Part shown: one piece after another, positions 1 to 64,000 of the stretch
Position numbering within the stretch: position 1 is the stretch's first letter
Layout: every line of letters begins with the position of its first letter
From: Pseudomonadaceae bacterium
GTDB taxonomy: Bacteria > Pseudomonadota > Gammaproteobacteria > Pseudomonadales > Azotimanducaceae
Length of the DNA: 64,000 nucleotides
Reading direction: 5' to 3'
Assembly: GCA_024743435.1 (NCBI GenBank)
Contig: JANSWO010000003.1
Span: forward strand, 1-64,000
The notes under the pieces: model-generated
What the model was told of the DNA's origin: nothing
Seen by the model: only the letters and a program-made list of their open reading frames with translations
Database searches by the model: none
Position numbers and translations under genes: made by a program

Positions 1-292
1 CGCGAGGCGTGGCGAAGCCACAACGCGGCGATCTCCGCGTTTTTGGGAGATCACCACGTCGCACGATGCTGCGCATCTGGCTCCTCGTGATGACGGAGGT
101 TAGGGAGGGTGTGGCGAAGCCACAACGCGGCGATCTCTGCCTCCCGCCCAAGATTGCCGCGTCGTTCGTCCGCTTCGCAGACAAACTTCTCGCAATGACT
201 GCAATGACGACTGGCTCGCGGACATGAGCGGCCTAACCCGCTGACCAAGGCGATCCCAAACTACGGAGATCGCCGCGAACCTTTAGTCTCCC
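1..292. repeat. Intergenic interspersed repeats
   Basis: No gene is supported in this stretch. A 27-bp sequence occurs twice, identical, at 9-35 and 111-137; it begins with the small hairpin GTGGC-GAA-GCCAC. Between them, 47-100 is an element beginning GAGATCACC and ending GATGACGGAGGT that recurs in reverse orientation at 7330-7383 (about 46 of 54 positions identical by eye). This is the general style of interspersed palindromic repeat seen in many proteobacterial genomes. Short reading frames here are repeat translations. Confidence 0.75.
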
Positions 293-1261
293 TCACCCCA
301 ACTTCGGCGCGTACTGCTCAACCGTAATGAGCCCGGTATCAAAGCTCTGTCTTAGTGCGTCGTACGCGGCGCTGAAGTAAAGCTTGCCGGCGGGGAAGCC
401 GGTGCTGGAATCGACGGCGCAGATGCTGACGCCTACAACAATCGGGATAAACCCTTCGCTGGTGCGAAACGAGTGCATGTACAAGTTGTCGAATATGCGC
501 CGGAAACTGGTGGATGTGCAGTTGTCGATACTGTCCTGGCGCATCACCACGGCAAACAGGTTGGGCTCCGGGCGGGTCACCAGATCCAGGGGGCGTACCA
601 GCTGTCGAACTTTTGCGGCGATGCCCGATATGAGTTCATTGACGGCAACCTCATCGTATTGCTCGCTGATCACATCCAGGTTGTTGATGCCAACCAGAAG
701 CAGGCAGGCAGCGCCGCCGCGTGCGTCGACGTCGCGAACGAGCGCATCCAGTTGCTCAAGCGTGAAGCGCATGTTGCCAAGCCCGGTCACCGAATCGACA
801 AGATCCGTCGTCTGCAGATCTCGAATCTTCCTGCCCAGGGTGCGGTTGGCTTGCATCAGCTCGTTGTGTCGGGCCGTGATACGAGCGGCTGCGATGATTC
901 GCGGCAGCAGCTGTCCACGCAGATTGGCCTTGTTCATGAAGTCATCGACGCCGTCATCGAAGGCGCTTTGCATCGCGCTGAAGTCGTCCCGAGCCGTCAG
1001 CAGCATGATGTAGGTATAGCGATCTTGCGATTCGTCGAGCTTGCGGATGCGGCGTGCGAGCTCCGTACCGTCCAGTGACGGCATGAGCCAGTCGGCGATC
1101 ACTATGCTGGCCGGGCGTTTCTCCAGGCTGCGCAAAGCCTGCAACGGATTGTTGGTGAATCGGACATTGCCGAATCCCCCGTTGCGGAGTGCTTTGGCGA
1201 TGATGGCGCTGGAAAACTTGGCGTCATCAACCACTAGAATTGGAATGTCGTTTGTCGACAT
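293..1261 (-). CDS. Response regulator with degenerate GGDEF-like domain
   Basis: Predicted cytoplasmic signalling protein of 322 aa. The N-terminal receiver has the acidic pair D12-D13 (motif VVDD), phosphoacceptor D57 in IADWLMP, T89 and K111, so it should be phosphorylatable. After a helical linker (about 130-160) comes a GGDEF-fold region starting around SVTGLGN, but the signature loop reads RPEPNLF instead of GGDEF/GGEEF. Cyclase activity is therefore unlikely; a c-di-GMP or protein-binding role is an inference. I chose the ATG at 1261 because the receiver starts right there; a longer frame to 1375 adds unrelated sequence. It is divergent from yajQ, whose product family also binds c-di-GMP. 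Confidence 0.8.
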   Translation of the reverse strand: MSTNDIPILVVDDAKFSSAIIAKALRNGGFGNVRFTNNPLQALRSLEKRPASIVIADWLMPSLDGTELARRIRKLDESQDRYTYIMLLTARDDFSAMQSAFDDGVDDFMNKANLRGQLLPRIIAAARITARHNELMQANRTLGRKIRDLQTTDLVDSVTGLGNMRFTLEQLDALVRDVDARGGAACLLLVGINNLDVISEQYDEVAVNELISGIAAKVRQLVRPLDLVTRPEPNLFAVVMRQDSIDNCTSTSFRRIFDNLYMHSFRTSEGFIPIVVGVSICAVDSSTGFPAGKLYFSAAYDALRQSFDTGLITVEQYAPKLG

Positions 1262-1501
1262 GTAACTTAGACCGTACCTGGGCGCCCTGGAGGACGCTTG
1301 GTGATAGAGAAGCCCGAAGGGCATGTCAATAGAAGCGTAGACTGAGCTGCTCAGATCGTGGGGCGCTTCACGCATCTGGTGCTGCTCGGGTTGGAGCCCT
1401 CCTCTCGCTTCCAGGCGACTTGGCGGCTTGCTTCCCTGCCGTGTTCACCGCGCGCTATTGTGCCCACAATCGAGATCAAACGAGAGAGGAACATAAGCAA
1501 C

Positions 1502-1984
1502 ATGCCTGCAATGGATGTGGTCTGTGAAGTGGATGAGCATGAAGTCAGCAACGCCGTGGACCAGGCGGTGCGAGAGCTTGGCACCCGGTTCGATTTCAAT
1601 GGGGTTGATGCCGGCTTCGAGCTGAAGGACGGCAGTATCCTCATGCACGCTGAAGAAGAGTTTCAGCTGGATCAGTTGATGAGCATCCTTCGAGATAAGT
1701 TTGCCAAGCGGAAGTTGGATGTTCGGGCACTTGACCCCGGCGAGATCGAAGCGGCCGGCAAGACCAAACGCCAGCCCATTACTCTGAAGAAGGGTATCGA
1801 TCGCGATACGGCGAAGAAGATCACCAAGATGATCAAGGAGACCAAGCTCAAGGTGCAAAGCCAGGTGCAGGGTGAGCAGGTTCGAGTGACCGGCAAGAAG
1901 CGCGATGACCTGCAGGCTGTGATGGCGCTGTTGCGTGAATCAGACCTTGAATTGCCGATGAGCTTTACCAATTTCCGGGACTAA
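1502..1984 (+). CDS. yajQ: YajQ family nucleotide-binding protein
   Basis: A 160-aa YajQ/DUF520 protein of normal family length. Some family members bind c-di-GMP and act as transcriptional co-regulators; the family fold is two ferredoxin-like domains. Family features are the start PAMDVVCEVD, the segment TLKKGIDRDTAKKI, and the end MSFTNFRD. The ATG at 1502 follows a GAGAGGA ribosome-binding site; the frame is open upstream to 1358 but that part lacks family similarity. The stop overlaps or abuts the apparent start region of the downstream AmpG-like transporter, suggesting coupling. Confidence 0.93.
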   Translation: MPAMDVVCEVDEHEVSNAVDQAVRELGTRFDFNGVDAGFELKDGSILMHAEEEFQLDQLMSILRDKFAKRKLDVRALDPGEIEAAGKTKRQPITLKKGIDRDTAKKITKMIKETKLKVQSQVQGEQVRVTGKKRDDLQAVMALLRESDLELPMSFTNFRD

Positions 1985-3323
1985 ACACCGACGTCTAGCG
2001 GACTCGCTCGACGAGGGTCCAAAGCGTAGCTGGCGCGAGTCGGCTGCTGCTTACCTCCAGCTGCGAGTTCTGGCCCTGTTCTTTCTTGGCTTCAGTGCTG
2101 GGCTACCGTACCTGCTGGTGTTCTCGACGCTATCGGCGTGGCTGCGCGATTTTGGTGTCGAGCGCACGGTCATCGGCTTCTTTGCCTGGGTTGGCACCAC
2201 GTATTCGATCAAAGTGTTCTGGGCGCCGGTAATCGATCAGGTGCCCCTGCCATTGCTGGATCGGGTGTTTGGCCGCCGGCGTAGCTGGATGCTGGTTGCG
2301 CAACTGGGCATAGCGCTGGGTCTGCTGGGTATGTCGGTATCCGATCCAAGCACACAGATCACGCAGATCGCGCTGTTGGCTCTGCTGGTAGCGTTCTCTT
2401 CTGCTACCCAGGATATCTGTATAGATGCCTACAGGATCGAGGTCGCGGATGACGATCTGCAAGGCGCGATGGCATCGACGTACGTGGCGGGGTACCGGCT
2501 TGCCGTGCTCGCTGCTGGCGCAGGCGCCCTGTATCTGGCGGAGTATTTTTCCTGGGCTATTGCCTACAAGGCCATGGCGCTGCTGGTGAGCGTGGGTGTC
2601 ATCACCACTCTGCTGGTGCCGGCCACCGAGCAAGCACCCAGGGTGAATCATTGGCAGGGCCCGACCTTTAGCTCTCGTCTTGGCAGCTGGTTTGCTGCCG
2701 CGGTCGTCGAGCCCATCACCGAATTTTTTCGACGCTACAGTGGCGCAGCGCTCGGCCTTCTGGTTCTGGTCGCCGTGTATAAGCTGAGTGATGTCACCAT
2801 GGGAATCATGGCCAACCCGTTCTATCTGGACCTGGGCTTCAGCAAAGCGGACATTGCCAATGTCACCAAGGTTTTCGGTTTCTTCATGACGCTGGCCGGC
2901 ACCGCGATTGGTGGTCTTCTCGTGCTGCGCTATGGCATTCGTCGGCCTCTGATTCTCGGTGCGATATTAGTCGCGGTGACTAACCTTGCGTTTGCGACGC
3001 TTGCGCTGGTCGAGCCTAACCTTGCTCTGCTGGCAACGGTGGTGAGCGCTGACAATCTGGGTGGTGGCATTGCGACTGCCGTGTTCATTGCCTGGCTATC
3101 GAGCCTTACGTCACGCTCCTACACAGCGACTCAGTATGCGCTGTTCAGCTCTCTCATGACGCTGCCCGCGAAGGTCATCAGTGGCGGGTCAGGCTGGCTC
3201 GTCGATCAGTTTAGCTATTTCACTTTCTTTGCTATTGCAGCAGCGCTGGGCGTGCCAGCCATCGCGCTATCGATATGGCTCTGGCGAACACGCGCGGATG
3301 AAAGCAACGCGAGAGCGGCTTAG
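1971..3323 (+). CDS. AmpG-like MFS transporter (start codon unresolved)
   Basis: Inner-membrane major-facilitator transporter resembling AmpG, which imports anhydromuropeptides for cell-wall recycling. It is strongly hydrophobic with about 12 helices, and has the AmpG-like opening LGFSAGLPYLLVFSTL and the segment QDICIDAYRIE. The first canonical start is GTG 2118, but that removes the first helix: the frame from 2028 reads SWRESAAAYLQLRVLALFF and continues with family-like sequence. Between the in-frame stop at 1959 and 2118 there is no ATG, GTG or TTG; ATT at 1971 (overlapping the yajQ end) and CTG at 2061 are the only near-cognate choices I see. I list 1971 as the outer limit. The substrate could differ from that of true AmpG. 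Confidence 0.75.
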   Translation: MSGTKHRRLADSLDEGPKRSWRESAAAYLQLRVLALFFLGFSAGLPYLLVFSTLSAWLRDFGVERTVIGFFAWVGTTYSIKVFWAPVIDQVPLPLLDRVFGRRRSWMLVAQLGIALGLLGMSVSDPSTQITQIALLALLVAFSSATQDICIDAYRIEVADDDLQGAMASTYVAGYRLAVLAAGAGALYLAEYFSWAIAYKAMALLVSVGVITTLLVPATEQAPRVNHWQGPTFSSRLGSWFAAAVVEPITEFFRRYSGAALGLLVLVAVYKLSDVTMGIMANPFYLDLGFSKADIANVTKVFGFFMTLAGTAIGGLLVLRYGIRRPLILGAILVAVTNLAFATLALVEPNLALLATVVSADNLGGGIATAVFIAWLSSLTSRSYTATQYALFSSLMTLPAKVISGGSGWLVDQFSYFTFFAIAAALGVPAIALSIWLWRTRADESNARAA

Positions 3324-3600
3324 TTCTTCATTGAGCGGATTGCGGTGCTCGCGGAAGTGGGCCCCGAGCGAACTTCCACGTCTGGTGGGTGAATGTCGCA
3401 AAATTCCAACTATATGACGGAAGGAATCTGCGCGTAATTCGGAAAATGACGTAATAAATCCCTACAATAATCATTATGGTGGTTAAGTATCGAATAATAT
3501 TGCGGTCTCGGCGGACTATTCTTGCTTATAGCGATGCAACTGCGTGGTCACGCACTTTGTGTCGCGCTGCATCAAGCTAGTAGCAGGAGCGAGACCATCC

Positions 3601-3894
3601 ATGTCGCAGTTCATTCGGGATTTTGTCGAGCATCCGCGTTCTGTGGGTGAGAATTATTTCCAGCACTTGCGCTCGGCGCTGGGTTTCTCATGGCGCCTGG
3701 CTGCCGCGGCATTTTGTTGTGCGGTACACGCGCTATTGCCAGGGCTTTTCAAGTGTACGGCCAGTGCTCAGATCGCCTTGTTGCACGATCGCATGATTGT
3801 GAATCGACATCGCAGCGATGCACATAAGAATTCGGACGGTTCCGTGGATGAGGGCGCGGAACTAGGGCCGGCGCCCGTGAGCGCCCACCGCTAG
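3601..3894 (+). CDS. DUF6356 family small protein
   Basis: A 98-aa protein that matches the DUF6356 pattern: FVEHPRSVGENYFQHL, a hydrophobic stretch around FSWRLAAAAFCCAVHALLPG with His-Ala-Leu-Leu-Pro, then a short basic segment LHDRMIVNRHR. The family has no known function; the central part may insert in or sit on the membrane. The ATG at 3601 has AGGAG at 3585-3589; an upstream GTG at 3544 would add 19 unrelated residues. The gene stands alone in an AT-richer patch (3324-3600, about 277 bp without a gene), where I see no convincing promoter. Confidence 0.7.
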   Translation: MSQFIRDFVEHPRSVGENYFQHLRSALGFSWRLAAAAFCCAVHALLPGLFKCTASAQIALLHDRMIVNRHRSDAHKNSDGSVDEGAELGPAPVSAHR

Positions 3895-3989
3895 GTGCTT
3901 TTTCTCCGATAGTCATGGCCAGGCACTTTGTAGTGTTTGGCTTGGGCGATGCGGTTGCCACGGGCTTGTGAGACCCGGCGTCGTCGGCG

Positions 3990-4367
3990 CTAACCCGGCT
4001 GCCAGCGAAATTGCCGGAGCGGCACACGTTCACCGATGAACTCAACGCCCTCCAGTAGCAGCCGCTCACGCTGGGTATCCGGTCCGGCTCCCGCGCGGGT
4101 TGCGATTCGCCCGCTCGCATTAACTACCCTGTGCCAGGGTAGTTTGGTATCGACCGGCAGCATGCGCAGCGTCCTGCCAACCAGTCGTGCGTGTCTCGGC
4201 ATGCCTGCCAGCTGAGCGATCTGGCCATAGGTGGCGACGCGTCCCTTCGGTATGCCGGCAACGACCTGCCAGATGCGCTGCGCGGCGTCTGGCTGGTCTC
4301 CGGCTTCGTCTTTGACGGCATCCCCTGATTGACTTGGGCGGCCTTGCTTCCCAGAGTGTCGCGTCAT
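3990..4367 (-). CDS. Alkyltransferase-like protein (ATL) of the MGMT family
   Basis: A 125-aa DNA-repair protein of the O6-alkylguanine-DNA alkyltransferase fold. The active-site motif PCHRV is replaced by PWHRV (Trp78), the hallmark of ATL proteins, which bind O6-alkylguanine without removing the alkyl group and hand the lesion to nucleotide-excision repair. Other family motifs are GRVATYGQIA and the GRTLR helix carrying the arginine finger region. The first about 30 residues are a polar extension. Its ATG (4367) and the fxsA ATG (4366) share the tetranucleotide CATG, so the two genes diverge with no spacer at all. A full catalytic Ada protein is encoded at 45619-46710. Confidence 0.9.
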   Translation of the reverse strand: MTRHSGKQGRPSQSGDAVKDEAGDQPDAAQRIWQVVAGIPKGRVATYGQIAQLAGMPRHARLVGRTLRMLPVDTKLPWHRVVNASGRIATRAGAGPDTQRERLLLEGVEFIGERVPLRQFRWQPG

Positions 4368-4812
4368 GCCAGTGACCTACTTACTATTCTTCGTTGTCCC
4401 AATTGTTGAAATGTACCTGCTAATCAGCATCGGGGGCAGGATCGGCGCGTTGCCGACGGTTGCGCTCGTCATGCTGACGGCGGTGATCGGCGTATTCCTG
4501 CTCAAGCGTCAGGGCCTGGCGACCTTTGCGCGCGCTCAACAGCGGATGCAGGAAGGTGCGGTGCCGGCGGAAGAAATGATGGAAGGAGTGGGCTTAGCCC
4601 TGGCGGGTGCGTTTCTACTCACGCCGGGATTTGTCACCGACGCAGCCGGCTTTCTGCTGTTGCTACCGGCTCTGCGGCGACGAATTGTCCGGCCCCTCGC
4701 CCAGCGGCTCATGCCCATCGCGCCCGGCCAGCGTGGGCCGGTTCCCCCAGGATCCGGTCGCCCGGGCGCGGATGGCGACGTAATCGAGGGCGAATACGAA
4801 GAACGCTCTTGA
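4366..4812 (+). CDS. fxsA: FxsA family membrane protein
   Basis: A 148-aa inner-membrane protein of the FxsA family (named from the E. coli suppressor of F exclusion of phage T7). It has three or four hydrophobic segments in the first about 110 residues, with family motifs PIVEMYLLI, KRQGL, and LLTPGFVTDAAGFLLLLP, then a Gly/Pro-rich cytoplasmic tail ending in DVIEGEYEE. fxsA sits upstream of groES-groEL here as it does in enterobacteria, supporting both the identification and the gammaproteobacterial assignment. Its start codon overlaps the divergent ATL gene. Confidence 0.92.
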   Translation: MPVTYLLFFVVPIVEMYLLISIGGRIGALPTVALVMLTAVIGVFLLKRQGLATFARAQQRMQEGAVPAEEMMEGVGLALAGAFLLTPGFVTDAAGFLLLLPALRRRIVRPLAQRLMPIAPGQRGPVPPGSGRPGADGDVIEGEYEERS

Positions 4813-4959
4813 ATTCCCTCGCGGCGCCCACACATGGAGCGCCGAAGGGCGTTGATATCGACGTTGAGTCAGTCGCACTCGAGCCGGCAACTGTTCGCGT
4901 ATGAATCGCGGATATGGCTTGCAAGTCAGGCTGACGTGAATATCATTGCGACCCTTGAA

Positions 4960-4986
4960 TTAGCACTCTCAAGCAGAGAGTGCTAA
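4960..4986 (+). promoter_or_regulatory. CIRCE operator (HrcA binding site)
   Basis: Perfect match to the CIRCE consensus: TTAGCACTC (4960-4968), a 9-nt spacer, GAGTGCTAA (4978-4986). It lies 74 bp upstream of groES. The HrcA repressor is known to bind this inverted repeat and release it on heat stress. A CTTGAA hexamer at 4954-4959 abuts the left arm and could be a sigma32-like or sigma70 -35 element; no clear -10 was assigned. hrcA itself is not in the window. Confidence 0.97.
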
Positions 4987-5060
4987 TCAGCCGATTTCGA
5001 CTGCCGGCAGCGCTGGCTTTCGGAGTAAGGACAATTGGGAGAACTAGGAGAATTCGACAA

Positions 5061-5351
5061 ATGAATATTCGTCCGTTGCATGACCGCCTTGTGGTGCGTC
5101 GCTTGGAGGAAGATGCAGTCAGTGCTGGTGGCATCGTCCTGCCCGACTCCGCGACAGAGAAGCCGTCTCAAGGTGAAGTACTGGCAGTCGGCTCTGGTCG
5201 CATCCTCGACAGTGGCGATGTGCGTCCGGTAGACGTGAAAGTTGGTGACAAGGTTGTCTTCGGCCAGTACAGCGGTAGCACCGTGAAGATTGATGGGGAA
5301 GAGCTTCTCATCATGAGCGAATCCGAAGTATTCGGCGTACTGGAAGGCTAG
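5061..5351 (+). CDS. groES: Co-chaperonin GroES
   Basis: A 96-aa 10-kDa chaperonin, the heptameric lid of GroEL. It starts [14 protein letters not shown], has the mobile loop around [14 protein letters not shown] preceded by [11 protein letters not shown], and ends [10 protein letters not shown]; the length is typical. The ATG at 5061 is preceded by AACTAGGAGAA. It is the first gene of the groES-groEL operon, under the CIRCE operator, with groEL 71 bp downstream. Confidence 0.98.
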
Positions 5352-5398
5352 TAGCTGCAAGACGCAGATAGCTACTTGAGCCATTGAAGCCACGTTAA

Positions 5399-7072
<1,674 letters not shown>

Positions 7073-7092
7073 ATCTGCCTCTTTGTGGCTCT

Positions 7093-7123
7093 AAAAACCC
7101 CGGCCTTTGCCGGGGTTTTTTTT
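7093..7123 (+). terminator. Rho-independent terminator of groESL
   Basis: The stem CCCCGGC (7098-7104), a 4-nt loop, GCCGGGG (7109-7115), then an eight-base T run, with A residues on the 5' side. It is a textbook intrinsic terminator just after the groEL stop. Confidence 0.95.
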
Positions 7124-7149
7124 AACGTCGAACAAATTTACCAAAGCGC

Positions 7150-7313
7150 GCTGGCTTTTTACTCGCTGTTCGCCCGTCCAGGGCTCACGCTCTTCTACGT
7201 CCGGCGGAGTCATCCGCCGGCGGGGCCGCACTTCCCTGTGCGGCCGTACTCGCAATGCTCCCTGGGGTGCGCGCATCCGTGCGCGCTGACGTTTGGGCGC
7301 TACCCGGTTGTTC
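7150..7313. repeat. Structured repeat, copy A (three hairpins)
   Basis: Left arm of a long imperfect inverted repeat. It holds three successive hairpins: a, CCGGCGG-AGTCAT-CCGCCGG (7201-7220); b, GCCGCAC with GTGCGGC around TTCCCT (7225-7244); c, GCGCGC-ATCCGT-GCGCGC (7269-7286). The arm ends with a 15-bp sequence at 7299-7313 that is perfectly complementary to 7411-7425. Compared with copy B the loops are conserved while the stems of b and c differ in a compensated way. No gene is supported between 7073 and 7747. Confidence 0.85.
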
Positions 7314-7329
7314 TGGCATGCCCTCCCAC

Positions 7330-7383
7330 ACCTCCGTCATCACGAGGAGTTGGATGCGCAGCATCCAATGACGCGGTGATCTC
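7330..7383 (-). repeat. Central interspersed element (second copy of 47-100)
   Basis: Reverse-orientation copy of the element at 47-100, lying exactly between the two arms of the structured repeat. It contains its own hairpin TTGGATG-CGCAG-CATCCAA on either strand, flanked by CCTCCGTCATCACGAGGAG and GACGCGGTGATCTC. Confidence 0.8.
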
Positions 7384-7410
7384 GCGAAGACGGTTATTGG
7401 GGGTACGGTG

Positions 7411-7575
7411 GAACAACCGGGTAGCCGCTCAGTGAACGCCGGCACGGATGCCGGCACCCCAACTAGCGCTGGCAAGCCGTGGGCACAAGGATGTGCCCAC
7501 CCGCCGGCGGATGACTCCGCCGGTCGTGAGAGAGCGCAAGCACCAGGACGTGCGCAGCGCGGGTAGAAAGCAAGT
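7411..7575. repeat. Structured repeat, copy B (inverted)
   Basis: Right arm, inverted relative to 7150-7313. The hairpins in order are c, GCCGGC-ACGGAT-GCCGGC (7438-7455); b, GTGGGCAC-AAGGAT-GTGCCCAC (7479-7500); a, CCGGCGG-ATGACT-CCGCCGG (7504-7523). Read on the minus strand the loops are ATCCGT, ATCCTT and AGTCAT, nearly the same as in copy A. The rest of the gap to 7680 shows nothing further that I can identify. Confidence 0.85.
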
Positions 7576-7680
7576 GCCCAACCCCGGAACCCGATGATCA
7601 AGGCGTCTCCACCCCCGCGCAGCCTTCGGCCTAATTCGCGAAATCGGCCCTAAAGACTCTCCCGCAAGCTATTCAAATTA

Positions 7681-7708
7681 TTCAAAAACCCGGCCAAATC
7701 GGTATAGT
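7681..7708 (+). promoter_or_regulatory. Possible sigma70 promoter for PuuD-like gene
   Basis: TTCAAA (7681-7686) and TATAGT (7703-7708) with a 16-bp spacer, 40 bp upstream of the ATG at 7748, in a locally AT-rich patch. It is a reasonable but not strong match to a housekeeping promoter. Confidence 0.45.
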
Positions 7709-7747
7709 GGCGCGACTGATAACCATGAATACGTTCTGGGGGGACAC

Positions 7748-8422
7748 ATGGAACTTTTTGATATCAACTACCTGGCTCGGTGGGGACACTTCCTATTCGG
7801 CGTAGCCTGGATTGGCTTGCTGTACTACTTCAACTTTGTCCAGACCGAGTACTTCAAAGAAGCGGATCCGGCGGCACGAACCGACGCATTCTCTAAGCTG
7901 GCACCGCGCGCGCTGTGGTGGTTCCGCTGGGGTGCAATGGGCACGATCATCACGGGTCTGGTTCTGCTGGCCAAGCTCGGCGCCGGAACGAGTATCGCGA
8001 TCACAGTGGGCTCAGTTCTCGGCATCTTCATGTTCCTGAATGTGTGGCTGATCATCTGGCCGAACCAGAAGATCATCGTCGAGTCCAACCAGGCAGTGCT
8101 GGCGGGCGGTGAAGCAAACCCGGCAGCGGCAGCAGCGGCGCCGAAGGCTGGTCTTGCATCACGAACGAATACGCTGTTCTCAATCCCGATGCTGTACATG
8201 ATGGGCGCGAGTGCTCACCTGGCGACGACGAAAGGCGTTGGCTTCGGCTCCGTTCTTAACTCTGAAAGCCTGGTCGGTATGTATGCCGCACTGGCTTTGA
8301 TAGTTGCTCTTGAGATCAACGCAATCGTCGGCAAGCAGGGCCCGATGACGACCGTTCGCGGCGTAATCATTTCTGGCCTGGTTCTGACCGTTGTCCTTTA
8401 CGCGTTGCTGGCCTACCTGTAA
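7748..8422 (+). CDS. Urate hydroxylase PuuD-like membrane protein (no cytochrome domain)
   Basis: A 224-aa polytopic membrane protein matching the N-terminal membrane domain of PuuD-type urate oxidases. Visible are the start region YLARWGHFLFGVAWIGLLYY, the segment RALWWFRWGAM, the IIWPNQKIIV motif, and FSIPMLYMMGASAH. About six helices are separated by an Ala-rich loop (around 120-135). Full-length PuuD carries a C-terminal cytochrome c, which is absent here, and no cytochrome c gene is adjacent. Urate oxidation is therefore uncertain; this may be a paralogous family of unknown role. The ATG follows GGGGGGACAC. Confidence 0.75.
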   Translation: MELFDINYLARWGHFLFGVAWIGLLYYFNFVQTEYFKEADPAARTDAFSKLAPRALWWFRWGAMGTIITGLVLLAKLGAGTSIAITVGSVLGIFMFLNVWLIIWPNQKIIVESNQAVLAGGEANPAAAAAAPKAGLASRTNTLFSIPMLYMMGASAHLATTKGVGFGSVLNSESLVGMYAALALIVALEINAIVGKQGPMTTVRGVIISGLVLTVVLYALLAYL

Positions 8423-8433
8423 CGCGAAGCATG

Positions 8434-8454
8434 GCTCGGGCTGCAGGCCCGAGC
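8434..8454 (+). other. Intercistronic hairpin
   Basis: GCTCGGG-CTGCAGG-CCCGAGC, a perfect 7-bp stem just after the PuuD-like stop and 21 bp before the next start. No T-tract follows, so it is more likely an mRNA-stabilising or attenuating hairpin than an intrinsic terminator. Confidence 0.5.
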
Positions 8455-8475
8455 TGAACCTGGAAGATACTCCAC

Positions 8476-9216
8476 ATGACTGCCACCGACGATCGACACC
8501 ACCGGCACCTGGAATCGCTGACGATCTCAGCGGAACCTGATGACGCTGCTGGCTATCGCAAGCGCTCCGGCGGCGGTGGCGGCTCCACCGGTAGTAGCGG
8601 CGGTGGTGGCCGCTCCTTCGTGTCGAACATCTTCATGGTGCTCATCATCGCCGCACTTGCAGTTGCGGGATGGTTTATCGCCAACCAGCACGAGCAACTG
8701 AGCGCAAGCGACGCGGCACTTGAGAACGCCAATCAGCGGCTCTTGCTGCTGGAAGATCGTTTGAAGGCCACGGATGAAGTGTTCTCTGAAGTGGGGCAGG
8801 AGACGACCAAAGAGATCGACTACTGGGAATCCGAAGTCCGCAAGCTGTGGGACGTGACCAACAAGCGCAACAAAGCCTGGATCGAAGAGAACCAGCGCGG
8901 TCTCAAGTCCGTTACCGCATCGATTGCGACGATCAAGTCTGACGTTGCTGAGCTAGGGCCAGGGCTTGAGCGAGCGCTCGACGCTGCCAGCAAACAGCAA
9001 GCAATTCTGGATCAGCTGACTGCGCTGGAGAAACAGATTCGGCAGATCGCCGACAATTCGGCGGCCGCAAAGCAGGGAGTCAACTCGCTGACCTCGCGAG
9101 TCACAGAGAGCGAGCAGGGCCTTGCTGCCTTTGATGCGTTTCGGCTGCAGTTGAATCGTCGCTTGTCCGATCTTGAACGTCGGCTCGATGAACTGGCCGC
9201 CTCACCTGGTCTGTAG
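8476..9216 (+). CDS. Membrane-anchored coiled-coil protein, function unknown
   Basis: A 246-aa protein I cannot assign to a named family. Residues 1-45 are polar with Gly/Ser runs (SGGGGGSTGSSGGGG); one transmembrane helix follows (about 49-67, NIFMVLIIAALAVAGWFIA); then a long heptad-rich helical region with motif WESEVRKLWDVTNKRN and a second coiled coil to the end (RLQLNRRLSDLERRLDELA). The topology is probably N-in with a periplasmic coiled coil. It lies 53 bp after the PuuD-like gene and may be co-transcribed. After the stop there are two small hairpins (GCTCA-CTTT-TGAGC and 9239-9260) without T-tracts. Confidence 0.75.
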   Translation: MTATDDRHHRHLESLTISAEPDDAAGYRKRSGGGGGSTGSSGGGGRSFVSNIFMVLIIAALAVAGWFIANQHEQLSASDAALENANQRLLLLEDRLKATDEVFSEVGQETTKEIDYWESEVRKLWDVTNKRNKAWIEENQRGLKSVTASIATIKSDVAELGPGLERALDAASKQQAILDQLTALEKQIRQIADNSAAAKQGVNSLTSRVTESEQGLAAFDAFRLQLNRRLSDLERRLDELAASPGL

Positions 9217-9270
9217 GCACGCTCACTTTTGAGCGGTCGAGTCAGCTGGCCATCTGACTCAAGCTTCCCT

Positions 9271-9296
9271 AAACCGATGTAAGAAACCGATGTAAG
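9271..9296 (+). repeat. Two perfect 13-bp tandem repeats upstream of HD-GYP gene
   Basis: AAACCGATGTAAG occurs at 9271-9283 and again at 9284-9296, head to tail. It sits about 80 bp before the proposed start of the GAF/HD-GYP gene, where a regulator could bind. It could also be a replication-slippage product. Confidence 0.6.
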
Positions 9297-9375
9297 CGGT
9301 TGTGTGACGAACATCGCGTTTCGCCCGCAGGCCGCGCGGCATACTCGCTGTTCAGTTGCGATTGGACACCGCGGT

Positions 9376-11268
9376 ATGGCTGCTGCCGGCATGAAGCCGA
9401 CAATCTTTGTAAACGATGGGCTGGATTCTCAGCTCGCGCTCGTTGCGCGTGCGCAGGGTTGGCTGGTCGATTGCAGCGATGGCGATAGCGTCCAGCTGTC
9501 CGTTGCCATTGCGATATGTGATGGCTCTACGGAGTCCGTCGATAGCCTTCGGAGCCGATTCCCGCTTGCTCTGGTCGTCGCTGAGCCCAGCGATGGTGAG
9601 GCAATTACGACGGAACATGCAGATCTGAACCTTCCGCCTGGTACGCCGCGAGGCTTTGCCGTGCAGATGCTCAGCCTGGGTGCGGATCACTGGCACCGGA
9701 ATCGTCGGATGATGGATCTGGCTAAGGATGTCGCTCGGCGCAAGGCGCAAACTCGACAGCTGTCGGAGATTGGCCTTTCGCTTTCTGGCCGTGGTGATGT
9801 TGAAGCATTGCTCGAAACGATCCTGTCCGAAGCCCGCCGACTCGTGCCCAGTGACGGTGCTTCTCTGTATCTCGTCGCGAAGGATCGTGCGGAAGACGAG
9901 CTGGTGTTTAAGCTCGCGCAGAATGATTCGATTTCGGTGCCCTACATCGAACAGCGGCTGCCGCTCACGCGGGAATCTGTGGCCGGCTTTGTTGCACTAA
10001 CGGGTAACGAACTGAACCTGGCCGATGTTTATCGCATTCCGCCGAGTGCCCCGTATCGATTCAATGCCAGCTTTGATGAGCAGATGAGCTATCGAACTCG
10101 CTCCATGCTGGTTATCGCGATGCGTGATCATCGTGGTGATGTTGTTGGCGTATTGCAGTTCATCAACAGGCTTTCTGCTGATGGCGAAACGGTTACGCCG
10201 TTTGTGGATGAGGATGCGGAGATCCTGCGCGCCGTTGCCAGCCAGGCGGCGGTGTCTATTCAGAAGAACTCGCTGATCAACAATATCAATCAGCTGTTTG
10301 AGAGCTTTGTCCACGCGTCCGTCAAGGCGATTGAGCAACGCGACCCGTCGACGAGTGGCCATTCGTCACGCGTGGCGCAGACCACCGTTGAGTTGCTGCA
10401 AGCATTACCCCGTTCCGATGTCTCTCGATTCCACGGTTTGACTCTGTCTGAAGACCATCTGAAAGAAGTGCGCTATGCGGCATTGCTGCACGACTTTGGC
10501 AAGGTGGCCGTTCGCGAGAACGTTTTGCTGAAGGCGAATAAGCTGACCGATGAACGTCTTGAGATCGTGCGCTACCGGGTAGAGCTGCAGAAAGAGCGTC
10601 TGCGCCGACGCGCGGTAGAACGACAGCTGCACGCCCTGCATCACGGCAGTGAGTCAAATGACGTCGCGCGGGCGCGCTCGCTGCGCCAGCTTGAGCGCGA
10701 GATTTCTCTACTCGATGACTACTTTGATGCGGTCGCCAGCGCCAACAAACCTAATGTCAGCGATGATGATCGGTTCGATCATCTGCAGGCGATTCGACAG
10801 TACGGCTTCCGAGAACTTGATGGCACATTGAGCGGATTGATTACCGATGCTGACCTCGTCGCGCTGTCCGTTGCTCGAGGCTCACTGACAACCGAAGAGC
10901 GGCAGGAAATCCAGGCGCACGTCGCCCACACCATTGAGTTTCTGTCCGTGCTTCCCTGGCCGCCGGAATTGAGTCAGGTCAGCCTGATCGCCGGCGCTCA
11001 TCACGAGAAACTGGATGGTTCCGGCTATCCCTACGGCATGGTCGGGGATGAAATTCCACTGGCCAGCCGCGTCATGACCGTATGTGACATCTTTGATGCG
11101 CTGACAGCAATGGACCGGCCATATAAGCCTGCCATGAGCGAAGAGGTCGCTTTGAACATACTGCATAGCGACGTAAAGCGCGGGTTGCTGGACGCCGATA
11201 TTGTGGATGTCTTCTCGCAGGCGAAAGTCTGGCGCTGTCTGGACCGACCGGTGAGCAAGGCGGTCTGA
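9376..11268 (+). CDS. GAF / HD-GYP domain protein (putative c-di-GMP phosphodiesterase)
   Basis: A protein of about 630 aa. Residues 1-115 look like a degenerate receiver (FVNDGLDSQLALVARAQGW). A GAF domain follows (about 126-295; SDGASLYLVAKD, FINRLSADGE). The HD-GYP domain has HSSRVAQ, LLHDFGK (HD near 373) and HHEKLDGSGYP (near 542), so the catalytic residues are present. HD and the GYP motif are about 170 residues apart because of a charged, coiled-coil-like insertion (LQKERLRRRAVERQLHALHH onward). The expected activity is c-di-GMP hydrolysis in the cytoplasm. The start is uncertain: ATG 9376 or 9391, or GTG 9304; no good ribosome-binding site decides it. Confidence 0.85.
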   Translation: MAAAGMKPTIFVNDGLDSQLALVARAQGWLVDCSDGDSVQLSVAIAICDGSTESVDSLRSRFPLALVVAEPSDGEAITTEHADLNLPPGTPRGFAVQMLSLGADHWHRNRRMMDLAKDVARRKAQTRQLSEIGLSLSGRGDVEALLETILSEARRLVPSDGASLYLVAKDRAEDELVFKLAQNDSISVPYIEQRLPLTRESVAGFVALTGNELNLADVYRIPPSAPYRFNASFDEQMSYRTRSMLVIAMRDHRGDVVGVLQFINRLSADGETVTPFVDEDAEILRAVASQAAVSIQKNSLINNINQLFESFVHASVKAIEQRDPSTSGHSSRVAQTTVELLQALPRSDVSRFHGLTLSEDHLKEVRYAALLHDFGKVAVRENVLLKANKLTDERLEIVRYRVELQKERLRRRAVERQLHALHHGSESNDVARARSLRQLEREISLLDDYFDAVASANKPNVSDDDRFDHLQAIRQYGFRELDGTLSGLITDADLVALSVARGSLTTEERQEIQAHVAHTIEFLSVLPWPPELSQVSLIAGAHHEKLDGSGYPYGMVGDEIPLASRVMTVCDIFDALTAMDRPYKPAMSEEVALNILHSDVKRGLLDADIVDVFSQAKVWRCLDRPVSKAV

Positions 11269-11349
11269 TCGAGCGTTGATCCGCTAGGTACCCCCGACAC
11301 ATCCACTATCCGTTCACAAGGGTTTGCGCAGCCAGCTCATTTGCGCTTG

Positions 11350-12321
11350 CTAGTAGCCTTCCCAGTCATCTAAAACCGATATCTCGATCAGTTTGCCTTC
11401 AAAGCGAACCACAAGGCCGGTTTCGGTGATGTGCAGTAGCGGCAGACCGGCGATGGTGTCGCCTTCCTGCAACCGCCGGCTCTCAAACACCACCGCGCGC
11501 AGGTCCGTGTCTTCTGCATAGATATGGGTGGAGACGTCGATCGGCGGAAAGCGAGCTTTCGTCGCGCCATCCAGCTCTGCGAATTGAATGAATGTGGGTG
11601 TGTTTGCGGGTTCCCGCGGCGTTGCTGCTGGTGTGGCGATTTGCTCCGGCGGCTGCGAAAGTGACGGCGCCAGCGCCTGCGAAAGTGTCTGTGCCTGGTT
11701 TTCCGTCGTCGGCGTTTCGGTAGCTGACGTTACGCCCTCTTCAATGATGATCGGTCGAGCTCCGGGCGGTGAGATAACCACCTCACCCGGCTGAGTTGTG
11801 ATGGTGAGTTGATCGCTCGCGTTGGCCGTGCTGGCCACCGCGCCCGGGGGCTTGGCTTGTGGTGTTGGTCTGGCGGAAGAGGCGGGTCGTGTAGCCGTAA
11901 GTGGCTCGACGTCGGGTGTGGGCATGTCGGCAAACGTGGTGACGGCGTCGTCTTTGCTGTCCTCGGCCCGCTGGGCCAGATCGGGCTGCCTCACAGGGTC
12001 AGCGCCCGCGGCTAATGTCGGCGCGGCTAATGTGGGCGCGGCTAATGTGGGCGCTGCTGATATTTGTGCGGCGGTTTGTGGCGCGGCGGATGTGTCCTCG
12101 GACATCGTTGCCGGACGGCTCGTGTTGTCCTGCGCTGCTTGTTCCGGTGCCGGTTTTTGCCACAGCCAGATACCAACGATGATGGCATTGGCAATTAGCG
12201 CCAGAGCAAGCACCGGCAGCCACGATCGCTTTGAAGGCTCAACTGCGAACTGGCCAGGCTGATTCGCGGTGTTTTGGACTTCACCTTCCTGTTTGTTCAG
12301 GGCATCGAGTATGTATGACAT
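11350..12321 (-). CDS. gspB: General secretion pathway protein GspB
   Basis: A 323-aa inner-membrane protein of the GspB (ExeB/OutB) family, partner of the GspA ATPase in placing the type II secretin in the cell envelope. It has the family N-terminus MSYILDALNK, one helix (about 34-53), and a long Pro/Ala-rich periplasmic linker with an internal 15-bp DNA repeat (PTLAA three times, 12003-12062). The C-terminal GspB domain contains YAEDTDLRAVVFESRRLQEG and ends VLDDWEGY. It starts 11 bp after gspA. No other type II secretion genes are in the window. Confidence 0.9.
   Translation of the reverse strand: MSYILDALNKQEGEVQNTANQPGQFAVEPSKRSWLPVLALALIANAIIVGIWLWQKPAPEQAAQDNTSRPATMSEDTSAAPQTAAQISAAPTLAAPTLAAPTLAAGADPVRQPDLAQRAEDSKDDAVTTFADMPTPDVEPLTATRPASSARPTPQAKPPGAVASTANASDQLTITTQPGEVVISPPGARPIIIEEGVTSATETPTTENQAQTLSQALAPSLSQPPEQIATPAATPREPANTPTFIQFAELDGATKARFPPIDVSTHIYAEDTDLRAVVFESRRLQEGDTIAGLPLLHITETGLVVRFEGKLIEISVLDDWEGY
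12003..12062 (-). repeat. 15-bp tandem repeats inside gspB linker
   Basis: Three units close to GGCGCGGCTAATGTG on the + strand, encoding Ala-Pro-Thr-Leu-Ala repeats in the periplasmic linker of GspB. The repeat keeps frame, so length variation would be tolerated. Confidence 0.7.
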
Positions 12322-12332
12322 AGCTGCGCCCT

Positions 12333-14006
12333 CTAGCGGCTGAGGCTGGGGCGGTTCGGGCGCTGCACGTTCTGCAGTTGCACCCAGGTTTCCGGGCCGA
12401 CGATGCCGTCGCTTGCGATGCCCTCACGACGCTGAAACGCTCGCACACTCGCCTGCAACTCAAGGTCGAAAGCGTTCGGATCACCGCTGCCGGTTGCCTC
12501 GATGAATCCTGCGGAGACGAGTGCCTCGCGCACCCAGCGTACGGCTGCGCCTCGGTCGCCCGGTGCGAGGTTGCGCTGGTATTCCGTTGGCCTGTGCCAC
12601 AGAGCGACGTAGGCACCAACCCACATATCTCTCAACACACGAGCCGTTGTTTCAATCGTCTGGCCAGCCACGCTGAGCGTTAGCTGGCCATCATTAGACG
12701 AAAGCAGAGCCGCATAGAATGGCTTTGAGCGTTCGTCCCACAGCTCGAGAACAACGGGTAGGTCGAGTTGTTCGACGTCGCTCCAGGTTCCCTTACGGCT
12801 CAGGCACTGCAGTCGAAGCGCAACGGCGAAATCGCAAGGTGCGGTGGTGTTAGGTACTGGGTAGACGGTGCTCCAGGCGCGGAAGACCTCCGAGAAGGCG
12901 CGTTGCTGGGTATCCAGCGCGGTCATGTTGGTTGGTCGATTAACGGGCTGCTCCGTCAGTCGATCGCGCGCCGCGTTGCTTGTGGAGGAAGCTGTTAGTG
13001 CAGAGTCCGGCGTGCTGGTTGCAACGTCGTTCTGCGGACCAGCCTCAGCTGTCGGCTGTGCAGATACGGCCGGCGGCACGTCTTCTTCCGTCTCAGGTAG
13101 CCACATCAGCAGCACAACGGCGGCCAGGGCAAACGCAATGATTGTCGCTGCGATGGCGATGGCTGGAACCAGTTGCTTGCGAGCCGGGACTGCCCCGAGA
13201 GTTTCGCTGGCGGCTTTGTGAACGATAGTTTCGTCAACCTGCCGTTTGCCCTCGACGTAGGCGCCGAGAAGCGCGCGGTCCGCGATGACATTCATTACGC
13301 GAGGAATGCCCGCGGAGCGTTTGTGTAACGCCGAGATGGCTTTGTCGCTGAACAGGTCAACCGACCCACCCGAGTCTTTGAGTGCGGTGAGGATGCGGTG
13401 TCTTACATAGTTGCCGGCATCTTCGCGGCTCAATTGACTGAGGTGGTAGCGGGCGGTGACTCGCTGCGCGAGCTGTCGTAACTCCTGTCGGGCCAACAGC
13501 TCACCCAGTTCCGGCTGACCGATGAGAATGATCCGCAGTAGCTTCTTCTCGTTCGTCTCGAGATTCGTGAGCAGTCGCAGCTGCTCCAATACAGCAGGCG
13601 AGAGATTCTGAGCTTCGTCGATAATCACGACGGTACTGCGACCGGCGGCGTGCGTCTTTAGCAGGTGGCGATTCAGTGAGTCGATGTAGGCTTTGATGCT
13701 CTGGGTATCATCGGCAATCACGATGCCCAGCTCTTCGCAGATCGTCGCCAGCAACTCACGCACGGTGAGGCGGGGGTTGAGCACGAAGGCAACGTCGACT
13801 TCGTCGGGCACCTGGCCGATGAGGTTGCGCAGCAAGGTGGTTTTGCCCGTGCCCACTTCACCCGTCACAAGGACGAAGCCGCCGTCAGTGAGGCCGTAGG
13901 TGAGATGCGCGAGCGCCTCCCGGTGGCCATCACTCATGTAGAGGAAAGCCGGATCCGGTGCGATGGAAAATGGCTTGCGGTCGAAGTGAAAGTGATCGTT
14001 ATACAT
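12333..14006 (-). CDS. gspA: GspA (ExeA-like) AAA ATPase with peptidoglycan-binding domain
   Basis: A 557-aa protein opening YNDHFHFDRKPFSIAPDP, typical of GspA/ExeA. The AAA+ domain has Walker A GEVGTGKT and Walker B VVIIDEAQN; a transmembrane helix follows near 280-300 (AIAIAATIIAFALAAVVLL). The periplasmic part ends with a PG_binding_1 repeat (VRAFQRREGIASDGIVGPETW). The known role is ATP-driven help in inserting the secretin through peptidoglycan, with GspB. ATG 14006 is preferred over TTG 14018, which abuts the AGAGGA ribosome-binding site. Its start overlaps the end of the upstream acyltransferase. Confidence 0.92.
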   Translation of the reverse strand: MYNDHFHFDRKPFSIAPDPAFLYMSDGHREALAHLTYGLTDGGFVLVTGEVGTGKTTLLRNLIGQVPDEVDVAFVLNPRLTVRELLATICEELGIVIADDTQSIKAYIDSLNRHLLKTHAAGRSTVVIIDEAQNLSPAVLEQLRLLTNLETNEKKLLRIILIGQPELGELLARQELRQLAQRVTARYHLSQLSREDAGNYVRHRILTALKDSGGSVDLFSDKAISALHKRSAGIPRVMNVIADRALLGAYVEGKRQVDETIVHKAASETLGAVPARKQLVPAIAIAATIIAFALAAVVLLMWLPETEEDVPPAVSAQPTAEAGPQNDVATSTPDSALTASSTSNAARDRLTEQPVNRPTNMTALDTQQRAFSEVFRAWSTVYPVPNTTAPCDFAVALRLQCLSRKGTWSDVEQLDLPVVLELWDERSKPFYAALLSSNDGQLTLSVAGQTIETTARVLRDMWVGAYVALWHRPTEYQRNLAPGDRGAAVRWVREALVSAGFIEATGSGDPNAFDLELQASVRAFQRREGIASDGIVGPETWVQLQNVQRPNRPSLSR

Positions 14007-14892
14007 CGGCCGGCGCAATTCCTCTGAGTCTTCGATCCTTGGCCTGCCAACGCTGTTCTATCCAATCGGCGAGACGTGCTTTTTCCTGCGGTCCGTAGTC
14101 AGGAACGCGCAACTCGCCTGGAATGTCCACTACATCTACCCGCATACGGACCCGCGCGGGCGTGCCGCAGAGAAATTCCCAGAAGGACGGAGCCGGTCCG
14201 GGGTAGGTGATAGTGACATCGATCATCTCGTGCACATGCTCGGGCATGCCGGATAGCACAAACGATAGGCCGCCGATCTTTGGATTCAACAGATTCTCGA
14301 ATCGAGCTTCCTGGCTTGCATGCTTGGCTTCGGTGAAGCGAGTGCCTTCCAGAAAATTCAGAACGCCGGTGGGTAGTGCCTGAAAACGCTCACAGGCTTT
14401 CATCGTGTTGTCCCGGTCTGCAGTCTTCAGTGCTGGATTTTGCGCGATCGCCTCCGCGGATACTCGTTTCACGTACGGAAAGCCAAGCAGATACATGGCA
14501 AAACCCAGAAAAGGCAAATAGATGAGCTGCGCCTTGGTAAAAAAGCGCAAAGGCGGCAGCCTGTGCCGCAACGTGTTTTGCAGCACCAGTATGTCACCCC
14601 AGCACTGATGGTTGCTGACAATCAGATACCAGCGATCCCGGCTCGGTTGTGCGCCCACCCAGTCCAGTTCTACCTGTCCGATGCCGAGTGCGCGGAACAT
14701 CACTCGGTTGCCGGATACCCAGCCATCGATGGTCAGGTCCATCGCTTTCAGGAGCGGCTTCTGGCTGGCAGGCAACGGTTTCAGTAGCCAGCGAATGGCC
14801 GCCACGATCAACACATAGCTTGCCCAGAACACGGTGTTGATGCCGATCCCGATCGAAGCCGCAATGCCAGTAAGGTTTGCCATGGCGCTCAT
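13999..14892 (-). CDS. YihG-like acyltransferase (PlsC family)
   Basis: A 297-aa membrane-associated 1-acyl-glycerol-3-phosphate-type acyltransferase. Catalytic NHQCWGD (the NHX4D motif, Asn-His-Gln with Asp four residues after His) and EGTR substrate motif are both present. A hydrophobic helix lies at about 20-37 before the catalytic domain. It resembles E. coli YihG/YihU-neighbourhood acyltransferases more than PlsC itself by its length. It is the first gene of an acyltransferase-gspA-gspB operon (8-bp overlap with gspA) and divergent from the aminopeptidase with only 38 bp between starts. Confidence 0.85.
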   Translation of the reverse strand: MSAMANLTGIAASIGIGINTVFWASYVLIVAAIRWLLKPLPASQKPLLKAMDLTIDGWVSGNRVMFRALGIGQVELDWVGAQPSRDRWYLIVSNHQCWGDILVLQNTLRHRLPPLRFFTKAQLIYLPFLGFAMYLLGFPYVKRVSAEAIAQNPALKTADRDNTMKACERFQALPTGVLNFLEGTRFTEAKHASQEARFENLLNPKIGGLSFVLSGMPEHVHEMIDVTITYPGPAPSFWEFLCGTPARVRMRVDVVDIPGELRVPDYGPQEKARLADWIEQRWQAKDRRLRGIAPADV

Positions 14893-14930
14893 TTTCGCAG
14901 CTTTCGCCCGACGTTTGTTAGCCTAAGCGA

Positions 14931-16037
14931 ATGAACTTGCCCTTCGCTGCACTGCCCGCTGTCCTGCTTGGATTGGTGACTTTCCTGCCCGGCTGCTACT
15001 ACCAGCAGGCGGTAACGGGTCAGATCAAGCTTCTCAGTCAGCGCGAGCGCGTCGATACGCTGATCGCGGACGACGCCACAGCCCCTGAATTGCGGGCACG
15101 GTTACAGTTTGCAAGGGATGCGAAGTCCTGGGTTGAGTCTGAGCTCGGTTTTGACGGTGGCCGGCGCTACGACACCTTCGTAGAGCTCGACGCGCCCTAC
15201 GTTGTGTGGAATGTTGTCGCTGCGCCAGCGACTTCTGTTGTGCCCAAGCGCTGGTGCTATCCGGTTGCCGGTTGTGTCGCATACAGGGGTTACTTCCATC
15301 AACCCAGAGCACAGCGCTTCGCGGACAAGCTCGCCGCCGACGGCTATGACGTCCTGGTGCAGGGAACTACCGCGTACTCAACGCTCGGTTGGTTTGCAGA
15401 CCCACTTCTGTCGACCTTCATCAATCGGCGCGATGATTCTTTGCTCGGGCTGATTGCCCATGAGTTGGCCCATGCTGAGCTTTGGGTTCCTTCTGCAGCA
15501 TCGTACAACGAGGCTTTTGCGAGCTTTGTGGAGCAGCAGGCACGGCGCGAATGGTTACAGCAGCAGGGCAGAGATCCAACAGTGGTTGCCCGTTCGACCA
15601 GGCTGCTGGCTCGCGCTCGAGGTTTGCTGCAAGCGCTGCGGGATGCCCTGGCGGACTTGTACAGTAGGCCTTTGCAGGAAGAGGAGATGCTTGCGCGCAA
15701 GCGCGAGCTGTTCGCAGCGGCGCGTGACTGTTACCGGGCGACGGGTGAGCCGTACTCGGCGCTCTTTGATGGCTCTGCCAATAACGCCCGCATTGCCTCG
15801 GTTGCCACCTACTGGCGTTGGCTGCCCGCGTTTGAGCGGATGTTCGAACTCAGTGACCGTCAGTGGCCAGCCTTTGTCGAAGCTGCGACGGAGTTGGGCA
15901 GCGATCCCGAGCGTGATGAGTGGTTGGCTCGCCTAGCCGAGCAGCAGAAACAGCAGCGTGCTGATGATGAACGCGCCGATCATATTCAATGCGAAACCCT
16001 CGCGAACCATGCGGGCGACATCGAACCGACCCGTTGA
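14931..16037 (+). CDS. Predicted lipoprotein aminopeptidase (COG4324-like)
   Basis: A 368-aa protein with a lipoprotein signal peptide ending LPGC (Cys about residue 22). The zinc-protease motif HELAHAE is followed downstream by NEAFASFVE, as in the putative aminopeptidase family COG4324. The C-terminal third is helical and charged (LARKRELFAAARD). It is probably anchored at the periplasmic face of a membrane; the substrate is unknown. The last 105 bp overlap the 3' end of the convergent DASS transporter gene, an unusually long convergent overlap with both frames intact. Confidence 0.8.
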   Translation: MNLPFAALPAVLLGLVTFLPGCYYQQAVTGQIKLLSQRERVDTLIADDATAPELRARLQFARDAKSWVESELGFDGGRRYDTFVELDAPYVVWNVVAAPATSVVPKRWCYPVAGCVAYRGYFHQPRAQRFADKLAADGYDVLVQGTTAYSTLGWFADPLLSTFINRRDDSLLGLIAHELAHAELWVPSAASYNEAFASFVEQQARREWLQQQGRDPTVVARSTRLLARARGLLQALRDALADLYSRPLQEEEMLARKRELFAAARDCYRATGEPYSALFDGSANNARIASVATYWRWLPAFERMFELSDRQWPAFVEAATELGSDPERDEWLARLAEQQKQQRADDERADHIQCETLANHAGDIEPTR

Positions 16038-17300
16038 AAACATGATGACGTTGGGCGCCGTCGCTACCGGCAGCATGAATGCGCAGCTGGCGCTCATCGC
16101 TGCAGGAATCATAAATAGCTTCGGATCAATGTTGGCCCCGATTGCAGCCGCTGCAAGGATTGGCATCAACAAGGTGGTTGTCGCTGTGTTGGACGTCGCC
16201 TCGGTGAGAAAGGTGACGGTCAGACAGATGATGAGCATCAACAGCCACAGATCCAGATCTGACAAACTCGACAGCGCATTGCCGATAATGGCCGATAACC
16301 CTGAGCTGCCGAACGCACTGGCGATGGCGATGCCTGCTCCGAACAGGATGAGCATGCCCCAGGGAATGTCGGATGCGGTATCCCAGTCCAGCAGTTTCCC
16401 GCCTTTGCCATCAGGCACGATAAACAGCGCGATCACGGCCAGGAATGCAACGATCGCGTCATTGCTGTAGGCCACATTGAACCACTCGCTCCAGCCTCCG
16501 AACGGCTCCCGGCGCGTTATCCAGGCGAGGGCGGTGAGCACGAAGATAACCATCACACGTTTCTCCGCGCTGCTCCATTGGCCCACGGAAGGCAGTTCCA
16601 ACGTCCCGGAATGGCGTAGCGATCGGGTGAGCCATAGAGCCATCAGCGGCAGGAACACCAGAACAACGGGTAGGCCCCAGGCCATCCACTGGCCAAACGA
16701 GATTTCCAGGCCTGTCGTTTCGCTGTACACGCCCATGAATATCAGGTTGGGCGGCGTGCCGATGGGCGTTGCGATGCCGCCGAGCGAAGCCGCGTAGGCG
16801 ATGCCGAGCAGCAGTGGGACAGCCAGCTTCGGATCGCCGCTGCGCTCGACGATGGCGAGCGCTACCGGCAGCAGCATAAGCGTGGTGGCTGTGTTCGAGA
16901 TCCACATCGAGAGCAGCGCAGAGGCGGCCATGAAGCCGTATACCAGCCGGCGTGACGAGCCGCCTCCGAAGAGCCGTACCATACCGAGCGCAATGCGCCG
17001 GTGCGCGCCACTCGCAGCCAGCGCGGTCGAGAGCAGAAAGCCGCCCAGTAATAGCAGGATTAGAGGATGGCCGTAAGCCGCGGCGACGTCGCCCGAGGTA
17101 ATGACACCGGTCAGTGGCAGCAGCGCCAAAGGCAGTAAAGAGGTTGCCGGAATGGGTATGGGTTCGAACACCCACCACACGACTGTAACCACCGTGATGC
17201 CGAGTGTGATGGCCGCATCTGTCTCGAAACCGGCCATGAGCATGAGGTATGCCGCCAACAATGCGAGAATAGGGCCGGCGGCGAGGGCGATTGTCTTCAT
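15933..17300 (-). CDS. DASS/SLC13 family sodium:anion symporter
   Basis: A 455-aa inner-membrane transporter with 11 or more helices. The two SNT sodium-binding motifs of the divalent-anion:Na+ family are present (ISNTATTLMLLP and TSNTATTTLLMP), as are PIPIPATSLLPL and GTPPNLIFMG. The substrates of the family are dicarboxylates, citrate, phosphate or sulfate; the sequence alone does not decide. The ATG at 17300 begins MKTIALAAG, the first helix; a longer frame to 17450 reads into unrelated sequence. It is divergent from sbcB with about 44 bp between starts. Confidence 0.9.
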   Translation of the reverse strand: MKTIALAAGPILALLAAYLMLMAGFETDAAITLGITVVTVVWWVFEPIPIPATSLLPLALLPLTGVITSGDVAAAYGHPLILLLLGGFLLSTALAASGAHRRIALGMVRLFGGGSSRRLVYGFMAASALLSMWISNTATTLMLLPVALAIVERSGDPKLAVPLLLGIAYAASLGGIATPIGTPPNLIFMGVYSETTGLEISFGQWMAWGLPVVLVFLPLMALWLTRSLRHSGTLELPSVGQWSSAEKRVMVIFVLTALAWITRREPFGGWSEWFNVAYSNDAIVAFLAVIALFIVPDGKGGKLLDWDTASDIPWGMLILFGAGIAIASAFGSSGLSAIIGNALSSLSDLDLWLLMLIICLTVTFLTEATSNTATTTLLMPILAAAAIGANIDPKLFMIPAAMSASCAFMLPVATAPNVIMFSTGRFDVARMVREGFALNMIGAFIISTLLFLLLG

Positions 17301-17344
17301 CGCCAGTACAGTGCCTAGGCTACGCAAGGGATTCAAGCAGACTG

Positions 17345-18805
17345 ATGAGTGATGCAGAAGCGATGGGGACAACCCGTAAGCGTAACCAGGGCCGACAGGA
17401 AAATGCGCCAAGCTTTTACTGGTATGACCTGGAGACGACCGGGCTGTCACCCAAGTGGGATCGCATCACTCAGTTCGCAGGCATACGAACTGATGCCGAT
17501 CTGAATGTGATTGGCGATGAGTACGTGAAATACGTGTCGCTGCCTATCGATGTGTTGCCAAACCCGGAGTCGGCGGTGGTCACCGGCATTACGCCGGCAA
17601 CTCTGGATGCTCAGGGCGAAGATGAGTGGTCGGTGCTTGGCCACATCCTCGCGCAATTCAGTAAGCCCGGTACATGCGTCGCGGGTTACAACTCATTGCG
17701 CTTCGACGATGAGTTCATGCGCTACAGCCTTTACCGAACTCTGCGCGATCCCTACGCCCGGGAATGGCAGCATGGCAACAGCCGCTGGGATCTGTTGGAT
17801 CTCGTGCGCGCGACGGGTGCGCTGCGTCCAGAGGGCATTGAGTGGCCGATGGACGATGGCTTGCCGGTCTACAAGCTTGAGGCTCTGTCAGCGGCGAATG
17901 GCATTGAGCATGGCAATGCGCACGATGCCTTGTCAGACGTACTCGCGACGGTGGGAATGGCGAAGCTCATCAAAGAGAAACAGCCGCGCCTGTTTGACTA
18001 CTACTTTTCCATTCGCTCCAAGAGAGCGATTCGGCGCATGCTCGAACCGCTAGCGACCACGCCCCTTGTGCACATCACCGGCATGTACCCACGTGAGCGA
18101 TATGGCACCGCGGTTGTATTGCCAATGATTGCTCACCCGTTTAACGGCAATGCGATTGTCGTGGCCGATCTTTCCGGCGATATCTCGCCCCTGTTGTCCT
18201 GGAGCGCCGATAAGATTCGCGAAACCTTGTTTGCCAAAGGGGTGGAGCAGCGCCCGCCGCTCAAGGAAATTCGACTGAACCGTTGCCCCTTTATCGCACC
18301 CCTGAACACGTTGACCAAGTCGGCTCAAAAGCGCGTGGGCATCGATATGCAACTGGTGGAGGACAATCTTGCCCGCCTGCAGGAGGCGGATCTAGGCGGC
18401 AAGTTGGCGCGTGTGTATCAGCCGCCGCCGGGCGAAGAGGATGCTGATGTGGAAGCGGCGCTCTACCTCAGTTTCATGACGGACTCGGACCGAGATCTGT
18501 GTGCGAGCTTTCAACGCACATTGGCCGAAGGCCAATGGCCGGAATCGATCCGATTTCAAGACGAACGCTTCAATGAACTCAAGCAACGCCTGAAAGCCCG
18601 GTCGTTCCCGCATCTGCTCGATGAAGACGAGCGCCAGGAGTGGTTACGCTTTGTTCGCAGCAAGCTGGAAGGGCCGGGCCAGGGGTGGCTGACGCTCTCT
18701 GACTATCGTGATCGCCTGGCTGCCATGGACCAGGTGAAACATCCAGAGCTCTACGAGCAACTCGCCGCGTACGGCGACGACATTGGCTCGGCGTTCGGCC
18801 TGTGA
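17345..18805 (+). CDS. sbcB: Exonuclease I (SbcB)
   Basis: A 486-aa 3'-5' single-strand DNA exonuclease used in recombination and mismatch repair. The DEDD nuclease signatures are visible: FYWYDLETTG (Exo I), NSLRFDDEF (Exo II) and GNAHDALSDV (Exo III His/Asp). The ExoI-specific C-terminal region follows, with YPRERYGTAVVLPMIAHP and the helical end YRDRLAAMD. Length matches the family. The stop overlaps the next gene's GTG by 4 bp (GTGA), an odd pairing of a DNA-repair gene with an ABC transporter. Confidence 0.96.
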   Translation: MSDAEAMGTTRKRNQGRQENAPSFYWYDLETTGLSPKWDRITQFAGIRTDADLNVIGDEYVKYVSLPIDVLPNPESAVVTGITPATLDAQGEDEWSVLGHILAQFSKPGTCVAGYNSLRFDDEFMRYSLYRTLRDPYAREWQHGNSRWDLLDLVRATGALRPEGIEWPMDDGLPVYKLEALSAANGIEHGNAHDALSDVLATVGMAKLIKEKQPRLFDYYFSIRSKRAIRRMLEPLATTPLVHITGMYPRERYGTAVVLPMIAHPFNGNAIVVADLSGDISPLLSWSADKIRETLFAKGVEQRPPLKEIRLNRCPFIAPLNTLTKSAQKRVGIDMQLVEDNLARLQEADLGGKLARVYQPPPGEEDADVEAALYLSFMTDSDRDLCASFQRTLAEGQWPESIRFQDERFNELKQRLKARSFPHLLDEDERQEWLRFVRSKLEGPGQGWLTLSDYRDRLAAMDQVKHPELYEQLAAYGDDIGSAFGL

Positions 18806-19578
18806 GTGTGTCGCCCGTAACCGAGCCCGAGCAGCACTTCGGGGCCGACGGCATCGTCTTCGATCGGGTTAGCAAACGATTCGGCGCGACGAAGGTCTTA
18901 AGCGATCTGTCGGTAGCGCTACCGGCTGGTGTCACCAGCGCGATCGTTGGCGCCAGCGGCAGCGGCAAGTCGACGATGCTGAAGCTCGCCAATGGCATAC
19001 ATCGAGCGGATTCCGGCGAGGTCACCGTTCTTGGCACAGCGATTCCCGATGGCGATCTATCGGTCTTTCGCCGGCGTTTTGGCTACGCGGTGCAGGGCGC
19101 GGCATTGTTTCCGCATCTCAGTGGGTTCGACAACGTAGTGCTCATGTCGGCGTTAGCAGGATGGCCACCCCAGCGGCAAAAAGAACGCTATGAGCAGCTC
19201 GCGGAGCTTGTAGGTCTGGAAGCTGGGGTTGGAGAGCGCTATCCGCATGAGCTATCCGGCGGCCAGCAACAGCGTCTGGGTTTGTGCCGGGCGTTCATGC
19301 TCGAGCCTGAGATATTGCTGCTGGACGAGCCGTTTTCCGCGGTGGATCCCATCACACGGATGGCGATTCACGATGAGTTCCAGCGCCTGCAGAAGCAGCT
19401 CGGACCAACCGCGGTGTTGGTCACCCACGATATGGCGGAGGCGTTGAAGCTCGCCGAGTTTATTGTGGTCCTGAAGGATGGTCAGATCGAGCAGGCGGGC
19501 GCGGCGAACGCGATAGCGGATGAGCCAGCCAGTGACTACGTACGCACGCTTTTTGCTGCTGCCGGGATGTCGCTATGA
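18802..19578 (+). CDS. Osmoprotectant (glycine betaine/choline) ABC transporter ATPase
   Basis: A 258-aa ATP-binding subunit with Walker A GASGSGKST, signature LSGGQQQR, Walker B ILLLDEPFSAVDP and the H-loop VTHDMAEALKLAEF. The lack of a C-terminal CBS pair fits a short OpuCA/YehX-type protein. GTG start overlaps the sbcB stop. The stop overlaps the start of the fused substrate-binding/permease gene (ATGA), so the two form the transporter: this subunit powers the import system. Confidence 0.9.
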   Translation: MSVSPVTEPEQHFGADGIVFDRVSKRFGATKVLSDLSVALPAGVTSAIVGASGSGKSTMLKLANGIHRADSGEVTVLGTAIPDGDLSVFRRRFGYAVQGAALFPHLSGFDNVVLMSALAGWPPQRQKERYEQLAELVGLEAGVGERYPHELSGGQQQRLGLCRAFMLEPEILLLDEPFSAVDPITRMAIHDEFQRLQKQLGPTAVLVTHDMAEALKLAEFIVVLKDGQIEQAGAANAIADEPASDYVRTLFAAAGMSL

Positions 19579-21065
19579 AAACCTGCGGTCAGAAAAGCGT
19601 AATCACCATGTTCGGGCTAGCGTGGTTGTTGTGGGTCTCAGCCCTAAACTCCTTTGCTGATGAGCCGATCGTTGTCGGCAGCAAAAACTTCAATGAGTCC
19701 TACCTGTTGGCCGAACTCATGTCCCAGGCGCTGGAGGCAGAGGGTTTCGAGGTGCGCCGAACGTTTGGCCTTGGCGGCACGTTGATCTGCTACGACGCGC
19801 TGATCGCTGGCGAGATCGATGTCTATCCCGAGTACACCGGCACCCTCAGTCAGGCGATCCTCGAGCTGCCTGGCAAACCCGGTCTCGATGTGTTGCGGGA
19901 GAAAGTTGCCGACAAGCAGCTATCGCTGCTGGAGCCTTTTGGTTTCAACAACACCTACGCGATGGTTGTGCCGGAGACCCTGGCGCAGCAACGCAATCTC
20001 ACCAGCATCGCAGACCTTGCCGATGCGGATCTGAATATTGTCGTATCCCATGAGTTTCTCGAGCGCGGTGATGGTTGGCCGGGGCTTGCGCGGGCGTATG
20101 GACTCGATGACAGCCCCGGCGGCATTGAGCATGGACTGGCCTATCAGGCGATCGCGGAAGGGCGCATAGACGTAACGGATGCTTACAGCACCGATGGCGA
20201 ACTGCAGCGCTATAAGCTTCGGGTGCTGACGGACGATCGGGCCTACTTTCCCACCTACCTCGCTTTGCCGTTCGCCAACTCGACTCTGCCACCGGCCGCT
20301 CGCGCAGCTCTCGCCAGTTATGCCGGTCGAATATCGGATGAGAAAATGGCGGCGATGAACTCGGCGGTTGTTTTTGGTGGCGCGAGTTTCAGCGAGGTTG
20401 CGGGTCAATTTCGTGCAGAGTTGGGCTTTGCAGAAGTTGAGGTCAATGAGTCACCGGCTTCGGACTTGACCAACAATGTGCTACGCCATCTGCAGCTGAC
20501 CGGCACAGCCCTCGGATTGGCCATCGTTGTGGGTCTGCTTGTGTCGCTCTTGGTTTACCGTCGCACCTGGCTTGCCCGTACGGTTCTGTATGTGACTGGC
20601 CTGCTGCAGACCATCCCCTCGATTGCCCTGCTGGCGCTCATGATCCCGTTGTTCGGTATTGGGTTCCTGCCGGCTGTGGTCGCGCTCTTTCTCTATTCGT
20701 TGTTGCCCATCGTGCGCAATACCGTGACCGCTCTCACCACCCTGGACCCGACCTTGGTTGAAGTCTCGCGGGCTCTGGGCATGACGACGAGCCAAAGGTT
20801 GTGGCACGTCTATCTGCCGCTGTCGTTGCCAAGCATCCTCGCAGGCGTGCGCACATCGGCTGTTATCAGCATCGGTACCGCAACCCTTGCGGCGTTTATC
20901 GGTGCCGGCGGTCTCGGTGTGCCGATCGTTACCGGCCTGTCGCTCAACAACGTCGATCTGATACTCGCGGGCGCGATTCCTGCCGCTGTGCTGGCCATTG
21001 TTACCGAATTGCTTTTTGAAGCGCTGGAGCGTTGGCTACTGCCAAGGCATCTCAGGCTATCTTGA
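19575..21065 (+). CDS. Fused osmoprotectant binding protein and permease
   Basis: A 496-aa fusion. The signal sequence (about 1-28, ending NSFADE) is followed by an OpuAC-type substrate-binding domain (about 30-295; VVGSKNFNESYLLAELM, EIDVYPEYTGT, DVTDAYSTDGEL) and then a five- to six-helix permease domain (about 305-490) with the ABC EAA-type loop EVSRALGMTTSQRLWHVYLP. It imports betaine- or choline-like solutes with the upstream ATPase. The order binding domain then permease is the reverse of the commoner permease-then-binding fusions. It ends 9 bp inside the convergent response-regulator gene. Confidence 0.88.
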   Translation: MKTCGQKSVITMFGLAWLLWVSALNSFADEPIVVGSKNFNESYLLAELMSQALEAEGFEVRRTFGLGGTLICYDALIAGEIDVYPEYTGTLSQAILELPGKPGLDVLREKVADKQLSLLEPFGFNNTYAMVVPETLAQQRNLTSIADLADADLNIVVSHEFLERGDGWPGLARAYGLDDSPGGIEHGLAYQAIAEGRIDVTDAYSTDGELQRYKLRVLTDDRAYFPTYLALPFANSTLPPAARAALASYAGRISDEKMAAMNSAVVFGGASFSEVAGQFRAELGFAEVEVNESPASDLTNNVLRHLQLTGTALGLAIVVGLLVSLLVYRRTWLARTVLYVTGLLQTIPSIALLALMIPLFGIGFLPAVVALFLYSLLPIVRNTVTALTTLDPTLVEVSRALGMTTSQRLWHVYLPLSLPSILAGVRTSAVISIGTATLAAFIGAGGLGVPIVTGLSLNNVDLILAGAIPAAVLAIVTELLFEALERWLLPRHLRLS

Positions 21066-22055
21066 GTCGGGTGGCGTCAGCTCTGTCGAACGTCGATACG
21101 CCTCGTAGCTGCAGCGCTCGGATGAAAAGTCCACGTCCATTGGTGGATTGTCGACAACCGCGACGCTCCACTCGCCGGAGTCGAGCGCTGTAGCCGGAAC
21201 GATATTGTCGTCCCAGGGATAGGCTTCACCAAAGTAAGTCTCTACCGGTTCCGCGAAAAAGCCAACTGCCTTTCCAGCCTTCAGCAATCGCCGTAGCGCG
21301 CGCGGTGCGCCGTGTTTCTCCGCGTAGACCAGTTGCTCATTGCGCTCGCGTTTGCTGGCGACGATGATTCGCGAGAATCGGCCCTGCGCATCCAGCGACA
21401 AAAATCCTGGCGGGTCACCAACGAGATAGTGTTCCACGGCTGCCCGCTGATTGAGGATGTCGCTGATGTGCGTGTTGATGATTTCCTGTTCGAGAAACTT
21501 GGGCGGATGACGCTGAATAGCCGCGGACAGCTGTTTCGTATATTGATCGAAATAGTCGTCTGCAAGGTCGTAGATGTGCGACAAGCAGTCATTCAACGGA
21601 TCGCCGTGGCCTTTGCGCACGTAGCGGTCGATGATGCCTTCGTTGAAGGCAGCAACCGCGGTTTTCTCATCGGCGACGCCAGTCAGTAGCAGCTTTTTGA
21701 TGTCCAGGTCTTTGATGCGACGACATAACTCGATGCCATCGACATTCGGCATCGCGTAGTCGATGACCGCGACCGATAGCCTCGCAAATCGACGAGGATC
21801 ATTGATCTCCTGTTCAACCTGATTCAGATCAAACGTGAGCGTCGGTTGATTGTCGGCGTTCAAAGACGGCCGCACGCAGCGACTCGGAAGGCTGGGCAGG
21901 TTCTGCTGGCTGCGCAGAAACTCCTCGGCCGGCTCAGCGCTCGTGAAAGCGTGATAGCTCAAATCGTTTGGCAGGCGCAGCAGAAGCGATTTGAGGTAGC
22001 GTTGATTGTCATCTGCGAAGACGACAGTGGTGGGGTGGTGGTACGGCGCGATCAT
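21057..22055 (-). CDS. Response regulator with atypical receiver and unknown C-terminal domain
   Basis: A 332-aa protein. The receiver has the acidic pair in TVVFADDNQ and phosphoacceptor Asp in VAVIDYAMPNVDG, then LLLTGVAD and a Lys in VRKG. About 40 extra residues (SQQNLPSLPSRC through NQVEQEINDP) are inserted before the phosphorylation strand. The C-terminal 170 residues (from YFDQYTKQL) resemble no DNA-binding or enzyme domain that I know; LSLDAQGRFSRIIVASKRERNE might be a PAS-like strand pattern. It is 6 bp downstream of an Arc-like RHH gene, so output may pass through that protein. Confidence 0.75.
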   Translation of the reverse strand: MIAPYHHPTTVVFADDNQRYLKSLLLRLPNDLSYHAFTSAEPAEEFLRSQQNLPSLPSRCVRPSLNADNQPTLTFDLNQVEQEINDPRRFARLSVAVIDYAMPNVDGIELCRRIKDLDIKKLLLTGVADEKTAVAAFNEGIIDRYVRKGHGDPLNDCLSHIYDLADDYFDQYTKQLSAAIQRHPPKFLEQEIINTHISDILNQRAAVEHYLVGDPPGFLSLDAQGRFSRIIVASKRERNEQLVYAEKHGAPRALRRLLKAGKAVGFFAEPVETYFGEAYPWDDNIVPATALDSGEWSVAVVDNPPMDVDFSSERCSYEAYRRSTELTPPDSR

Positions 22056-22061
22056 TGATGC

Positions 22062-22352
22062 TCAGCCCAGTAGGTCTCGCAGCGAGCGCCGTTTGGACGC
22101 GCTCAGACGGCGATAGGCTTTCAGTACCTGTACCTCATCGGATGACAGTTCTGCCTTCAGCTGAGTTTCGCTAGTGCTGGCAAGCGGCCCGGCTCCGTTT
22201 TCCTGCACGCCAGGAAGCCCCTGCAGTGACTGCTCCAGACGACTGACGATTTCAGAGTTCATACTCCGGTGATACTCGCTTGCAGCCTCAGCGATACGAT
22301 CTCGCATCGTGGCCGGTAGCCGAACGACGAACTTGTAGGGTTGATCAGTCAA
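22062..22352 (-). CDS. Arc/MetJ-type ribbon-helix-helix DNA-binding protein
   Basis: A 96-aa protein. The N-terminal Arc-like RHH motif (YKFVVRLPATMRDRIAEAA then YHRSMNSEIVSRLEQSL) gives a DNA-binding beta-strand and two helices. The C-terminal tail is flexible with a helical end (VLKAYRRLSASKRRSLRDLL). It is the first gene of a two-gene operon with the response regulator. It is not next to a toxin gene, so this is not a toxin-antitoxin pair. A set of 21-bp tandem repeats lies 73 bp upstream and is a candidate operator. Confidence 0.85.
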   Translation of the reverse strand: MTDQPYKFVVRLPATMRDRIAEAASEYHRSMNSEIVSRLEQSLQGLPGVQENGAGPLASTSETQLKAELSSDEVQVLKAYRRLSASKRRSLRDLLG

Positions 22353-22424
22353 TACGTTTACCGGCTGTCTGCCATGACGATTGTGCTCCCTGCTTAACTG
22401 TCAGTATTCACGGCGGTCTTTTGG

Positions 22425-22487
22425 CCGCTCAGGGCTATTTTCTAGCAGCTCAAGGCTGTTTCTTAGCCGCTCAAGGCTGTCATCCCG
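22425..22487. repeat. Three 21-bp tandem repeats in divergent regulatory gap
   Basis: Units at 22425-22445, 22446-22466 and 22467-22487 share the core GC(C/A)GCTCA(A/G)GGCT. The 21-bp period equals two helical turns, so equivalent bases face the same side of DNA. The array lies between the RHH gene (starts at 22352, minus) and the NUDIX gene (starts at 22623, plus). A protein-binding array is an inference; slippage-born repeat is the alternative. Confidence 0.7.
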
Positions 22488-22622
22488 AAAAGCCTCGGCT
22501 ATGGTTGTCCATGGTGTACCGATGGCGTAGCTCAGCGATGGCTTTCGGTCAAGAGTATTGCCTCAATTGCTGCGTTGACCGAGGATAAACGCGCGCAGCG
22601 CAGCATCACAAGGGATAGCATT

Positions 22623-23375
22623 TTGATATCACGTAACGGCGAACCAAGGTTGGCGGCAACGGTTTTGTTGGCTCGCCCAGGACCCACAGGCGTCGAAATC
22701 TATTTTCAACAGCGTCCAGGCATGGCGGCGTTTCCGGATTTGCATGTATTTCCGGGTGGCAAACTTGATGAGGAAGACGTGCAGTTTGCACGCGAGCGAT
22801 GCGATCTGCCGCTGCAGCAATCAGCCTCGCGCCAGTTGGGATTGGACACGGATGGGCTGGCGTATTGGGTCGCTGTGGTGCGGGAGTGTTTCGAGGAGGC
22901 TGGCGTGTTGCTGGCTTATGACGCGAAGCAGCGGTTGGTCTCGTTTCCAGCCGCGGATGCAAAGCCTCTACGAGAGGCGATGATAGAACGCCGGTTATCC
23001 CTGGCGGAGCTGTGTGATCGCTTTCAATTGACGCTGGCGCTCGATCATCTGCACTACTTCAGTCACTGGATCACACCAGAGGTTGCGCCGAAGCGATTCA
23101 ATACGCGTTTCTTTCTCGCGGTAATGCCGGATCGACAGGAGACGTTGCGTCACGCAACAGAAACACGAACGGGCGAATGGGTGACCCCGGTTGAAGCGCT
23201 GGCGAAAGCTGAGCGCGGCGACTGGCAGATGATTGCGCCAACGATCTACTCGTTGACGGGCATCAAGGACTGCCCAGATATCGATGCCCTCGTTGAGCAT
23301 GTGGGCAAAGGTGGGCACTTGAGTGTCTACAACGAGGAAGTCAACGAGCAAGGCATGCAGCCCTGGGCCAGCTGA
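22623..23375 (+). CDS. NUDIX hydrolase, NUDT19-like
   Basis: A protein of about 250 aa. The NUDIX box is split: FPGGKLDEEDV, then about 45 inserted residues, then VRECFEEAGVLL; this insertion is seen in NUDT19/CoA-diphosphatase-like members. The expected activity is hydrolysis of a nucleoside-diphosphate-linked compound, perhaps a CoA derivative. TTG 22623 is chosen since AGGGA lies 7 nt upstream; an earlier TTG at 22575 would add 16 residues. Its stop overlaps the apparent CTG start of the next gene. Confidence 0.8.
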   Translation: MISRNGEPRLAATVLLARPGPTGVEIYFQQRPGMAAFPDLHVFPGGKLDEEDVQFARERCDLPLQQSASRQLGLDTDGLAYWVAVVRECFEEAGVLLAYDAKQRLVSFPAADAKPLREAMIERRLSLAELCDRFQLTLALDHLHYFSHWITPEVAPKRFNTRFFLAVMPDRQETLRHATETRTGEWVTPVEALAKAERGDWQMIAPTIYSLTGIKDCPDIDALVEHVGKGGHLSVYNEEVNEQGMQPWAS

Positions 23376-24034
23376 CCGTCACCGACGCGTGGAAGTCCTA
23401 CGACGACGGGCTCGTCCGGCAGCCCGTGCTCGAGGGTTTCAACCTAACCGTTGCTGCCGGCGAGGTTGCGGTGTTGTGGGGGCCGAGCGGTAGTGGCAAG
23501 TCTACCTTGTTGGCTGCGGTGGCCGGTCTTGTCACGATTGATTCTGGTGAGATCGAGATTCGCCGCGATGATGCCATTGTTCGTGTTCATGAGCTGGATG
23601 ACGACGGCTGCGCCAGCTACCGTCGATCCTGGCTTGGCTATGTGTTCCAGTTTTTCAATCTGGTGCCAACGCTGAGCGTTGAAGAAAACCTGCGGCTGCC
23701 ATTGCAGTTGTCGAGCCGCAGTGCAGGCTTTGAGCAAGACCATCAAACTATCCTGAGTCTTCTGACCGATGTGGGCCTGGCAGATCGAGGCCAGGCTTAT
23801 CCTGCGCAGCTCTCAGGCGGAGAGCAGCAGCGGATAGCGGTGTTGCGAGCGCTGGTGCATCAACCGGCAGTCGTTTTGGCTGATGAGCCTACCGGTAACT
23901 TAGATCAGACAAACGCCGACAACGTGATCGACCTGCTCATGTCCCGGGCGCGCTCGACGCGCAGCGCATTATTGCTCGCGACACATAGCGAACGCGTGGC
24001 TGAGCGCGCGGATCGCGTGATTGATATGCAGTGA
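23372..24034 (+). CDS. ABC transporter ATPase, LolD/AttE type (apparent CTG start)
   Basis: A protein of about 220 aa with Walker A GPSGSGKST, Q-loop YVFQFFNLVPTLSVEEN, signature LSGGEQQR, Walker B VVLADEPTGNLD and H-loop LATHSERV. It matches MacB/LolD-type ATPases that serve FtsX-like permeases. GTG 23426 is the first canonical start but would cut off LTVTDAWKSYDDG, the normal first strand of such ATPases. From the in-frame stop at 23294 to 23426 there is no ATG, GTG or TTG; CTG 23372 gives the expected N-terminus and a 4-bp CTGA overlap with the NUDIX stop. Confidence 0.85.
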   Translation: MTVTDAWKSYDDGLVRQPVLEGFNLTVAAGEVAVLWGPSGSGKSTLLAAVAGLVTIDSGEIEIRRDDAIVRVHELDDDGCASYRRSWLGYVFQFFNLVPTLSVEENLRLPLQLSSRSAGFEQDHQTILSLLTDVGLADRGQAYPAQLSGGEQQRIAVLRALVHQPAVVLADEPTGNLDQTNADNVIDLLMSRARSTRSALLLATHSERVAERADRVIDMQ

Positions 24035-24073
24035 TCCCGTTGCAATGGCCGTTTCGGGTAGCCAACAAGTGAT

Positions 24074-26599
24074 GTGTACCTGGTGATCAAAGTGCCCCCA
24101 GGTATCAGGTTGCTCCTGCTCAGCCAACTACGACATCTCTGGTGGCGGCGATGGGCTACAGCAAGCGCTCTATGCATTGTGCTGCTCGGAGTTGGTTCTG
24201 TTGTGGCTGTTCATCTCATTGCGGTGTCAGTCGACCGCTCACTGGCGAAGCTCACAGCGCCCTGGCTTGGTGACGATGTTCTTGTGCTGCGTAAGCCTGC
24301 TGCCAAGCTCGATGACTATGTAGCGCTGCGCACGGCCTGGCGCAATGGCGACCTTGCCGAGACTCTTACCGAGATGACGCCAGTTCTCGAAGGCGAAATC
24401 GAGAACGCAAACAGCGCGCTGCACATCCTGGGTATTGATGCGTTCAGCTGGCGAGTGGGCGGCTTGTTCGATTCGACTTTGAATGCAGATGATCAATCTG
24501 TTGCCGCTACGCTCGCGACCGGGGCTGTGCTTGCGTCAGAAGAGCTTCCCGGCGATGCATTGCTTCTGCAGACGGCTCTTGGCGAAGTGCGCACGCAGGC
24601 TTGGCCACTGGGCGCGCTACCAGAGAACTGGTTGGTGGCCGATATCGGGCAAGTATCCCGGTGGCTCGGCACGTCTGAGGGATCCGCGGATTTGTCCTAT
24701 GTACTCGCAACGCAGAGGCAGCGGCAGGAAAATTGGATGGGGCTTGCTGAGCGGATGTTGCCGGGTGTTACGGCGGCTGCAGGGCAGGGTGAACCTGAGT
24801 TGGCGGGCCTGCCCGAGGGCTGGACGGTCGCGCGCGCGGGCTCAGATAACACGCTGCGCGTGTTCGCGGGCTCGATCATGTTCAATCTTGCGGCGCTTGG
24901 AAGCCTCTCGGCAGTTGTCGCTGGTTTTCTTCTCTATCAGGCGGCTGTAGTTAGCTTTCAGCGCGAGGCGCTGCTGCGCCAGCGCTTGCTTGCCCTGGGT
25001 GTTCAGCGCGGAACCTTGCGAGCGCTCTTCCTTCTGCAAACGCTGATCGACGGTATCGCAGCCGGAGCGCTGGGATTGCTTCTCGGTATTGCGCTGGCTC
25101 GCGTCGCGCTGTCGTTGACCAGCCCGGATGCAGCGATCGAGCTCACAATTGACTGGGTCGTCTGGGCCAAGGCGCTGGGGACTGCGTTCTTAGTCTCTGG
25201 AGCTGCACGTATGCTCGCGAGTCGCCGGGATTCCTCAGTCAGAAAGATGCCTTGGATTACCGCTGCACTTGCCCTCGCTATGCTGCCCGGGCTCTTTTTC
25301 GATAGTTGGGGGCTGCTGGGTGCATTCGCTGGTTTGCTAGCCTGTTGCCTGCTCGCAGTGCTGACGGTAGGGCCGGGCTTTGTGTTTGCCGATCGTTTTT
25401 CTGTGTCCCGTCTGCCGACGATTATCCAGCTTGGGGTTAACCAGTTGCTTGCCGGCAGACGAGAGATGGGTGCGGCACTGACCGCTCTGGCGCTGGCGAT
25501 TGCCACCGCTATCAGTATCGCGGTCATGGTGGACAGTTTCCGAACAGATCTGTTGCGCGTTCTCGACCAGCGCTTGATTGACCCGGTTTACATAGCGCTG
25601 GCCTCTCCGGCAGAGGCTGAGGATGAAGCTGGGGCGGTGCTCAGGCCATCATCGGTTGGCCGTGCAGCCAGCGCTGAGCTACGCGAGCGTATCCAAGCGC
25701 TCGATCCCGATGCCGTAATTACCGCGACCGGTGAGGCCCAAGCCCGTGTCGAAGGTCGTCGAATTGATATTATGTACGGTCCGTTCGACTCGGCTCACAC
25801 GCGACGCTATGGCTATGATCGCGATCTTGCGGATGGCTCCGTGCTTGCAAACGAACAATTGCTGCGAGCCTTTGATCTGGTAGTCGATGACGCGCTGGAG
25901 GTGACGCGCGGCGATCGCCTGCAAGCATTGAAGATAGAGGGTTCGTTCCCAGGTTTTGGTGATGTGCATCCGACCCTTCTCGTTAATGTCGCCGACGCTC
26001 AACGTCTTGAGATTGAACCGCGGTGGTCGCGATTCGCCGTTGCGAGCGAGCGAGCCGATGCGCTGCTAGCAGCGCTCGTCGGAGACTCACGCTGGCGGGT
26101 GCGCGACGCAATCGGTGTGCGTCGTTCCGCGGAGGAACAATTTGATCAAACGTTCGCCATCACCCGCGCTCTGACGGTGCTCGCATTGCTGGTTGCCGGT
26201 TTCGGCACGCTGGCAGCGATGCTTGCGCTGCGCCTCGCCCAGGCCCGGCAGCTCGCGCTGCTACGCGCACTCGGAGTAAGCCGTCGTGAGCTTTGGCTCA
26301 TGGAAGTCGTGCGGGGGCTGACCTTGGGTGGCTTTGCCTGTGCGCTGGCGTTGCCGCTTGGATTGCTGATGGCTTGGATATTATGCGCCGTGATCAATCC
26401 AAGATCGTTTGGTTGGATGGTCTCATTCCAGCCCACGCCTGCCATGGTCTTGCCCGCGCTAGCGATAGGCCTTGGCGCGGCGCTCGCAGCAACGCTGATC
26501 TCGAATTGGCGTGCTGGCCACAATCCGGGTGCGGATACCAGCGCACTGGTGACGGGCTCTGGCGCGCGCGGCTCGGAGTCTTTTGGTGGTGATTCATGA
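24074..26599 (+). CDS. FtsX-like ABC permease (AttFG/YbbP type)
   Basis: An 841-aa inner-membrane protein with the duplicated FtsX architecture: an N-terminal helix (about 27-50), a periplasmic domain, a helix block (about 275-470), a second large periplasmic domain, and three C-terminal helices with the MacB-like loop LALLRALGVSRRELW. It corresponds to the fused permease of AttEFGH-type systems (COG3127-like). The GTG start is 39 bp after the ATPase, and the stop overlaps the lipoprotein gene (ATGA). It probably moves or displays a lipid or lipoprotein at the periplasmic face rather than importing a solute. Confidence 0.88.
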   Translation: MYLVIKVPPGIRLLLLSQLRHLWWRRWATASALCIVLLGVGSVVAVHLIAVSVDRSLAKLTAPWLGDDVLVLRKPAAKLDDYVALRTAWRNGDLAETLTEMTPVLEGEIENANSALHILGIDAFSWRVGGLFDSTLNADDQSVAATLATGAVLASEELPGDALLLQTALGEVRTQAWPLGALPENWLVADIGQVSRWLGTSEGSADLSYVLATQRQRQENWMGLAERMLPGVTAAAGQGEPELAGLPEGWTVARAGSDNTLRVFAGSIMFNLAALGSLSAVVAGFLLYQAAVVSFQREALLRQRLLALGVQRGTLRALFLLQTLIDGIAAGALGLLLGIALARVALSLTSPDAAIELTIDWVVWAKALGTAFLVSGAARMLASRRDSSVRKMPWITAALALAMLPGLFFDSWGLLGAFAGLLACCLLAVLTVGPGFVFADRFSVSRLPTIIQLGVNQLLAGRREMGAALTALALAIATAISIAVMVDSFRTDLLRVLDQRLIDPVYIALASPAEAEDEAGAVLRPSSVGRAASAELRERIQALDPDAVITATGEAQARVEGRRIDIMYGPFDSAHTRRYGYDRDLADGSVLANEQLLRAFDLVVDDALEVTRGDRLQALKIEGSFPGFGDVHPTLLVNVADAQRLEIEPRWSRFAVASERADALLAALVGDSRWRVRDAIGVRRSAEEQFDQTFAITRALTVLALLVAGFGTLAAMLALRLAQARQLALLRALGVSRRELWLMEVVRGLTLGGFACALALPLGLLMAWILCAVINPRSFGWMVSFQPTPAMVLPALAIGLGAALAATLISNWRAGHNPGADTSALVTGSGARGSESFGGDS

Positions 26600-27738
26600 G
26601 TGGCCCCCGCAGTGCATCATTGCTCTGTCTGCTGGTGCCTTTGTGCTTGCTTTCAGCCTGCCAACCGGAAAGTGACACAGCTGATGCGATGCCCGTTACG
26701 CAATTGCTCGGTGGCTCCGGTGGCACCGACGGGTTTGCAGTTGCCGAGCAAGGCGTGGCGATTGAACTGCCCGCAGATCATGGTGCCCATAACGCGTTTC
26801 GAAGCGAATGGTGGTATTTCACCGCTGTGCTGAGCGACGCCGAAGGCTCACCGTTTGGCGTTCAATTCACCATCTTTCGGCAGGCCCTTCGACCGCCCCA
26901 GGGAACGCCGCCTGAGTGTGATTGGTGTGCAGATCACGCCTGGCTGGGACATGTTGCGATTACGGATGTGAATGGTGGGCGGCATGAGCATCTCGAGCGG
27001 CTCGCGCGGGGCAGCCCAGGCTTGGCTGGCGCGGTCGCCAAGCCTTTTTCGGTATGGGTGGACGGTCTTTCGGCAACGTCTGTTGGGGCGGAATTTCTGC
27101 CGCTTCGCCTTTTTGCCCGCTCAGCAGATGTCGATATCGATCTGACGCTGGATCCGGGTGGTCGTCTCGTATTACAAGGTGACAGGGGCTACAGCGCCAA
27201 GGGACCCAATCAGGCCTCACACTACTTCTCAATGACGCGTCTGCCGGTAACCGGGACGCTTACGGTTTCTCAACGGTCGCATCAGGTGACCGGCCATGCC
27301 TGGCTGGATCGTGAGTGGAGTACGAGTGTCTTATCGGGCGGCCAGCGCGGTTGGGACTGGCTAGCGCTGAGTCTTGCTGACGGCCGGGATGTCATGGCTT
27401 TCCGTTTGCGTCGTGCAGATGCGAGTCGCGACCCATTCGATCAAGCGATCGTCATTGATGCGCGCAACCAGCGTCGATACACGCCTGAGCACTTTGCGCT
27501 CGAACCGACTCGCGTATGGCGAGATGAGCGCGGTGCATCGTGGCCGGTAGGTTGGCGACTTCAGATCGCAGATGAAGTCTTTCATATCGATGCAATGCTC
27601 GATGATCAGCTCATGCGCACGATGGTTCGCTATTGGGAGGGCTTGGTTCGAGTGAGCGATGCCGACGGAACGGAGATTGGCCGCGGCTATCTTGAGCTGA
27701 CCGGCTACGAGCGCGATGCGGCAAAACAGAATGAGTAG
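26596..27738 (+). CDS. AttH-like lipoprotein (CrtC/lipocalin-like hydrolase fold)
   Basis: A 380-aa protein whose lipoprotein signal peptide ends LLSAC. The mature part matches the AttH/CrtC family (COG5621): RSEWWYFTAVL, FGVQFTIFRQAL, DHAWLGHVAI, SMTRLPVTGTL and AWLDREWSTSVL, ending GRGYLELTGY. These are paired lipocalin-like barrels; some relatives hydrate carotenoids, others are uncharacterised. Its position after the ATPase and permease completes an AttEFGH-type operon. No carotenoid genes are nearby, so I would not predict a CrtC reaction. Confidence 0.88.
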   Translation: MSGPRSASLLCLLVPLCLLSACQPESDTADAMPVTQLLGGSGGTDGFAVAEQGVAIELPADHGAHNAFRSEWWYFTAVLSDAEGSPFGVQFTIFRQALRPPQGTPPECDWCADHAWLGHVAITDVNGGRHEHLERLARGSPGLAGAVAKPFSVWVDGLSATSVGAEFLPLRLFARSADVDIDLTLDPGGRLVLQGDRGYSAKGPNQASHYFSMTRLPVTGTLTVSQRSHQVTGHAWLDREWSTSVLSGGQRGWDWLALSLADGRDVMAFRLRRADASRDPFDQAIVIDARNQRRYTPEHFALEPTRVWRDERGASWPVGWRLQIADEVFHIDAMLDDQLMRTMVRYWEGLVRVSDADGTEIGRGYLELTGYERDAAKQNE

Positions 27739-27744
27739 GACGCT

Positions 27745-28332
27745 ATGAATCGATATGACAAGCCCCCCGTCAACGAAGCGCTGGATTGGCAACATGTTTC
27801 CAGCAAGCCCGGACCGACGCTGCCCTTATTTGAATCTCGATTCGATCGTCTGCGCAACCCGCGCAATGGGTTGGAGTTAGATCGCCTGGTTTTGTCCAGC
27901 GTCGATTGGGTGAATATGGTGGCGCTCGACACCGAACAGCGCTGCATCATGATTCGGCAGTACCGCTTCGGTGTCGGCTATAGCACCCTGGAGACTCCGG
28001 GCGGAATGGTGGACGAGGGCGAGTCTGCGCTCGCGGCGGCCAAACGGGAGTTGCTCGAAGAAACTGGCTATGCCGGCGGGCAATGGCATGACTTGGGGGC
28101 TGTGGAGCCGAATCCGGCCATTCACGACAACCTTTGTCATCACTTTCTGGCGCTCGGCGTGGAATGCGCAGCTGAGCTGACTCTTGGCGCTGGCGAGCAT
28201 ATTGAGGTCGAAGCGATGCCTGTCTCCGAGGTCATAGCGGCGGCGCATAGCGGCGAGATACGACACGCTCTGGCGCTGTCCGTGCTGGCGCGCGTGCTGC
28301 CGATCTGGCCTCGAGTCGACTGGCTCGCGTAG
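27745..28332 (+). CDS. NUDIX hydrolase (ADP-ribose pyrophosphatase-like)
   Basis: A 195-aa protein with an intact NUDIX box GGMVDEGE...RELLEETG, preceded by IRQYRFGVGYSTLETPGG as in ADP-ribose/ADP-sugar pyrophosphatases (NudF type). ATG 27745 has AGGA 8 nt upstream, and the gene is 6 bp after the AttH-like gene, so it is likely part of that operon. The link to the transporter is unknown. Confidence 0.88.
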   Translation: MNRYDKPPVNEALDWQHVSSKPGPTLPLFESRFDRLRNPRNGLELDRLVLSSVDWVNMVALDTEQRCIMIRQYRFGVGYSTLETPGGMVDEGESALAAAKRELLEETGYAGGQWHDLGAVEPNPAIHDNLCHHFLALGVECAAELTLGAGEHIEVEAMPVSEVIAAAHSGEIRHALALSVLARVLPIWPRVDWLA

Positions 28333-28623
28333 CTCCGGCCGCTTGCAACCCCTCACATTGTAGTTCTCGAAGCTGGTGCCTAAACGTGCAACAATCGTGG
28401 GTTAGTCAACCTTCTATCTTGCGTTTTTCGAGCCACGGCGAAGCTTTAAAGTAGTTGCAGGTTGGTTGGGAAATAGTTAGATAGTTCAGGGGCTTGCGAG
28501 CTTCAGGGAGCTCAAGCTTGGACTGGCCCACAGGCCGGCACGTAGCTTGCAGCAAATGAGTAAATGGGGCTGGTGTGGTAGCCCGTATGCGACTGAGCGC
28601 GGCGGTAAGCCGGGGGAAACGCG
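28333..28623. other. Intergenic region upstream of REC-PAS-GGDEF-EAL gene
   Basis: A gene-free stretch of 291 bp. I looked for a GEMM-type c-di-GMP riboswitch and did not find its conserved core. The only structure noted is GCTTGCGAGCTTCAGGGAGCTCAAGC with short GAGCTT/AAGCTT-like inverted pieces near 28493-28519. A promoter must lie here but none is clear. Confidence 0.4.
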
Positions 28624-31086
28624 ATGAACAAGAGCTTTGGCATCCCGGAGGCGACGAGCGACGCCTCTTCTCGTGTGGATGACCGAGCCTCGGCTGCGCC
28701 GTCAACGTCCTCTGTAGCGCGCAACTCCGAGCGGCTTTCGGCCAGCCATGTAGAGCCTGATGCTCTGATCGAGCCGGTTGTTGAAGCCGCTGTTGAGCGG
28801 GCCGCTGAGCCTGCAGATGCTGTCGCGTCGCCGTCCGGAATCAGCGCGGGCGCGGTTAACAACCCTCAGGAGTCTTTCTCGGCGCTGCTGGACGATAGCG
28901 GCTCCCGCACGTCGCTGCGCTCCTTACATGACGCGCGCCTGCTGCTGGTAGACGACAAGAAAGAATTGCTGGGCTCGCTTGTGGAGCTAGTGTCGTTGCA
29001 TGGGTACAAACCGGAACGAGCACTCGGCGGCCAGGCCGCGCTGGACGCCCTGGCAACATCGAGCTACGACGTAGTTCTGCTGGATCTCATCATGCCGGGC
29101 GTGTCTGGCCACGATGTGTTGGAGTTTGCCGCCTCGCGCAACCTGGATTGCAAGATCATCGTGGTGAGCGGCGATGCGAGTTTCAGCGGCGTCAAACACG
29201 CTTTGCACTGTGGCGCATTCGATTTCGTCAAGAAGCCCTATGAAGGCGGCGAGTTGATCGCGACGATGGAGCGGGCGCTACGCCAGTGTCAGTTGGAGTC
29301 TCGTAACGTTGTCGTTGAGCGCCAGCTGCGCGAATCGGAAGAACTACACCGATTCATCGTGAACAGCTCTCCCGATATGGTCTACATGCTGGATCGCAAT
29401 GGCTGCTTCACCTTCCTCAATGATCGCGTGGACAAGCTGCTCGGTTATCGCAAGGAAGACCTGCTGGGCAAACACTTCAGCGAAATCGTGCACGAAGAGC
29501 ACCTCGATAACGCTTGCCATGTGATGAACGAACGGCGCACCGGGGAGCGGGCTGCTCGCAACGTTGAGCTCCGGCTGAAAAGCCGCCGGCCTCGAACGGG
29601 CCCCAGGGTTTTCCAATCTCAGGCCGTATGGATGGAGCTAACCGCCCGCGGCATCTACTCGGACAACAGTGAACGCACGCGCGACAACTTCGTCGGAACG
29701 TTTGGCACCGCAAGAGACATTACCGAGCGCAAGGAAGCGGAGCAGGTCATTAACTTCCAGGCGTATCACGATCTGCTGACGCACCTTCCCAACAGAGCGC
29801 TGCTGAAAGACCGTTTGAACCTCGCGATCACCCATGCCCGGCGGAACAAGCGTCGGCTCGCGGTTATGTTTTTGGATCTCGACCGTTTCAAGCTGGTCAA
29901 TGACACGCTTGGCCACACGATGGGTGACCGGCTGTTGAAGGCGGTCGCCAACCGGCTTCAGAGCTGTCTGCGTCAGGGCGACACGTTGTCGCGATTCGGC
30001 GGCGATGAATTCACGTTGTTGCTGCCTGAGATTCGAACGCGCGATGACGTTGTGGTCATTGCGCGCAAAATTCTGGACAAGCTATCCAACCCGTTTGTGG
30101 TCGATGGCCACGAGCTTTTTGTTGGTGCCAGTATTGGCATCGCCCTGTACCCGGAAGCTGGCGACAGTGTGGAAGCGCTGATTCAGAACTCAGACATTGC
30201 GATGTACCACATCAAGGGTCGTGGCAAGAACGGCTACCAGTTCTTCTCGGAAGAGATGAACCACAAATTCTCGACACGGCTGACGGTTGAGCGTGAATTG
30301 CGCAATGCGCTGAGCCATGAGGAGTTGCGAGTTTACTATCAGCCCATGGTTCGTAGCGGTGACGGGTCGATCACCGGCGTTGAGGCCCTCGTTCGCTGGC
30401 AGCACCCCGAGCGCGGATTGCTTGCACCGGAAGAGTTTTTGCCGATTGCGGAAGAGGTTGGTCTGCTCACACAGATCGACCGTCACACCCAGAGCATTGC
30501 CTTCGGTGATCTCGCTCGACTGCATGCCCAAGGCCATAGCGGGCTGCGCATGTCGGTCAACCTGAGTTCGGGCCAGATTGAGCAAGAAAATTTTGTTGAT
30601 CAGTTTGTCGAGGGCCTGGAATTTGCCGGTCTTTCAGGTGATGCCGTAAAGGTGGAAATCACCGAAGGCACGATGATGAAAGATCTCGATCTTATCGTGC
30701 CCAAGCTGCGGCGCCTGCGCGACTATGGCGTCAGTATCGCGATCGATGACTTTGGCACCGGTTACTCATCGCTGTCGTATTTGCAGCAGTTCCCGATCAA
30801 TACCCTGAAGATCGATCGCAGTTTCGTGCACGATATTCGCGCCGACGAATCCGATGCCAGTATCGTGAACGCCATCGTGGCTATGGCCACCGGCTTACAC
30901 CTGGATCTGATTGCCGAAGGCGTCGAGACGGCAACGCAGCTCCGATATCTTCAGGAGCATGGTTGCCGGGAAGTGCAGGGCTTCTATTTTTCCAAGCCCG
31001 TCCCCCGCGATGAGCTTATCGCCATGCTGGCGACCAACCCCTTTCCCGAACTGATCGCGGTTGAGGAATCACGCGCGCCGGGTTGA
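28624..31086 (+). CDS. Response regulator with PAS, GGDEF and EAL domains
   Basis: An 820-aa c-di-GMP turnover protein. Residues 1-95 are a disordered Ala/Ser/Glu-rich lead. The receiver (about 98-215) has LLLVDDKKE and phosphoacceptor Asp in VVLLDLIMPG. A PAS domain (about 235-350, FIVNSSPDMVYMLDRNG) and PAC segment follow. The GGDEF domain carries an intact FGGDEFTLLL with DLDRFKLVND, and the EAL domain has EALVRWQHP, EVGLLTQID, DDFGTGYSSLSYL and KIDRSFV. Both active sites look intact, so it could be bifunctional. The ATG has GGGGGAAA upstream. It overlaps no kinase gene, so the partner is unknown. Confidence 0.95.
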   Translation: MNKSFGIPEATSDASSRVDDRASAAPSTSSVARNSERLSASHVEPDALIEPVVEAAVERAAEPADAVASPSGISAGAVNNPQESFSALLDDSGSRTSLRSLHDARLLLVDDKKELLGSLVELVSLHGYKPERALGGQAALDALATSSYDVVLLDLIMPGVSGHDVLEFAASRNLDCKIIVVSGDASFSGVKHALHCGAFDFVKKPYEGGELIATMERALRQCQLESRNVVVERQLRESEELHRFIVNSSPDMVYMLDRNGCFTFLNDRVDKLLGYRKEDLLGKHFSEIVHEEHLDNACHVMNERRTGERAARNVELRLKSRRPRTGPRVFQSQAVWMELTARGIYSDNSERTRDNFVGTFGTARDITERKEAEQVINFQAYHDLLTHLPNRALLKDRLNLAITHARRNKRRLAVMFLDLDRFKLVNDTLGHTMGDRLLKAVANRLQSCLRQGDTLSRFGGDEFTLLLPEIRTRDDVVVIARKILDKLSNPFVVDGHELFVGASIGIALYPEAGDSVEALIQNSDIAMYHIKGRGKNGYQFFSEEMNHKFSTRLTVERELRNALSHEELRVYYQPMVRSGDGSITGVEALVRWQHPERGLLAPEEFLPIAEEVGLLTQIDRHTQSIAFGDLARLHAQGHSGLRMSVNLSSGQIEQENFVDQFVEGLEFAGLSGDAVKVEITEGTMMKDLDLIVPKLRRLRDYGVSIAIDDFGTGYSSLSYLQQFPINTLKIDRSFVHDIRADESDASIVNAIVAMATGLHLDLIAEGVETATQLRYLQEHGCREVQGFYFSKPVPRDELIAMLATNPFPELIAVEESRAPG

Positions 31087-31175
31087 GGCTGCCGGCGAGC
31101 CGGCCCCAAAAACGGAGACTGCGTGCGGGAAGCTTCTGTTCTCGCTCGTGCATGCGTGCACTGGATGAGATAGCT

Positions 31176-32414
31176 ATGAAAGGTGAAGGCTTTACAACGT
31201 CGATTGTGCACAGCGATCGTCGCGGTGATGTTGAGCATCGCGCGATACACAAACCAGTGCATCAGAACGTTGCTTACGGGTACGGTGAAACGGCGGCGCT
31301 TTGCCATGCGTTTCAAACGGGTGGATACACCTACGGACGGCAGATAAACCCGACCGTGGGTGCACTGGAAGCGAAAATCACCCAGATGGAAGGTGGCCTG
31401 AAGACTGTCTGCTTCAGCACAGGCATGGCCGCCATCGGCACGATGATGTTTGCGTTGTTGCGCGCGGGTGACCATGTGGTCTCGAGCGCATTTCTGTTTG
31501 GCAATACCAATAGCCTGTTACGCAGCTTCGATGAGCGTGGTGTCGCGATTGATTTTGTCGACGCGACAAGTGTGGACAACGTGGCGCAATGCCTTACCGA
31601 GCGCACACGGCTGGTGTTCGTTGAGACCATCGCGAACCCGCGAACTCAGGTTGCCGACCTGGAAGCTATCAGCGCCCTCTGCGCAGATCGCGGCATCGTC
31701 TTTGTGGTCGACAACACCATGACGTCGCCGTATTTGTTTCGCAGTGTCGATATCGGCGCCAGCTTGGTCGTTAACAGTCTGACCAAGTACATCGGCGGGC
31801 ATGGCAATGCGCTCGGTGGCGCCGTCACCGAGTTGGGTAACTTTGATTGGCAGACCTATGACAATATATCGCCGGAGTACCGCTCAGGGAATTCGTCATT
31901 GTGGGGCCTGACCCAAATCAAAAAGAAGGGCCTGCGGGATTTCGGCGCCGCGCTTGGGCCGGAGGCGGCTCATCACATTGCGATTGGCTCTGAAACGCTA
32001 GCGCTGCGGATGCGGCAGCAGTGCGCGAATGCCGCGGCACTGACGGACTATCTGCAAGCTCATCCCAAGGTTGCTCGTGTGCACTATCCGGGCCTTGCGG
32101 AGCATCCGCAGCATGAGCGTGCCGGGCGGTTATTCCGGTTGCCGGGCGCGCTTTTCAGTTTTGAGCTTGATGACGCTTTGGATGTTTTTGCATTCCTGGA
32201 TGCGCTCGATGTGGTGATCAAATCCAGCAATCTTGGAGACAACCGAACCCTCGCCATTCCGGTTGCGCACACAATCTATTTCGAGATGGGTGCGCAGCGT
32301 CGCGCCAGTATGGGGATCTCTGAGTCGTTGGTGCGAATCTCGGTGGGTATTGAAGATACGACGGATCTCATCGCTGATTTTGAAAGGGCTTTTTCATCGC
32401 TTGAGGCCAAGTGA
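31176..32414 (+). CDS. Cystathionine gamma-synthase / O-acylhomoserine sulfhydrylase family enzyme
   Basis: A 412-aa PLP enzyme of the Cys/Met metabolism family (sulfur-containing amino acid synthesis or breakdown). The PLP lysine lies in SLTKYIGGHGN, the family segment YGRQINPTVGALEAKI near the N-terminus, VETIANPRTQVADLEAI before the Asp of VVDNTMTSPYLF. The C-terminus has SLVRISVGIEDTTDLIADF. The exact reaction cannot be fixed; family members are cystathionine gamma-synthase/lyase, methionine gamma-lyase or O-acetylhomoserine sulfhydrylase. ATG 31176 has GGATGAG upstream; longer starts (31083, 31152) add unrelated residues. Confidence 0.88.
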   Translation: MKGEGFTTSIVHSDRRGDVEHRAIHKPVHQNVAYGYGETAALCHAFQTGGYTYGRQINPTVGALEAKITQMEGGLKTVCFSTGMAAIGTMMFALLRAGDHVVSSAFLFGNTNSLLRSFDERGVAIDFVDATSVDNVAQCLTERTRLVFVETIANPRTQVADLEAISALCADRGIVFVVDNTMTSPYLFRSVDIGASLVVNSLTKYIGGHGNALGGAVTELGNFDWQTYDNISPEYRSGNSSLWGLTQIKKKGLRDFGAALGPEAAHHIAIGSETLALRMRQQCANAAALTDYLQAHPKVARVHYPGLAEHPQHERAGRLFRLPGALFSFELDDALDVFAFLDALDVVIKSSNLGDNRTLAIPVAHTIYFEMGAQRRASMGISESLVRISVGIEDTTDLIADFERAFSSLEAK

Positions 32415-32489
32415 AGACAATCGAGGCCGCGCTGGTTTACGCGCTATCGAGCCAGCGAGAGAATTGAATAAACGAAAGGAGTCAGGGGT

Positions 32490-33269
32490 ATGACGGATTC
32501 AAACGGAAGACTGGACGGCAAGGTTGCCGTTATCACGGGCGGCGCTGGAGGCATCGGCAGAGCAGCGGCGAAGCGCTTTGTTGCGGAAGGCGCAAACGTC
32601 CTGCTGGTGGATCTGAATGAAGACGCGCTGGCGGAGGCTGCCGCTGAGATTGGCAGCAATCGAGTCAGCTTCTGCACGGCGGATGTCACAAGCTCAGCTG
32701 ACAACGCGCGCATGATGGAGATTGCCAGTGAGCGCTACGGCGGTGTGGATATCCTGCTCGCGAATGCGGGCATCGAAGGCGACGTCACCCCCATCGTTGA
32801 CTACGATGAGGATCGATTCGATCAGGTAATGAACGTTAACGTGAAAGGCGTTTTCCTAGGCCTGAAACATGCTATCCCGGCTATTGCAAAGCGCGGTGGC
32901 GGCAGCATCGTCATCACCTCCAGTGTCGCGGGCATCAATGGCAGTCCAGGTGTTGCGCCTTACGTCACCAGCAAACATGCAGTAATTGGCCTGATGAAGT
33001 CAGCCGCCCAGGAGGCTGCTGCAGCCGGTGTTCGGGTGAACACCGTCAACCCTTCGCCCGTGGAAACCGTGATGATGCGTCGGCTCGAAGCCGGGTTAGA
33101 CCCAAGTAACGCTGAAGGCGTCAGGGAAGCGATGCGCACCCGGATTCCGTTGGGACGCTACGCGGAGGCTGATGATATCGCTAAGGTGATGTTGTTCCTG
33201 TCGAGCGATGATGCTGATTTTGTCACGGGTTCAGTATTTACCGCAGATGGTGGGATGACAGCGGGTTGA
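32490..33269 (+). CDS. Short-chain dehydrogenase/reductase
   Basis: A 259-aa NAD(P)-dependent oxidoreductase of classical SDR length. It has TGGAGGIGRAAA (cofactor), LLANAGIEG (NAG), the Ser of ITSSVAGINGS, YVTSKHA (catalytic Tyr-x3-Lys) and PSPVET. Asp at the end of the second strand (LLVDLNED) favours NAD. The substrate is unknown. AAAGGAG precedes the ATG by 8 nt. It is 6 bp upstream of purC and on the same strand. Confidence 0.92.
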   Translation: MTDSNGRLDGKVAVITGGAGGIGRAAAKRFVAEGANVLLVDLNEDALAEAAAEIGSNRVSFCTADVTSSADNARMMEIASERYGGVDILLANAGIEGDVTPIVDYDEDRFDQVMNVNVKGVFLGLKHAIPAIAKRGGGSIVITSSVAGINGSPGVAPYVTSKHAVIGLMKSAAQEAAAAGVRVNTVNPSPVETVMMRRLEAGLDPSNAEGVREAMRTRIPLGRYAEADDIAKVMLFLSSDDADFVTGSVFTADGGMTAG

Positions 33270-33275
33270 TTTGAG

Positions 33276-34193
33276 ATGACAGCGCTTCTTTCTACAGACC
33301 TGCCACTACCCAATCGCCGCCAGGGTAAGGTCCGCGATCTCTACGACGTGACGCTGGATAGTGGCGAAGAAGCGTTGCTTATCGTCGCGACTGATCGCAC
33401 GAGCGCTTTTGATGTCGTCATGGCTAACGGGCTACCCGGCAAAGGCGTCGTGCTGACGCAGATATCTGCCTTCTGGTTTCAGCACTTTGCAGGCGTGATG
33501 AACAATCACCTCATCAGCACCGATGTTGACGACGTGCCTGGCTTGTCGGGCGAGCAGCGAGCGTTGCTGAGAGGCCGCATCATGCTTGGTCGCAAGGCTG
33601 AGGTCGTACCTATCGAGTGCATCGCGCGGGGATACCTCGCAGGCAGCGGTTGGGCCGACTATTCGCGCACAGGAGCGGTATGTGGCATCGATCTGCCGCA
33701 AGGGCTTCGTAACGGCGATCGTCTGGATGAACCCCTGTTTACGCCATCGACGAAAGCCGCCTCCGGACACGATGAAAACATCAGTTTTGAAGAGGGTGTT
33801 CGAATTGTAGGTGAAGAGGTCATGTCGGCCTTGCGTCAAAAGACGCTGGCTCTCTACTCAGACGCCCGCGCTTATGCGGCGAACAAGGGCATTCTGCTCG
33901 CCGATACCAAGTTTGAGTTTGGATTGTATGAGGGCGAGCTGCTGTTGATCGATGAGATCTTTACACCGGATAGCTCGCGATTCTGGCCGGCTGAGCAGTG
34001 GCGCCCCGGTGAAGAGCAACCTAGCTTCGATAAGCAGATCGTCCGCAACTACCTTGAAACGCTGGTTGCTTCAGGTTCCTGGGACAAGACGCCACCTGGG
34101 CCCCAACTGCCGGAAGCCATCGTCGAGCAAACGATGGCGCGTTATGTTGATGCCTTCGAGCGGCTGACTGGATCATCGCTCTCGCAGCAATAA
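33276..34193 (+). CDS. purC: Phosphoribosylaminoimidazole-succinocarboxamide synthase
   Basis: A 305-aa SAICAR synthetase, the step of purine synthesis that joins aspartate to CAIR using ATP. It has the family signatures GKVRDLYDV, ATDRTSAFDVVMANGLPGKG, ECIARGYLAGSGW, FTPSTKA...GHDENISFEE and LIDEIFTPDSSRFWP. This is the longer (about 300 aa) yeast-like form, rather than the 237-aa E. coli form. The position after an SDR gene with 6 bp spacing suggests co-transcription, without an obvious metabolic link. Confidence 0.97.
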   Translation: MTALLSTDLPLPNRRQGKVRDLYDVTLDSGEEALLIVATDRTSAFDVVMANGLPGKGVVLTQISAFWFQHFAGVMNNHLISTDVDDVPGLSGEQRALLRGRIMLGRKAEVVPIECIARGYLAGSGWADYSRTGAVCGIDLPQGLRNGDRLDEPLFTPSTKAASGHDENISFEEGVRIVGEEVMSALRQKTLALYSDARAYAANKGILLADTKFEFGLYEGELLLIDEIFTPDSSRFWPAEQWRPGEEQPSFDKQIVRNYLETLVASGSWDKTPPGPQLPEAIVEQTMARYVDAFERLTGSSLSQQ

Positions 34194-34333
34194 CCGCCCT
34201 TCCGGGTGAACTGGTCGTGAAGTGCGCGGCTAGCCGCGTGCACGTGCGATTCACTATTCTCTACGTTAAATTGCAGAAGTGGCTGTGGCCCAGCCGTTGA
34301 GCGTGGACCACCACCATCAATACCCAGGGTCGT

Positions 34334-34381
34334 GTTGATCCGATGTTGACACTGTACGAGACGGTTTTGATCCGCTGTTCA
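34334..34381 (+). promoter_or_regulatory. Phased half-sites upstream of response regulator gene
   Basis: GTTGA at 34334-34338 and 34345-34349 (11 bp apart), then TTTGA at 34366-34370 and GTTCA at 34377-34381 (again 11 bp apart), the pairs being 32 bp apart. OmpR/PhoB-family regulators typically bind direct half-sites at 10-11 bp spacing. The array ends 35 bp before the regulator's ATG, which suggests autoregulation. Confidence 0.5.
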
Positions 34382-34416
34382 GTGATTGCCCCCGAATCTA
34401 GGAAGAGAGTTTCCCC

Positions 34417-35118
34417 ATGAGCGATGCAACCGGTAAGCGGCGACTGCTGCTGGTGGAAGATAATCGTGATCTCGCGGCGACCGTCGGTGAGTTTTTCGAA
34501 AACGAACTATACGGTGTGGATTTCGCGGCGGATGGCCTGTCGGCGCTGCATTTGGCTGTCACTGAGAGCTACGACGTCATTATCCTCGACATCAACCTTC
34601 CTGGCGTGGATGGCATGGAGGTGTGTCGGCGGTTGCGTCAGGACGCCCGTATGGCTACTCCCATCTTGATGCTGACCGCGCGCGATCAGGTAGAAGACAA
34701 AATTCAGGGTTTCGAGCTGGGCGCGGACGACTACCTGGTAAAACCCTTCGATATGCGCGAACTGTCTGCGCGGGTCGATGCCCTGATTCGTCGCGAGAAA
34801 GGCGATGTTTCGGACATGGTGTTCGCTGTGGCTGATCTAGAGCTCGATACGGCGAAACAGCTTGCCACGCGAGCCGGCAAGCGGATTAACCTATCACCCC
34901 GATCGTTCGAGATACTGAAGATTCTGATGCGGGCCAGCCCTAACGTTGTAGCGCGCCGCGATCTCGAGAAAGAAATCTGGGGCGACGAGCCACCTGATTC
35001 CGACTCCCTGCGTAGTCACATGTATAACCTGCGGCGACTGATCGATCGTCCCTTTGATCAGCCTTTGATTGAAACGGTACCGGGTCGGGGCTACCGCATC
35101 TCTGACGACGCACAGTAG
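34417..35118 (+). CDS. OmpR/PhoB family response regulator
   Basis: A 233-aa protein with a receiver (LLLVEDNRDL, phosphoacceptor Asp in VIILDINLPGVDG, Lys in YLVKPFD) and a winged-helix DNA-binding domain (INLSPRSFEILKILM, LEKEIWGDEP, SLRSHMYNLRRLID, ETVPGRGYRI). It should be a phosphorylation-controlled transcription factor. GGAAGAG precedes the ATG. The probable cognate kinase gene faces it (stop-to-stop gap of 13 bp) instead of following it in an operon. Phased repeats upstream may be its own binding site. Confidence 0.95.
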   Translation: MSDATGKRRLLLVEDNRDLAATVGEFFENELYGVDFAADGLSALHLAVTESYDVIILDINLPGVDGMEVCRRLRQDARMATPILMLTARDQVEDKIQGFELGADDYLVKPFDMRELSARVDALIRREKGDVSDMVFAVADLELDTAKQLATRAGKRINLSPRSFEILKILMRASPNVVARRDLEKEIWGDEPPDSDSLRSHMYNLRRLIDRPFDQPLIETVPGRGYRISDDAQ

Positions 35119-35131
35119 CGCCGCGCCGTGT

Positions 35132-36457
35132 TTACCGCGTTGGGAAACAAATCTCGAAAGTTGTGCCTTCGCCGGGCGTGCTGTCCACGGTAACTGCCCA
35201 GTTAAATTGGTCAGCTATGCGTTTTACGATGGCCAGTCCAACGCCGTAGCCCTCGCCTGAGGCGCGGGCGCGCTCGCCCCTGAAGAAAGTGGAAAACGCA
35301 TTGTTGACCTCCTTTGCATCCATGCCGACGCCGGTGTCAGAAACCTTTAAGCGATCAGCGTGCACATCGATTCTAACCTCACCGTTACGCGTGTAAGTGA
35401 GGGCATTTCGCAGCAGGTTCGCCACTACGACGCCTACCACCTGAGCGGGTGCGAGTGCGGAGCAATCGCCATGTTCTTCAAAGAGGAGTCTGTTGTTGTT
35501 GGTCTCGGCCAGGATCAGCAGCGCATCGACTTGCTCCGCGACGACCAGATTTACATCTACGGGCTCGCTATCGCTCATGTCGTGCTCGCGGGCCAGCAAC
35601 AGCAGAGTGGTCAACAACGTTTCCATGCTGGCGACGACTCTGCGCATACGCTCGTGCACCGCAACTTCGCTTTCGCTTCTGTCGTTTCTTGCCTCGAGCA
35701 GGTCCAGGTTGCTGCGTAGCACAGCCAGCGGTGTACGCAGCTCGTGACCCGCATCGCGCGTGAACTGGCGTTCTCGATCGACAAATTGATCCAGGCGCTC
35801 GCTGAACCCGCGAAGCGCGGTAATCATGGTTCGGGTGTCTGTATCCAGCTCGGCGTTGGCGGCGGGGATTTCTAATCGGTGATCAGAGCGGAAATCAAAC
35901 TGAGTCAGGTATTGCGCGAGAGACAGCATCGGTGAAATGGCGCGATGCGACAGGCGAAAGGTCAGGAACAGTAGGGCGTACACGGTGAGCAGGACTGCAG
36001 CTAGGGGCGCCAGACCAAAATAGAAAACCAGGTCGGAGACTTGTGCTTCAGCGAACACGAGATACAAGCGGTGAGGTATGCCATCGATCAGACGATCCGA
36101 AACGTGAACCAAGGGTCGTCCTGGAAGGTCGGGGTGACTGTCGTAGCCAGGTGTCAGGGTGTGCAATGGCGCGGGTGTCGTGCCGAAATTATCTCCAACT
36201 TTGAGATAGCCACGCAGATTGGCCGTGTCGGGCAGCGCTTGATCAGAGGAGGCAGTACGCTGTTCCCAGAAATACTCAGCCTCGATGTTCAGCGCCTGGC
36301 GAGTCAGAACGTCCTGAACGATCAGGTAGGTGATAAACACGCCTACGAGGGCCGCTGCGCTGATCAGCAGGACCTGCAGCCCATAGACACGGAGCAGTTT
36401 GGCTCTGAGGCCGATCGAACGGGCATCACGTTGGTGGTCTGTATGCTCGCTGGTCAC
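35132..36457 (-). CDS. Membrane sensor histidine kinase
   Basis: A protein of about 441 aa. Helix 1 (about 18-45, GLQVLLISAAALVGVFITYL), a periplasmic sensor of about 100 residues, and helix 2 (VFYFGLAPLAAVLLTVYALLF) are followed by HisKA with H-box RDAGHELRTPLAVLR, then the ATPase with NLLRNALTY, DTGVGM, FFRG and GYGVGLAIVKRI. It is a classical bacterial kinase, presumably for the convergent OmpR-type regulator. GTG 36457 is chosen because it makes a GTGA overlap with the upstream DUF2878 gene; the frame extends to 36556 within that gene. Confidence 0.9.
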   Translation of the reverse strand: MTSEHTDHQRDARSIGLRAKLLRVYGLQVLLISAAALVGVFITYLIVQDVLTRQALNIEAEYFWEQRTASSDQALPDTANLRGYLKVGDNFGTTPAPLHTLTPGYDSHPDLPGRPLVHVSDRLIDGIPHRLYLVFAEAQVSDLVFYFGLAPLAAVLLTVYALLFLTFRLSHRAISPMLSLAQYLTQFDFRSDHRLEIPAANAELDTDTRTMITALRGFSERLDQFVDRERQFTRDAGHELRTPLAVLRSNLDLLEARNDRSESEVAVHERMRRVVASMETLLTTLLLLAREHDMSDSEPVDVNLVVAEQVDALLILAETNNNRLLFEEHGDCSALAPAQVVGVVVANLLRNALTYTRNGEVRIDVHADRLKVSDTGVGMDAKEVNNAFSTFFRGERARASGEGYGVGLAIVKRIADQFNWAVTVDSTPGEGTTFEICFPTR

Positions 36458-36999
36458 CGCTCGTCTCCCAAGCGAACACCGGGGTGGAGAACCCGTATCC
36501 AGCGCGACAGCGCGAATATGCCGTAGAAGGTTGCGAACCAGGCCAGGGCGACCCACCCCAATGCCAGAACATCTGGCACCACGACAGCACCGACTCTTTC
36601 GCCACCAAGATACGAGAACGGCGCGAACGCACCTGCGATTAGAGCTCCAATAGCTGGCCGGTTAGCTAGCGGCTCTAAAGAGTGGTTCAGCGTAAGACCA
36701 ACGCCAACCCATAACAGTACGATCCAGTAGGGAGCGAGCTGGACAGTGCCGTAGTCCAGAATCCCGGTTCGCACCCATAGCGTATCGAGAGCCAGGCCTG
36801 CGGCGAAACAGCCAAACGCGAGTAGAAGATCGTGCCATCGCCATTCGCTGCGAAGGCTGAATACAACGACGGGCAACAGGCTGAGCAGCGCGAGCCAGTG
36901 CATGTTGTAACGGCCAGCGCCAACAACGCAGCCGAGCCACAGGATCTGGAAACATGCGGCGTTGATCCAGAAAGGGCTGAGCCATCTTGGGTATGTCAT
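36454..36999 (-). CDS. DUF2878 family membrane protein
   Basis: A 181-aa protein with about five to six transmembrane helices (FWINAACFQILWLGCVVGAG, DLLLAFGCFAAGLALDTLW, APYWIVLLWVGVGLTLNHSL, LGWVALAWFATFYGIFAL). The DUF2878 pattern includes the early Trp/Asn, GLALDTLWVRTG and W(V/A)xFxxTLNHSL. Function unknown. It overlaps its upstream neighbour by ATGA and the downstream histidine kinase by GTGA, so the three are one translation-coupled operon, which suggests the kinase senses something related to these membrane proteins. Confidence 0.85.
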   Translation of the reverse strand: MTYPRWLSPFWINAACFQILWLGCVVGAGRYNMHWLALLSLLPVVVFSLRSEWRWHDLLLAFGCFAAGLALDTLWVRTGILDYGTVQLAPYWIVLLWVGVGLTLNHSLEPLANRPAIGALIAGAFAPFSYLGGERVGAVVVPDVLALGWVALAWFATFYGIFALSRWIRVLHPGVRLGDER

Positions 37000-37697
37000 G
37001 CGGCTGCTTCTTCGTGATGGGTGATGCGCGCGACGCCCGTGTGTCGATGGGTCGATTTGCTGCCAAACCCGAGGGCCCTGCGGAATAGGCGTTTGATCAG
37101 TGCGCCCGCTCGCTGTGCAAGTGACTGATTGGGCCTCGCCAGCTGATAGCTGTCCAGTGTTGTAGCCTCGATCAACACAACGGTTGCGTTCCGCTCGCTT
37201 GTGGTCCGGGAGAGACGCAGAGTAAACCCTTGTTCGGACAGGGTGATCCGCCAACTAGCTTCACCTGCCCCCGCACTCGAGGTGCCACGATAGCGGGATT
37301 CGCCCGGTTTGTTGTTGCGTCGTTTAGGGCTTGGCTCGAGTAACGCACACTCGAAACGTGGCTGTGGTGGCTGATCGAGCGAGCTGTCGCTTACTGGGGC
37401 AAGCAGGGCAAATAAGTCGTTGTTGCGAAAACACAGGTAAAACCACGCCTGATCTGGGTCGAACCCAGGATTGGTGTTCGAGTCGTTGTAACTGGATACA
37501 GCGATTGCGTTGTTGATCCCCGGCCAGCTGTCTCCTGCGGCAGCGATCGCATGCTGTAGTTGCGAAACGATAGCGCCGTCCATGTCTGTCAAGACGTGGG
37601 CGGTTAGATGGTCGCGTCGCACGCTCTCCTCGGTTGCGTTTAACAGGCGCGTACGTGCGATGTTAGCGCGGTAGAAGCGTTGGCTTGAACTATCCAT
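36996..37697 (-). CDS. Conserved hypothetical protein
   Basis: A 233-aa protein that I do not recognise. It has no signal peptide or membrane helix. It is predicted alpha/beta with the segment NAIAVSSYNDSNTNPGFDPDQAWFYLCF followed by Arg/Ser-rich low-complexity sequence (KRRNNKPGESRYRGTSS) and ends with several His residues (STHRHTGVARITHHE). It heads the operon with DUF2878 and the histidine kinase, and diverges from the NTF2-like gene. The upstream gap 37698-37920 holds the decamer TATCCATTGG twice (near 37692 and 37900), a possible shared operator. Confidence 0.6.
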   Translation of the reverse strand: MDSSSQRFYRANIARTRLLNATEESVRRDHLTAHVLTDMDGAIVSQLQHAIAAAGDSWPGINNAIAVSSYNDSNTNPGFDPDQAWFYLCFRNNDLFALLAPVSDSSLDQPPQPRFECALLEPSPKRRNNKPGESRYRGTSSAGAGEASWRITLSEQGFTLRLSRTTSERNATVVLIEATTLDSYQLARPNQSLAQRAGALIKRLFRRALGFGSKSTHRHTGVARITHHEEAAA

Positions 37698-37995
37698 TGG
37701 CTTGCTCAGATGGTCTGTTGTTTGTAGGGAAGATCGATCGTTGTATTGGCGCTCGTAGCCCGTTCCCTTGATCTGCCGTTTCGGTTTAGTGTCGAGCCTC
37801 TTTGCACAGTGTTGAGTTTGTGACGTGAAGAAGCAGTAAATCCTGCTGAATCGACCGATTCACTACCGGTTCACTGCTGCGCTTCTAAAGTAGTTCCGGT
37901 TATCCATTGGGCGCTCGTTAATGTTGCCGGAAATGCTCGTAAAAATTGTGCGGCTTGTACGCAGCCACCGCCGACCCGGTTTGTCAGGGTTGTCT

Positions 37996-38760
37996 ATGAG
38001 TTGGTCGAGAGGAAGACCTGGCCACGAAGTGTGGGAGCGCCCGCGGCTAAGTAAAAGCCCGCGGCTAAGTAAAAGCCCGCGGCTAATCAAAAGCCCGCGG
38101 CGTGGCAAATCTTCCAGCGGGCAAGCCGGCTCGTACAGGCGAGCGGTCGTGGTGGCCGGCGCTGGGCTGCTTACGCTTGCCGGGATAGCTGGGTGCACGG
38201 GATCTGACTCCAGCAGCCTGCGCTATCCCGACCGCTTTCTCGCGCTGTCCGAGCCCTATGAGTCACAGGCAACAATGGCCGGCGGAGAAGGAGCGGTTTC
38301 TCGGAGCGAGGAGGAGCTGTTCGAGGGAGTTCCCGCGTCTGCTCTTGGGTTTGTAAAGCTCATGCGAACCATCGTTGATGACCCCGACTGGCGTGAGAAG
38401 GCTCGAGCAGTCTACGCGAGCGAACTTTACTTCAGCGACACGCTGGGTTCGGCAACAACCATCGATGAACTCCTGGACCATCTTCAGGGTGTGGCGGACA
38501 ACTCAGAGGCGCTTGAAGTGCTTGTTCAGGACGTAGTCACCTCGGAGACGGGCACGTACCTGCGTTGGCACATGGTTTCGCGTTTTTCAATTCTGGGTAG
38601 CGAGAAAGAGAGTAGGACCATCGGCGTGTCGTTGCTGCGCTTCGATGCGGAAGGACGGATTGTGTTCCAGCAGGACTATTGGGATTCCACCGAAGGCTTC
38701 TATCAACACATACCGATTCTCGGTTCCGTTTTGCGGGCCATTGGACAACGGTTCGAGTAA
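37996..38760 (+). CDS. NTF2/SnoaL-like lipoprotein (start uncertain)
   Basis: The conserved part begins after a lipoprotein signal RRAVVVAGAGLLTLAGIAGC. It is followed by an NTF2/SnoaL-like fold of about 150 residues (ALGFVKLMRTIVDDPDWREKA, YFSDTLGSATTIDELLDHL, HMVSRFSILG, QDYWDSTEGFYQHIP). The start could be ATG 37921, ATG 37996 or GTG 38149; the region between contains an 18-bp tandem repeat (RLSKSP repeats) that makes it doubtful whether it is translated. GTG 38149 gives a short signal peptide but loses the Arg pair. It precedes a DUF6134-like exported protein by 15 bp, likely as an operon. Confidence 0.75.
   Translation: MSWSRGRPGHEVWERPRLSKSPRLSKSPRLIKSPRRGKSSSGQAGSYRRAVVVAGAGLLTLAGIAGCTGSDSSSLRYPDRFLALSEPYESQATMAGGEGAVSRSEEELFEGVPASALGFVKLMRTIVDDPDWREKARAVYASELYFSDTLGSATTIDELLDHLQGVADNSEALEVLVQDVVTSETGTYLRWHMVSRFSILGSEKESRTIGVSLLRFDAEGRIVFQQDYWDSTEGFYQHIPILGSVLRAIGQRFE
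38040..38110 (+). repeat. 18-bp tandem repeats (about four units)
   Basis: Units CCCGCGGCTAAGTAAAAG at 38040-38057 and 38058-38075 (identical), CCCGCGGCTAATCAAAAG at 38076-38093, and a partial unit from 38094. In the open frame they encode SPRLSK repeats just before the lipoprotein signal peptide. The unit length is a multiple of 3, so copy-number change preserves frame. Confidence 0.85.
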
Positions 38761-38775
38761 GGAGACGCTGCGACA

Positions 38776-39564
38776 ATGATAGTAAAAGTGATTGGCCATG
38801 TTCTTGCTTGTTGTGTGACATCGCTTGCTGCGCTTGCGGCCAGTGCTTCGATTGACGCATCGCGCATGACGTTCGATGTGTTTCTCGATGACAGGATCAT
38901 CGGCCAACACGTTTTCGAGTTCGAGCGTGAGGGGGATGCGTTACTCGTTCAGTCTGATGTCGACATGTCGGTGAAACTGCTGTTTGTAGAGGTGTTCAAC
39001 TACGAGCACAGTGCTTCTGAGCGTTGGCGCGACGGTTGCCTAGAGGCGCTCTCCAGCACCACATTACAAAATGGTGAGAAGACCAAAGTTCACGCCGAAG
39101 TGGTCAGCGAGCAGCTCGTTGTCGAGCGGCAATCGGCAGAGGCCGGGGCTTCGTCAGCACAGGTTGCAAACAAGCGCGATGAGGTTGATCTGAACGAGTC
39201 AGCAGGGTGCCTTGCTGGTTACGCTTACTGGGACAAAGCGCGCCTCGATCGGTCAACGCTCCTGAATGCTCAACTCGGCGAATTGGATGATGTGGATTTT
39301 CGAGCCGAGGGCGTTGTGCAGCTGGACTGGCTCGACTCACGGGCGCAGCAGAACATCAATCGCTTCGCGCTTATGAGTAACGGGGCCCGTATCGAGCTTT
39401 GGTACGACCGGTCCGGCCAATGGCTCGGGTTGCGCACCCAACGAGGTAAGCGCTGGCTGGAGTACCGGCTCGACACGGTCGAGCCAGTTGCTGATCAAGA
39501 CCGCACAAGCCAGTTCGACGCGCTTGTTTTGCCTGGATCGATGCAGGTCGTCCGAGCCAACTGA
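38776..39564 (+). CDS. Exported DUF6134-like protein
   Basis: A 262-aa protein with a signal peptide (VIGHVLACCVTSLAALAASASI) then FDVFLDDRIIGQHVFEFERE, MSVKLLFVEVFNYEHSASERW and SAGCLAGYAYWD, which fit DUF6134 in my memory of the family. It is predicted all-beta and periplasmic. No function is known. AAGGAG stands 10 nt before the ATG. In several gammaproteobacteria DUF6134, NTF2-like and DUF2878 proteins occur together, as here; this is recollection, not something the sequence proves. Confidence 0.65.
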   Translation: MIVKVIGHVLACCVTSLAALAASASIDASRMTFDVFLDDRIIGQHVFEFEREGDALLVQSDVDMSVKLLFVEVFNYEHSASERWRDGCLEALSSTTLQNGEKTKVHAEVVSEQLVVERQSAEAGASSAQVANKRDEVDLNESAGCLAGYAYWDKARLDRSTLLNAQLGELDDVDFRAEGVVQLDWLDSRAQQNINRFALMSNGARIELWYDRSGQWLGLRTQRGKRWLEYRLDTVEPVADQDRTSQFDALVLPGSMQVVRAN

Positions 39565-39653
39565 GCCATTGCGATTTGGTCACGGCGTCAAGGCTTCCAG
39601 AGAAGCCGGATGCCTTTATCATTGTCGCCTGTCAGTGATGGTCGCCCAGGCGC

Positions 39654-40007
39654 ATGGATTGGTCCGAATATAAGCTGCTCTGCGATAGCCCCGATGTGCT
39701 TTCCCGCTTCCTGCTGGAGATCACTGCATCGATGTTGTCCGACGAGCCTGTTTTGCGGCGCCGGCTGCATGCTCAGTTGACCAGCACGCCCCTGCCAACG
39801 CCTGCGGATCACCACGGCCCGTCACCTGCCGATATGTACGCGGTGGACATCAACGTCGTAGAGGCTCACGCAATTGCGACAATCGTCGGTAAACTGCCCG
39901 ATAGCGCCGGATCAGAGTATGGGCTCACAAGCCTCGCGGGCGTCCGTGCGGCATGGGGTGAATTGGCTGAACACCACGCCTCGGCGCCCGAAGACGAAGG
40001 CAGATAA
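39654..40007 (+). CDS. Conserved hypothetical protein
   Basis: A 117-aa acidic cytoplasmic protein that I cannot assign. It is predicted helical at the N-terminus (WSEYKLLCDSPDVLSRFLLEITA), then a Pro-rich stretch and a second helical part (VVEAHAIATIVGKL). It lies 33 bp upstream of the LEH-like gene on the same strand. A short hairpin (39592-39607) precedes it. The frame and codon use look genuine, but the evidence is modest. Confidence 0.55.
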   Translation: MDWSEYKLLCDSPDVLSRFLLEITASMLSDEPVLRRRLHAQLTSTPLPTPADHHGPSPADMYAVDINVVEAHAIATIVGKLPDSAGSEYGLTSLAGVRAAWGELAEHHASAPEDEGR

Positions 40008-40040
40008 GCAGCGATTTTCTATCAGTATGGGGGAGAGGAC

Positions 40041-40439
40041 ATGAGCGAAGTGGCGGTAGCGGATAATCAACAGGCGGTACTTGATCTGGTATCCGCGTTT
40101 AATCGGATCGATGTGGATGGCGTGATGCGCTGCCTCCACCCGGAAGCCGTGTATCACAACATGCCGGTTGATCCGGTTTCTGGTGAGCGATCGATTCGCG
40201 CCGTCATAGAATCCTTCACCAGCGCAGCCAGTGAGATCAACTGGGAGATGGTGAACGTGTCGATCACCGCTGAGGGTCACGTCATGACAGAGCGTCTGGA
40301 CAGGTTCAAAATCAATAACCGCTGGATAACGTTACCGGTCATGGGCATTTTCGAGGTCACTGACGGGCTGATTACGTGTTGGCGTGACTACTTCGACATG
40401 GAGCAGTTTCAGTCTCAGCTAAAGGCTACGCAGTCGTGA
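40041..40439 (+). CDS. Limonene-1,2-epoxide hydrolase-like (SnoaL-fold) protein
   Basis: A 132-aa protein of the LEH family in the NTF2/SnoaL fold. It has VLDLVSAFNRIDVDGVMRCLHPEAVYHNMPVDPV, RAVIESFTS, and TERLDRFKINNRWITLPVMGIFEV, followed by ITCWRDYFDM. The Asp-Arg-Asp type residues of the LEH active site (D in TERLDRF, R/D in CWRDYFD) appear to be present. An epoxide hydrolase or related hydratase role is likely but the substrate is unknown. It overlaps the downstream biotin carrier gene by GTGA. Confidence 0.8.
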   Translation: MSEVAVADNQQAVLDLVSAFNRIDVDGVMRCLHPEAVYHNMPVDPVSGERSIRAVIESFTSAASEINWEMVNVSITAEGHVMTERLDRFKINNRWITLPVMGIFEVTDGLITCWRDYFDMEQFQSQLKATQS

Positions 40440-40651
40440 TTGATGTTGAGAGCGAGGTTACCGGGCGGGTGTGGCAACTCCATTGCGAGGTTGGTCAGCA
40501 GGTCGCAGAAGACGATGTGCTTATGATTTTGGAATCCATGAAAATGGAGATCCCGGTTCTGGCGCCCGCCGACGGGACGGTCGCTGAGATTCTTGTCGCC
40601 GTTGAAGAGGCGGTAGATGAAGATCAAGTGCTCGCGCGACTTAGTGACTAG
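40436..40651 (+). CDS. Free-standing biotin/lipoyl carrier protein
   Basis: A 71-aa protein that is a complete biotinyl domain by itself. The biotin-accepting lysine lies in ESMKMEIPV (canonical MKM), with hinge glycines VTGRVW and ADGTVAEI at the usual symmetry positions. It can carry carboxybiotin for an acyl-CoA carboxylase or related enzyme. A carboxyltransferase beta-type gene lies 3.4 kb downstream (44069), but no biotin carboxylase is in the window. The GTG start overlaps the stop of the LEH-like gene. Confidence 0.92.
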   Translation: MIDVESEVTGRVWQLHCEVGQQVAEDDVLMILESMKMEIPVLAPADGTVAEILVAVEEAVDEDQVLARLSD

Positions 40652-40689
40652 TTGATCGAAGATCTCATCTCACCGAATCTTTCGCGAGA

Positions 40690-40716
40690 TGTCACAAAAT
40701 AGCTTCCAGCTTCGTC
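40690..40716 (+). promoter_or_regulatory. ECF41-type promoter
   Basis: TGTCACA (40690-40696), a 16-nt spacer, then CGTC (40713-40716). This is exactly the promoter consensus known for ECF41 sigma factors (TGTCACA-N16-CGTC). It stands 33 bp upstream of the ATG of the cytochrome b-like gene, whose operon partner is an ECF41 sigma factor, so autoregulation is strongly suggested. Confidence 0.85.
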
Positions 40717-40749
40717 ATAGAGACATGATCATCGAATCGGAGAGATGTT

Positions 40750-41463
40750 ATGTCCCTTGTTGCCGACGAAATCTCAGCTACTGGTGCACAGCACTTAGCC
40801 TCAAGAGCGCGAACCCACGCGCGAACCCAAGCGCGAATTCAGGCGGGTTGTGGCCTGATCATTGCGCTGTTTCTGGTGCTGCACCTTGTGAATTTCCTGG
40901 CGGCGATCGTCGGGCCTGGGGCGTACGATAGCTTTCAGAGTATCGTCCGGCCCGCGTACCAATACCCGGCCGTGGAGGTGCTGGTGCTCGGAGCCATTGT
41001 GGTGCACCTCATCATTGCCGGTGTTCGACTGGCTCGAGAGTCACGGCGGAATCTGCGAGGCCGGGCCCGCTGGCATCGCTACGCTGGTGTATTCCTGATG
41101 CTGGTAATTGTTGGTCACGTCGCGGCGGTGCGCGGGCCCTCCTGGTTTGCTGATATTTACCCCGGAGCGCAGGGCCTTGCGTTTACGTTGAATGCTTATC
41201 CAGGGTATTTCTATCCGTATTATTTTCTGCTTGCCTGCGCTGGCTTCTACCATGCGCTCCAAGGCGTGAGTGTTGCCTTGCCGCGATTGAATGCGTTGCG
41301 CTGGCGCCTTTCGCAGTCGCAGCTGGTCTTGGCGACAGGCTGCTTTGCCGTGCTTGCGGTACTCTCGCTCGCGGGGCTGGGAGGCTGGCTGTATGAGATC
41401 CCGGATCCGTATGACAACGACGCGGCGCGACTGTTTCAATCGGTTTTTGGAGTCGGTGGGTGA
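40750..41463 (+). CDS. Cytochrome b-like membrane protein (fumarate reductase/SDH superfamily)
   Basis: A 237-aa protein with five predicted helices: GLIIALFLVLHLVNFLAAIV, VEVLVLGAIVVHLIIAGVRL, YAGVFLMLVIVGHVAAVRG, YYFLLACAGFYHALQGVSV and VLATGCFAVLAVLSLAGLGG. Each of the first four contains a His suited to bind haem, the pattern of fumarate-reductase cytochrome b subunits. No iron-sulfur or flavoprotein partner is adjacent. It is coupled to the downstream ECF41 sigma factor by a GTGA overlap and is preceded by an ECF41 promoter. GGAGAG precedes the ATG. Confidence 0.8.
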   Translation: MSLVADEISATGAQHLASRARTHARTQARIQAGCGLIIALFLVLHLVNFLAAIVGPGAYDSFQSIVRPAYQYPAVEVLVLGAIVVHLIIAGVRLARESRRNLRGRARWHRYAGVFLMLVIVGHVAAVRGPSWFADIYPGAQGLAFTLNAYPGYFYPYYFLLACAGFYHALQGVSVALPRLNALRWRLSQSQLVLATGCFAVLAVLSLAGLGGWLYEIPDPYDNDAARLFQSVFGVGG

Positions 41464-42338
41464 GCAGGAGCATAGCCATCCGCGACCTTCGCCGACTGCA
41501 CCACCTGGCGTATCGCATGCTTGGCAGCGTGCAGGACGCAGAGGATGTTGTGCAGGATGCTCAGGTTCGCCTGCTCGCTGTCGAGAGCCAGCCAGCTAAC
41601 CCGGTGGGCTGGCTAGTCAGAGTGGTGACGAACTTGTGCATCGATCGGCTACGCCGCGTCAAGGCAGAACGCGCAGACTATGTCGGACCATGGTTGCCAG
41701 AGCCGTTGCGCAGTGACCGCTTTGGCGCCGGGCCTGCATCGGTACAGCCGGAGGAAGCGGCGGCGCTTGCTGAGGAGTTGTCGACGGCGATGCTCATGAT
41801 GTTGGAAAGGCTGAGCCCGCCCGAGCGTGCTGTGTTCGTGCTTCGTGAAGGCTTCGGATTCAGTTTTTCCGAGTTGGCCGAGATGCTCGCGATTTCGCCC
41901 ACAAGCGCACGCCAACGAATGACGCGGGCGCGCAAAAATCTGGGCGGTGAACCGCGGTACCGCGCTTCAGCTGAAACCCAGACGAATGCTCTCATGAGCT
42001 TGATCGAAGCCGTTGGTGCGGGCGATTCGGATGCGGTTATCAGCCTGCTCGCGAGCGACGCTATTGCCTATACAGATGGTGGCGGCGTAGTTAGCGCGGC
42101 GATCGCGCCGGTGCAAACGGCTCAGAGAATCGCAACGGTGGCCATCCACCTTGGTTACAGACCGATTGCTGATGGTGACTTCGAGGTTCAATTGGTCGAT
42201 GTGAATGCCGCGCCAGCATTGCTTGTTGTCGAGAGAGGCCAATACCACTCGCTCATTTCGGTGGATTGCGACGACACTGGCCTTGTACACCGGCTATACG
42301 TGCACAGAAATCCTAACAAGCTCGCTGCATTGCGGTAG
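41460..42338 (+). CDS. ECF41 (SigJ-type) sigma factor with SnoaL-like C-terminal domain
   Basis: A 292-aa extracytoplasmic-function sigma factor. Sigma region 2 reads LAYRMLGSVQDAEDVVQDA, region 4 has LSPPERAVFVLREGFGFSFSELAEML. The fused C-terminal SnoaL-like domain, which replaces an anti-sigma factor in this group, carries the ECF41 signatures DGGG (in YTDGGGVV) and a close variant of NPDKL (NPNKL) near the end. The usual ECF41 target is a neighbouring carboxymuconolactone decarboxylase, oxidoreductase or epimerase; here the operon partner is a cytochrome b-like membrane protein instead. Confidence 0.93.
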   Translation: MSRSIAIRDLRRLHHLAYRMLGSVQDAEDVVQDAQVRLLAVESQPANPVGWLVRVVTNLCIDRLRRVKAERADYVGPWLPEPLRSDRFGAGPASVQPEEAAALAEELSTAMLMMLERLSPPERAVFVLREGFGFSFSELAEMLAISPTSARQRMTRARKNLGGEPRYRASAETQTNALMSLIEAVGAGDSDAVISLLASDAIAYTDGGGVVSAAIAPVQTAQRIATVAIHLGYRPIADGDFEVQLVDVNAAPALLVVERGQYHSLISVDCDDTGLVHRLYVHRNPNKLAALR

Positions 42339-42421
42339 CGGCGACGCGGCTTTGCTCGTCTTGCGGTCGCTGTGCGATGCTTGGCTCTGGTCTTATGCTT
42401 AGCCGTTTGCGAGGGGAACCC

Positions 42422-43246
42422 ATGACGGAACTTGTCACTACAGAAATTATCGACGGCGTCGCTGATGTGCGTCTGAACCGAGCCGACAAATACAATGCGT
42501 TGAGTGGCGATATGTTCAAAGCGATCATCGCCGCGGGCGAAGCACTCGCTGACCGTCGAGACGTTCGCGCTGTTGTGTTGTCGGGAAATGGTCCTGGATT
42601 TTGCGCCGGTCTCGATTTCGCCAGCTTTCAGGGCATGAGTGATTCTGACAATACCTCTTCTGGGGGAGACTCCGGCTCAGCGGGTGGCCTGCTCACCCGT
42701 GATGATCGGCCTGAGAATTTCGCCCAGCGGCCGGCTTACATCTGGCGCAAGCTACCGGTGCCGGTGATCGCAGCGGTGCACGGGGTCGCCTATGGCGGTG
42801 GTTGTCAGGTCGCTCTGGGCGCTGATATTCGAATTGCGCGGCCGGATGCCAAGATGTCGATCATGGAGATCAAGTGGGGCCTCGTACCGGACATGAGTCT
42901 GACGCAGACCTTGCGCGATATCGTGCCGCTCGATGTGGCCAAAGAGCTTACGTTCACGGGCAGAGTACTCACCGGTGTTGAGGCCCAGGAACTCGGGCTG
43001 GTCACACGTCTCGATGATAATCCGCTGGAGGCTGCGCTGGCGCTTGCGCGCGAAATCGCGTCGAAATCACCTGATGCGATCCGGGCGGGCAAGCTGTTGC
43101 TGGACAGTGCCTGGCATGCGGACGAGCGTACCGGGCTGGAGCTGGAGAGCTCGCTGCAAACCGCGTTGATCGGGAAGCCGAACCAGATCGAATCCATCAA
43201 AGCTAACTTCGAAAAGCGAGCGCCTAAGTTCAACGACCCAAGCTAG
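42422..43246 (+). CDS. Enoyl-CoA hydratase/isomerase (crotonase) family protein
   Basis: A 274-aa crotonase. It has NRADKYNALS, GPGFCAGLDF (oxyanion hole), a polar insertion rich in Ser/Gly (NTSSGGDSGSAGG), VIAAVHGVAYGGGCQVALGADIRIA (second oxyanion strand) and EIKWGLVPDMS. One of the usual catalytic Glu positions is occupied by Glu/Asp in this region (MEIKWGLVPD), so hydratase or isomerase activity is plausible. ATG 42422 has AGGGGA upstream; the longer frame to 42377 is not needed. It starts the acyl-CoA gene group. Confidence 0.9.
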   Translation: MTELVTTEIIDGVADVRLNRADKYNALSGDMFKAIIAAGEALADRRDVRAVVLSGNGPGFCAGLDFASFQGMSDSDNTSSGGDSGSAGGLLTRDDRPENFAQRPAYIWRKLPVPVIAAVHGVAYGGGCQVALGADIRIARPDAKMSIMEIKWGLVPDMSLTQTLRDIVPLDVAKELTFTGRVLTGVEAQELGLVTRLDDNPLEAALALAREIASKSPDAIRAGKLLLDSAWHADERTGLELESSLQTALIGKPNQIESIKANFEKRAPKFNDPS

Positions 43247-43250
43247 GCGT

Positions 43251-43847
43251 CTATTGCGCTAGCTTCTTCGCCTGCTCGATCCATTCGTCACTCACCACCC
43301 GTGCGCGGTAGTCGTGTAACGGGTGGTCCTCATTTTCCAGGCTTGCAAGATCGAGATCCGCAAGGTCTGCGAAGCGCGTGATGCCGAGAGCCGCAAGCTT
43401 GGTGGCGAAGACACGGCCAATTCCCGAGACTTGCGTCAGGTCGTCGCTCGCTGTCGACGCGCTTTCTCGTGAGTGGCTGGCATCCTGTGGGATTGGTTCA
43501 ACCGGTGAGGGCTTAGACTCGCCGCGAGCTGGAATGTCTGCTGCGGGCGGGGCGGCTTGGCTGTCCGGCTTTACTTCAGACTCAGTCGCGCTGCGCGCGC
43601 CAAGATTGGCGAATACTGCCATAAGGCCCTGGGCGTGCTGTTGTGCGCCGTCGCACATAGCCTCGACGTATTGTTGCTGCACGCGTCTGGTTTCTTCCGG
43701 GGCGCTTGCCGACTGCATCCCAGACAGAAACTCGACTTGAGTCTGGACGAACTGGCTGGCGCCGCGCAGGTGAAGGGTCACCATGCCGCGGGCGATTTCA
43801 CTGCCTAGCGCGAGAAGAGGTGGTGTTCGATTGCTGCTCTGGCTCAT
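43251..43847 (-). CDS. Phasin-like protein with C-terminal helix-hairpin-helix domain
   Basis: A 198-aa protein. The N-terminal half looks like a phasin (all-helical, polyhydroxyalkanoate-granule protein: FVQTQVEFLSGMQSA, QQQYVEAMCDGAQQHAQGL). A Pro/Ser-rich linker follows, and the end is a helix-hairpin-helix module (LTQVSGIGRVFATKLAALGITRFADLADLD, then WIEQAKKLAQ), a fold used for DNA or protein binding. ATG 43847 has a perfect AAGGAG. It converges on the enoyl-CoA hydratase gene. The combination suggests a protein linking granules to DNA or another partner. Confidence 0.75.
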   Translation of the reverse strand: MSQSSNRTPPLLALGSEIARGMVTLHLRGASQFVQTQVEFLSGMQSASAPEETRRVQQQYVEAMCDGAQQHAQGLMAVFANLGARSATESEVKPDSQAAPPAADIPARGESKPSPVEPIPQDASHSRESASTASDDLTQVSGIGRVFATKLAALGITRFADLADLDLASLENEDHPLHDYRARVVSDEWIEQAKKLAQ

Positions 43848-44068
43848 AGAGAACTCCTTGGCGACAGGTTGTCCGGGGTCACCGGCTAGGCCGCTCGTGG
43901 TTGAGAGTCGTTCGTTATGCGAATGCTGCACTGCACAAAACGCTTTTAGTATGTCCGCGGATTGCTCAGCGCGCAAGGCGTTGATCCGAGGCCCGCGTCT
44001 GCAGTGTGCACAGAACTTGTGACAGACTGACGTCTGGGCAGCGTAAAACGGTGTGGAGCGGAGAGAAT

Positions 44069-45622
44069 ATGTCTTGGGATCGGGAAGTCAGCGAACTGGC
44101 CGCGCGCCGGCGAGTCGCACGTGAGCAGGGCGGGGCGGAAGGGATCGCCCGGCAACACGGTGCTGGTCGGCTGACCATTCGAGAGCGGATCGACAAGCTG
44201 TTAGATGAGGGTTCCTTTGACGAGCAGGGCAAGGCAACCGCCCTGGCTGACTACGATGATGATGGAACGCTACTGGGTCACGTCCCTGCAAACTATGTCC
44301 TCGGTTTCGGTCGCATCAATAGACGCGACGTTGTCGTAGGGGGCGAGGATTTCACTCTAAAGGGTGGCTCGCCGAACGCAGCCGGGCTTCGGAAGAGCGT
44401 TTATGCGGAACACCTGGCCTGCCAGTACCGATTGCCACTGGTGCGCTTACTCGAAGGCGGTGGTGGGTCGGTCAAGGGCGGCGGTAAAAAGGGCGGTACC
44501 GTGGGTGACCCTGTTTACGCTGAGCCACGCTTTCGGGTGATTGCCGATGCCATGAACCAGGTGCCGATCGCGAGTGCTGCGCTTGGACCGGTGGCGGGAT
44601 TTCCTGCTGGCCGCCTGGTTGCTTCGCACTTTTCGGTTATGGCGCGCGGCAGTTCCCAGGTGATGATCGGTGGCCCTGCGCTGGTGGAACGGGCGTTAGG
44701 AGTGAAGCTTAGTAAAGAAGAGCTCGGGGGCTCTGCCGTACATGCGCGCAGTGGCATCGTTGATAACGTTGCCGAGGATGAACCCGCGGCGCTGGAGCAG
44801 ATTCGGCGTTTTCTCGGCTATCTTCCGCAAAGCGTCTGGCAGAGATCGCCCCGAGTCGCTTGCGATGATCCTGTGGAGCGAATGGAGCCGGAGTTGCTCA
44901 CGGCGGTGCCCAGGGATAGCAACAAGCCATTCGACATGCATGCGATCGTCAATATGATCGTTGATGTGGGCTCGTTTTTTGAGCTCGCACCTGACTACGG
45001 ACCCAGCCAGATTTGTGGGCTGGCGCGTTTGTCCGGGCAATCGGTTCTGGTGCTCGCGAACGACTGTCGACACTACGCGGGGGCCATGACGGCCGAGGCT
45101 GCGCAAAAATACCGGCGTTTCGTGGAGATGGCTGACAGTTTCCACATCCCCGTCGTCAACTTTGTCGATCAACCTGGGTTCATGATAGGCCCGGAATCTG
45201 AACGAGCAGGCACAATCCGTTATGGCATGGCTGCGGTATCGGCGGCGGTCCAGGCAACCGTGCCCTGGGCATCGATTCAAGTGCACAAGGGTTTTGGAGT
45301 GGCGACGGCGGCTCATTTCGGCACCGACGCCTACGTGTTGTCCTGGCCCTCGGTTGAGAGTGGCGCGCTGCCGCTTGAGGGTGGTGTTGCCGTTGCGTTT
45401 CGCCGTGAGATTGCGGCGGCGGCAGACCCTGACAAGAAGCGCGCGGAGATTGAAGAGCGGCTGAGAGCCAACCGATCGCCGTTCGGCAGGGCTGAGTCAT
45501 TTTCCGTTCACGAGATGATAGATCCTCGCGAAACGCGGCCAGTGTTGTGTCAATGGATCGAGCGTATTCAAGGACAATTGGACGGGCTCAATGAGCCTGT
45601 ATCTTGGGGTATGCGGCCTTAG
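44069..45622 (+). CDS. Acyl-CoA carboxylase carboxyltransferase subunit
   Basis: A 517-aa carboxyltransferase of the propionyl/methylcrotonyl-CoA carboxylase beta family. It has ERIDKLLDEGSFDE, RDVVVGGEDFTLKGGS, EGGGGSVKGGG, GPVAGFPAGR, QVMIGGPALV, and the carboxybiotin-binding half with NFVDQPGFMIG and ALPLEGGVAVAF. It transfers CO2 from carboxybiotin to an acyl-CoA. No biotin carboxylase gene is nearby; the free biotin carrier at 40436 may be its partner. ATG 44069 has CGGAGAGA upstream. Its last 4 bp overlap the convergent ada gene. Confidence 0.9.
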   Translation: MSWDREVSELAARRRVAREQGGAEGIARQHGAGRLTIRERIDKLLDEGSFDEQGKATALADYDDDGTLLGHVPANYVLGFGRINRRDVVVGGEDFTLKGGSPNAAGLRKSVYAEHLACQYRLPLVRLLEGGGGSVKGGGKKGGTVGDPVYAEPRFRVIADAMNQVPIASAALGPVAGFPAGRLVASHFSVMARGSSQVMIGGPALVERALGVKLSKEELGGSAVHARSGIVDNVAEDEPAALEQIRRFLGYLPQSVWQRSPRVACDDPVERMEPELLTAVPRDSNKPFDMHAIVNMIVDVGSFFELAPDYGPSQICGLARLSGQSVLVLANDCRHYAGAMTAEAAQKYRRFVEMADSFHIPVVNFVDQPGFMIGPESERAGTIRYGMAAVSAAVQATVPWASIQVHKGFGVATAAHFGTDAYVLSWPSVESGALPLEGGVAVAFRREIAAAADPDKKRAEIEERLRANRSPFGRAESFSVHEMIDPRETRPVLCQWIERIQGQLDGLNEPVSWGMRP

Positions 45623-46710
45623 CCGTCAGCTGGTGCTTGCGCGTCAACACGTTCGCGGATAAGCAATGCCTGCTTGCGCGGGACGCCCCAGCGGTAGCCG
45701 CCCTGGCTGCCGTCCCCTCGTAACACACGATGGCACGGTATCAACACGGCCACGCGATTGGCGCCGCATGCCGTCGCTACGGCGCGATGTGCTCGCGGTT
45801 TACCGATAGCTTTAGCAACCTCCGAGTAACTGGCGGTTGCGCCCTGTGGAATGCTCAGCAGGAAGCGCCAAACACGGATCTGGAAGATGCTGCCCCGCAG
45901 GTCCAGGGGCATATCAGGCCGTGCCGCTGAGTGATCCAGGTGGTTCTGTAACGCGGCAAGCCAAAGATCGAGTTGTTCGCTGTTCGAATATATTGACTCG
46001 CTGAGGGCGGCGTTTGGAAATTCGTGCTGGAGAGCTTGGTGCAACTCCTGGGCACTATCACCGAACTGGCAAAAGCAGACGCCGCGCTCCGTCGCCGCCA
46101 TGAGAATCTTGCCGTAGCTCGTATCCCGAACGGCGAATACGATCTTCTCGCCGGCGCCGCCTTCTCGATAGCTCGATGGTGTCATGCCCAGACGCTGATA
46201 GCGCTCGAATGCGCCGCGAGTTGAACCGAATCCAGCCTCGAATATCGCTTCAGTTACGGTCGTTCCGCGCCGCAGTGCTGTTTTGAATGTTTGATGTTTG
46301 GCGGCGTCCGCGAGCGCGCTCGGGCTGATGTTGAGCCAACGCGTGAAGCGCTTGCGGGCCGTGGTTTCGCTAATTGCCATGGCGGTAGCGAGATGAGACA
46401 CCGCAGGAGCTACTTTCTCGCCGCGGATGATCTGCCGCGCAAGGGACTCGATGAGATCACGTTCAGCCAGTGTCTGGCGAGGCCGGCAGCGTTTGCAGGC
46501 ACGAAAGCCCGCGGCTTCTGCACTGTAGAAATCCATAAAAAACCGAAGGTTACGTTCGCGAGCGGCGCGCGATGGACAGGATGGCAGGCAATATACAGCC
46601 GTGCTGGTTACCCCGTAGACGAAGCTCCGGTCAGCGCCTGGGTCACGTTGCTGGATGGCCCGGAGCATCTGATCGTTGGTCAGAATGAGGCTGCGGATTG
46701 TTTTGGCCAT
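45619..46710 (-). CDS. ada: Ada: O6-methylguanine-DNA methyltransferase and regulator
   Basis: A 363-aa bifunctional protein. The N-terminal Ada zinc domain has Cys ligands in YCLPSCPSR and ACKRCRP. An AraC-type helix-turn-helix region follows (ARQIIRGEK to MTPSSYREGG), and the C-terminal methyltransferase has the active-site IPCHRVLRGDG and GSIFQIRVWRFLL. It repairs O6-alkylguanine and methylphosphotriesters by self-alkylation and activates its regulon. Length and domain order are standard. With the ATL protein at 3990-4367 the window has two complementary alkyl-lesion systems. Confidence 0.96.
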   Translation of the reverse strand: MAKTIRSLILTNDQMLRAIQQRDPGADRSFVYGVTSTAVYCLPSCPSRAARERNLRFFMDFYSAEAAGFRACKRCRPRQTLAERDLIESLARQIIRGEKVAPAVSHLATAMAISETTARKRFTRWLNISPSALADAAKHQTFKTALRRGTTVTEAIFEAGFGSTRGAFERYQRLGMTPSSYREGGAGEKIVFAVRDTSYGKILMAATERGVCFCQFGDSAQELHQALQHEFPNAALSESIYSNSEQLDLWLAALQNHLDHSAARPDMPLDLRGSIFQIRVWRFLLSIPQGATASYSEVAKAIGKPRAHRAVATACGANRVAVLIPCHRVLRGDGSQGGYRWGVPRKQALLIRERVDAQAPADG

Positions 46711-46890
46711 TGCTCGCCCTTACGTTGCGTGAGTTGCGTGCTCTCTGGCTCAAAGGTACGTATGGGAGACGTTGCCTGCACTTCGATTTCACCCTCGAAT
46801 CGATGTTCAATCGGCGAAATCGTGCGAGGCGAACCGAAGCCCAGCTTGGGGTAGAATACGCCGCCTATTTTTTGCCTGTTGGAGAACACT

Positions 46891-47763
46891 ATGAGCTATT
46901 CATTCGAGGGCAAGGTTGCCGTCGTTACCGGCGCCGGCGGCGGTCTTGGCCGTTGTCATGCATTGGAACTCGCCAAGCGCGGCGCGAAAGTCGTCGTTAA
47001 CGACCTGGGCGGCTCTATGGACGGAACCGGCGGCTCATCTGACGCCGCTAATTCAGTAGTCGAAGAGATCAAAGCTGCGGGCGGTGAAGCGATTGCCAAC
47101 GGTGGCAGTGTTTCTGATCGCGCCGGCGCCAAGAGCATGGTCGATGACGCCATATCAGCGTTCGGTCGTCTCGACATCGTCATCAACAACGCTGGCATTC
47201 TGCGGGACAAGAGCTTCCACAAGATGAGCCAGGACGATTTTGAGATGGTGATGGATGTTCACCTGATCGGATCGATGAACGTAACCCATGCCGCGTGGCC
47301 GATCATGCGCGAGCAAGGCTATGGCCGTATTGTGATGACCACATCACCGTCGGGTTTGTATGGCAACTTCGGGCAAGCGAATTATGGCGCCGCGAAGCTT
47401 GGCCTCGTCGGCTTCATGAACACGCTGAAGATCGAGGGTGCGAAGTACAACATTCATACCAACGCGATCGCGCCGGTTGCGGCGACGCGCATGACCGAAA
47501 ACCTCATGACCGAGGAAGCTCTCGAGAAGCTCGGTCCTGAGCTCATCACTCCGGGGGTTGTCTACCTGTGCACCGAAGATGCACCGAACGGCGTCATCCT
47601 GCAGGCCGCTGGTGGGCGCTTCTCGATTGCCTGCATTGTTGAAAACCGCGGTGTTGACCTTGGTCTTGATGCGACGGTTGAAGACATTGGTCAGAACATC
47701 GATCAGATCGTTGATCTGTCCGACGCTAAGCCTCGCAACATGCTGCAACTGGGCTCCATGTAG
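46891..47763 (+). CDS. SDR protein (17-beta-HSD4/MFE-2-like)
   Basis: A 290-aa short-chain dehydrogenase like the N-terminal domain of peroxisomal multifunctional enzyme 2. It has TGAGGGLGRCHALELAKRGA, VNDLGGSMDGTGGSS, NNAGILRDKSFHKMS, MTTSPSGLYGNFGQANYGAAKLG, all typical of 3-hydroxyacyl-CoA dehydrogenase SDRs. The reaction is likely oxidation of a 3-hydroxyacyl-CoA, fitting the nearby enoyl-CoA hydratase and carboxylase genes. ATG 46891 has GGAG 6 nt upstream; the earlier ATG at 46879 lacks a suitable site. Confidence 0.93.
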   Translation: MSYSFEGKVAVVTGAGGGLGRCHALELAKRGAKVVVNDLGGSMDGTGGSSDAANSVVEEIKAAGGEAIANGGSVSDRAGAKSMVDDAISAFGRLDIVINNAGILRDKSFHKMSQDDFEMVMDVHLIGSMNVTHAAWPIMREQGYGRIVMTTSPSGLYGNFGQANYGAAKLGLVGFMNTLKIEGAKYNIHTNAIAPVAATRMTENLMTEEALEKLGPELITPGVVYLCTEDAPNGVILQAAGGRFSIACIVENRGVDLGLDATVEDIGQNIDQIVDLSDAKPRNMLQLGSM

Positions 47764-47779
47764 AGCGAGCGCTCAGGCT

Positions 47780-47819
47780 GGCCGGGTCTGCGTGCCTGGC
47801 CGGCTCTCCTCCTTTCTTT
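47780..47819 (+). terminator. Possible terminator after SDR gene
   Basis: GGCCGGG (47780-47786) can pair with CCTGGCC (47795-47801) with one G-T wobble, followed by a pyrimidine-rich tract ending TTTCTTTA. It is imperfect, with a broken T run. Confidence 0.35.
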
Positions 47820-47822
47820 ACG

Positions 47823-47948
47823 GGACACACGTTTCCTTTCTTTGCGGGACACATGTTTACGTTCCTATCTTCGCCGGACACACGTTTCCAGGCTGATTAC
47901 GTTGCGTATTAGCTTGCAGGACACACGTTCTACGCGCTGAGGACACAC
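47823..47948 (-). repeat. GGACACAC repeat cluster, left of RAYT gene
   Basis: Four perfect GGACACAC cores at 47823, 47876, 47919 and 47941 and a GGACACAT variant at 47847, most followed by GTTTC or GTTC. On the minus strand they read GAAACGTGTGTCC. The gap 47764-48137 has no other gene. Together with the cluster on the other side they bracket the RAYT-like gene. Some spacing is irregular, so this is not a CRISPR. Confidence 0.85.
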
Positions 47949-48137
47949 GCGCAGTGCTGATCCGTGAACAACGGACAGCCGCGACAGCGACGTCCACAGA
48001 ACAGCGACGTTAAATAGAGTTCAACCAGTGATGGTTTTCAGATGGTGCCAGCGCGGCAATCCCGGGGTCAGTATGCTGTTGTCGCTTCGAAGTAGAGATG
48101 CGCGAAAGTAAGGGCGCTAATGCTCGGTCAACGATCG

Positions 48138-49037
48138 CTACGCGAGCGGTTGCTCACGGTGTTGAAACCCGCGCACCGCGAGCCATTGGGAAAGTGCATT
48201 GAGGCTGCCATAGGCCCGTTGACGCGTCGCAAGTGCTGACAAGTGTCTTTGCCATCGACTAACCGCTGACCCTTCGAGCGCGCTTTTTTGAGGTTTGGCG
48301 ATTGCTCGGAGCCTTCGGAAATACTCGCCTGCAGATATCGGGATCAAAGTTGAATCCTTCAGTCCACTGATCACAGGAGCTAGGTATTCTTCGATAGCTG
48401 CCCTTGAGTTGTTTAAGCGATGCTGAACCGAAGTGCTATCACTCTGTTCCAGTGATTTGGCGATCTTTGCGCGAATTGGGTTCAAGTCAACGTAACTCAT
48501 CGCGGCCAGTACGGCGTCGTCGTCCAGCAGCGCGCCTGAATAGAAACGCTGCTCAAAGAAATGTCCTGTGCAGTCGTCTTCCAGGTTGGCACGCCTCGCG
48601 ATGGGTTGCTTAAGGAGCTTCATAAACACTGATACGGAGCCCAGATTGTTTCTCAGTTGCTCTATCCGGTCTGCATCCGCAAGGATGCGACGGCGCAGCG
48701 ACTCTCCACGCTTCTCGTCGATATGTCCCTTCGAATCTCGAGGCGGGCAACTTGAGACCCATCGACTAACGACCTCCTCGTCTGACCAAGACTCAGGTGC
48801 TAATGGATCACTAAAAACGACGAGATGGAAGTGATTGCTCATTATGGTGTAGGCGTGAATGTCGATCGCGAACGCGCGACCCAGTAAGTTGAGCCGCTCT
48901 ATCAGCCACTTTTTCCGGTGATTGTAGTTTTTTGTTCCAACTCGACCACACAACCACGACTTTCGGACGCACCTTGAGATCAGGTGATAAAAGCCAGGGG
49001 CTTCACTGTCGATTAGTAGGGCTCGAGGTGTAGTCAT
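48138..49037 (-). CDS. REP-associated-type HUH (Y1) transposase-like protein
   Basis: A 299-aa protein of the IS200/RAYT-like Y1 family. It has YHLISRCVRKSWLCG at the N-terminus, the metal-binding HUH motif in YTIMSNHFHLVVF, and the family segment GHFFEQRFYSGALLDDDAVLAAMSYVDLNPIRAK. These domesticated relatives of IS200 transposases nick and move or maintain short palindromic repeats. In the helix that usually carries the nucleophilic Tyr the sequence is LKQPIARRAN, with no Tyr, so catalysis is uncertain. No IS200-type ends or target duplication seen. GTGTGTCC repeats flank both sides. Confidence 0.85.
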   Translation of the reverse strand: MTTPRALLIDSEAPGFYHLISRCVRKSWLCGRVGTKNYNHRKKWLIERLNLLGRAFAIDIHAYTIMSNHFHLVVFSDPLAPESWSDEEVVSRWVSSCPPRDSKGHIDEKRGESLRRRILADADRIEQLRNNLGSVSVFMKLLKQPIARRANLEDDCTGHFFEQRFYSGALLDDDAVLAAMSYVDLNPIRAKIAKSLEQSDSTSVQHRLNNSRAAIEEYLAPVISGLKDSTLIPISAGEYFRRLRAIAKPQKSALEGSAVSRWQRHLSALATRQRAYGSLNALSQWLAVRGFQHREQPLA

Positions 49038-49142
49038 CCATTGAATATGAGCTCAATACGAATAGTCGTATGTAGTCTGGTGGCTTGTCGTCGTGTGCGA
49101 GATAACTGTGGAGTAGTTATCGTTGAGTGAGATGTGCGTTTT

Positions 49143-49268
49143 GTGTGTCCTCAGATAGGAAAACGTGTGTCCCCAGCAGAAAACGACTGTGAGACGTGTG
49201 GCTCGGTATAGACGAAAGCGAGCCGGTGCGTGGGTTGCGTGTGTCCTCAAATTAGGGAATGTGTGTCC
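49143..49268 (+). repeat. GTGTGTCC repeat cluster, right of RAYT gene
   Basis: Four perfect GTGTGTCC cores at 49143, 49165, 49239 and 49261. Two context types recur: (A)AACGTGTGTCCCCAGCA and TTAGGGAATGTGTGTCCCC. They lie between the RAYT start and the DUF899 gene, the last one ending 13 bp before that gene's AAGGAG site. Confidence 0.85.
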
Positions 49269-49292
49269 CCCAGCAAAACAAAGGAGATGGGC

Positions 49293-49940
49293 GTGCGAAA
49301 TGACGTGGTAAGCAGAGAGGTTTGGCTGCAGGCTCGCGCTGAGCTGTTAGTTAGAGAGAAGGAGCACACTCGCGCTCGCAGCGAGTTGGCGGAAGCTCGA
49401 CGTCAGCTGCCCTGGGTGGCGGTGGACAAGCAATACTCATTGGTCGGTGAAAACGGTGAAACTACGCTAGCGGGCCTTTTCGAGGAGCAATCGCAGCTAG
49501 CGGTTTACCACATCATGTTTGGCGAGGGCTGGGAAGCCGTGTGCTCTGGATGCATGCAGTGGGCCAACGCGATGAATTCAACAACCGAGGACGTCAAACG
49601 TGCGGATGCTCGTTTGATTGCTGTATCGCGTGCGCCCTACCCGCAGATTGCCGCCGAACGAGAACGACGCGGTTGGACGTTTCCCTGGTATTCGGCCCAC
49701 GGCTCGGATTTCAACATTGACTTCCATGCATCGTCTGATGATCTGGGGCACGCAGCGCGGGATTCATTCGGCGCGGAGACCGTGGAGTTCGAAAGGGGAG
49801 AAAATCACGGTGTGAATATCTTCTATCGGGACGATGACGGCGACGTCTTCCACACATACAGCGCATTTAATCGCGGTATTGAGGCATTCAACGGGGCGTT
49901 CGGCTATTTCGATGCTTTGCCGAAAGGCCGAGCTTGGTAG
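49293..49940 (+). CDS. DUF899 family thioredoxin-like protein
   Basis: A 215-aa protein of DUF899. It has VVSREVWLQARAELLVREKEHT, LPWVAVDKQYSLVGENG, FGEGWEAVCSGCMQWANAMN and a thioredoxin-like fold ending TYSAFNRGIEAFNGAFGYFDALP. The CSGC pair (Cys-x2-Cys) could be redox active. GTG 49293 is chosen because AAGGAG (49281-49286) sits 6 nt before it; ATG 49287 would directly abut that site. The function of the family is unknown. Confidence 0.85.
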   Translation: MRNDVVSREVWLQARAELLVREKEHTRARSELAEARRQLPWVAVDKQYSLVGENGETTLAGLFEEQSQLAVYHIMFGEGWEAVCSGCMQWANAMNSTTEDVKRADARLIAVSRAPYPQIAAERERRGWTFPWYSAHGSDFNIDFHASSDDLGHAARDSFGAETVEFERGENHGVNIFYRDDDGDVFHTYSAFNRGIEAFNGAFGYFDALPKGRAW

Positions 49941-50014
49941 CAGGGAAAGAAACCGGAGCGACCAGCGGCGTGCATTGAGTGGACTCGCGATTAGCGGAGA
50001 AACATCTGGCGAGC

Positions 50015-50668
50015 TCAGCCTCTTCGTTGCAACACAGCAAGGCTTCTAGTCAATCCAAAATCCACGAAACGATTGCTGGCGAGCGCCTGTTGGTAGATCT
50101 CGAATGGTGGCCGACCACCATCAGCCGGGTTCGGAAACACATCATGAATCGCTAAGATGCCGCCGGGCATGACCTTGCTGGCCCAGCCATCAAAATCAGC
50201 CTGCGCGGCGGCCATGGAGTGGCCGCCGTCGATAAACACCATCGCAAGCTGCGATTGCCAGTCGCGAGCGACGGTAGAAGAGGGCGCCACGAGTGCGATA
50301 ACGGTATCGTCGAGCGCCGCTCGCTCGATGGTGTCTCGAAACGCTGGGAAGCTGTCGAAACGATTGCGGGCGACGTCAAACAAATCCGGATCGTGATAAC
50401 CCTCGCCAACCTGATGCTCCTCTGAGCCACGATGGTGGTCGAGCGCATACAACGTTCCTCTGTGCTCTTGCACAGCGCGACCCAGGTACACCGTGGATTT
50501 GCCGCAGTAGCTTCCAATCTCCAGTACTGGCCCCAATTGGGCAGCAAGGTCAGCCAGCTGATGCAGACGAGCGCCTTCGTCCGGCGCAAGAAACCCCTTT
50601 ACCGTATCGATGTCGATGCCGAGTTCAGGCTGCGGCGCCGGAACGCTTAGATCGATTGGCAGGCTCAA
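50015..50668 (-). CDS. Class I SAM methyltransferase (CmcI/Methyltransf_24-like)
   Basis: A 217-aa protein with the SAM-binding motif GPVLEIGSYCGKSTVYLG, ALDHHRGSEEH, the acidic VFIDGGHSMAAAQADFDGW and GGILAIHDVFP. It fits CmcI/Methyltransf_24-type enzymes. The TTG start overlaps the upstream small-membrane-protein stop (TTGA). It is the last gene of the six-gene operon that begins with the HD protein. The substrate is unknown. Confidence 0.85.
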   Translation of the reverse strand: MSLPIDLSVPAPQPELGIDIDTVKGFLAPDEGARLHQLADLAAQLGPVLEIGSYCGKSTVYLGRAVQEHRGTLYALDHHRGSEEHQVGEGYHDPDLFDVARNRFDSFPAFRDTIERAALDDTVIALVAPSSTVARDWQSQLAMVFIDGGHSMAAAQADFDGWASKVMPGGILAIHDVFPNPADGGRPPFEIYQQALASNRFVDFGLTRSLAVLQRRG

Positions 50669-50853
50669 AGCAGTTCGATCACATAGAAGACGAAAACGAC
50701 CACGGGCAGCAGAAATGCAGCGAAGTACGCGCCAAAGTTGGCCGCGTCATTCGCTTGCTCCGAGTCTTTCAGTCGTATTCGGCTGCCGACTACAAGCCAG
50801 GTTACCCCGGCGAGAATCGCACTGATTATCAGGCTTAGAATTACGGCGATCAT
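50665..50853 (-). CDS. Small two-helix membrane protein
   Basis: A 62-aa protein with two hydrophobic helices (VILSLIISAILAGVTWLVVG and GAYFAAFLLPVVVFVFYVIE) joined by a polar loop RIRLKDSEQANDAANF. I do not recognise a family. It overlaps the downstream methyltransferase start by 4 bp and follows the six-hairpin gene by 67 bp, so it belongs to that operon and may anchor the enzymes. Confidence 0.65.
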   Translation of the reverse strand: MIAVILSLIISAILAGVTWLVVGSRIRLKDSEQANDAANFGAYFAAFLLPVVVFVFYVIELL

Positions 50854-50920
50854 GGTGGTTGCCCTTGGCGAATTTGCTGTGGAGATGCAGGAGTGCAGTG
50901 TGCCGCCGTGGATGAGTGAA

Positions 50921-51979
50921 TCAAGCCGTTAGATTCGAATCCGGTGCATCGGAAAAGATTTGCGCGCCAGCGCTACGGCCGTTCAAGGCATCGGCGGCCA
51001 ATAGCACCGCAGCTGCCGTCCATGTCGGCTTTTCGTTGGGCCATAACACCTCGTCGTGTAATGCATAGCCCGTCCACCAGCTACCATCATCAGCCTGAAA
51101 CTGACTGATATCGCGAAATAGCGTATTCGCCTTGTCCGTGCGGCCGATTCGACATAGCGCCATGACGAGTTCGCAGGTTTCAGCAACCGTCACCCAGGGC
51201 TGATCGGAAACGCAGCGACAGCCATAACCGGGTTCTACGAAGGTTGACCATCTAGCATCGATTAACGTGCTCGCTTCTTTACCCGTGACAACTCCGGTGA
51301 GTACTGGATAAAACCAGTCCATAGAGAATCGTTGTTTCGACGGCCAGGTTCGGTCGAAACGGTGTGGCTTGTTGCGCAGTGCATCTAGCAGACGAACTCT
51401 GCATCTCTGCCATCGCGCGCTCGGTTCGCCCAGCACATCGGCAATAGCAACGGCATGTTCGAGCGCACAGGCAATCGAACTGCACCCAGTGACGAGAGCA
51501 TCGCGAGATATCCCTCGCCGGGTATCGAGTGCCCAGTAAATCTCGCCTTCGGGGCTCTGCATGGAAACGATGAAATCCATTGCTCTCGTGAGCATCGGCC
51601 AATGCCGCTTGAGAAAGCCCGAATCCTGGGTGATCAGGTAGTGATGCCACAACCCTGTCGCGCAGTAAGCAACAAAGTTTGTTTCCGCTCGGCTACCGTC
51701 GACAATCGCCCCCCCGCGATATGCTGCCAACCAGTATCCCGTACTGCGTTGTTGACCGTGTAGCCAGTCGAATGCCCGTCGGGCGGCGTCGATGTGCCCC
51801 GCGAGCGTGAGGCCCATGGCAGATTCGACATGATCCCAGGGGTCGACAACTCCACCATCAAACCACGGCACCGAGCCATCTGACTGCTGCACTGAGAGGA
51901 TGTAGTCAGCGGTCGCGGTGAGATCGGGTGATCTGCGAGGCGAGCCACTGGTTCTAGCGGGCAGCGTGGGAAGGCTCAT
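50921..51979 (-). CDS. Prenyltransferase/six-hairpin-like protein
   Basis: A 352-aa alpha/alpha-toroid protein. It has repeated helical hairpins with QQSDGSVPWFDGGVVDPWDHVESAMGL, QRSTGYWLAAYRGG, SPEGEIYWALD, DWFYPVLTGV and QADDGSWWTGYALHDEVLWPNEKPTWTAAAVLLA. The QxxDGSW repeats resemble squalene cyclase/prenyltransferase or glycoside-hydrolase six-hairpin folds. I see no DXDD cyclase motif, so a binding or carbohydrate-active role is possible. It overlaps the upstream methyltransferase by ATGA. Confidence 0.75.
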   Translation of the reverse strand: MSLPTLPARTSGSPRRSPDLTATADYILSVQQSDGSVPWFDGGVVDPWDHVESAMGLTLAGHIDAARRAFDWLHGQQRSTGYWLAAYRGGAIVDGSRAETNFVAYCATGLWHHYLITQDSGFLKRHWPMLTRAMDFIVSMQSPEGEIYWALDTRRGISRDALVTGCSSIACALEHAVAIADVLGEPSARWQRCRVRLLDALRNKPHRFDRTWPSKQRFSMDWFYPVLTGVVTGKEASTLIDARWSTFVEPGYGCRCVSDQPWVTVAETCELVMALCRIGRTDKANTLFRDISQFQADDGSWWTGYALHDEVLWPNEKPTWTAAAVLLAADALNGRSAGAQIFSDAPDSNLTA

Positions 51980-52734
51980 GTTTTCGGGTCCGACGCATGG
52001 GTTTCGTCGAGCACACTCGAAGTATCGCCCAACCGTCGATAGTAGAGCACCACGCTCTTACCGATGAGCGGATTCAAAATTCTGTCGAGAAAGCGAGTAA
52101 GCGCTGGCTGCTGCATCAGATCCCAAACCAGGAGTTTGTGATACCACTGGCACAGGAAGAATTGTTCTCCGCGTGACCAGAACAGACAGCGAAGCCACCA
52201 ATAGGGTGAATGCAAGCCGTGAGCGAAGTGTTTGCTCAATCGCTCATAGGAACGTTTGCGGACGGCGGTATCCAACTCCTTCGTTTTGAATATCCGGATA
52301 TGCCCGCCTTCAACCTCGTGATACGCGCGACTTAGCGCCCAACAGATGCGCTCAGGCCCGTACCTGGGAACGCTAACCGCAAACAGTCCGTTGGGCTTCA
52401 ATACTCGATCTATCTCTTTGAGCACGCTCTCAAAATCATGAATGTGCTCAAGGACTTCGCTGCAGATAACTCGATCAAACGAGTCGTCTGCAAATGGCAA
52501 TGCGAAACCGCTTGCCCTGGTAACGAGTAATGCGCCTGGCGCATCAGTCGCAAAATCAGCCCAGCGAACGTTTGTGGTCGCAAGGTCGACCAGCCGCAGG
52601 TCGATCCCGTAGGCATCTATTTCTTCCTCAAGCGCCGCACTGATGGTATGGCGCCCTTCACCGCAGCCAACGTCCAGCACACGCATGCCGCGCAGGAGAT
52701 TGAGCCTCGTCATGTCGATCGTGGTGAGGCTCAC
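51976..52734 (-). CDS. Class I SAM-dependent methyltransferase
   Basis: A 252-aa protein. SAM motif I is MRVLDVGCGEGRHTISAA, followed by GIDLRLVDLA, FADDSFDRVICSEVLEHI (motif of UbiE/Methyltransf_11) and LKEIDRVLKPNGLFAVSVPR. The C-terminal 90 residues (FLCQWYHKLLVWDLM) are family specific. The GTG start overlaps the glycosyltransferase stop (GTGA), and its stop overlaps the next start (ATGA). It is likely to act on the same product as the neighbouring glycosyltransferase. Confidence 0.88.
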   Translation of the reverse strand: MSLTTIDMTRLNLLRGMRVLDVGCGEGRHTISAALEEEIDAYGIDLRLVDLATTNVRWADFATDAPGALLVTRASGFALPFADDSFDRVICSEVLEHIHDFESVLKEIDRVLKPNGLFAVSVPRYGPERICWALSRAYHEVEGGHIRIFKTKELDTAVRKRSYERLSKHFAHGLHSPYWWLRCLFWSRGEQFFLCQWYHKLLVWDLMQQPALTRFLDRILNPLIGKSVVLYYRRLGDTSSVLDETHASDPKT

Positions 52735-54026
52735 ACTTGCTCCTGCTGACGCTCGTTGATGACTCGTCGGTAGATGTCAGTCATTCGGGTTGCGGCGAGG
52801 TTCCAGGTGAACTCCTTTTCGATTCGCTGCCTTCCGGCGTGGGCCAACCGGGCGCGCGCCGTATCATCGCCGAGGAGGGCGGAGATTTCGCGTGCGAGCG
52901 GCTTGTAGTTACCGGCTTCGACGATTATCCCAGCATCGCCAACCACTTCCGGCAGCGCACCACCGTCGCTGCTGACCACAGGGACACCGCAGGCCATAGC
53001 TTCAGCGGCAGGTAATCCGAATCCTTCGTACTCGGATGGCACAACCGCAATGCTTGCCCGGCCGTATAAAGACACGAGCGATTGGGTGCTGATGCCGTGG
53101 TGCAACTCGATGCGATGTGTGAGATCTAAACTCTTGATCAGAGAATCTGTTTTTCCGCCCGGTTTCGGTTTGCCGATCATGATCAGCCGAAGGTTAGGGT
53201 GTTTCGGCAGCAGTTCAGCCATCGCTCGAAGCAGGTGCTGCGAGCCCTTTAGCGGCTGATCGGCGCTTGCTGTGGTTATCAGCGTGTCGCGCTCGCGGAC
53301 CCCGTCGGGCTGCCTACGGAAAGTATCGATATCGATACCGTTGTAGACGAGGTCAATGTGCTTGGTCGTGATGCCGAACGCATTCGCGATATCCTGGCGA
53401 GAGTTTTCGCTGACGGTCACCAGGTTTTGCAGTTTCCGCACAACCTGAGTTTGCATTCTGAGAAAGTAGTGCCAGCGTCGAATGAGCAGTCGGTAGTGCC
53501 ACCGATTTTCATCTGCCAACGCGATGTCTCGATCCATGGTGATGGGGTGATGAATAGTGCTGATCAGTGGCAACCCGCTGTCTTGGATGCGCAGCAGACC
53601 CCAGGCGAGGCTTTGATTATCGTGCACGATGTCGTAGCTGTCTCGATGTTCGGCGAGCCAGCTAGCCGCGCGTCGGCCGAACGCAAACGGTTCACCAAAG
53701 CCGCCGGTCACCATCGATAGCCATTCACTGAAGTCGGCTAAAGAGCCGAGGTGCGAAAGCCGTAGAGCAGACAGTGGGTTGTTATGCTCAAACAGGTTTA
53801 GGCCAGGCAGTTTTATCAATTGCAGGTTGCTGTGTGCTTGCAAATCGAGATCCGGATAAGGCTGGCCGGAAATCACGTCCACGCGATGGCCTAGACCGGC
53901 CAAGGCCTCGGCCAAGTATTTAATGTAGATGCCTTGACCACCGCTGAAAGGGTTGCTGCGATAGCCTAAGAGGGCGATGCGTAGCGGGTCAGTTCGATTC
54001 GATTTCTCGGCGACGACGGCCGACAT
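52731..54026 (-). CDS. GT4 family glycosyltransferase
   Basis: A protein of about 431 aa with GT-B fold. It has LLGYRSNPFSGGQGIYIKYLAEALAGLGHRVDVISG at the acceptor domain, then NLVTVSENSRQDIANAFG, ASADQPLKGSQHLLRAMAEL, and the donor motif EYEGFGLPAAEAMACGVPVVSSDGGALPEVVGDAG. It uses a nucleotide sugar. The acceptor is unknown. ATG 54026 is favoured; a frame upstream to 54158 overlaps no recognised sequence. Confidence 0.92.
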   Translation of the reverse strand: MSAVVAEKSNRTDPLRIALLGYRSNPFSGGQGIYIKYLAEALAGLGHRVDVISGQPYPDLDLQAHSNLQLIKLPGLNLFEHNNPLSALRLSHLGSLADFSEWLSMVTGGFGEPFAFGRRAASWLAEHRDSYDIVHDNQSLAWGLLRIQDSGLPLISTIHHPITMDRDIALADENRWHYRLLIRRWHYFLRMQTQVVRKLQNLVTVSENSRQDIANAFGITTKHIDLVYNGIDIDTFRRQPDGVRERDTLITTASADQPLKGSQHLLRAMAELLPKHPNLRLIMIGKPKPGGKTDSLIKSLDLTHRIELHHGISTQSLVSLYGRASIAVVPSEYEGFGLPAAEAMACGVPVVSSDGGALPEVVGDAGIIVEAGNYKPLAREISALLGDDTARARLAHAGRQRIEKEFTWNLAATRMTDIYRRVINERQQEQV

Positions 54027-54087
54027 AACGTGTTTCCGGAGCAAAGACGCCAGTGTACCGCGAGGTTGGTGCCCAGGGAGCGAAAAA

Positions 54088-55011
54088 CTACTGGCGGCTG
54101 CTGAACTCGGCGACGGTGGTGTTCGCACGCCGGGCGGTCGCGTTGCCTGTGATAGCACCGGTGCCGGCTGCGATGAGCTCCACTTGGCTCTGTTCAGCCA
54201 GGTAGACGTGGCGATACAGATTGGCGATCCATTGATTGCCTTCCTGGGTTTTGCCGAGATAGTGCAGGGCGTCGCCGATATAGGGTTCGACCTGGGTGGC
54301 GAAGAACTTCGGATACGCTCGACGAATATCGTCCGGTTCGCGGTAACCGAGGCGTTCGTGATCCCCGGTTTCCTGGAATTCGGCGAATAACCGAGGCAGC
54401 TTTTTGATGTAGAGCGGGTCAGCGAGTTGGCCGATCAGATCCGCGGCCCGGACAAGGCCCGCGAAGTCGCCGGTGTTTTGGTAGCGACTATCTTCCGGAA
54501 CCGGAAATCGAGTCATCTCGATGTAGTTGCAGATGGTGGATACATCAATTTCGGGGTCGCCAATGAAGCGCTCCTGGATGTAAAGGCGACCGCGAGTAAC
54601 GTGGTGCGGATTCATTGATGAATCTGTTTGGGTGTCGGCTAGGTCGATAGCGTCTCCCTCTTCGTTGATCACGAGCGCGCCCGCATCGTCACCTCGTAGC
54701 AATCCGCGCAGAAAGCCGATGTCGTGGAACAGCATGGCGATCACAGCGTGAACCCACTCATGTGGGCTGACATCGCCTTTCGAGATCAAGCGCCCGTATA
54801 GAATCGTTTGTCCTGCGTCAGTGACGAGGATGGTGTGGTTGATGTCGTGATAGGGGCAATCGCATTGCACCAGCGACTCCAGCGCCATCCGCGCGGTTCG
54901 ATTCAGCACTTCCTCGTAATGGCCGTTGGTGGCCTTTGGAAAGGCGGTCTTGTAGCGGTCGACTACTCGCTCGACGAACGAGTTGATCACCGTGGTGCTC
55001 GGATTGAACAT
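54088..55011 (-). CDS. HD-domain phosphohydrolase
   Basis: A 307-aa protein with metal-binding residues in CPYHDINHTILV, the HD pair in AMLFHDIGFLRGLL, and later H in MNPHHVTRGRLYIQER and NYIEMTRFPVP. It is a metal-dependent HD phosphohydrolase of unknown substrate (nucleotides or cyclic nucleotides are typical for the fold). It is the first gene of the six-gene minus-strand operon with GT4, methyltransferases, six-hairpin protein and small membrane protein; 61 bp separates it from GT4. Confidence 0.85.
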   Translation of the reverse strand: MFNPSTTVINSFVERVVDRYKTAFPKATNGHYEEVLNRTARMALESLVQCDCPYHDINHTILVTDAGQTILYGRLISKGDVSPHEWVHAVIAMLFHDIGFLRGLLRGDDAGALVINEEGDAIDLADTQTDSSMNPHHVTRGRLYIQERFIGDPEIDVSTICNYIEMTRFPVPEDSRYQNTGDFAGLVRAADLIGQLADPLYIKKLPRLFAEFQETGDHERLGYREPDDIRRAYPKFFATQVEPYIGDALHYLGKTQEGNQWIANLYRHVYLAEQSQVELIAAGTGAITGNATARRANTTVAEFSSRQ

Positions 55012-55358
55012 CTTCCGTAATGACGCTCTTGGCGGAGCGATCTCCCTGATTGATTGCGGGCTCGCAAACTCAGTTGCAGCCGACTGCCCGCAGTGTATTC
55101 AGCCTGCGTTGCTGGCTTTGTGCGCCATGCCGCAATCCCGGAGGGAGATTGTAAGCAGCGAGTAAGGGTGTGGCTGAAATCGCGTCTGGAATGAGAGATT
55201 CCGTCAGTTTTTCCGGTTTCAGGTCAAGACCTTAGAGTGACAGGGCTGTCTGGCAGCCTTGTGGGAGCGTTTATGCCCTGCTCGCGACAATTTGTCTTGC
55301 TTGGTGGTCACATTTGGAAGCGGGCTCGTTTCTATTCTGGATGGGACTCACGAGGAAC
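55012..55358. other. Intergenic region between HD gene and repeat cluster
   Basis: About 347 bp without a supported gene. The divergent promoters for the HD-led operon and possibly others must lie here; I see no convincing -35/-10 pair. The stretch ends in the GTGTGTCC repeat cluster. Confidence 0.4.
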
Positions 55359-55556
55359 GTGTGTCCTGATCTCGAAACGTGTGTCCTCGTTAGCGTCTGT
55401 CCTCGTTAGCGTCGTGTCCTCGGTAGCGTCGTTAGCAACCTCAGCACTAAAACGTGTGTCCTCATTAGGGAGTGTGTGTCCTCATCGGGGAGTGTGTGTC
55501 CCCATAATCACGTTAGCGTCGAAACGTGTGTCCCCATAATCAGGGAGTGTGTGTCC
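55359..55556 (+). repeat. Dense GTGTGTCC repeat array upstream of LysR gene
   Basis: Perfect GTGTGTCC cores start at 55359, 55379, 55454, 55474, 55494, 55526 and 55549, with degenerate copies near 55395 and 55412. Two alternating contexts are visible: (GA)AACGTGTGTCC and GGGAGTGTGTGTCC(C/T)CAT, the latter separated by ATAATCA or CATTA/CATCG. The same core brackets the RAYT-like gene 6-7 kb away. All copies here share one orientation. Spacing is irregular (20-42 bp), unlike CRISPR. Confidence 0.9.
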
Positions 55557-55637
55557 CCATAATCATGAATCCATTGCAATGATGGGTCTGATTGGGTGAA
55601 TATTTCTCACAATCAGGGGTCGAAGGAGCAATCAGTC

Positions 55638-56567
55638 ATGAGTCAGCTCGAGCTACGTCATCTACGCACGCTGGTCGCACTGCGCGATACCGGTTCGCTC
55701 GTGGAGGCAGCGGAAAGAGTATTTCTGACGCAATCGGCGCTATCTCACCAGCTCAAAGATCTCGAGTCGCGTCTCGGGACGACGCTGTTTCATCGGAAAA
55801 CGCGGCCTGTCCGTTTCACTCCGGCGGGAAGCCGACTGGTCGAGCTCGCGGATCAACTGCTGCCTGAGGTTGCCAGCTGCGAGCTTGAACTCGCCCGTAT
55901 GGCGGGTGGGGAGGCGGGCAGGCTGTTCATCGCGATCGAGTGTCATAGCTGTTTCGACTGGTTGCTGCCGGCCATCAACCGATACCGTGAACACTGGAGT
56001 GATGTCGATCTGGATATCGCCAGTGGCTTTCACTTTGCGCCCTTGCCAGCGCTTGCGCGTGGCGACCTCGATCTGGTGATCACCGCTAACCCGGTGGAGG
56101 ATCTCGATCTCGCTTACCTGCCGCTCTTCAGCTACGAAGCGCAGCTCGCGCTGGCGAAGGATCATCCGCTGGCGAAGGCTGAGTGGGTCGAGCCCCAGGA
56201 TCTGGCGGATCAGGTCCTGATTACCTACCCCGTGGATAATTCGAAGCTGGATGTCATTACCAGTTTCCTGGAGCCGGCAGGGGTATCACCCGAGCGCATT
56301 CGAACGGCCGAATTGACCGCGATGATTGTGCAGCTGGTGGCAAGCGGTCGGGGTGTCGCCTGTTTGCCGAATTGGGCGCTGCACGAATATCTCACAAAGG
56401 ACTACATCGTCACTCGCTCACTTGGCGAGGAAGGGGTGTGGCCCACGCTCTACGCCGCGGTTCGATCGGAGGAAGCGGGAGCGGCGTTTATGCGGGCTTT
56501 TGTCGACGTCAGCATGACTACCTGTTTCGACAATCTGCACGGGATCGTAACTGCGGAGCTTGGTTGA
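55638..56567 (+). CDS. LysR family transcriptional regulator (MetR-like)
   Basis: A 309-aa LysR regulator. The winged HTH is LELRHLRTLVALRDTGSLVEAAERVFLTQSALSHQLKDLESRLG. The effector domain has DLVITANPVEDLDLAYLPLF and ends MTTCFDNLHGIV, most like MetR, the homocysteine-responsive activator of methionine genes. ATG 55638 has AAGGAG 10 nt upstream. The GTGTGTCC array ends about 80 bp before the start and could affect its promoter. No met gene adjoins it. Confidence 0.88.
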   Translation: MSQLELRHLRTLVALRDTGSLVEAAERVFLTQSALSHQLKDLESRLGTTLFHRKTRPVRFTPAGSRLVELADQLLPEVASCELELARMAGGEAGRLFIAIECHSCFDWLLPAINRYREHWSDVDLDIASGFHFAPLPALARGDLDLVITANPVEDLDLAYLPLFSYEAQLALAKDHPLAKAEWVEPQDLADQVLITYPVDNSKLDVITSFLEPAGVSPERIRTAELTAMIVQLVASGRGVACLPNWALHEYLTKDYIVTRSLGEEGVWPTLYAAVRSEEAGAAFMRAFVDVSMTTCFDNLHGIVTAELG

Positions 56568-56592
56568 AACAGCCCGCCTCTCTATGTGACAC

Positions 56593-57189
56593 CTAGGGGA
56601 TGAGCGTCTCGGTTTGCCACTTGCCTTCCTGCAGGGTGTAACGCGTCCGCTCGTGAACGCCATTGTCCGTGCCGAGAAAGAGGCGCTCGATCTCGATTGG
56701 CGTCAGGCGCAGACCTCGCGCAGATTGAGGAGCAATGGCCGTCTGGTCGTCTGCAACCTCATCAAGCGCGCGAACAAGCGCCTCTCGTGACGCAATCACG
56801 CTGGATTGCGGATACCGCTCATACAGCCAGTCCATCCGTTTCGGCGCGTCCGGTCTTTGCAGCCAACTCCGCGCCACAAGCTCCTGCCCTAACTCTTCAG
56901 CCCGGCATTGCATCCGATACTGCACATGCTGACTTGGCCAGTAAGTTTGCACGGCAAATACCGCACGCAGCCAGAAGGCCCATTTGTCTGCTGTGACGGA
57001 TGTGCGATTCGCAAACAGGCCCAGACCGGGCGCTAAGTCTCTGAGCACGAGTGTGCGGATGTCCAAACGAGCGCGGTCGCCGAGAGAGGCCGCTGTACAA
57101 ACAGCAGCCATAGCGTCACCCGCCGCAAACGCATTTGCGCGTTCCTGTGCGAATTGCTCAAGTGGTGCCGGCGCGTCAGAAAGATCCAT
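56593..57189 (-). CDS. Pyridoxamine 5'-phosphate oxidase family protein
   Basis: A 198-aa flavin enzyme of the PNPOx family. It has MAAVCTAASLGDRARLDIRTLVLRD, GLFANRTSVTADKWAFWLRAVF, VQYRMQCRAEELGQELVARSW, and ends LTPIEIERLFLGTD...W. True PdxH usually has a fuller C-terminal LxP end; here it ends TETLIP, so it may oxidise pyridoxine phosphate or be a related FMN protein. It is 21 bp downstream of the MBL-fold gene and probably in its operon. Confidence 0.8.
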   Translation of the reverse strand: MDLSDAPAPLEQFAQERANAFAAGDAMAAVCTAASLGDRARLDIRTLVLRDLAPGLGLFANRTSVTADKWAFWLRAVFAVQTYWPSQHVQYRMQCRAEELGQELVARSWLQRPDAPKRMDWLYERYPQSSVIASREALVRALDEVADDQTAIAPQSARGLRLTPIEIERLFLGTDNGVHERTRYTLQEGKWQTETLIP

Positions 57190-57210
57190 AGCGGGTAGCC
57201 AATTCAGCGG

Positions 57211-58068
57211 TTACTGCATCATCAGATCTTTGTACAGCGTTTGAATCCAGCGTTCCTCGTTGATGAAGCCTTTGCCCCAACTCGCGAACTCTTCATCGAG
57301 CCCTTCGGCTACGAGTTGCTCAACAGACTTGCCGTCTCCCACGCCGCGAATCACCACTTCTCGGGTTGCATACAAAACCTCAATGGTCTGTTCGATATCG
57401 TCCGCGCTTGCGAGCGGCCCGTGACCAGGAATGATTCGGGTAGCGTCGTCCGTTTCCTCTAGTGCCCACAGCAAATTTTCGATGTAGCCCTGAACCGTGC
57501 CTCCGGCATCGAGATCGATATAGGGAAATGAGCCGTTAAATAGGTGATCGCCCATGTGCATGACGTTGCTGTCGTTGAAAATTACGATGCTGTCACCATC
57601 GGTATGGCCGCGCGCGGCATGAACGACGGAGATTGTCTCGCCGTTCACGTATACGGTTACTCGATCATCGAACGTAAGATTCGGTAACGCTGCCGCCTCA
57701 GCGCCCAAAGAGGCCATTCGAATTCTCACGTTGTCGTGTGCCAGCACGGTTGCCGCGGCTGAAAAAGCGGCATTACTACCGGTGTGATCACCGTGATAGT
57801 GCGTGTTGATGACGAAGCGCGGCGGCTCGGCCCCCAGACGCTCGAGCGCAGCGGCAATTTCTTCGGCCTGGTAGTCGTACTGATCGTCGATGATGAGTGT
57901 CCCATCCTCGCCCGTGCTTACGCCGATGTTGCCGCCTGCTCCCATGAGCATAGCGATACCATCTGCGACCGGCTGTGCGCGAAGGGGTACGCTCTTGTCG
58001 TTCGCGTGAGCAGCCGTCGACAGCAGCAACAGGGCGCTGATTGTCGCGGTCAGGGTCTGTAGGCGCAT
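57211..58068 (-). CDS. Exported metallo-beta-lactamase-fold hydrolase
   Basis: A 285-aa protein with a Sec signal peptide (LQTLTATISALLLLSTAAHA) and the MBL-fold zinc motif HYHGDH, then the later ligand positions around HAARGHTDGDSIV, MHMGDHLFNG and IIPGHGPLA. It is a periplasmic zinc hydrolase; the substrate is unknown (family members include SoxH-like and lactonase-like enzymes). CGAGAGGA precedes the ATG. It sits between the membrane protein gene upstream and PNPOx downstream on the same strand. Confidence 0.9.
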   Translation of the reverse strand: MRLQTLTATISALLLLSTAAHANDKSVPLRAQPVADGIAMLMGAGGNIGVSTGEDGTLIIDDQYDYQAEEIAAALERLGAEPPRFVINTHYHGDHTGSNAAFSAAATVLAHDNVRIRMASLGAEAAALPNLTFDDRVTVYVNGETISVVHAARGHTDGDSIVIFNDSNVMHMGDHLFNGSFPYIDLDAGGTVQGYIENLLWALEETDDATRIIPGHGPLASADDIEQTIEVLYATREVVIRGVGDGKSVEQLVAEGLDEEFASWGKGFINEERWIQTLYKDLMMQ

Positions 58069-58104
58069 GGGCTAGTCCTCTCGTCGTAAGACGGTCGTTT
58101 GTGG

Positions 58105-58914
58105 TTACTCGCTGGTTTGGCCAGCGAAGTCGACATGCGTGCCAGTGGCATCGGCATCTGCGAGCTCGCTTGGCGCCAAAGCGCGATAGCGCTGAATAAG
58201 CAGGTACAAAAAGCCATGGGCGCTCGTTGTCAAAGAGTCATGCAACATGCCCTCATTATCGACGTCGCTGGCCTGACGCAGAAGCTTTTCAAACGTTTCG
58301 CTGAAGTTGTTGCTGTGGCGGGCGCGAATCGCGGTGCCGTAGAACAGTGCGTAGGCTTTATCGTCATCGTCCATCTGGGCGTGAACGGTAAGCAATTCTC
58401 GTGGAAACAGATGGGGGTCATCCTTGGAGCCGGCGAACAGCATCGCTTGCTGCTCCGGGGTGACGGAGCCTTCGCCGGCGACACTGCTTTGAGAGGAGAT
58501 GAACAGCAGGCCCGCGATCGTGCCCAGCTGAGCGCGCACGTGCTCCAGCATCTGCATGAACAGTTCCTGACGCGTGTAGATCTCGCCGGCCACCATTCGG
58601 TCAGTCTGGATCGCGGCCTGATGGGCGGTGCGTTCAATTTGCAGCGATTGGGCGCGCAGCGCTTCCGTATTCTGTTGCAGCTCTTTCTGCTGCAGGAAGT
58701 AGCCGATAACCAGCCAAAGGAAAGCCAGCGGTGCAAAGGCCCCTTCCAGGAAGCTCCCCATCTGGTCGGCGGGTAGCGTCGTAAATGTCAGCCAGCCCAG
58801 ATTCTCGCTCACATAGGCGAAACCGAGAACCAGCCACAACGCAGTCAGGCCCAGCCCGAGCCAGACCCGCCAGTCGAGCTGGGTAGTGTGCCTGCGGTCA
58901 GTCGGCGGAGAAAT
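58105..58914 (-). CDS. Membrane protein with coiled-coil, function unknown (apparent ATT start)
   Basis: A protein of about 270 aa not assigned to a family. TTG 58839 is the first canonical start but falls in the middle of helix 1; the frame upstream reads DWRVWLGLGLTALWLVLGFAYV, a complete helix. From the TAG at 58927-58929 (stop of the small upstream gene) to 58839 there is no ATG/GTG/TTG; ATT 58914 has AGGA 10 nt upstream. Helix 2 is GAFAPLAFLWLVIGYFLQ, followed by a coiled coil (QKELQQNTEALRAQSLQIERT) and a long soluble domain. Confidence 0.7.
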   Translation of the reverse strand: MSPPTDRRHTTQLDWRVWLGLGLTALWLVLGFAYVSENLGWLTFTTLPADQMGSFLEGAFAPLAFLWLVIGYFLQQKELQQNTEALRAQSLQIERTAHQAAIQTDRMVAGEIYTRQELFMQMLEHVRAQLGTIAGLLFISSQSSVAGEGSVTPEQQAMLFAGSKDDPHLFPRELLTVHAQMDDDDKAYALFYGTAIRARHSNNFSETFEKLLRQASDVDNEGMLHDSLTTSAHGFLYLLIQRYRALAPSELADADATGTHVDFAGQTSE

Positions 58915-58926
58915 GCCCGCGCTATC

Positions 58927-59076
58927 CTAGTCGCTGTCTCGATCGGATCGTCGTTTCAGCTCGGCGACATCACGCTGTATCTCGCTGATTCGGAAGATGA
59001 TATCGGGCAGTTGATCCGATATGCGCCAGACGAAGTAAGTGATGGCGGCGATCAGCAGAAAGATAATGAAGCTCAT
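58927..59076 (-). CDS. Small single-helix membrane protein
   Basis: A 49-aa protein: one hydrophobic helix (SFIIFLLIAAITYFVW) followed by an amphipathic charged tail (IIFRISEIQRDVAELKRRSDRD). ATG 59076 has AGGA 6 nt upstream. Its stop precedes the proposed start of the coiled-coil membrane protein by 13 bp, so they may form a pair. No family recognised. Confidence 0.6.
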   Translation of the reverse strand: MSFIIFLLIAAITYFVWRISDQLPDIIFRISEIQRDVAELKRRSDRDSD

Positions 59077-59267
59077 GGCTAATCCTGTCAGGCACGCAAT
59101 AGGCAATGCGCGCGGTTGTGGTTGGTGTGGTTGGGGTGTTGCGCCGGCCGCGGCGATCGTTGGCTTGTCGGTGGCGCCCACTCCGTTGCCGGCTACGTTA
59201 ATGCGCCGGGGGATGCAAATCCAGCGGCGTCGTTCCAGCACTCCTGCCGTGACGCCCCCGCACGGCA

Positions 59268-59978
59268 TCAGCCGATAGTGAGATCACCGGTAATCGATGC
59301 CCGCTGAGATAGTTCGAGCCAGCAACCCATAGGGTCGCGGACAAACGAAATGCTGGCGACTGAGCCGAGCGTGCTCGGTGCTCGCCCTTCTATGGCCCCC
59401 GCATTCAGAGCCAACTTGTGGGCCAGCGCGACGCTCGATACCTGAAGGGTTAGATAGCGCAGTCCCGTCGCGCGCATGTCGTCCATCGATGAGCTATTGG
59501 CTTGGGAGGTGTTGGTTTCCGTGTTTTCGATGAACTCCAGATTGCTGCTACCTGCGCTGCAGGATTGCTGTGTCCCACGAGCCAGCCCCAGGTGGTCACA
59601 GTAGAAGTTGACGGCGGCATCCGGAGCGGGCCCGGCCAGAATAGCGCCAAGAGCATTGTCCTCTGCCGGTCGAATTTCTACTCGGTTGCCATCGGGGTCG
59701 GTTGCGATCGAGGTGGATTGCACATCAGGGCTGTGGATGAGCAGTGTTCGAATAGCACCGGGAGCCCCGGAGGGGAGCGGATCTCGCGTGTTGTTGAGCT
59801 TGAAGATGGAGTCCCCAGCCGAAAAGCGGTGTTGATGCTGGCCGCCGCCGATCTTCAGTAACTCGTCATAGTGCAGTCCAACTTCTTCGCGATAGAAAGC
59901 AATCATGTCGGGCAGGTTGTTCGTGAACATGCCGATATCAATTGCGGGTTTGGCTAGAGTCATGGGGCTGTTTGTCAT
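59268..59978 (-). CDS. Vicinal oxygen chelate (glyoxalase/bleomycin-resistance fold) protein
   Basis: A 236-aa protein with two VOC modules: MTLAKPAIDIGMFTNNLPDMIAFYREEVGLH ... DPDGNRVEI and then NFYCDHLGLARG ... VRDPMGCWLELSQR. The paired His/Glu metal ligands sit in the expected betas. The metal-dependent reaction (glyoxalase, dioxygenase or epimerase) cannot be chosen. ATG 59978 or 59963 both lack a clear ribosome-binding site. It is followed by the histidine phosphatase and LLM genes on the same strand with small gaps. Confidence 0.8.
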   Translation of the reverse strand: MTNSPMTLAKPAIDIGMFTNNLPDMIAFYREEVGLHYDELLKIGGGQHQHRFSAGDSIFKLNNTRDPLPSGAPGAIRTLLIHSPDVQSTSIATDPDGNRVEIRPAEDNALGAILAGPAPDAAVNFYCDHLGLARGTQQSCSAGSSNLEFIENTETNTSQANSSSMDDMRATGLRYLTLQVSSVALAHKLALNAGAIEGRAPSTLGSVASISFVRDPMGCWLELSQRASITGDLTIG

Positions 59979-60022
59979 TGGCTACGCTGCACAGTGATGG
60001 TAATTTTCATTGGTCGGTTCAG

Positions 60023-60577
60023 CTATCCGTCGCGAGGCAGGTTGCTGGCATCACTTTGCTCCTGGCTGCCAGAGACGAAGGCTCGCTGCTGCGGGGCCCA
60101 GGAAGCCGATACGACGCAGGCGCCTTGTCGACAATCGAACCATTCGCCCAGCCCGAATAGTCCGACACAGCTCCCCGGCGGCATCGCAATACCTCTTTGC
60201 AGACCGAGAAGACGACCCACGAGCATGCTGATAGCTGGGTTGTGGGCGACGATGGCCGCACGCTGAATGTCCGTCGGGATCGACTGCAATACATCGGTCA
60301 ATATCGACTCGCTGGCCTCATAAAGGCGCGGCTCTTCGATGCGATGATCTTCAGGTACGCCAAGCGCGCCCGCGATCTCAGCACTGGTCATGACGCAGCG
60401 CCGAGCCGCACTGGTTACGAGCCAGGTAGTTGGTTGTGCATCGCTGAGCCACTGAGCGAGCCTTGTGCAGTCTGCAATACCGCGCTCGGATAACACGCGA
60501 TCAACGTCCAGGCCGCTAGGGCTATGACCAGGAGACTGTGCGTGTCGAATCAGCCAAAGATGTCGCTTCGGGCTCAC
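60023..60577 (-). CDS. Histidine phosphatase family (SixA-like)
   Basis: A 184-aa phosphatase with the catalytic RHA motif in LWLIRHAQSPGH, the second Arg in TSAARRCVMTSAEIAGAL and the later His in IVAHNPAI. Length and pattern fit SixA (phosphohistidine phosphatase) relatives. The GTG start is 6 bp after the stop of the LLM oxidoreductase gene, suggesting co-transcription. Confidence 0.85.
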   Translation of the reverse strand: MSPKRHLWLIRHAQSPGHSPSGLDVDRVLSERGIADCTRLAQWLSDAQPTTWLVTSAARRCVMTSAEIAGALGVPEDHRIEEPRLYEASESILTDVLQSIPTDIQRAAIVAHNPAISMLVGRLLGLQRGIAMPPGSCVGLFGLGEWFDCRQGACVVSASWAPQQRAFVSGSQEQSDASNLPRDG

Positions 60578-60583
60578 GGCTGT

Positions 60584-61489
60584 CTACCAGATCGCTAGAA
60601 ACTCGTTGATCGCATCGAGCTGGTTACCGGCAGCCGATGACGGCACGATGATCGGCGTTTTGATGCCAGCATCGAACCACGCCTCTATGCCCTCTCGGAC
60701 ATCGCTGGCGCTGCCGAAGAGCGTCGTGTCAGCAAGCCACTTGTCCGATAGCGCAGCGCTGACCGCTTTCATGTCTTTGCTGGCCAGAGCGACTTCGACG
60801 GCGTCCATCTCTTCGGCGTAACCCGCTTCGCGCCAGTAGTTGCGATAGTTCGGCAGCGCTGCATAGCTGGTGAGCGTTCGCCGATTGATGGCTTTTGCCG
60901 CTTCGATATCGTCGCTGATACAGGTTGGAACCATATTGCCGATAAAGAACGCATCGTTATCACGTGCGCTGTCGCTGAGTGTAGCCAGGGAGCTGGCCAT
61001 ATGACTGCGGGCGCCGTTTGCGAACACCATGCCTTCACCGATTTCTTCCGCAAGAGCGATCATCTTGTTACGCATCGCGGCCAGAACAATCGGTGGAAGC
61101 TCGCCAACGCGTGGTGTTGCACGCACCTCTTCAACGAACCTGCGCATGTCGCCGAGCGGCTTGCCAACTTTGACGCCCCAGCGCTCGTGCATGGGTCCGT
61201 GGCTCACGCCGACACCGAAACGGAAGCGGCCATTCGATAGTTCGTGCATGAAGCCGGCGGTTGTCGCGAAGTCGGCAGGCTGACGGGTGTAAATTGGCGT
61301 GATAGCGGTGCCGATAGTTATCTCAGATGTCACTGAAGCGATTGCCTGGCACAGTGCCAGGTTGTCGCCAAGGCTGGGCGCGAAGATGCCACTGAAGCCC
61401 TCGCGCTCGAACTGCTTGGCAAATTCGATGATGGCGTGGCGCCGGCCAGGAACGGCGGCGAGGCTGACGGCGGGACGAGTTTGGGTCAT
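60584..61489 (-). CDS. LLM-class flavin-dependent oxidoreductase
   Basis: A 301-aa luciferase-like monooxygenase-fold oxidoreductase (F420- or FMN-dependent). It has FAKQFEREGFSGIFAPSLGDNLALCQAIASVT, the ITIGTAITPIYTRQPADFATTAGFMHELSNGRFRFGVGVSHGPMHERWG core and the C-terminal IVPSSAAGNQLDAINEF. In proteobacteria the cofactor is more often FMN than F420. The role is unknown. It begins at 61489 and diverges from the ABC-F gene; the gap between them (61490-61754) carries TATCAGCTGCTTTT-like short repeats only. Confidence 0.85.
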   Translation of the reverse strand: MTQTRPAVSLAAVPGRRHAIIEFAKQFEREGFSGIFAPSLGDNLALCQAIASVTSEITIGTAITPIYTRQPADFATTAGFMHELSNGRFRFGVGVSHGPMHERWGVKVGKPLGDMRRFVEEVRATPRVGELPPIVLAAMRNKMIALAEEIGEGMVFANGARSHMASSLATLSDSARDNDAFFIGNMVPTCISDDIEAAKAINRRTLTSYAALPNYRNYWREAGYAEEMDAVEVALASKDMKAVSAALSDKWLADTTLFGSASDVREGIEAWFDAGIKTPIIVPSSAAGNQLDAINEFLAIW

Positions 61490-61754
61490 GTTGAGGCCTT
61501 CTTTTGCTTTCAGCTGCTTCTTTTTGCTATCAGCTGCTTTTAGGTGAGCTGTCTTTTTGTTAGCTGTATATATTTGAATAGGGCTCCGTACGCTGTACCA
61601 CGCATGCCCTTAAAGGCCCGGAAGGCCGAGGCGAAGGTTGATGCGCACGAGGGTTCGTAACTGTGGGTGGAGTTTGCCGCTGTGGCCCCAGTAGAACAAC
61701 AGGGGCTCTGCCGTTTGCGTGTGCAAAACAGATCTGGCCGCCCGGAGCACACCG

Positions 61755-63518
61755 ATGCTGATTGAACTTCGAAGTGCCGAACTGACGCTTGGCGAGCGCT
61801 GCCTGTTCAGCAATCTCAGTCTCACGGTCGGAGCCGGCGATCGCGTTGCCTTGGTCGGGCACAACGGCTGTGGCAAATCGACGTTACTGTCAGTGCTTGC
61901 AGGTGAGACGCCGCTCGATGCGGGTGATGTCAAGCGCAGGCGTGGTCTGCGGGTGACGCGCGTTGAGCAGTTCGTCGATCCTGCTCTCGAAACGCTGAGC
62001 ATCACGGAACTGCTGGAACGCAATCTGGCTGAGCAGGCCTGGCGGGGCATGGCTCAGCTCGATCGTCTGGGTATTTCGGCGGAGCTGCATGGAACATTGG
62101 TCGGTGATCTTTCGGGCGGCCAGATCAACCGATTGCTTTTTGCCCTCGCGCTGGCAGAAGACGGCGATCTTCTGCTTCTGGATGAGCCGACAAACCACCT
62201 CGATCTCGAGTCTTTGCTGGCGTTCGAAGCCGCGCTCGCCGAGTACCCGGGAGCAGTAGTGGTTGTTTCCCACGATCGAGCGTTTCTCGACAGCGTCGGC
62301 CGTTCCACCATTTTTCTGCGCGATGGTCAGGTCAGTCGGTATGAGCTTGGCTACAGCGCCGCACGGCATCAGCTAGCTCTCGATGACGATGCTCGGGCCC
62401 ATGCCCGCAGCGTTGAAGACAAGAAGATCGACGGACTGCGTCGCAGCGCCGCTCAACTAACCGCTTGGAGCCGGGCGCATGAGAGCGAAAAGCTGGCGCG
62501 ACGTGCCCGCAGTATGCAGAGGCGGGTTGCACGGTTGGAATCACAGCGTACGGAAGTCGCTGGAGAATCGACGCTTGATCTGGACTTGTCGCTGGCTCGA
62601 TCAGCTGCGCGCCAGATCCTGCGGGTAACAGATCTCGACGTTAGTTACCCGGGTCACACGCTGTTTCGAATCGATGAGCTGTATATCAGACCGGGCGATC
62701 GGATCGCGCTACTGGGGGCGAATGGGGTTGGTAAATCCACGTTCATCAGCCAGCTTGTTGCCGCCTCGATGGCAACGGAAGGCGAGTCGATACGCTATAG
62801 CCCTCAGACCCGACTGGGCTATTACGATCAAGAGCTGACCGAAGTGGCTGGTAGCGTAAGCGCGATCGATTTTGTCACTGCGCGCAGTAACCGTGATAGC
62901 CAGCAGATTCGCTCGGCGCTGGTGGCTGCAGGATTTGCCTTTGCAATGCATGAGCAGGCGGTCAACACGCTCAGTGGTGGTGAGCGCGCTCGCCTGCTGC
63001 TGCTGTCCTTAGCGCTCAGGCAGGTGAATTTTCTGATTCTCGATGAGCCAACCAACCACATTGATATCGACGGTAAAGAACAGCTGGAAACCCAGCTGAG
63101 TGATGGGGCGCATGCGCTACTCGTGACGTCGCACGATCGCTATTTTATCGACGCGGTTGCCAATCGATTTCTTTGGATTGTTGATGGTGGCTTGCACGAG
63201 ATCAGCGACCCGGAAAAGTATTATCAACGACTCGCCTCCCAAGGCGATGTCGCTCAACGACTCGCCTCCCAGGGCGATGTCGCCCAACGACATATTAGGA
63301 GTGATGCTCCGTCGCGGCTGCCGACGCGGAGCGGCACCGATCAGACCGGGCCGGCCAGCGCCCAGCCGAGTGAGGAGGACCGAGCGTTGGGCCGCATCGT
63401 TGAGTTGGAGAAGCTTCTGGCGGATGACGAGGCGCGCAAACCCAAATTTCAGAAACTACACCGGCAGGAACTGTGGCGACAGGAACTCGCGCAGCTCTAT
63501 GCCTTGCTGGAGAGTTGA
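61755..63518 (+). CDS. ABC-F family ATPase
   Basis: A protein of about 587 aa with two ABC domains and no membrane helices. Walker A motifs are GHNGCGKST and GANGVGKST; signature LSGGQINRLL and LSGGERARLL; Walker B LLLDEPTNHLDLE and LILDEPTNHIDID. The inter-domain linker carries the Arg-rich helix typical of ABC-F (LARRARSMQRRVARLESQR). They act on ribosomes as translation factors or in antibiotic protection. ATG 61755 is the first good start; an earlier start at 61719 adds 12 residues. A 30-bp tandem repeat sits in the C-terminal extension. Confidence 0.93.
   Translation: MLIELRSAELTLGERCLFSNLSLTVGAGDRVALVGHNGCGKSTLLSVLAGETPLDAGDVKRRRGLRVTRVEQFVDPALETLSITELLERNLAEQAWRGMAQLDRLGISAELHGTLVGDLSGGQINRLLFALALAEDGDLLLLDEPTNHLDLESLLAFEAALAEYPGAVVVVSHDRAFLDSVGRSTIFLRDGQVSRYELGYSAARHQLALDDDARAHARSVEDKKIDGLRRSAAQLTAWSRAHESEKLARRARSMQRRVARLESQRTEVAGESTLDLDLSLARSAARQILRVTDLDVSYPGHTLFRIDELYIRPGDRIALLGANGVGKSTFISQLVAASMATEGESIRYSPQTRLGYYDQELTEVAGSVSAIDFVTARSNRDSQQIRSALVAAGFAFAMHEQAVNTLSGGERARLLLLSLALRQVNFLILDEPTNHIDIDGKEQLETQLSDGAHALLVTSHDRYFIDAVANRFLWIVDGGLHEISDPEKYYQRLASQGDVAQRLASQGDVAQRHIRSDAPSRLPTRSGTDQTGPASAQPSEEDRALGRIVELEKLLADDEARKPKFQKLHRQELWRQELAQLYALLES
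63225..63284 (+). repeat. 30-bp tandem repeat in the ABC-F C-terminal extension
   Basis: Two units of 30 bp (63225-63254 and 63255-63284, 28 of 30 matching) encode RLASQGDVAQ twice. Each unit is also a near-palindrome around CGACTCGCC and GGCGATGTCG, so it resembles an inserted interspersed repeat tolerated by the linker. Confidence 0.8.
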
Positions 63519-63524
63519 GCCTCG

Positions 63525-64000
63525 CTAGCGGACCAGCACCGACAGTGCGTCCACCAGATCGCGGTTTTCTTCAGGAGTACCGATGGTGATGCGCAGTTTG
63601 TCGTCGAGCCTGTCCTGGGCGAAATAGCGAACCAGGATGCCCTGGCGTTTGAGTTCTTCGTAGATAGATGCCGCGCTGTGTCGGCAGTCCATGGGAACGC
63701 TTGCGAGCAGGAAATTCGCCTGTGATGAGGGTACGTCAAAACCCAGGTCGGTTAGCTCGTCCCGCACCATTCTGCGGTCGTTGCGAACAGCGCTCCACGT
63801 GTCTTCAGCGTAACTGACATCTTCGATCGCCGCGGCACCCAAGGCCTGAGATATGCCGTCGATGTTGTAGCTGTCTCGAGTTTTGCTGACGATGGGGTCG
63901 ATAACGCTTTCCTGGCCCGCGAGGTAACCCAAGCGTAGTCCGGCGAGTGAGTAACCTTTGCTGAAAGTGCGCAGGATCAGCAGGTTGTCGAAGGCGCGCA
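63525..64000 (-). CDS. hisC: Histidinol-phosphate aminotransferase, C-terminal part (runs off window)
   Basis: The reading frame continues past the window edge; about 158 residues are visible. It is a fold-type I aminotransferase with the PLP lysine in TFSKGYSLAGLRLGYLAG, then SYNIDGISQALG, and the C-terminal RYFAQDRLDDKLRITIGTPEENRDLVDAL with the conserved Arg (LRITIGT). It matches HisC of histidine synthesis, though related aromatic or phosphonate aminotransferases cannot be excluded from the fragment. It converges on the ABC-F gene with a 6-bp gap. Confidence 0.9.
   Translation of the reverse strand, partial: RAFDNLLILRTFSKGYSLAGLRLGYLAGQESVIDPIVSKTRDSYNIDGISQALGAAAIEDVSYAEDTWSAVRNDRRMVRDELTDLGFDVPSSQANFLLASVPMDCRHSAASIYEELKRQGILVRYFAQDRLDDKLRITIGTPEENRDLVDALSVLVR

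Follow-up and report, generated by a model that had tools for sequence, protein, structure and literature searches.

An ECF41 sigma factor gene paired with a dihaem-type membrane cytochrome b gene in a predicted autoregulated operon

The DNA analysed here (the window) is a stretch of 64,000 nt from the Pseudomonadaceae bacterium GCA_024743435.1, contig JANSWO010000003.1, positions 1 to 64,000 of the forward strand. With a probability of about 0.7, it carries a two-gene autoregulated ECF41 operon whose output is a quinone-linked dihaem b cytochrome, which replaces the usual partner, a small and soluble carboxymuconolactone decarboxylase (CMD)/AhpD-like enzyme. As comparison across loci shows, the predicted promoter motif, the cytochrome-like gene and the ECF41 gene travel together. 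The pairing suggests a new job for the common ECF41 switch, in proteobacteria that are known here mainly from metagenomes, and it would give the poorly understood ECF41 group a coloured output that can be tested spectroscopically.

Organization of the locus

The original prediction had placed a TGTCACA-N16-CGTC motif 33 bp before a cytochrome b-like gene, coupled through GTGA to the gene of a sigma factor with DGGG and NPNKL signatures. All of this stood: the coordinates of the motif and the start codon are exact (40690-40716, ATG at 40750), the overlap of the two genes was confirmed at 41460-41463, and both signatures are present together with WLPEP. The features are collected in Table 1.

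Table 1. Features of the predicted ECF41-cytochrome operon, in window positions
Feature	Position	Strand	Basis
ECF41-type promoter motif TGTCACA-AAATAGCTTCCAGCTT-CGTC (predicted)	40690..40716	+	exact match, spacer exactly 16
-10 element to start codon, 33 nt, with a GGAG ribosome-binding-like sequence	40717..40749	+	sequence
Cytochrome b-like five-helix membrane protein, SdhC/FrdC dihaem type, 237 aa, ATG at 40750	40750..41463	+	profiles, invariant His, fold
GTGA overlap of cytochrome gene stop and sigma gene start	41460..41463	+	ORF list and sequence
ECF41 sigma factor, GTG start, 292 aa: sigma2, WLPEP linker, sigma4, SnoaL-like C-terminal extension with DGGGVVS and RNPNKL	41460..42338	+	domain and profile matches
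Codon of His45, predicted axial ligand (distal haem pair with His123)	40882..40884	+	invariant 18/18
Codon of His86, predicted axial ligand (proximal haem pair with His168)	41005..41007	+	invariant 18/18
Codon of His123, predicted axial ligand	41116..41118	+	invariant 18/18
Codon of His168, predicted axial ligand	41251..41253	+	invariant 18/18; profile position aligned with His of W. succinogenes FrdC

The sigma factor

Judged by its sequence, the sigma factor of the window is an ECF41 factor. It matches Sigma70_r2 (54.9 bits) and Sigma70_r4_2 (52.0 bits), both above cut-off, and a profile of its family aligns with SigJ of M. tuberculosis (5xe7) over positions 2-269 of 272 at E 6.5e-61. Its predicted model, of middling confidence (pLDDT 74), has SigJ, SigG1 and NTF2-like folds as structural matches. 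The Pfam scan of the protein named no SnoaL domain and gave DUF4440 at E 0.21. The WLPEP motif of the sigma2-sigma4 linker is present, and so are DGGGVVS and RNPNKL, which correspond to the conserved ECF41 extension motifs DGGG and NPDKL. The available text of PMC3426412 gives WLPEP as a feature of the ECF41 linker and mentions three motifs, without spelling out DGGG and NPDKL.

The protein scores too low for the two nearest curated NCBIfam models, TIGR02957 (258.8 bits, cut-off 323.25) and NF007214 (251.3 bits, cut-off 271), which are probably narrower than the ECF41 group; in the available text of PMC3426412 an NCBIfam cut-off is no defining feature of ECF41. The gene beside it encodes the cytochrome and is not a COE gene. 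According to Table 4 of the same paper, in the part available, a COE neighbour is usual and not obligatory, with the ECF alone in 34% and ungrouped cases making up 6%.

The residue that follows DGGG is V in 11 of the 20 cytochrome-linked factors (K in three) and K in nine of 13 others. The sigma trees were built without L058 (cut by a contig end), L085 and L094 (broken frames) and L010 (deletion). They place 19 of the 20 cytochrome-linked factors on one side, together with two orphans (L015 of genome G003, and L018), and the cytochrome-linked factor L070 on the side of the CMD-linked factors.

The membrane cytochrome

By sequence and fold, the membrane protein is an SdhC/FrdC-type cytochrome b with predicted haem, in line with the fumarate-reductase-type cytochrome named in the original prediction, on which the fold, the partly weak profile matches and four invariant histidines agree. 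The profile matches of the window protein itself are weak (Sdh_cyt 22.6 of 25.8 bits; TIGR02046 E 6.4e-6, 25.9 of 96 bits). Among five ECF41-linked relatives, L061 (29.7), L072 (29.7) and L070 (28.2) lie over the Sdh_cyt cut-off of 25.8 bits, and L057 (20.2) and L060 (24.3) lie below it. The profile of the cytochrome family matches SdhC of M. smegmatis at E 2.7e-8 and FrdC of W. succinogenes at E 4.8e-5. The AlphaFold model of the window cytochrome has a pLDDT of 92 and reaches Z 13.2-14.4 to six dihaem-type QFR/SQR chains, the next row standing at 7.4.

All 18 cytochromes compared keep His45, His86, His123 and His168; His109 is not invariant. The pairing of His45 with His123 and of His86 with His168 about two haems is presumed from homology to QFR. 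Ten stand-alone relatives have Gln in the place of His86. The four-His pattern of the ECF41-linked cytochromes is shared with the anchors L011, L132 and L135, of which the domain scan covered L011, and it is absent from the stand-alone relatives. Relatives L131 and L011 carry both ferredoxin and cyclase domains; the domain scan found neither in the 237-aa window protein. In the cytochrome tree, which was built without L085, L094, L010 and L052 and contains one poorly aligned locus twice (L054/L129), a single ECF-linked group is weakly supported (76/69).

The distribution of positive charges puts the N-terminus and loops 2-3 and 4-5 on the cytoplasmic side. From these positive-inside counts and from homology, the N-terminus is predicted to lie inside and the C-terminus outside. 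Conservation peaks in the periplasmic half of the membrane region, with a mean entropy of 1.02 bits and 14 invariant positions out of 55. It is lowest in the cytoplasmic loops (1.70 bits, one invariant position in 32), and the C-terminal tail stands at 1.63. This pattern points to a functional site close to the distal haem more than to a surface on which a cytoplasmic protein would dock.

The same fold and profile matches to subunit C of QFR/SQR would also be expected of an ordinary succinate dehydrogenase or fumarate reductase anchor that had strayed beside a sigma gene. This is very improbable, since no SdhA or SdhB gene was found among the window neighbours scanned, and two side-by-side Sdh_cyt matches occur elsewhere in the genome (C14), as an ordinary sdhC-sdhD pair would give. 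An ordinary complex II anchor was rejected on these two grounds. More broadly, none of the seven other window proteins scanned is a flavoprotein or iron-sulphur subunit; at other loci the neighbours were compared with each other as ORF clusters.

Conservation of the cytochrome-ECF41 pair

Loci were collected with the cytochrome alone as query, and a four-row alignment served as the profile. Used singly as query against contigs, the window cytochrome retrieved no relative. The profile, run over one genome per species, yielded 17 loci, by title all from metagenome-assembled Gammaproteobacteria, Pseudomonadales or Proteobacteria. In all 17 an ECF41 gene is next downstream on the same strand (that of L058 being cut by the contig end), and the motif with its 16-nt spacer lies upstream. 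In the family of the window organism, the cytochrome was found in 23 of 206 genomes and 12 of 37 genera, and an ECF41 sequence adjoins it in 22 of the 23 genomes, counting two broken frames and one cut by a contig end.

After 42 rows had been merged, 25 distinct loci remained, the window included, and the ECF41 gene is adjacent in 24 of them. Beside the cytochrome, the sigma frames are broken in L085 and L094, two genomes of one genus, and in L010 a deletion runs from mid-cytochrome to mid-sigma. The original prediction had named the lack of a conserved association of ECF41 with this membrane protein in other genomes as a finding that would refute it. The prediction survived this check, with adjacency in 24 of 25 loci, the motif in all 25 and, in addition, locus L127 of another family.

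Among the first 37 genomes of the family (G000-G036), ten carry an ECF41 gene matched over both halves, in one case as two pieces. Six of these ten factors are linked to the cytochrome, two to a CMD-like gene (G008, G025), and two are orphans (G003, G026); G004 has a further partial ECF41 match at a contig end.

The order-wide sample of 390 genomes gave 11 matches, namely the window, G039 and nine others (L048-L056) with neither an ECF41 gene in the 1.5 kb flanks nor the motif. The phylum-wide sample of 398 genomes gave ten, namely the window, L127 and eight remote matches that likewise lack both in flanks of this length; L129 of the phylum sample is the same locus as L054 of the order sample. 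Plasmid records held no relative of the window cytochrome. They held one partial match to the L127 cytochrome, beside a Crp/Fnr gene, and ECF41-like sigma genes in 108.

The outer neighbours around the pair are variable. A crude comparison of ORFs across 18 neighbourhoods, of which several lie on short contigs, found the cytochrome cluster and the sigma cluster in 15 each, and the next most shared cluster in six.

The promoter motif

Wecke et al. 2012 (PMC3426412) described the ECF41 consensus TGTCACA-n16-CGTC, its spacer of 16 +/- 1, the genes that partner the factors and the C-terminal extension. The window sequence matches this target promoter and is a predicted promoter on that account; no second TGTCACA-N16-CGTC occurs in the 4.15 Mb assembly. 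Within one genome the motif occurs about as often as expected by chance, and by itself it is no proof. With a spacer of 14-18, 0.20 occurrences are expected in the window, and at least one appeared in 18 of 100 window shuffles. In the whole genome, the motif with a spacer of 15-17 was counted four times against four for a reversed control pattern, and YGTCACR-N16-CGTC nine times against eight. The latter pattern is also near chance in the genomes G448 (18 vs 14 for the control) and G003 (9 vs 8).

What makes the motif significant is its conservation at one site. The form [TC]GTCAC[AG]-N16-CGTC lies upstream of the cytochrome gene in all 25 distinct loci, the window included; 24 of these motifs were found by script and the 25th (L094, the same as L006) was seen in the sequence, its match beginning inside the broken gene. 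In 190,968 bp around L057-L073, searched on both strands, there are 17 motif matches, all 17 before the cytochrome gene and none elsewhere. The distance from the motif to the candidate start is 27-37 nt in 15 of 17 relatives, the exceptions being L062 (71) and L066 (12, 21 or 42). Chance was considered as an explanation and rejected: the single-genome counts are chance-like, and the 25 of 25 loci and the placement of all 17 matches are not.

The same figures bear on another reading, by which the two genes are held together by old linkage alone, with other targets for the sigma factor and no role for the promoter-like motif. The chance-level counts within one genome would suit it. It is nevertheless hardly credible, given the fixed position of the motif, the variable outer neighbourhoods and the recurrence of the same order in a second family (L127).

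Exceptions, a second origin and the usual partner

In G448, TGTCACA-N16-CGTC is found in exact form 34 nt ahead of the likely start of the cytochrome gene, which no sigma gene adjoins; the gene that follows it encodes a PQQ-dehydrogenase. The ECF41 gene of this genome sits on a different contig; in front of it are the same motif and a gene that is similar, in its C-terminal half, to the CMD-like partner of L021. G003 presents the opposite case: the surroundings, compared by eye, are like those of the window, but no cytochrome gene is present and an intact sigma gene comes straight after the motif. In the tree this factor is nested among the cytochrome-linked sigma factors.

L127 comes from another gammaproteobacterial family. 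Here TGTCACA-N16-CGTC precedes a cytochrome gene by 30 nt, and an ECF41 gene follows. Its cytochrome groups with the stand-alone clade and has Gln in place of His86, so two haems may not be required in every case. Its sigma factor falls on the CMD side of the tree, on a long branch whose placement is unsure. From the arrangement in L127 and these tree placements, the link between cytochrome and ECF41 was probably made at least twice.

In eight of 13 related ECF41 loci that lack an adjacent cytochrome, the sigma gene is flanked by a CMD or CMD-like gene. When these eight partners were scanned with Pfam, L023, L121 and L122 were over cut-off, L020 was below it, and L019, L021, L099 and L125 had no hit; the last four are called CMD/AhpD-like by mutual similarity or by a DCGPC motif. 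The order promoter, CMD-like gene, ECF41 gene is found in L019 and L020, and in L021 with a DoxX-like gene before it.

Output or sensor

In the mechanism proposed here, the SnoaL-like C-terminal domain fused to the sigma factor would restrain it until a small-molecule or redox signal arrives. The released factor would then direct RNA polymerase to TGTCACA-N16-CGTC, giving more cytochrome and more sigma. The cytochrome would be a stand-alone dihaem b protein of SdhC/FrdC fold in the inner membrane, exchanging electrons with the quinone pool at a periplasmic-side site near the distal haem (His45/His123). The purpose of this exchange may be, for example, the relief of redox or reactive-oxygen stress, and the cytochrome would hold the place of the CMD/AhpD-like enzyme. 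Such a partner would point ECF41 towards membrane redox or respiratory stress.

The cytochrome is most likely the output, by analogy with proven ECF41 operons, in which the neighbouring gene is the ECF41 target (Wecke et al. 2012, PMC3426412, in the part available). A possible, though rather unlikely, alternative makes the cytochrome the input: a membrane redox sensor that reports the quinone state to a cytoplasmic ECF41 sigma factor under positive feedback. The near-constant co-occurrence, 24 of 25, fits a sensor-regulator pair too. The ORF comparison of 18 neighbourhoods found no conserved catalytic partner gene nearby, and the same kind of dihaem anchor serves as a quinone sensor in the adenylate cyclase CyaC, as the available text of PMC10463352 has it. 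Moreover, the four-His pattern links these proteins to the anchors named above and not to the stand-alone relatives.

On the other hand, a sensor that speaks to a cytoplasmic partner is hard to match with cytoplasmic loops that are the least conserved part of the protein. The sigma factor persists without the cytochrome in G003, and cytochrome and promoter stand apart from the sigma gene in G448. The exchange with CMD argues the same way, as in the one pair tested the CMD partner left sigma activity unchanged: YdfG did not alter the activity of B. licheniformis ECF41 in B. subtilis (PMC3426412, in the available text, where the data are not shown). If the sensor reading were true, it would mean a haem or quinone input for an ECF sigma factor without an anti-sigma factor, with positive feedback on both genes.

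Comparison with known systems

Close parallels are the ECF41 operons ydfG-ecf41 of B. licheniformis and RSP_0606-0607 of R. sphaeroides (PMC3426412) and SMb20029-rpoE9 of S. meliloti (PMC6180224). As far as the available parts of these papers describe them, all three share with the window the promoter before the partner gene, the partner adjoining the sigma gene, the WLPEP linker, the long C-terminal extension and one apparent target. The window differs from the operons of Wecke et al. 2012 and from SMb20029-rpoE9 in its partner, which is a dihaem-type membrane cytochrome b and not a carboxymuconolactone decarboxylase, oxidoreductase or epimerase. According to the available text of PMC3426412, Wecke et al. 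obtained no phenotype of ECF41 that could be reproduced. The literature search, which had the 2021 ECF re-classification outside its scope, found no paper joining ECF41 with succinate dehydrogenase, or joining sigma factor, SnoaL, cytochrome b and operon. Among the matches listed, PMC6180224 is the only paper with both ECF41 and cytochrome b, the latter, in the text available, as a target of other sigma factors.

The subunits of W. succinogenes FrdC, D. gigas QFR and C. aurantiacus SQR share the five-helix fold and four histidines in matching helices. Unlike these dihaem subunits, the window cytochrome has no flavoprotein or iron-sulphur subunit among its scanned neighbours and stands under a predicted ECF41-type promoter. 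The CyaC-type cyclases with a dihaem-B anchor are alike in a related membrane domain and in the four histidines; in contrast, the window protein has no ferredoxin or cyclase domain and has a separate sigma factor instead. A cytochrome b-like target of an ECF sigma factor is seen with the ECF26 factors RpoE1/RpoE3 and SMc01022 of S. meliloti (PMC6180224, Table 1, in the available text). These factors belong to another ECF group and use another promoter, and RpoE1 has an anti-sigma partner, EcfR1.

SigJ has reportedly been tied to peroxide sensitivity, and Dubey et al. are said to have found in 2020 that motility and lateral flagella of Azospirillum brasilense are under the control of an ECF41 factor. 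The A. brasilense case resembles the present one in having an output beyond CMD, oxidoreductase and epimerase genes, and with motility as the example such outputs are not new in themselves. What the window adds to these systems is a quinone-type dihaem cytochrome as the predicted partner, one that was probably recruited on two or more occasions and swapped with a CMD/AhpD-like partner.

Genes around the pair

The cytochrome b-like gene of the SdhC/FrdC type and its adjacent ECF41 sigma gene are flanked in the window by four genes (see table). The small conserved protein, the limonene-epoxide-hydrolase/SnoaL-like protein and the carboxyltransferase are, by visual inspection, also present in G003 (L015), a genome that lacks the cytochrome and has its sigma gene directly behind the promoter motif. 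A crude ORF comparison of neighbourhoods indicates that part of this carboxylase neighbourhood is common to the cytochrome loci L063 and L066. Because parts of it recur in G003, L063 and L066, the carboxylase neighbourhood holding the pair is old.

Positions of genes flanking the pair and of a DoxX-like gene in another ECF41 operon
Feature	Sequence	Position	Strand	Context
Small conserved protein	window	39654-40007		flanks pair
Limonene-epoxide-hydrolase/SnoaL-like protein	window	40041-40439		flanks pair
Biotinyl-carrier-like protein, 69 aa	window	40442-40651		flanks pair
Acyl-CoA carboxyltransferase	window	44072-45622		flanks pair
DoxX-like four-helix protein (Pfam DoxX_2)	L021	2888-3463	-	ahead of CMD-like gene and ECF41

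Broken and detached loci

At L010 (G039), a deletion that starts midway through the cytochrome gene and ends near residue 58 of the sigma protein has spared the promoter-like motif CGTCACA-N16-CGTC. Both cytochrome-bearing genomes of genus g17 (L085 in G453; L094/L006 in G016) have a broken sigma reading frame beside the cytochrome, at differing positions, which reflects either decay or assembly error. The cytochrome gene of L096 (G448), which is detached from the sigma gene, is followed by a gene for a PQQ-dependent dehydrogenase that may serve as a periplasmic electron donor.

Sigma factors and stand-alone cytochromes

The residue after DGGG, compared across L057-L095, is V in 11, R in 3, K in 3, and I, M and E in one each of the 20 cytochrome-linked sigma factors, whereas it is K in 9 of the 13 other ECF41 sigma factors. 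Possibly, the bound partner of the SnoaL-like domain has changed. In the stand-alone SdhC/FrdC-like family (L048, L049, L050, L051, L053, L055, L056, L127, L133 and L134), the second haem His is replaced by Gln and the other three His are kept. On a Bernardetia plasmid (L148), the gene for a relative of the L127 protein has a Crp/Fnr gene as its neighbour.

Other ECF41 operons

The DoxX-like gene of L021 is another membrane protein gene within an ECF41 operon, and L125 has a gene that resembles it by eye. L121 and L122, where a carboxymuconolactone decarboxylase (CMD) gene follows ECF41, have separate TGTCACA/CGTCACA-N16-CGTC motifs for the two genes.
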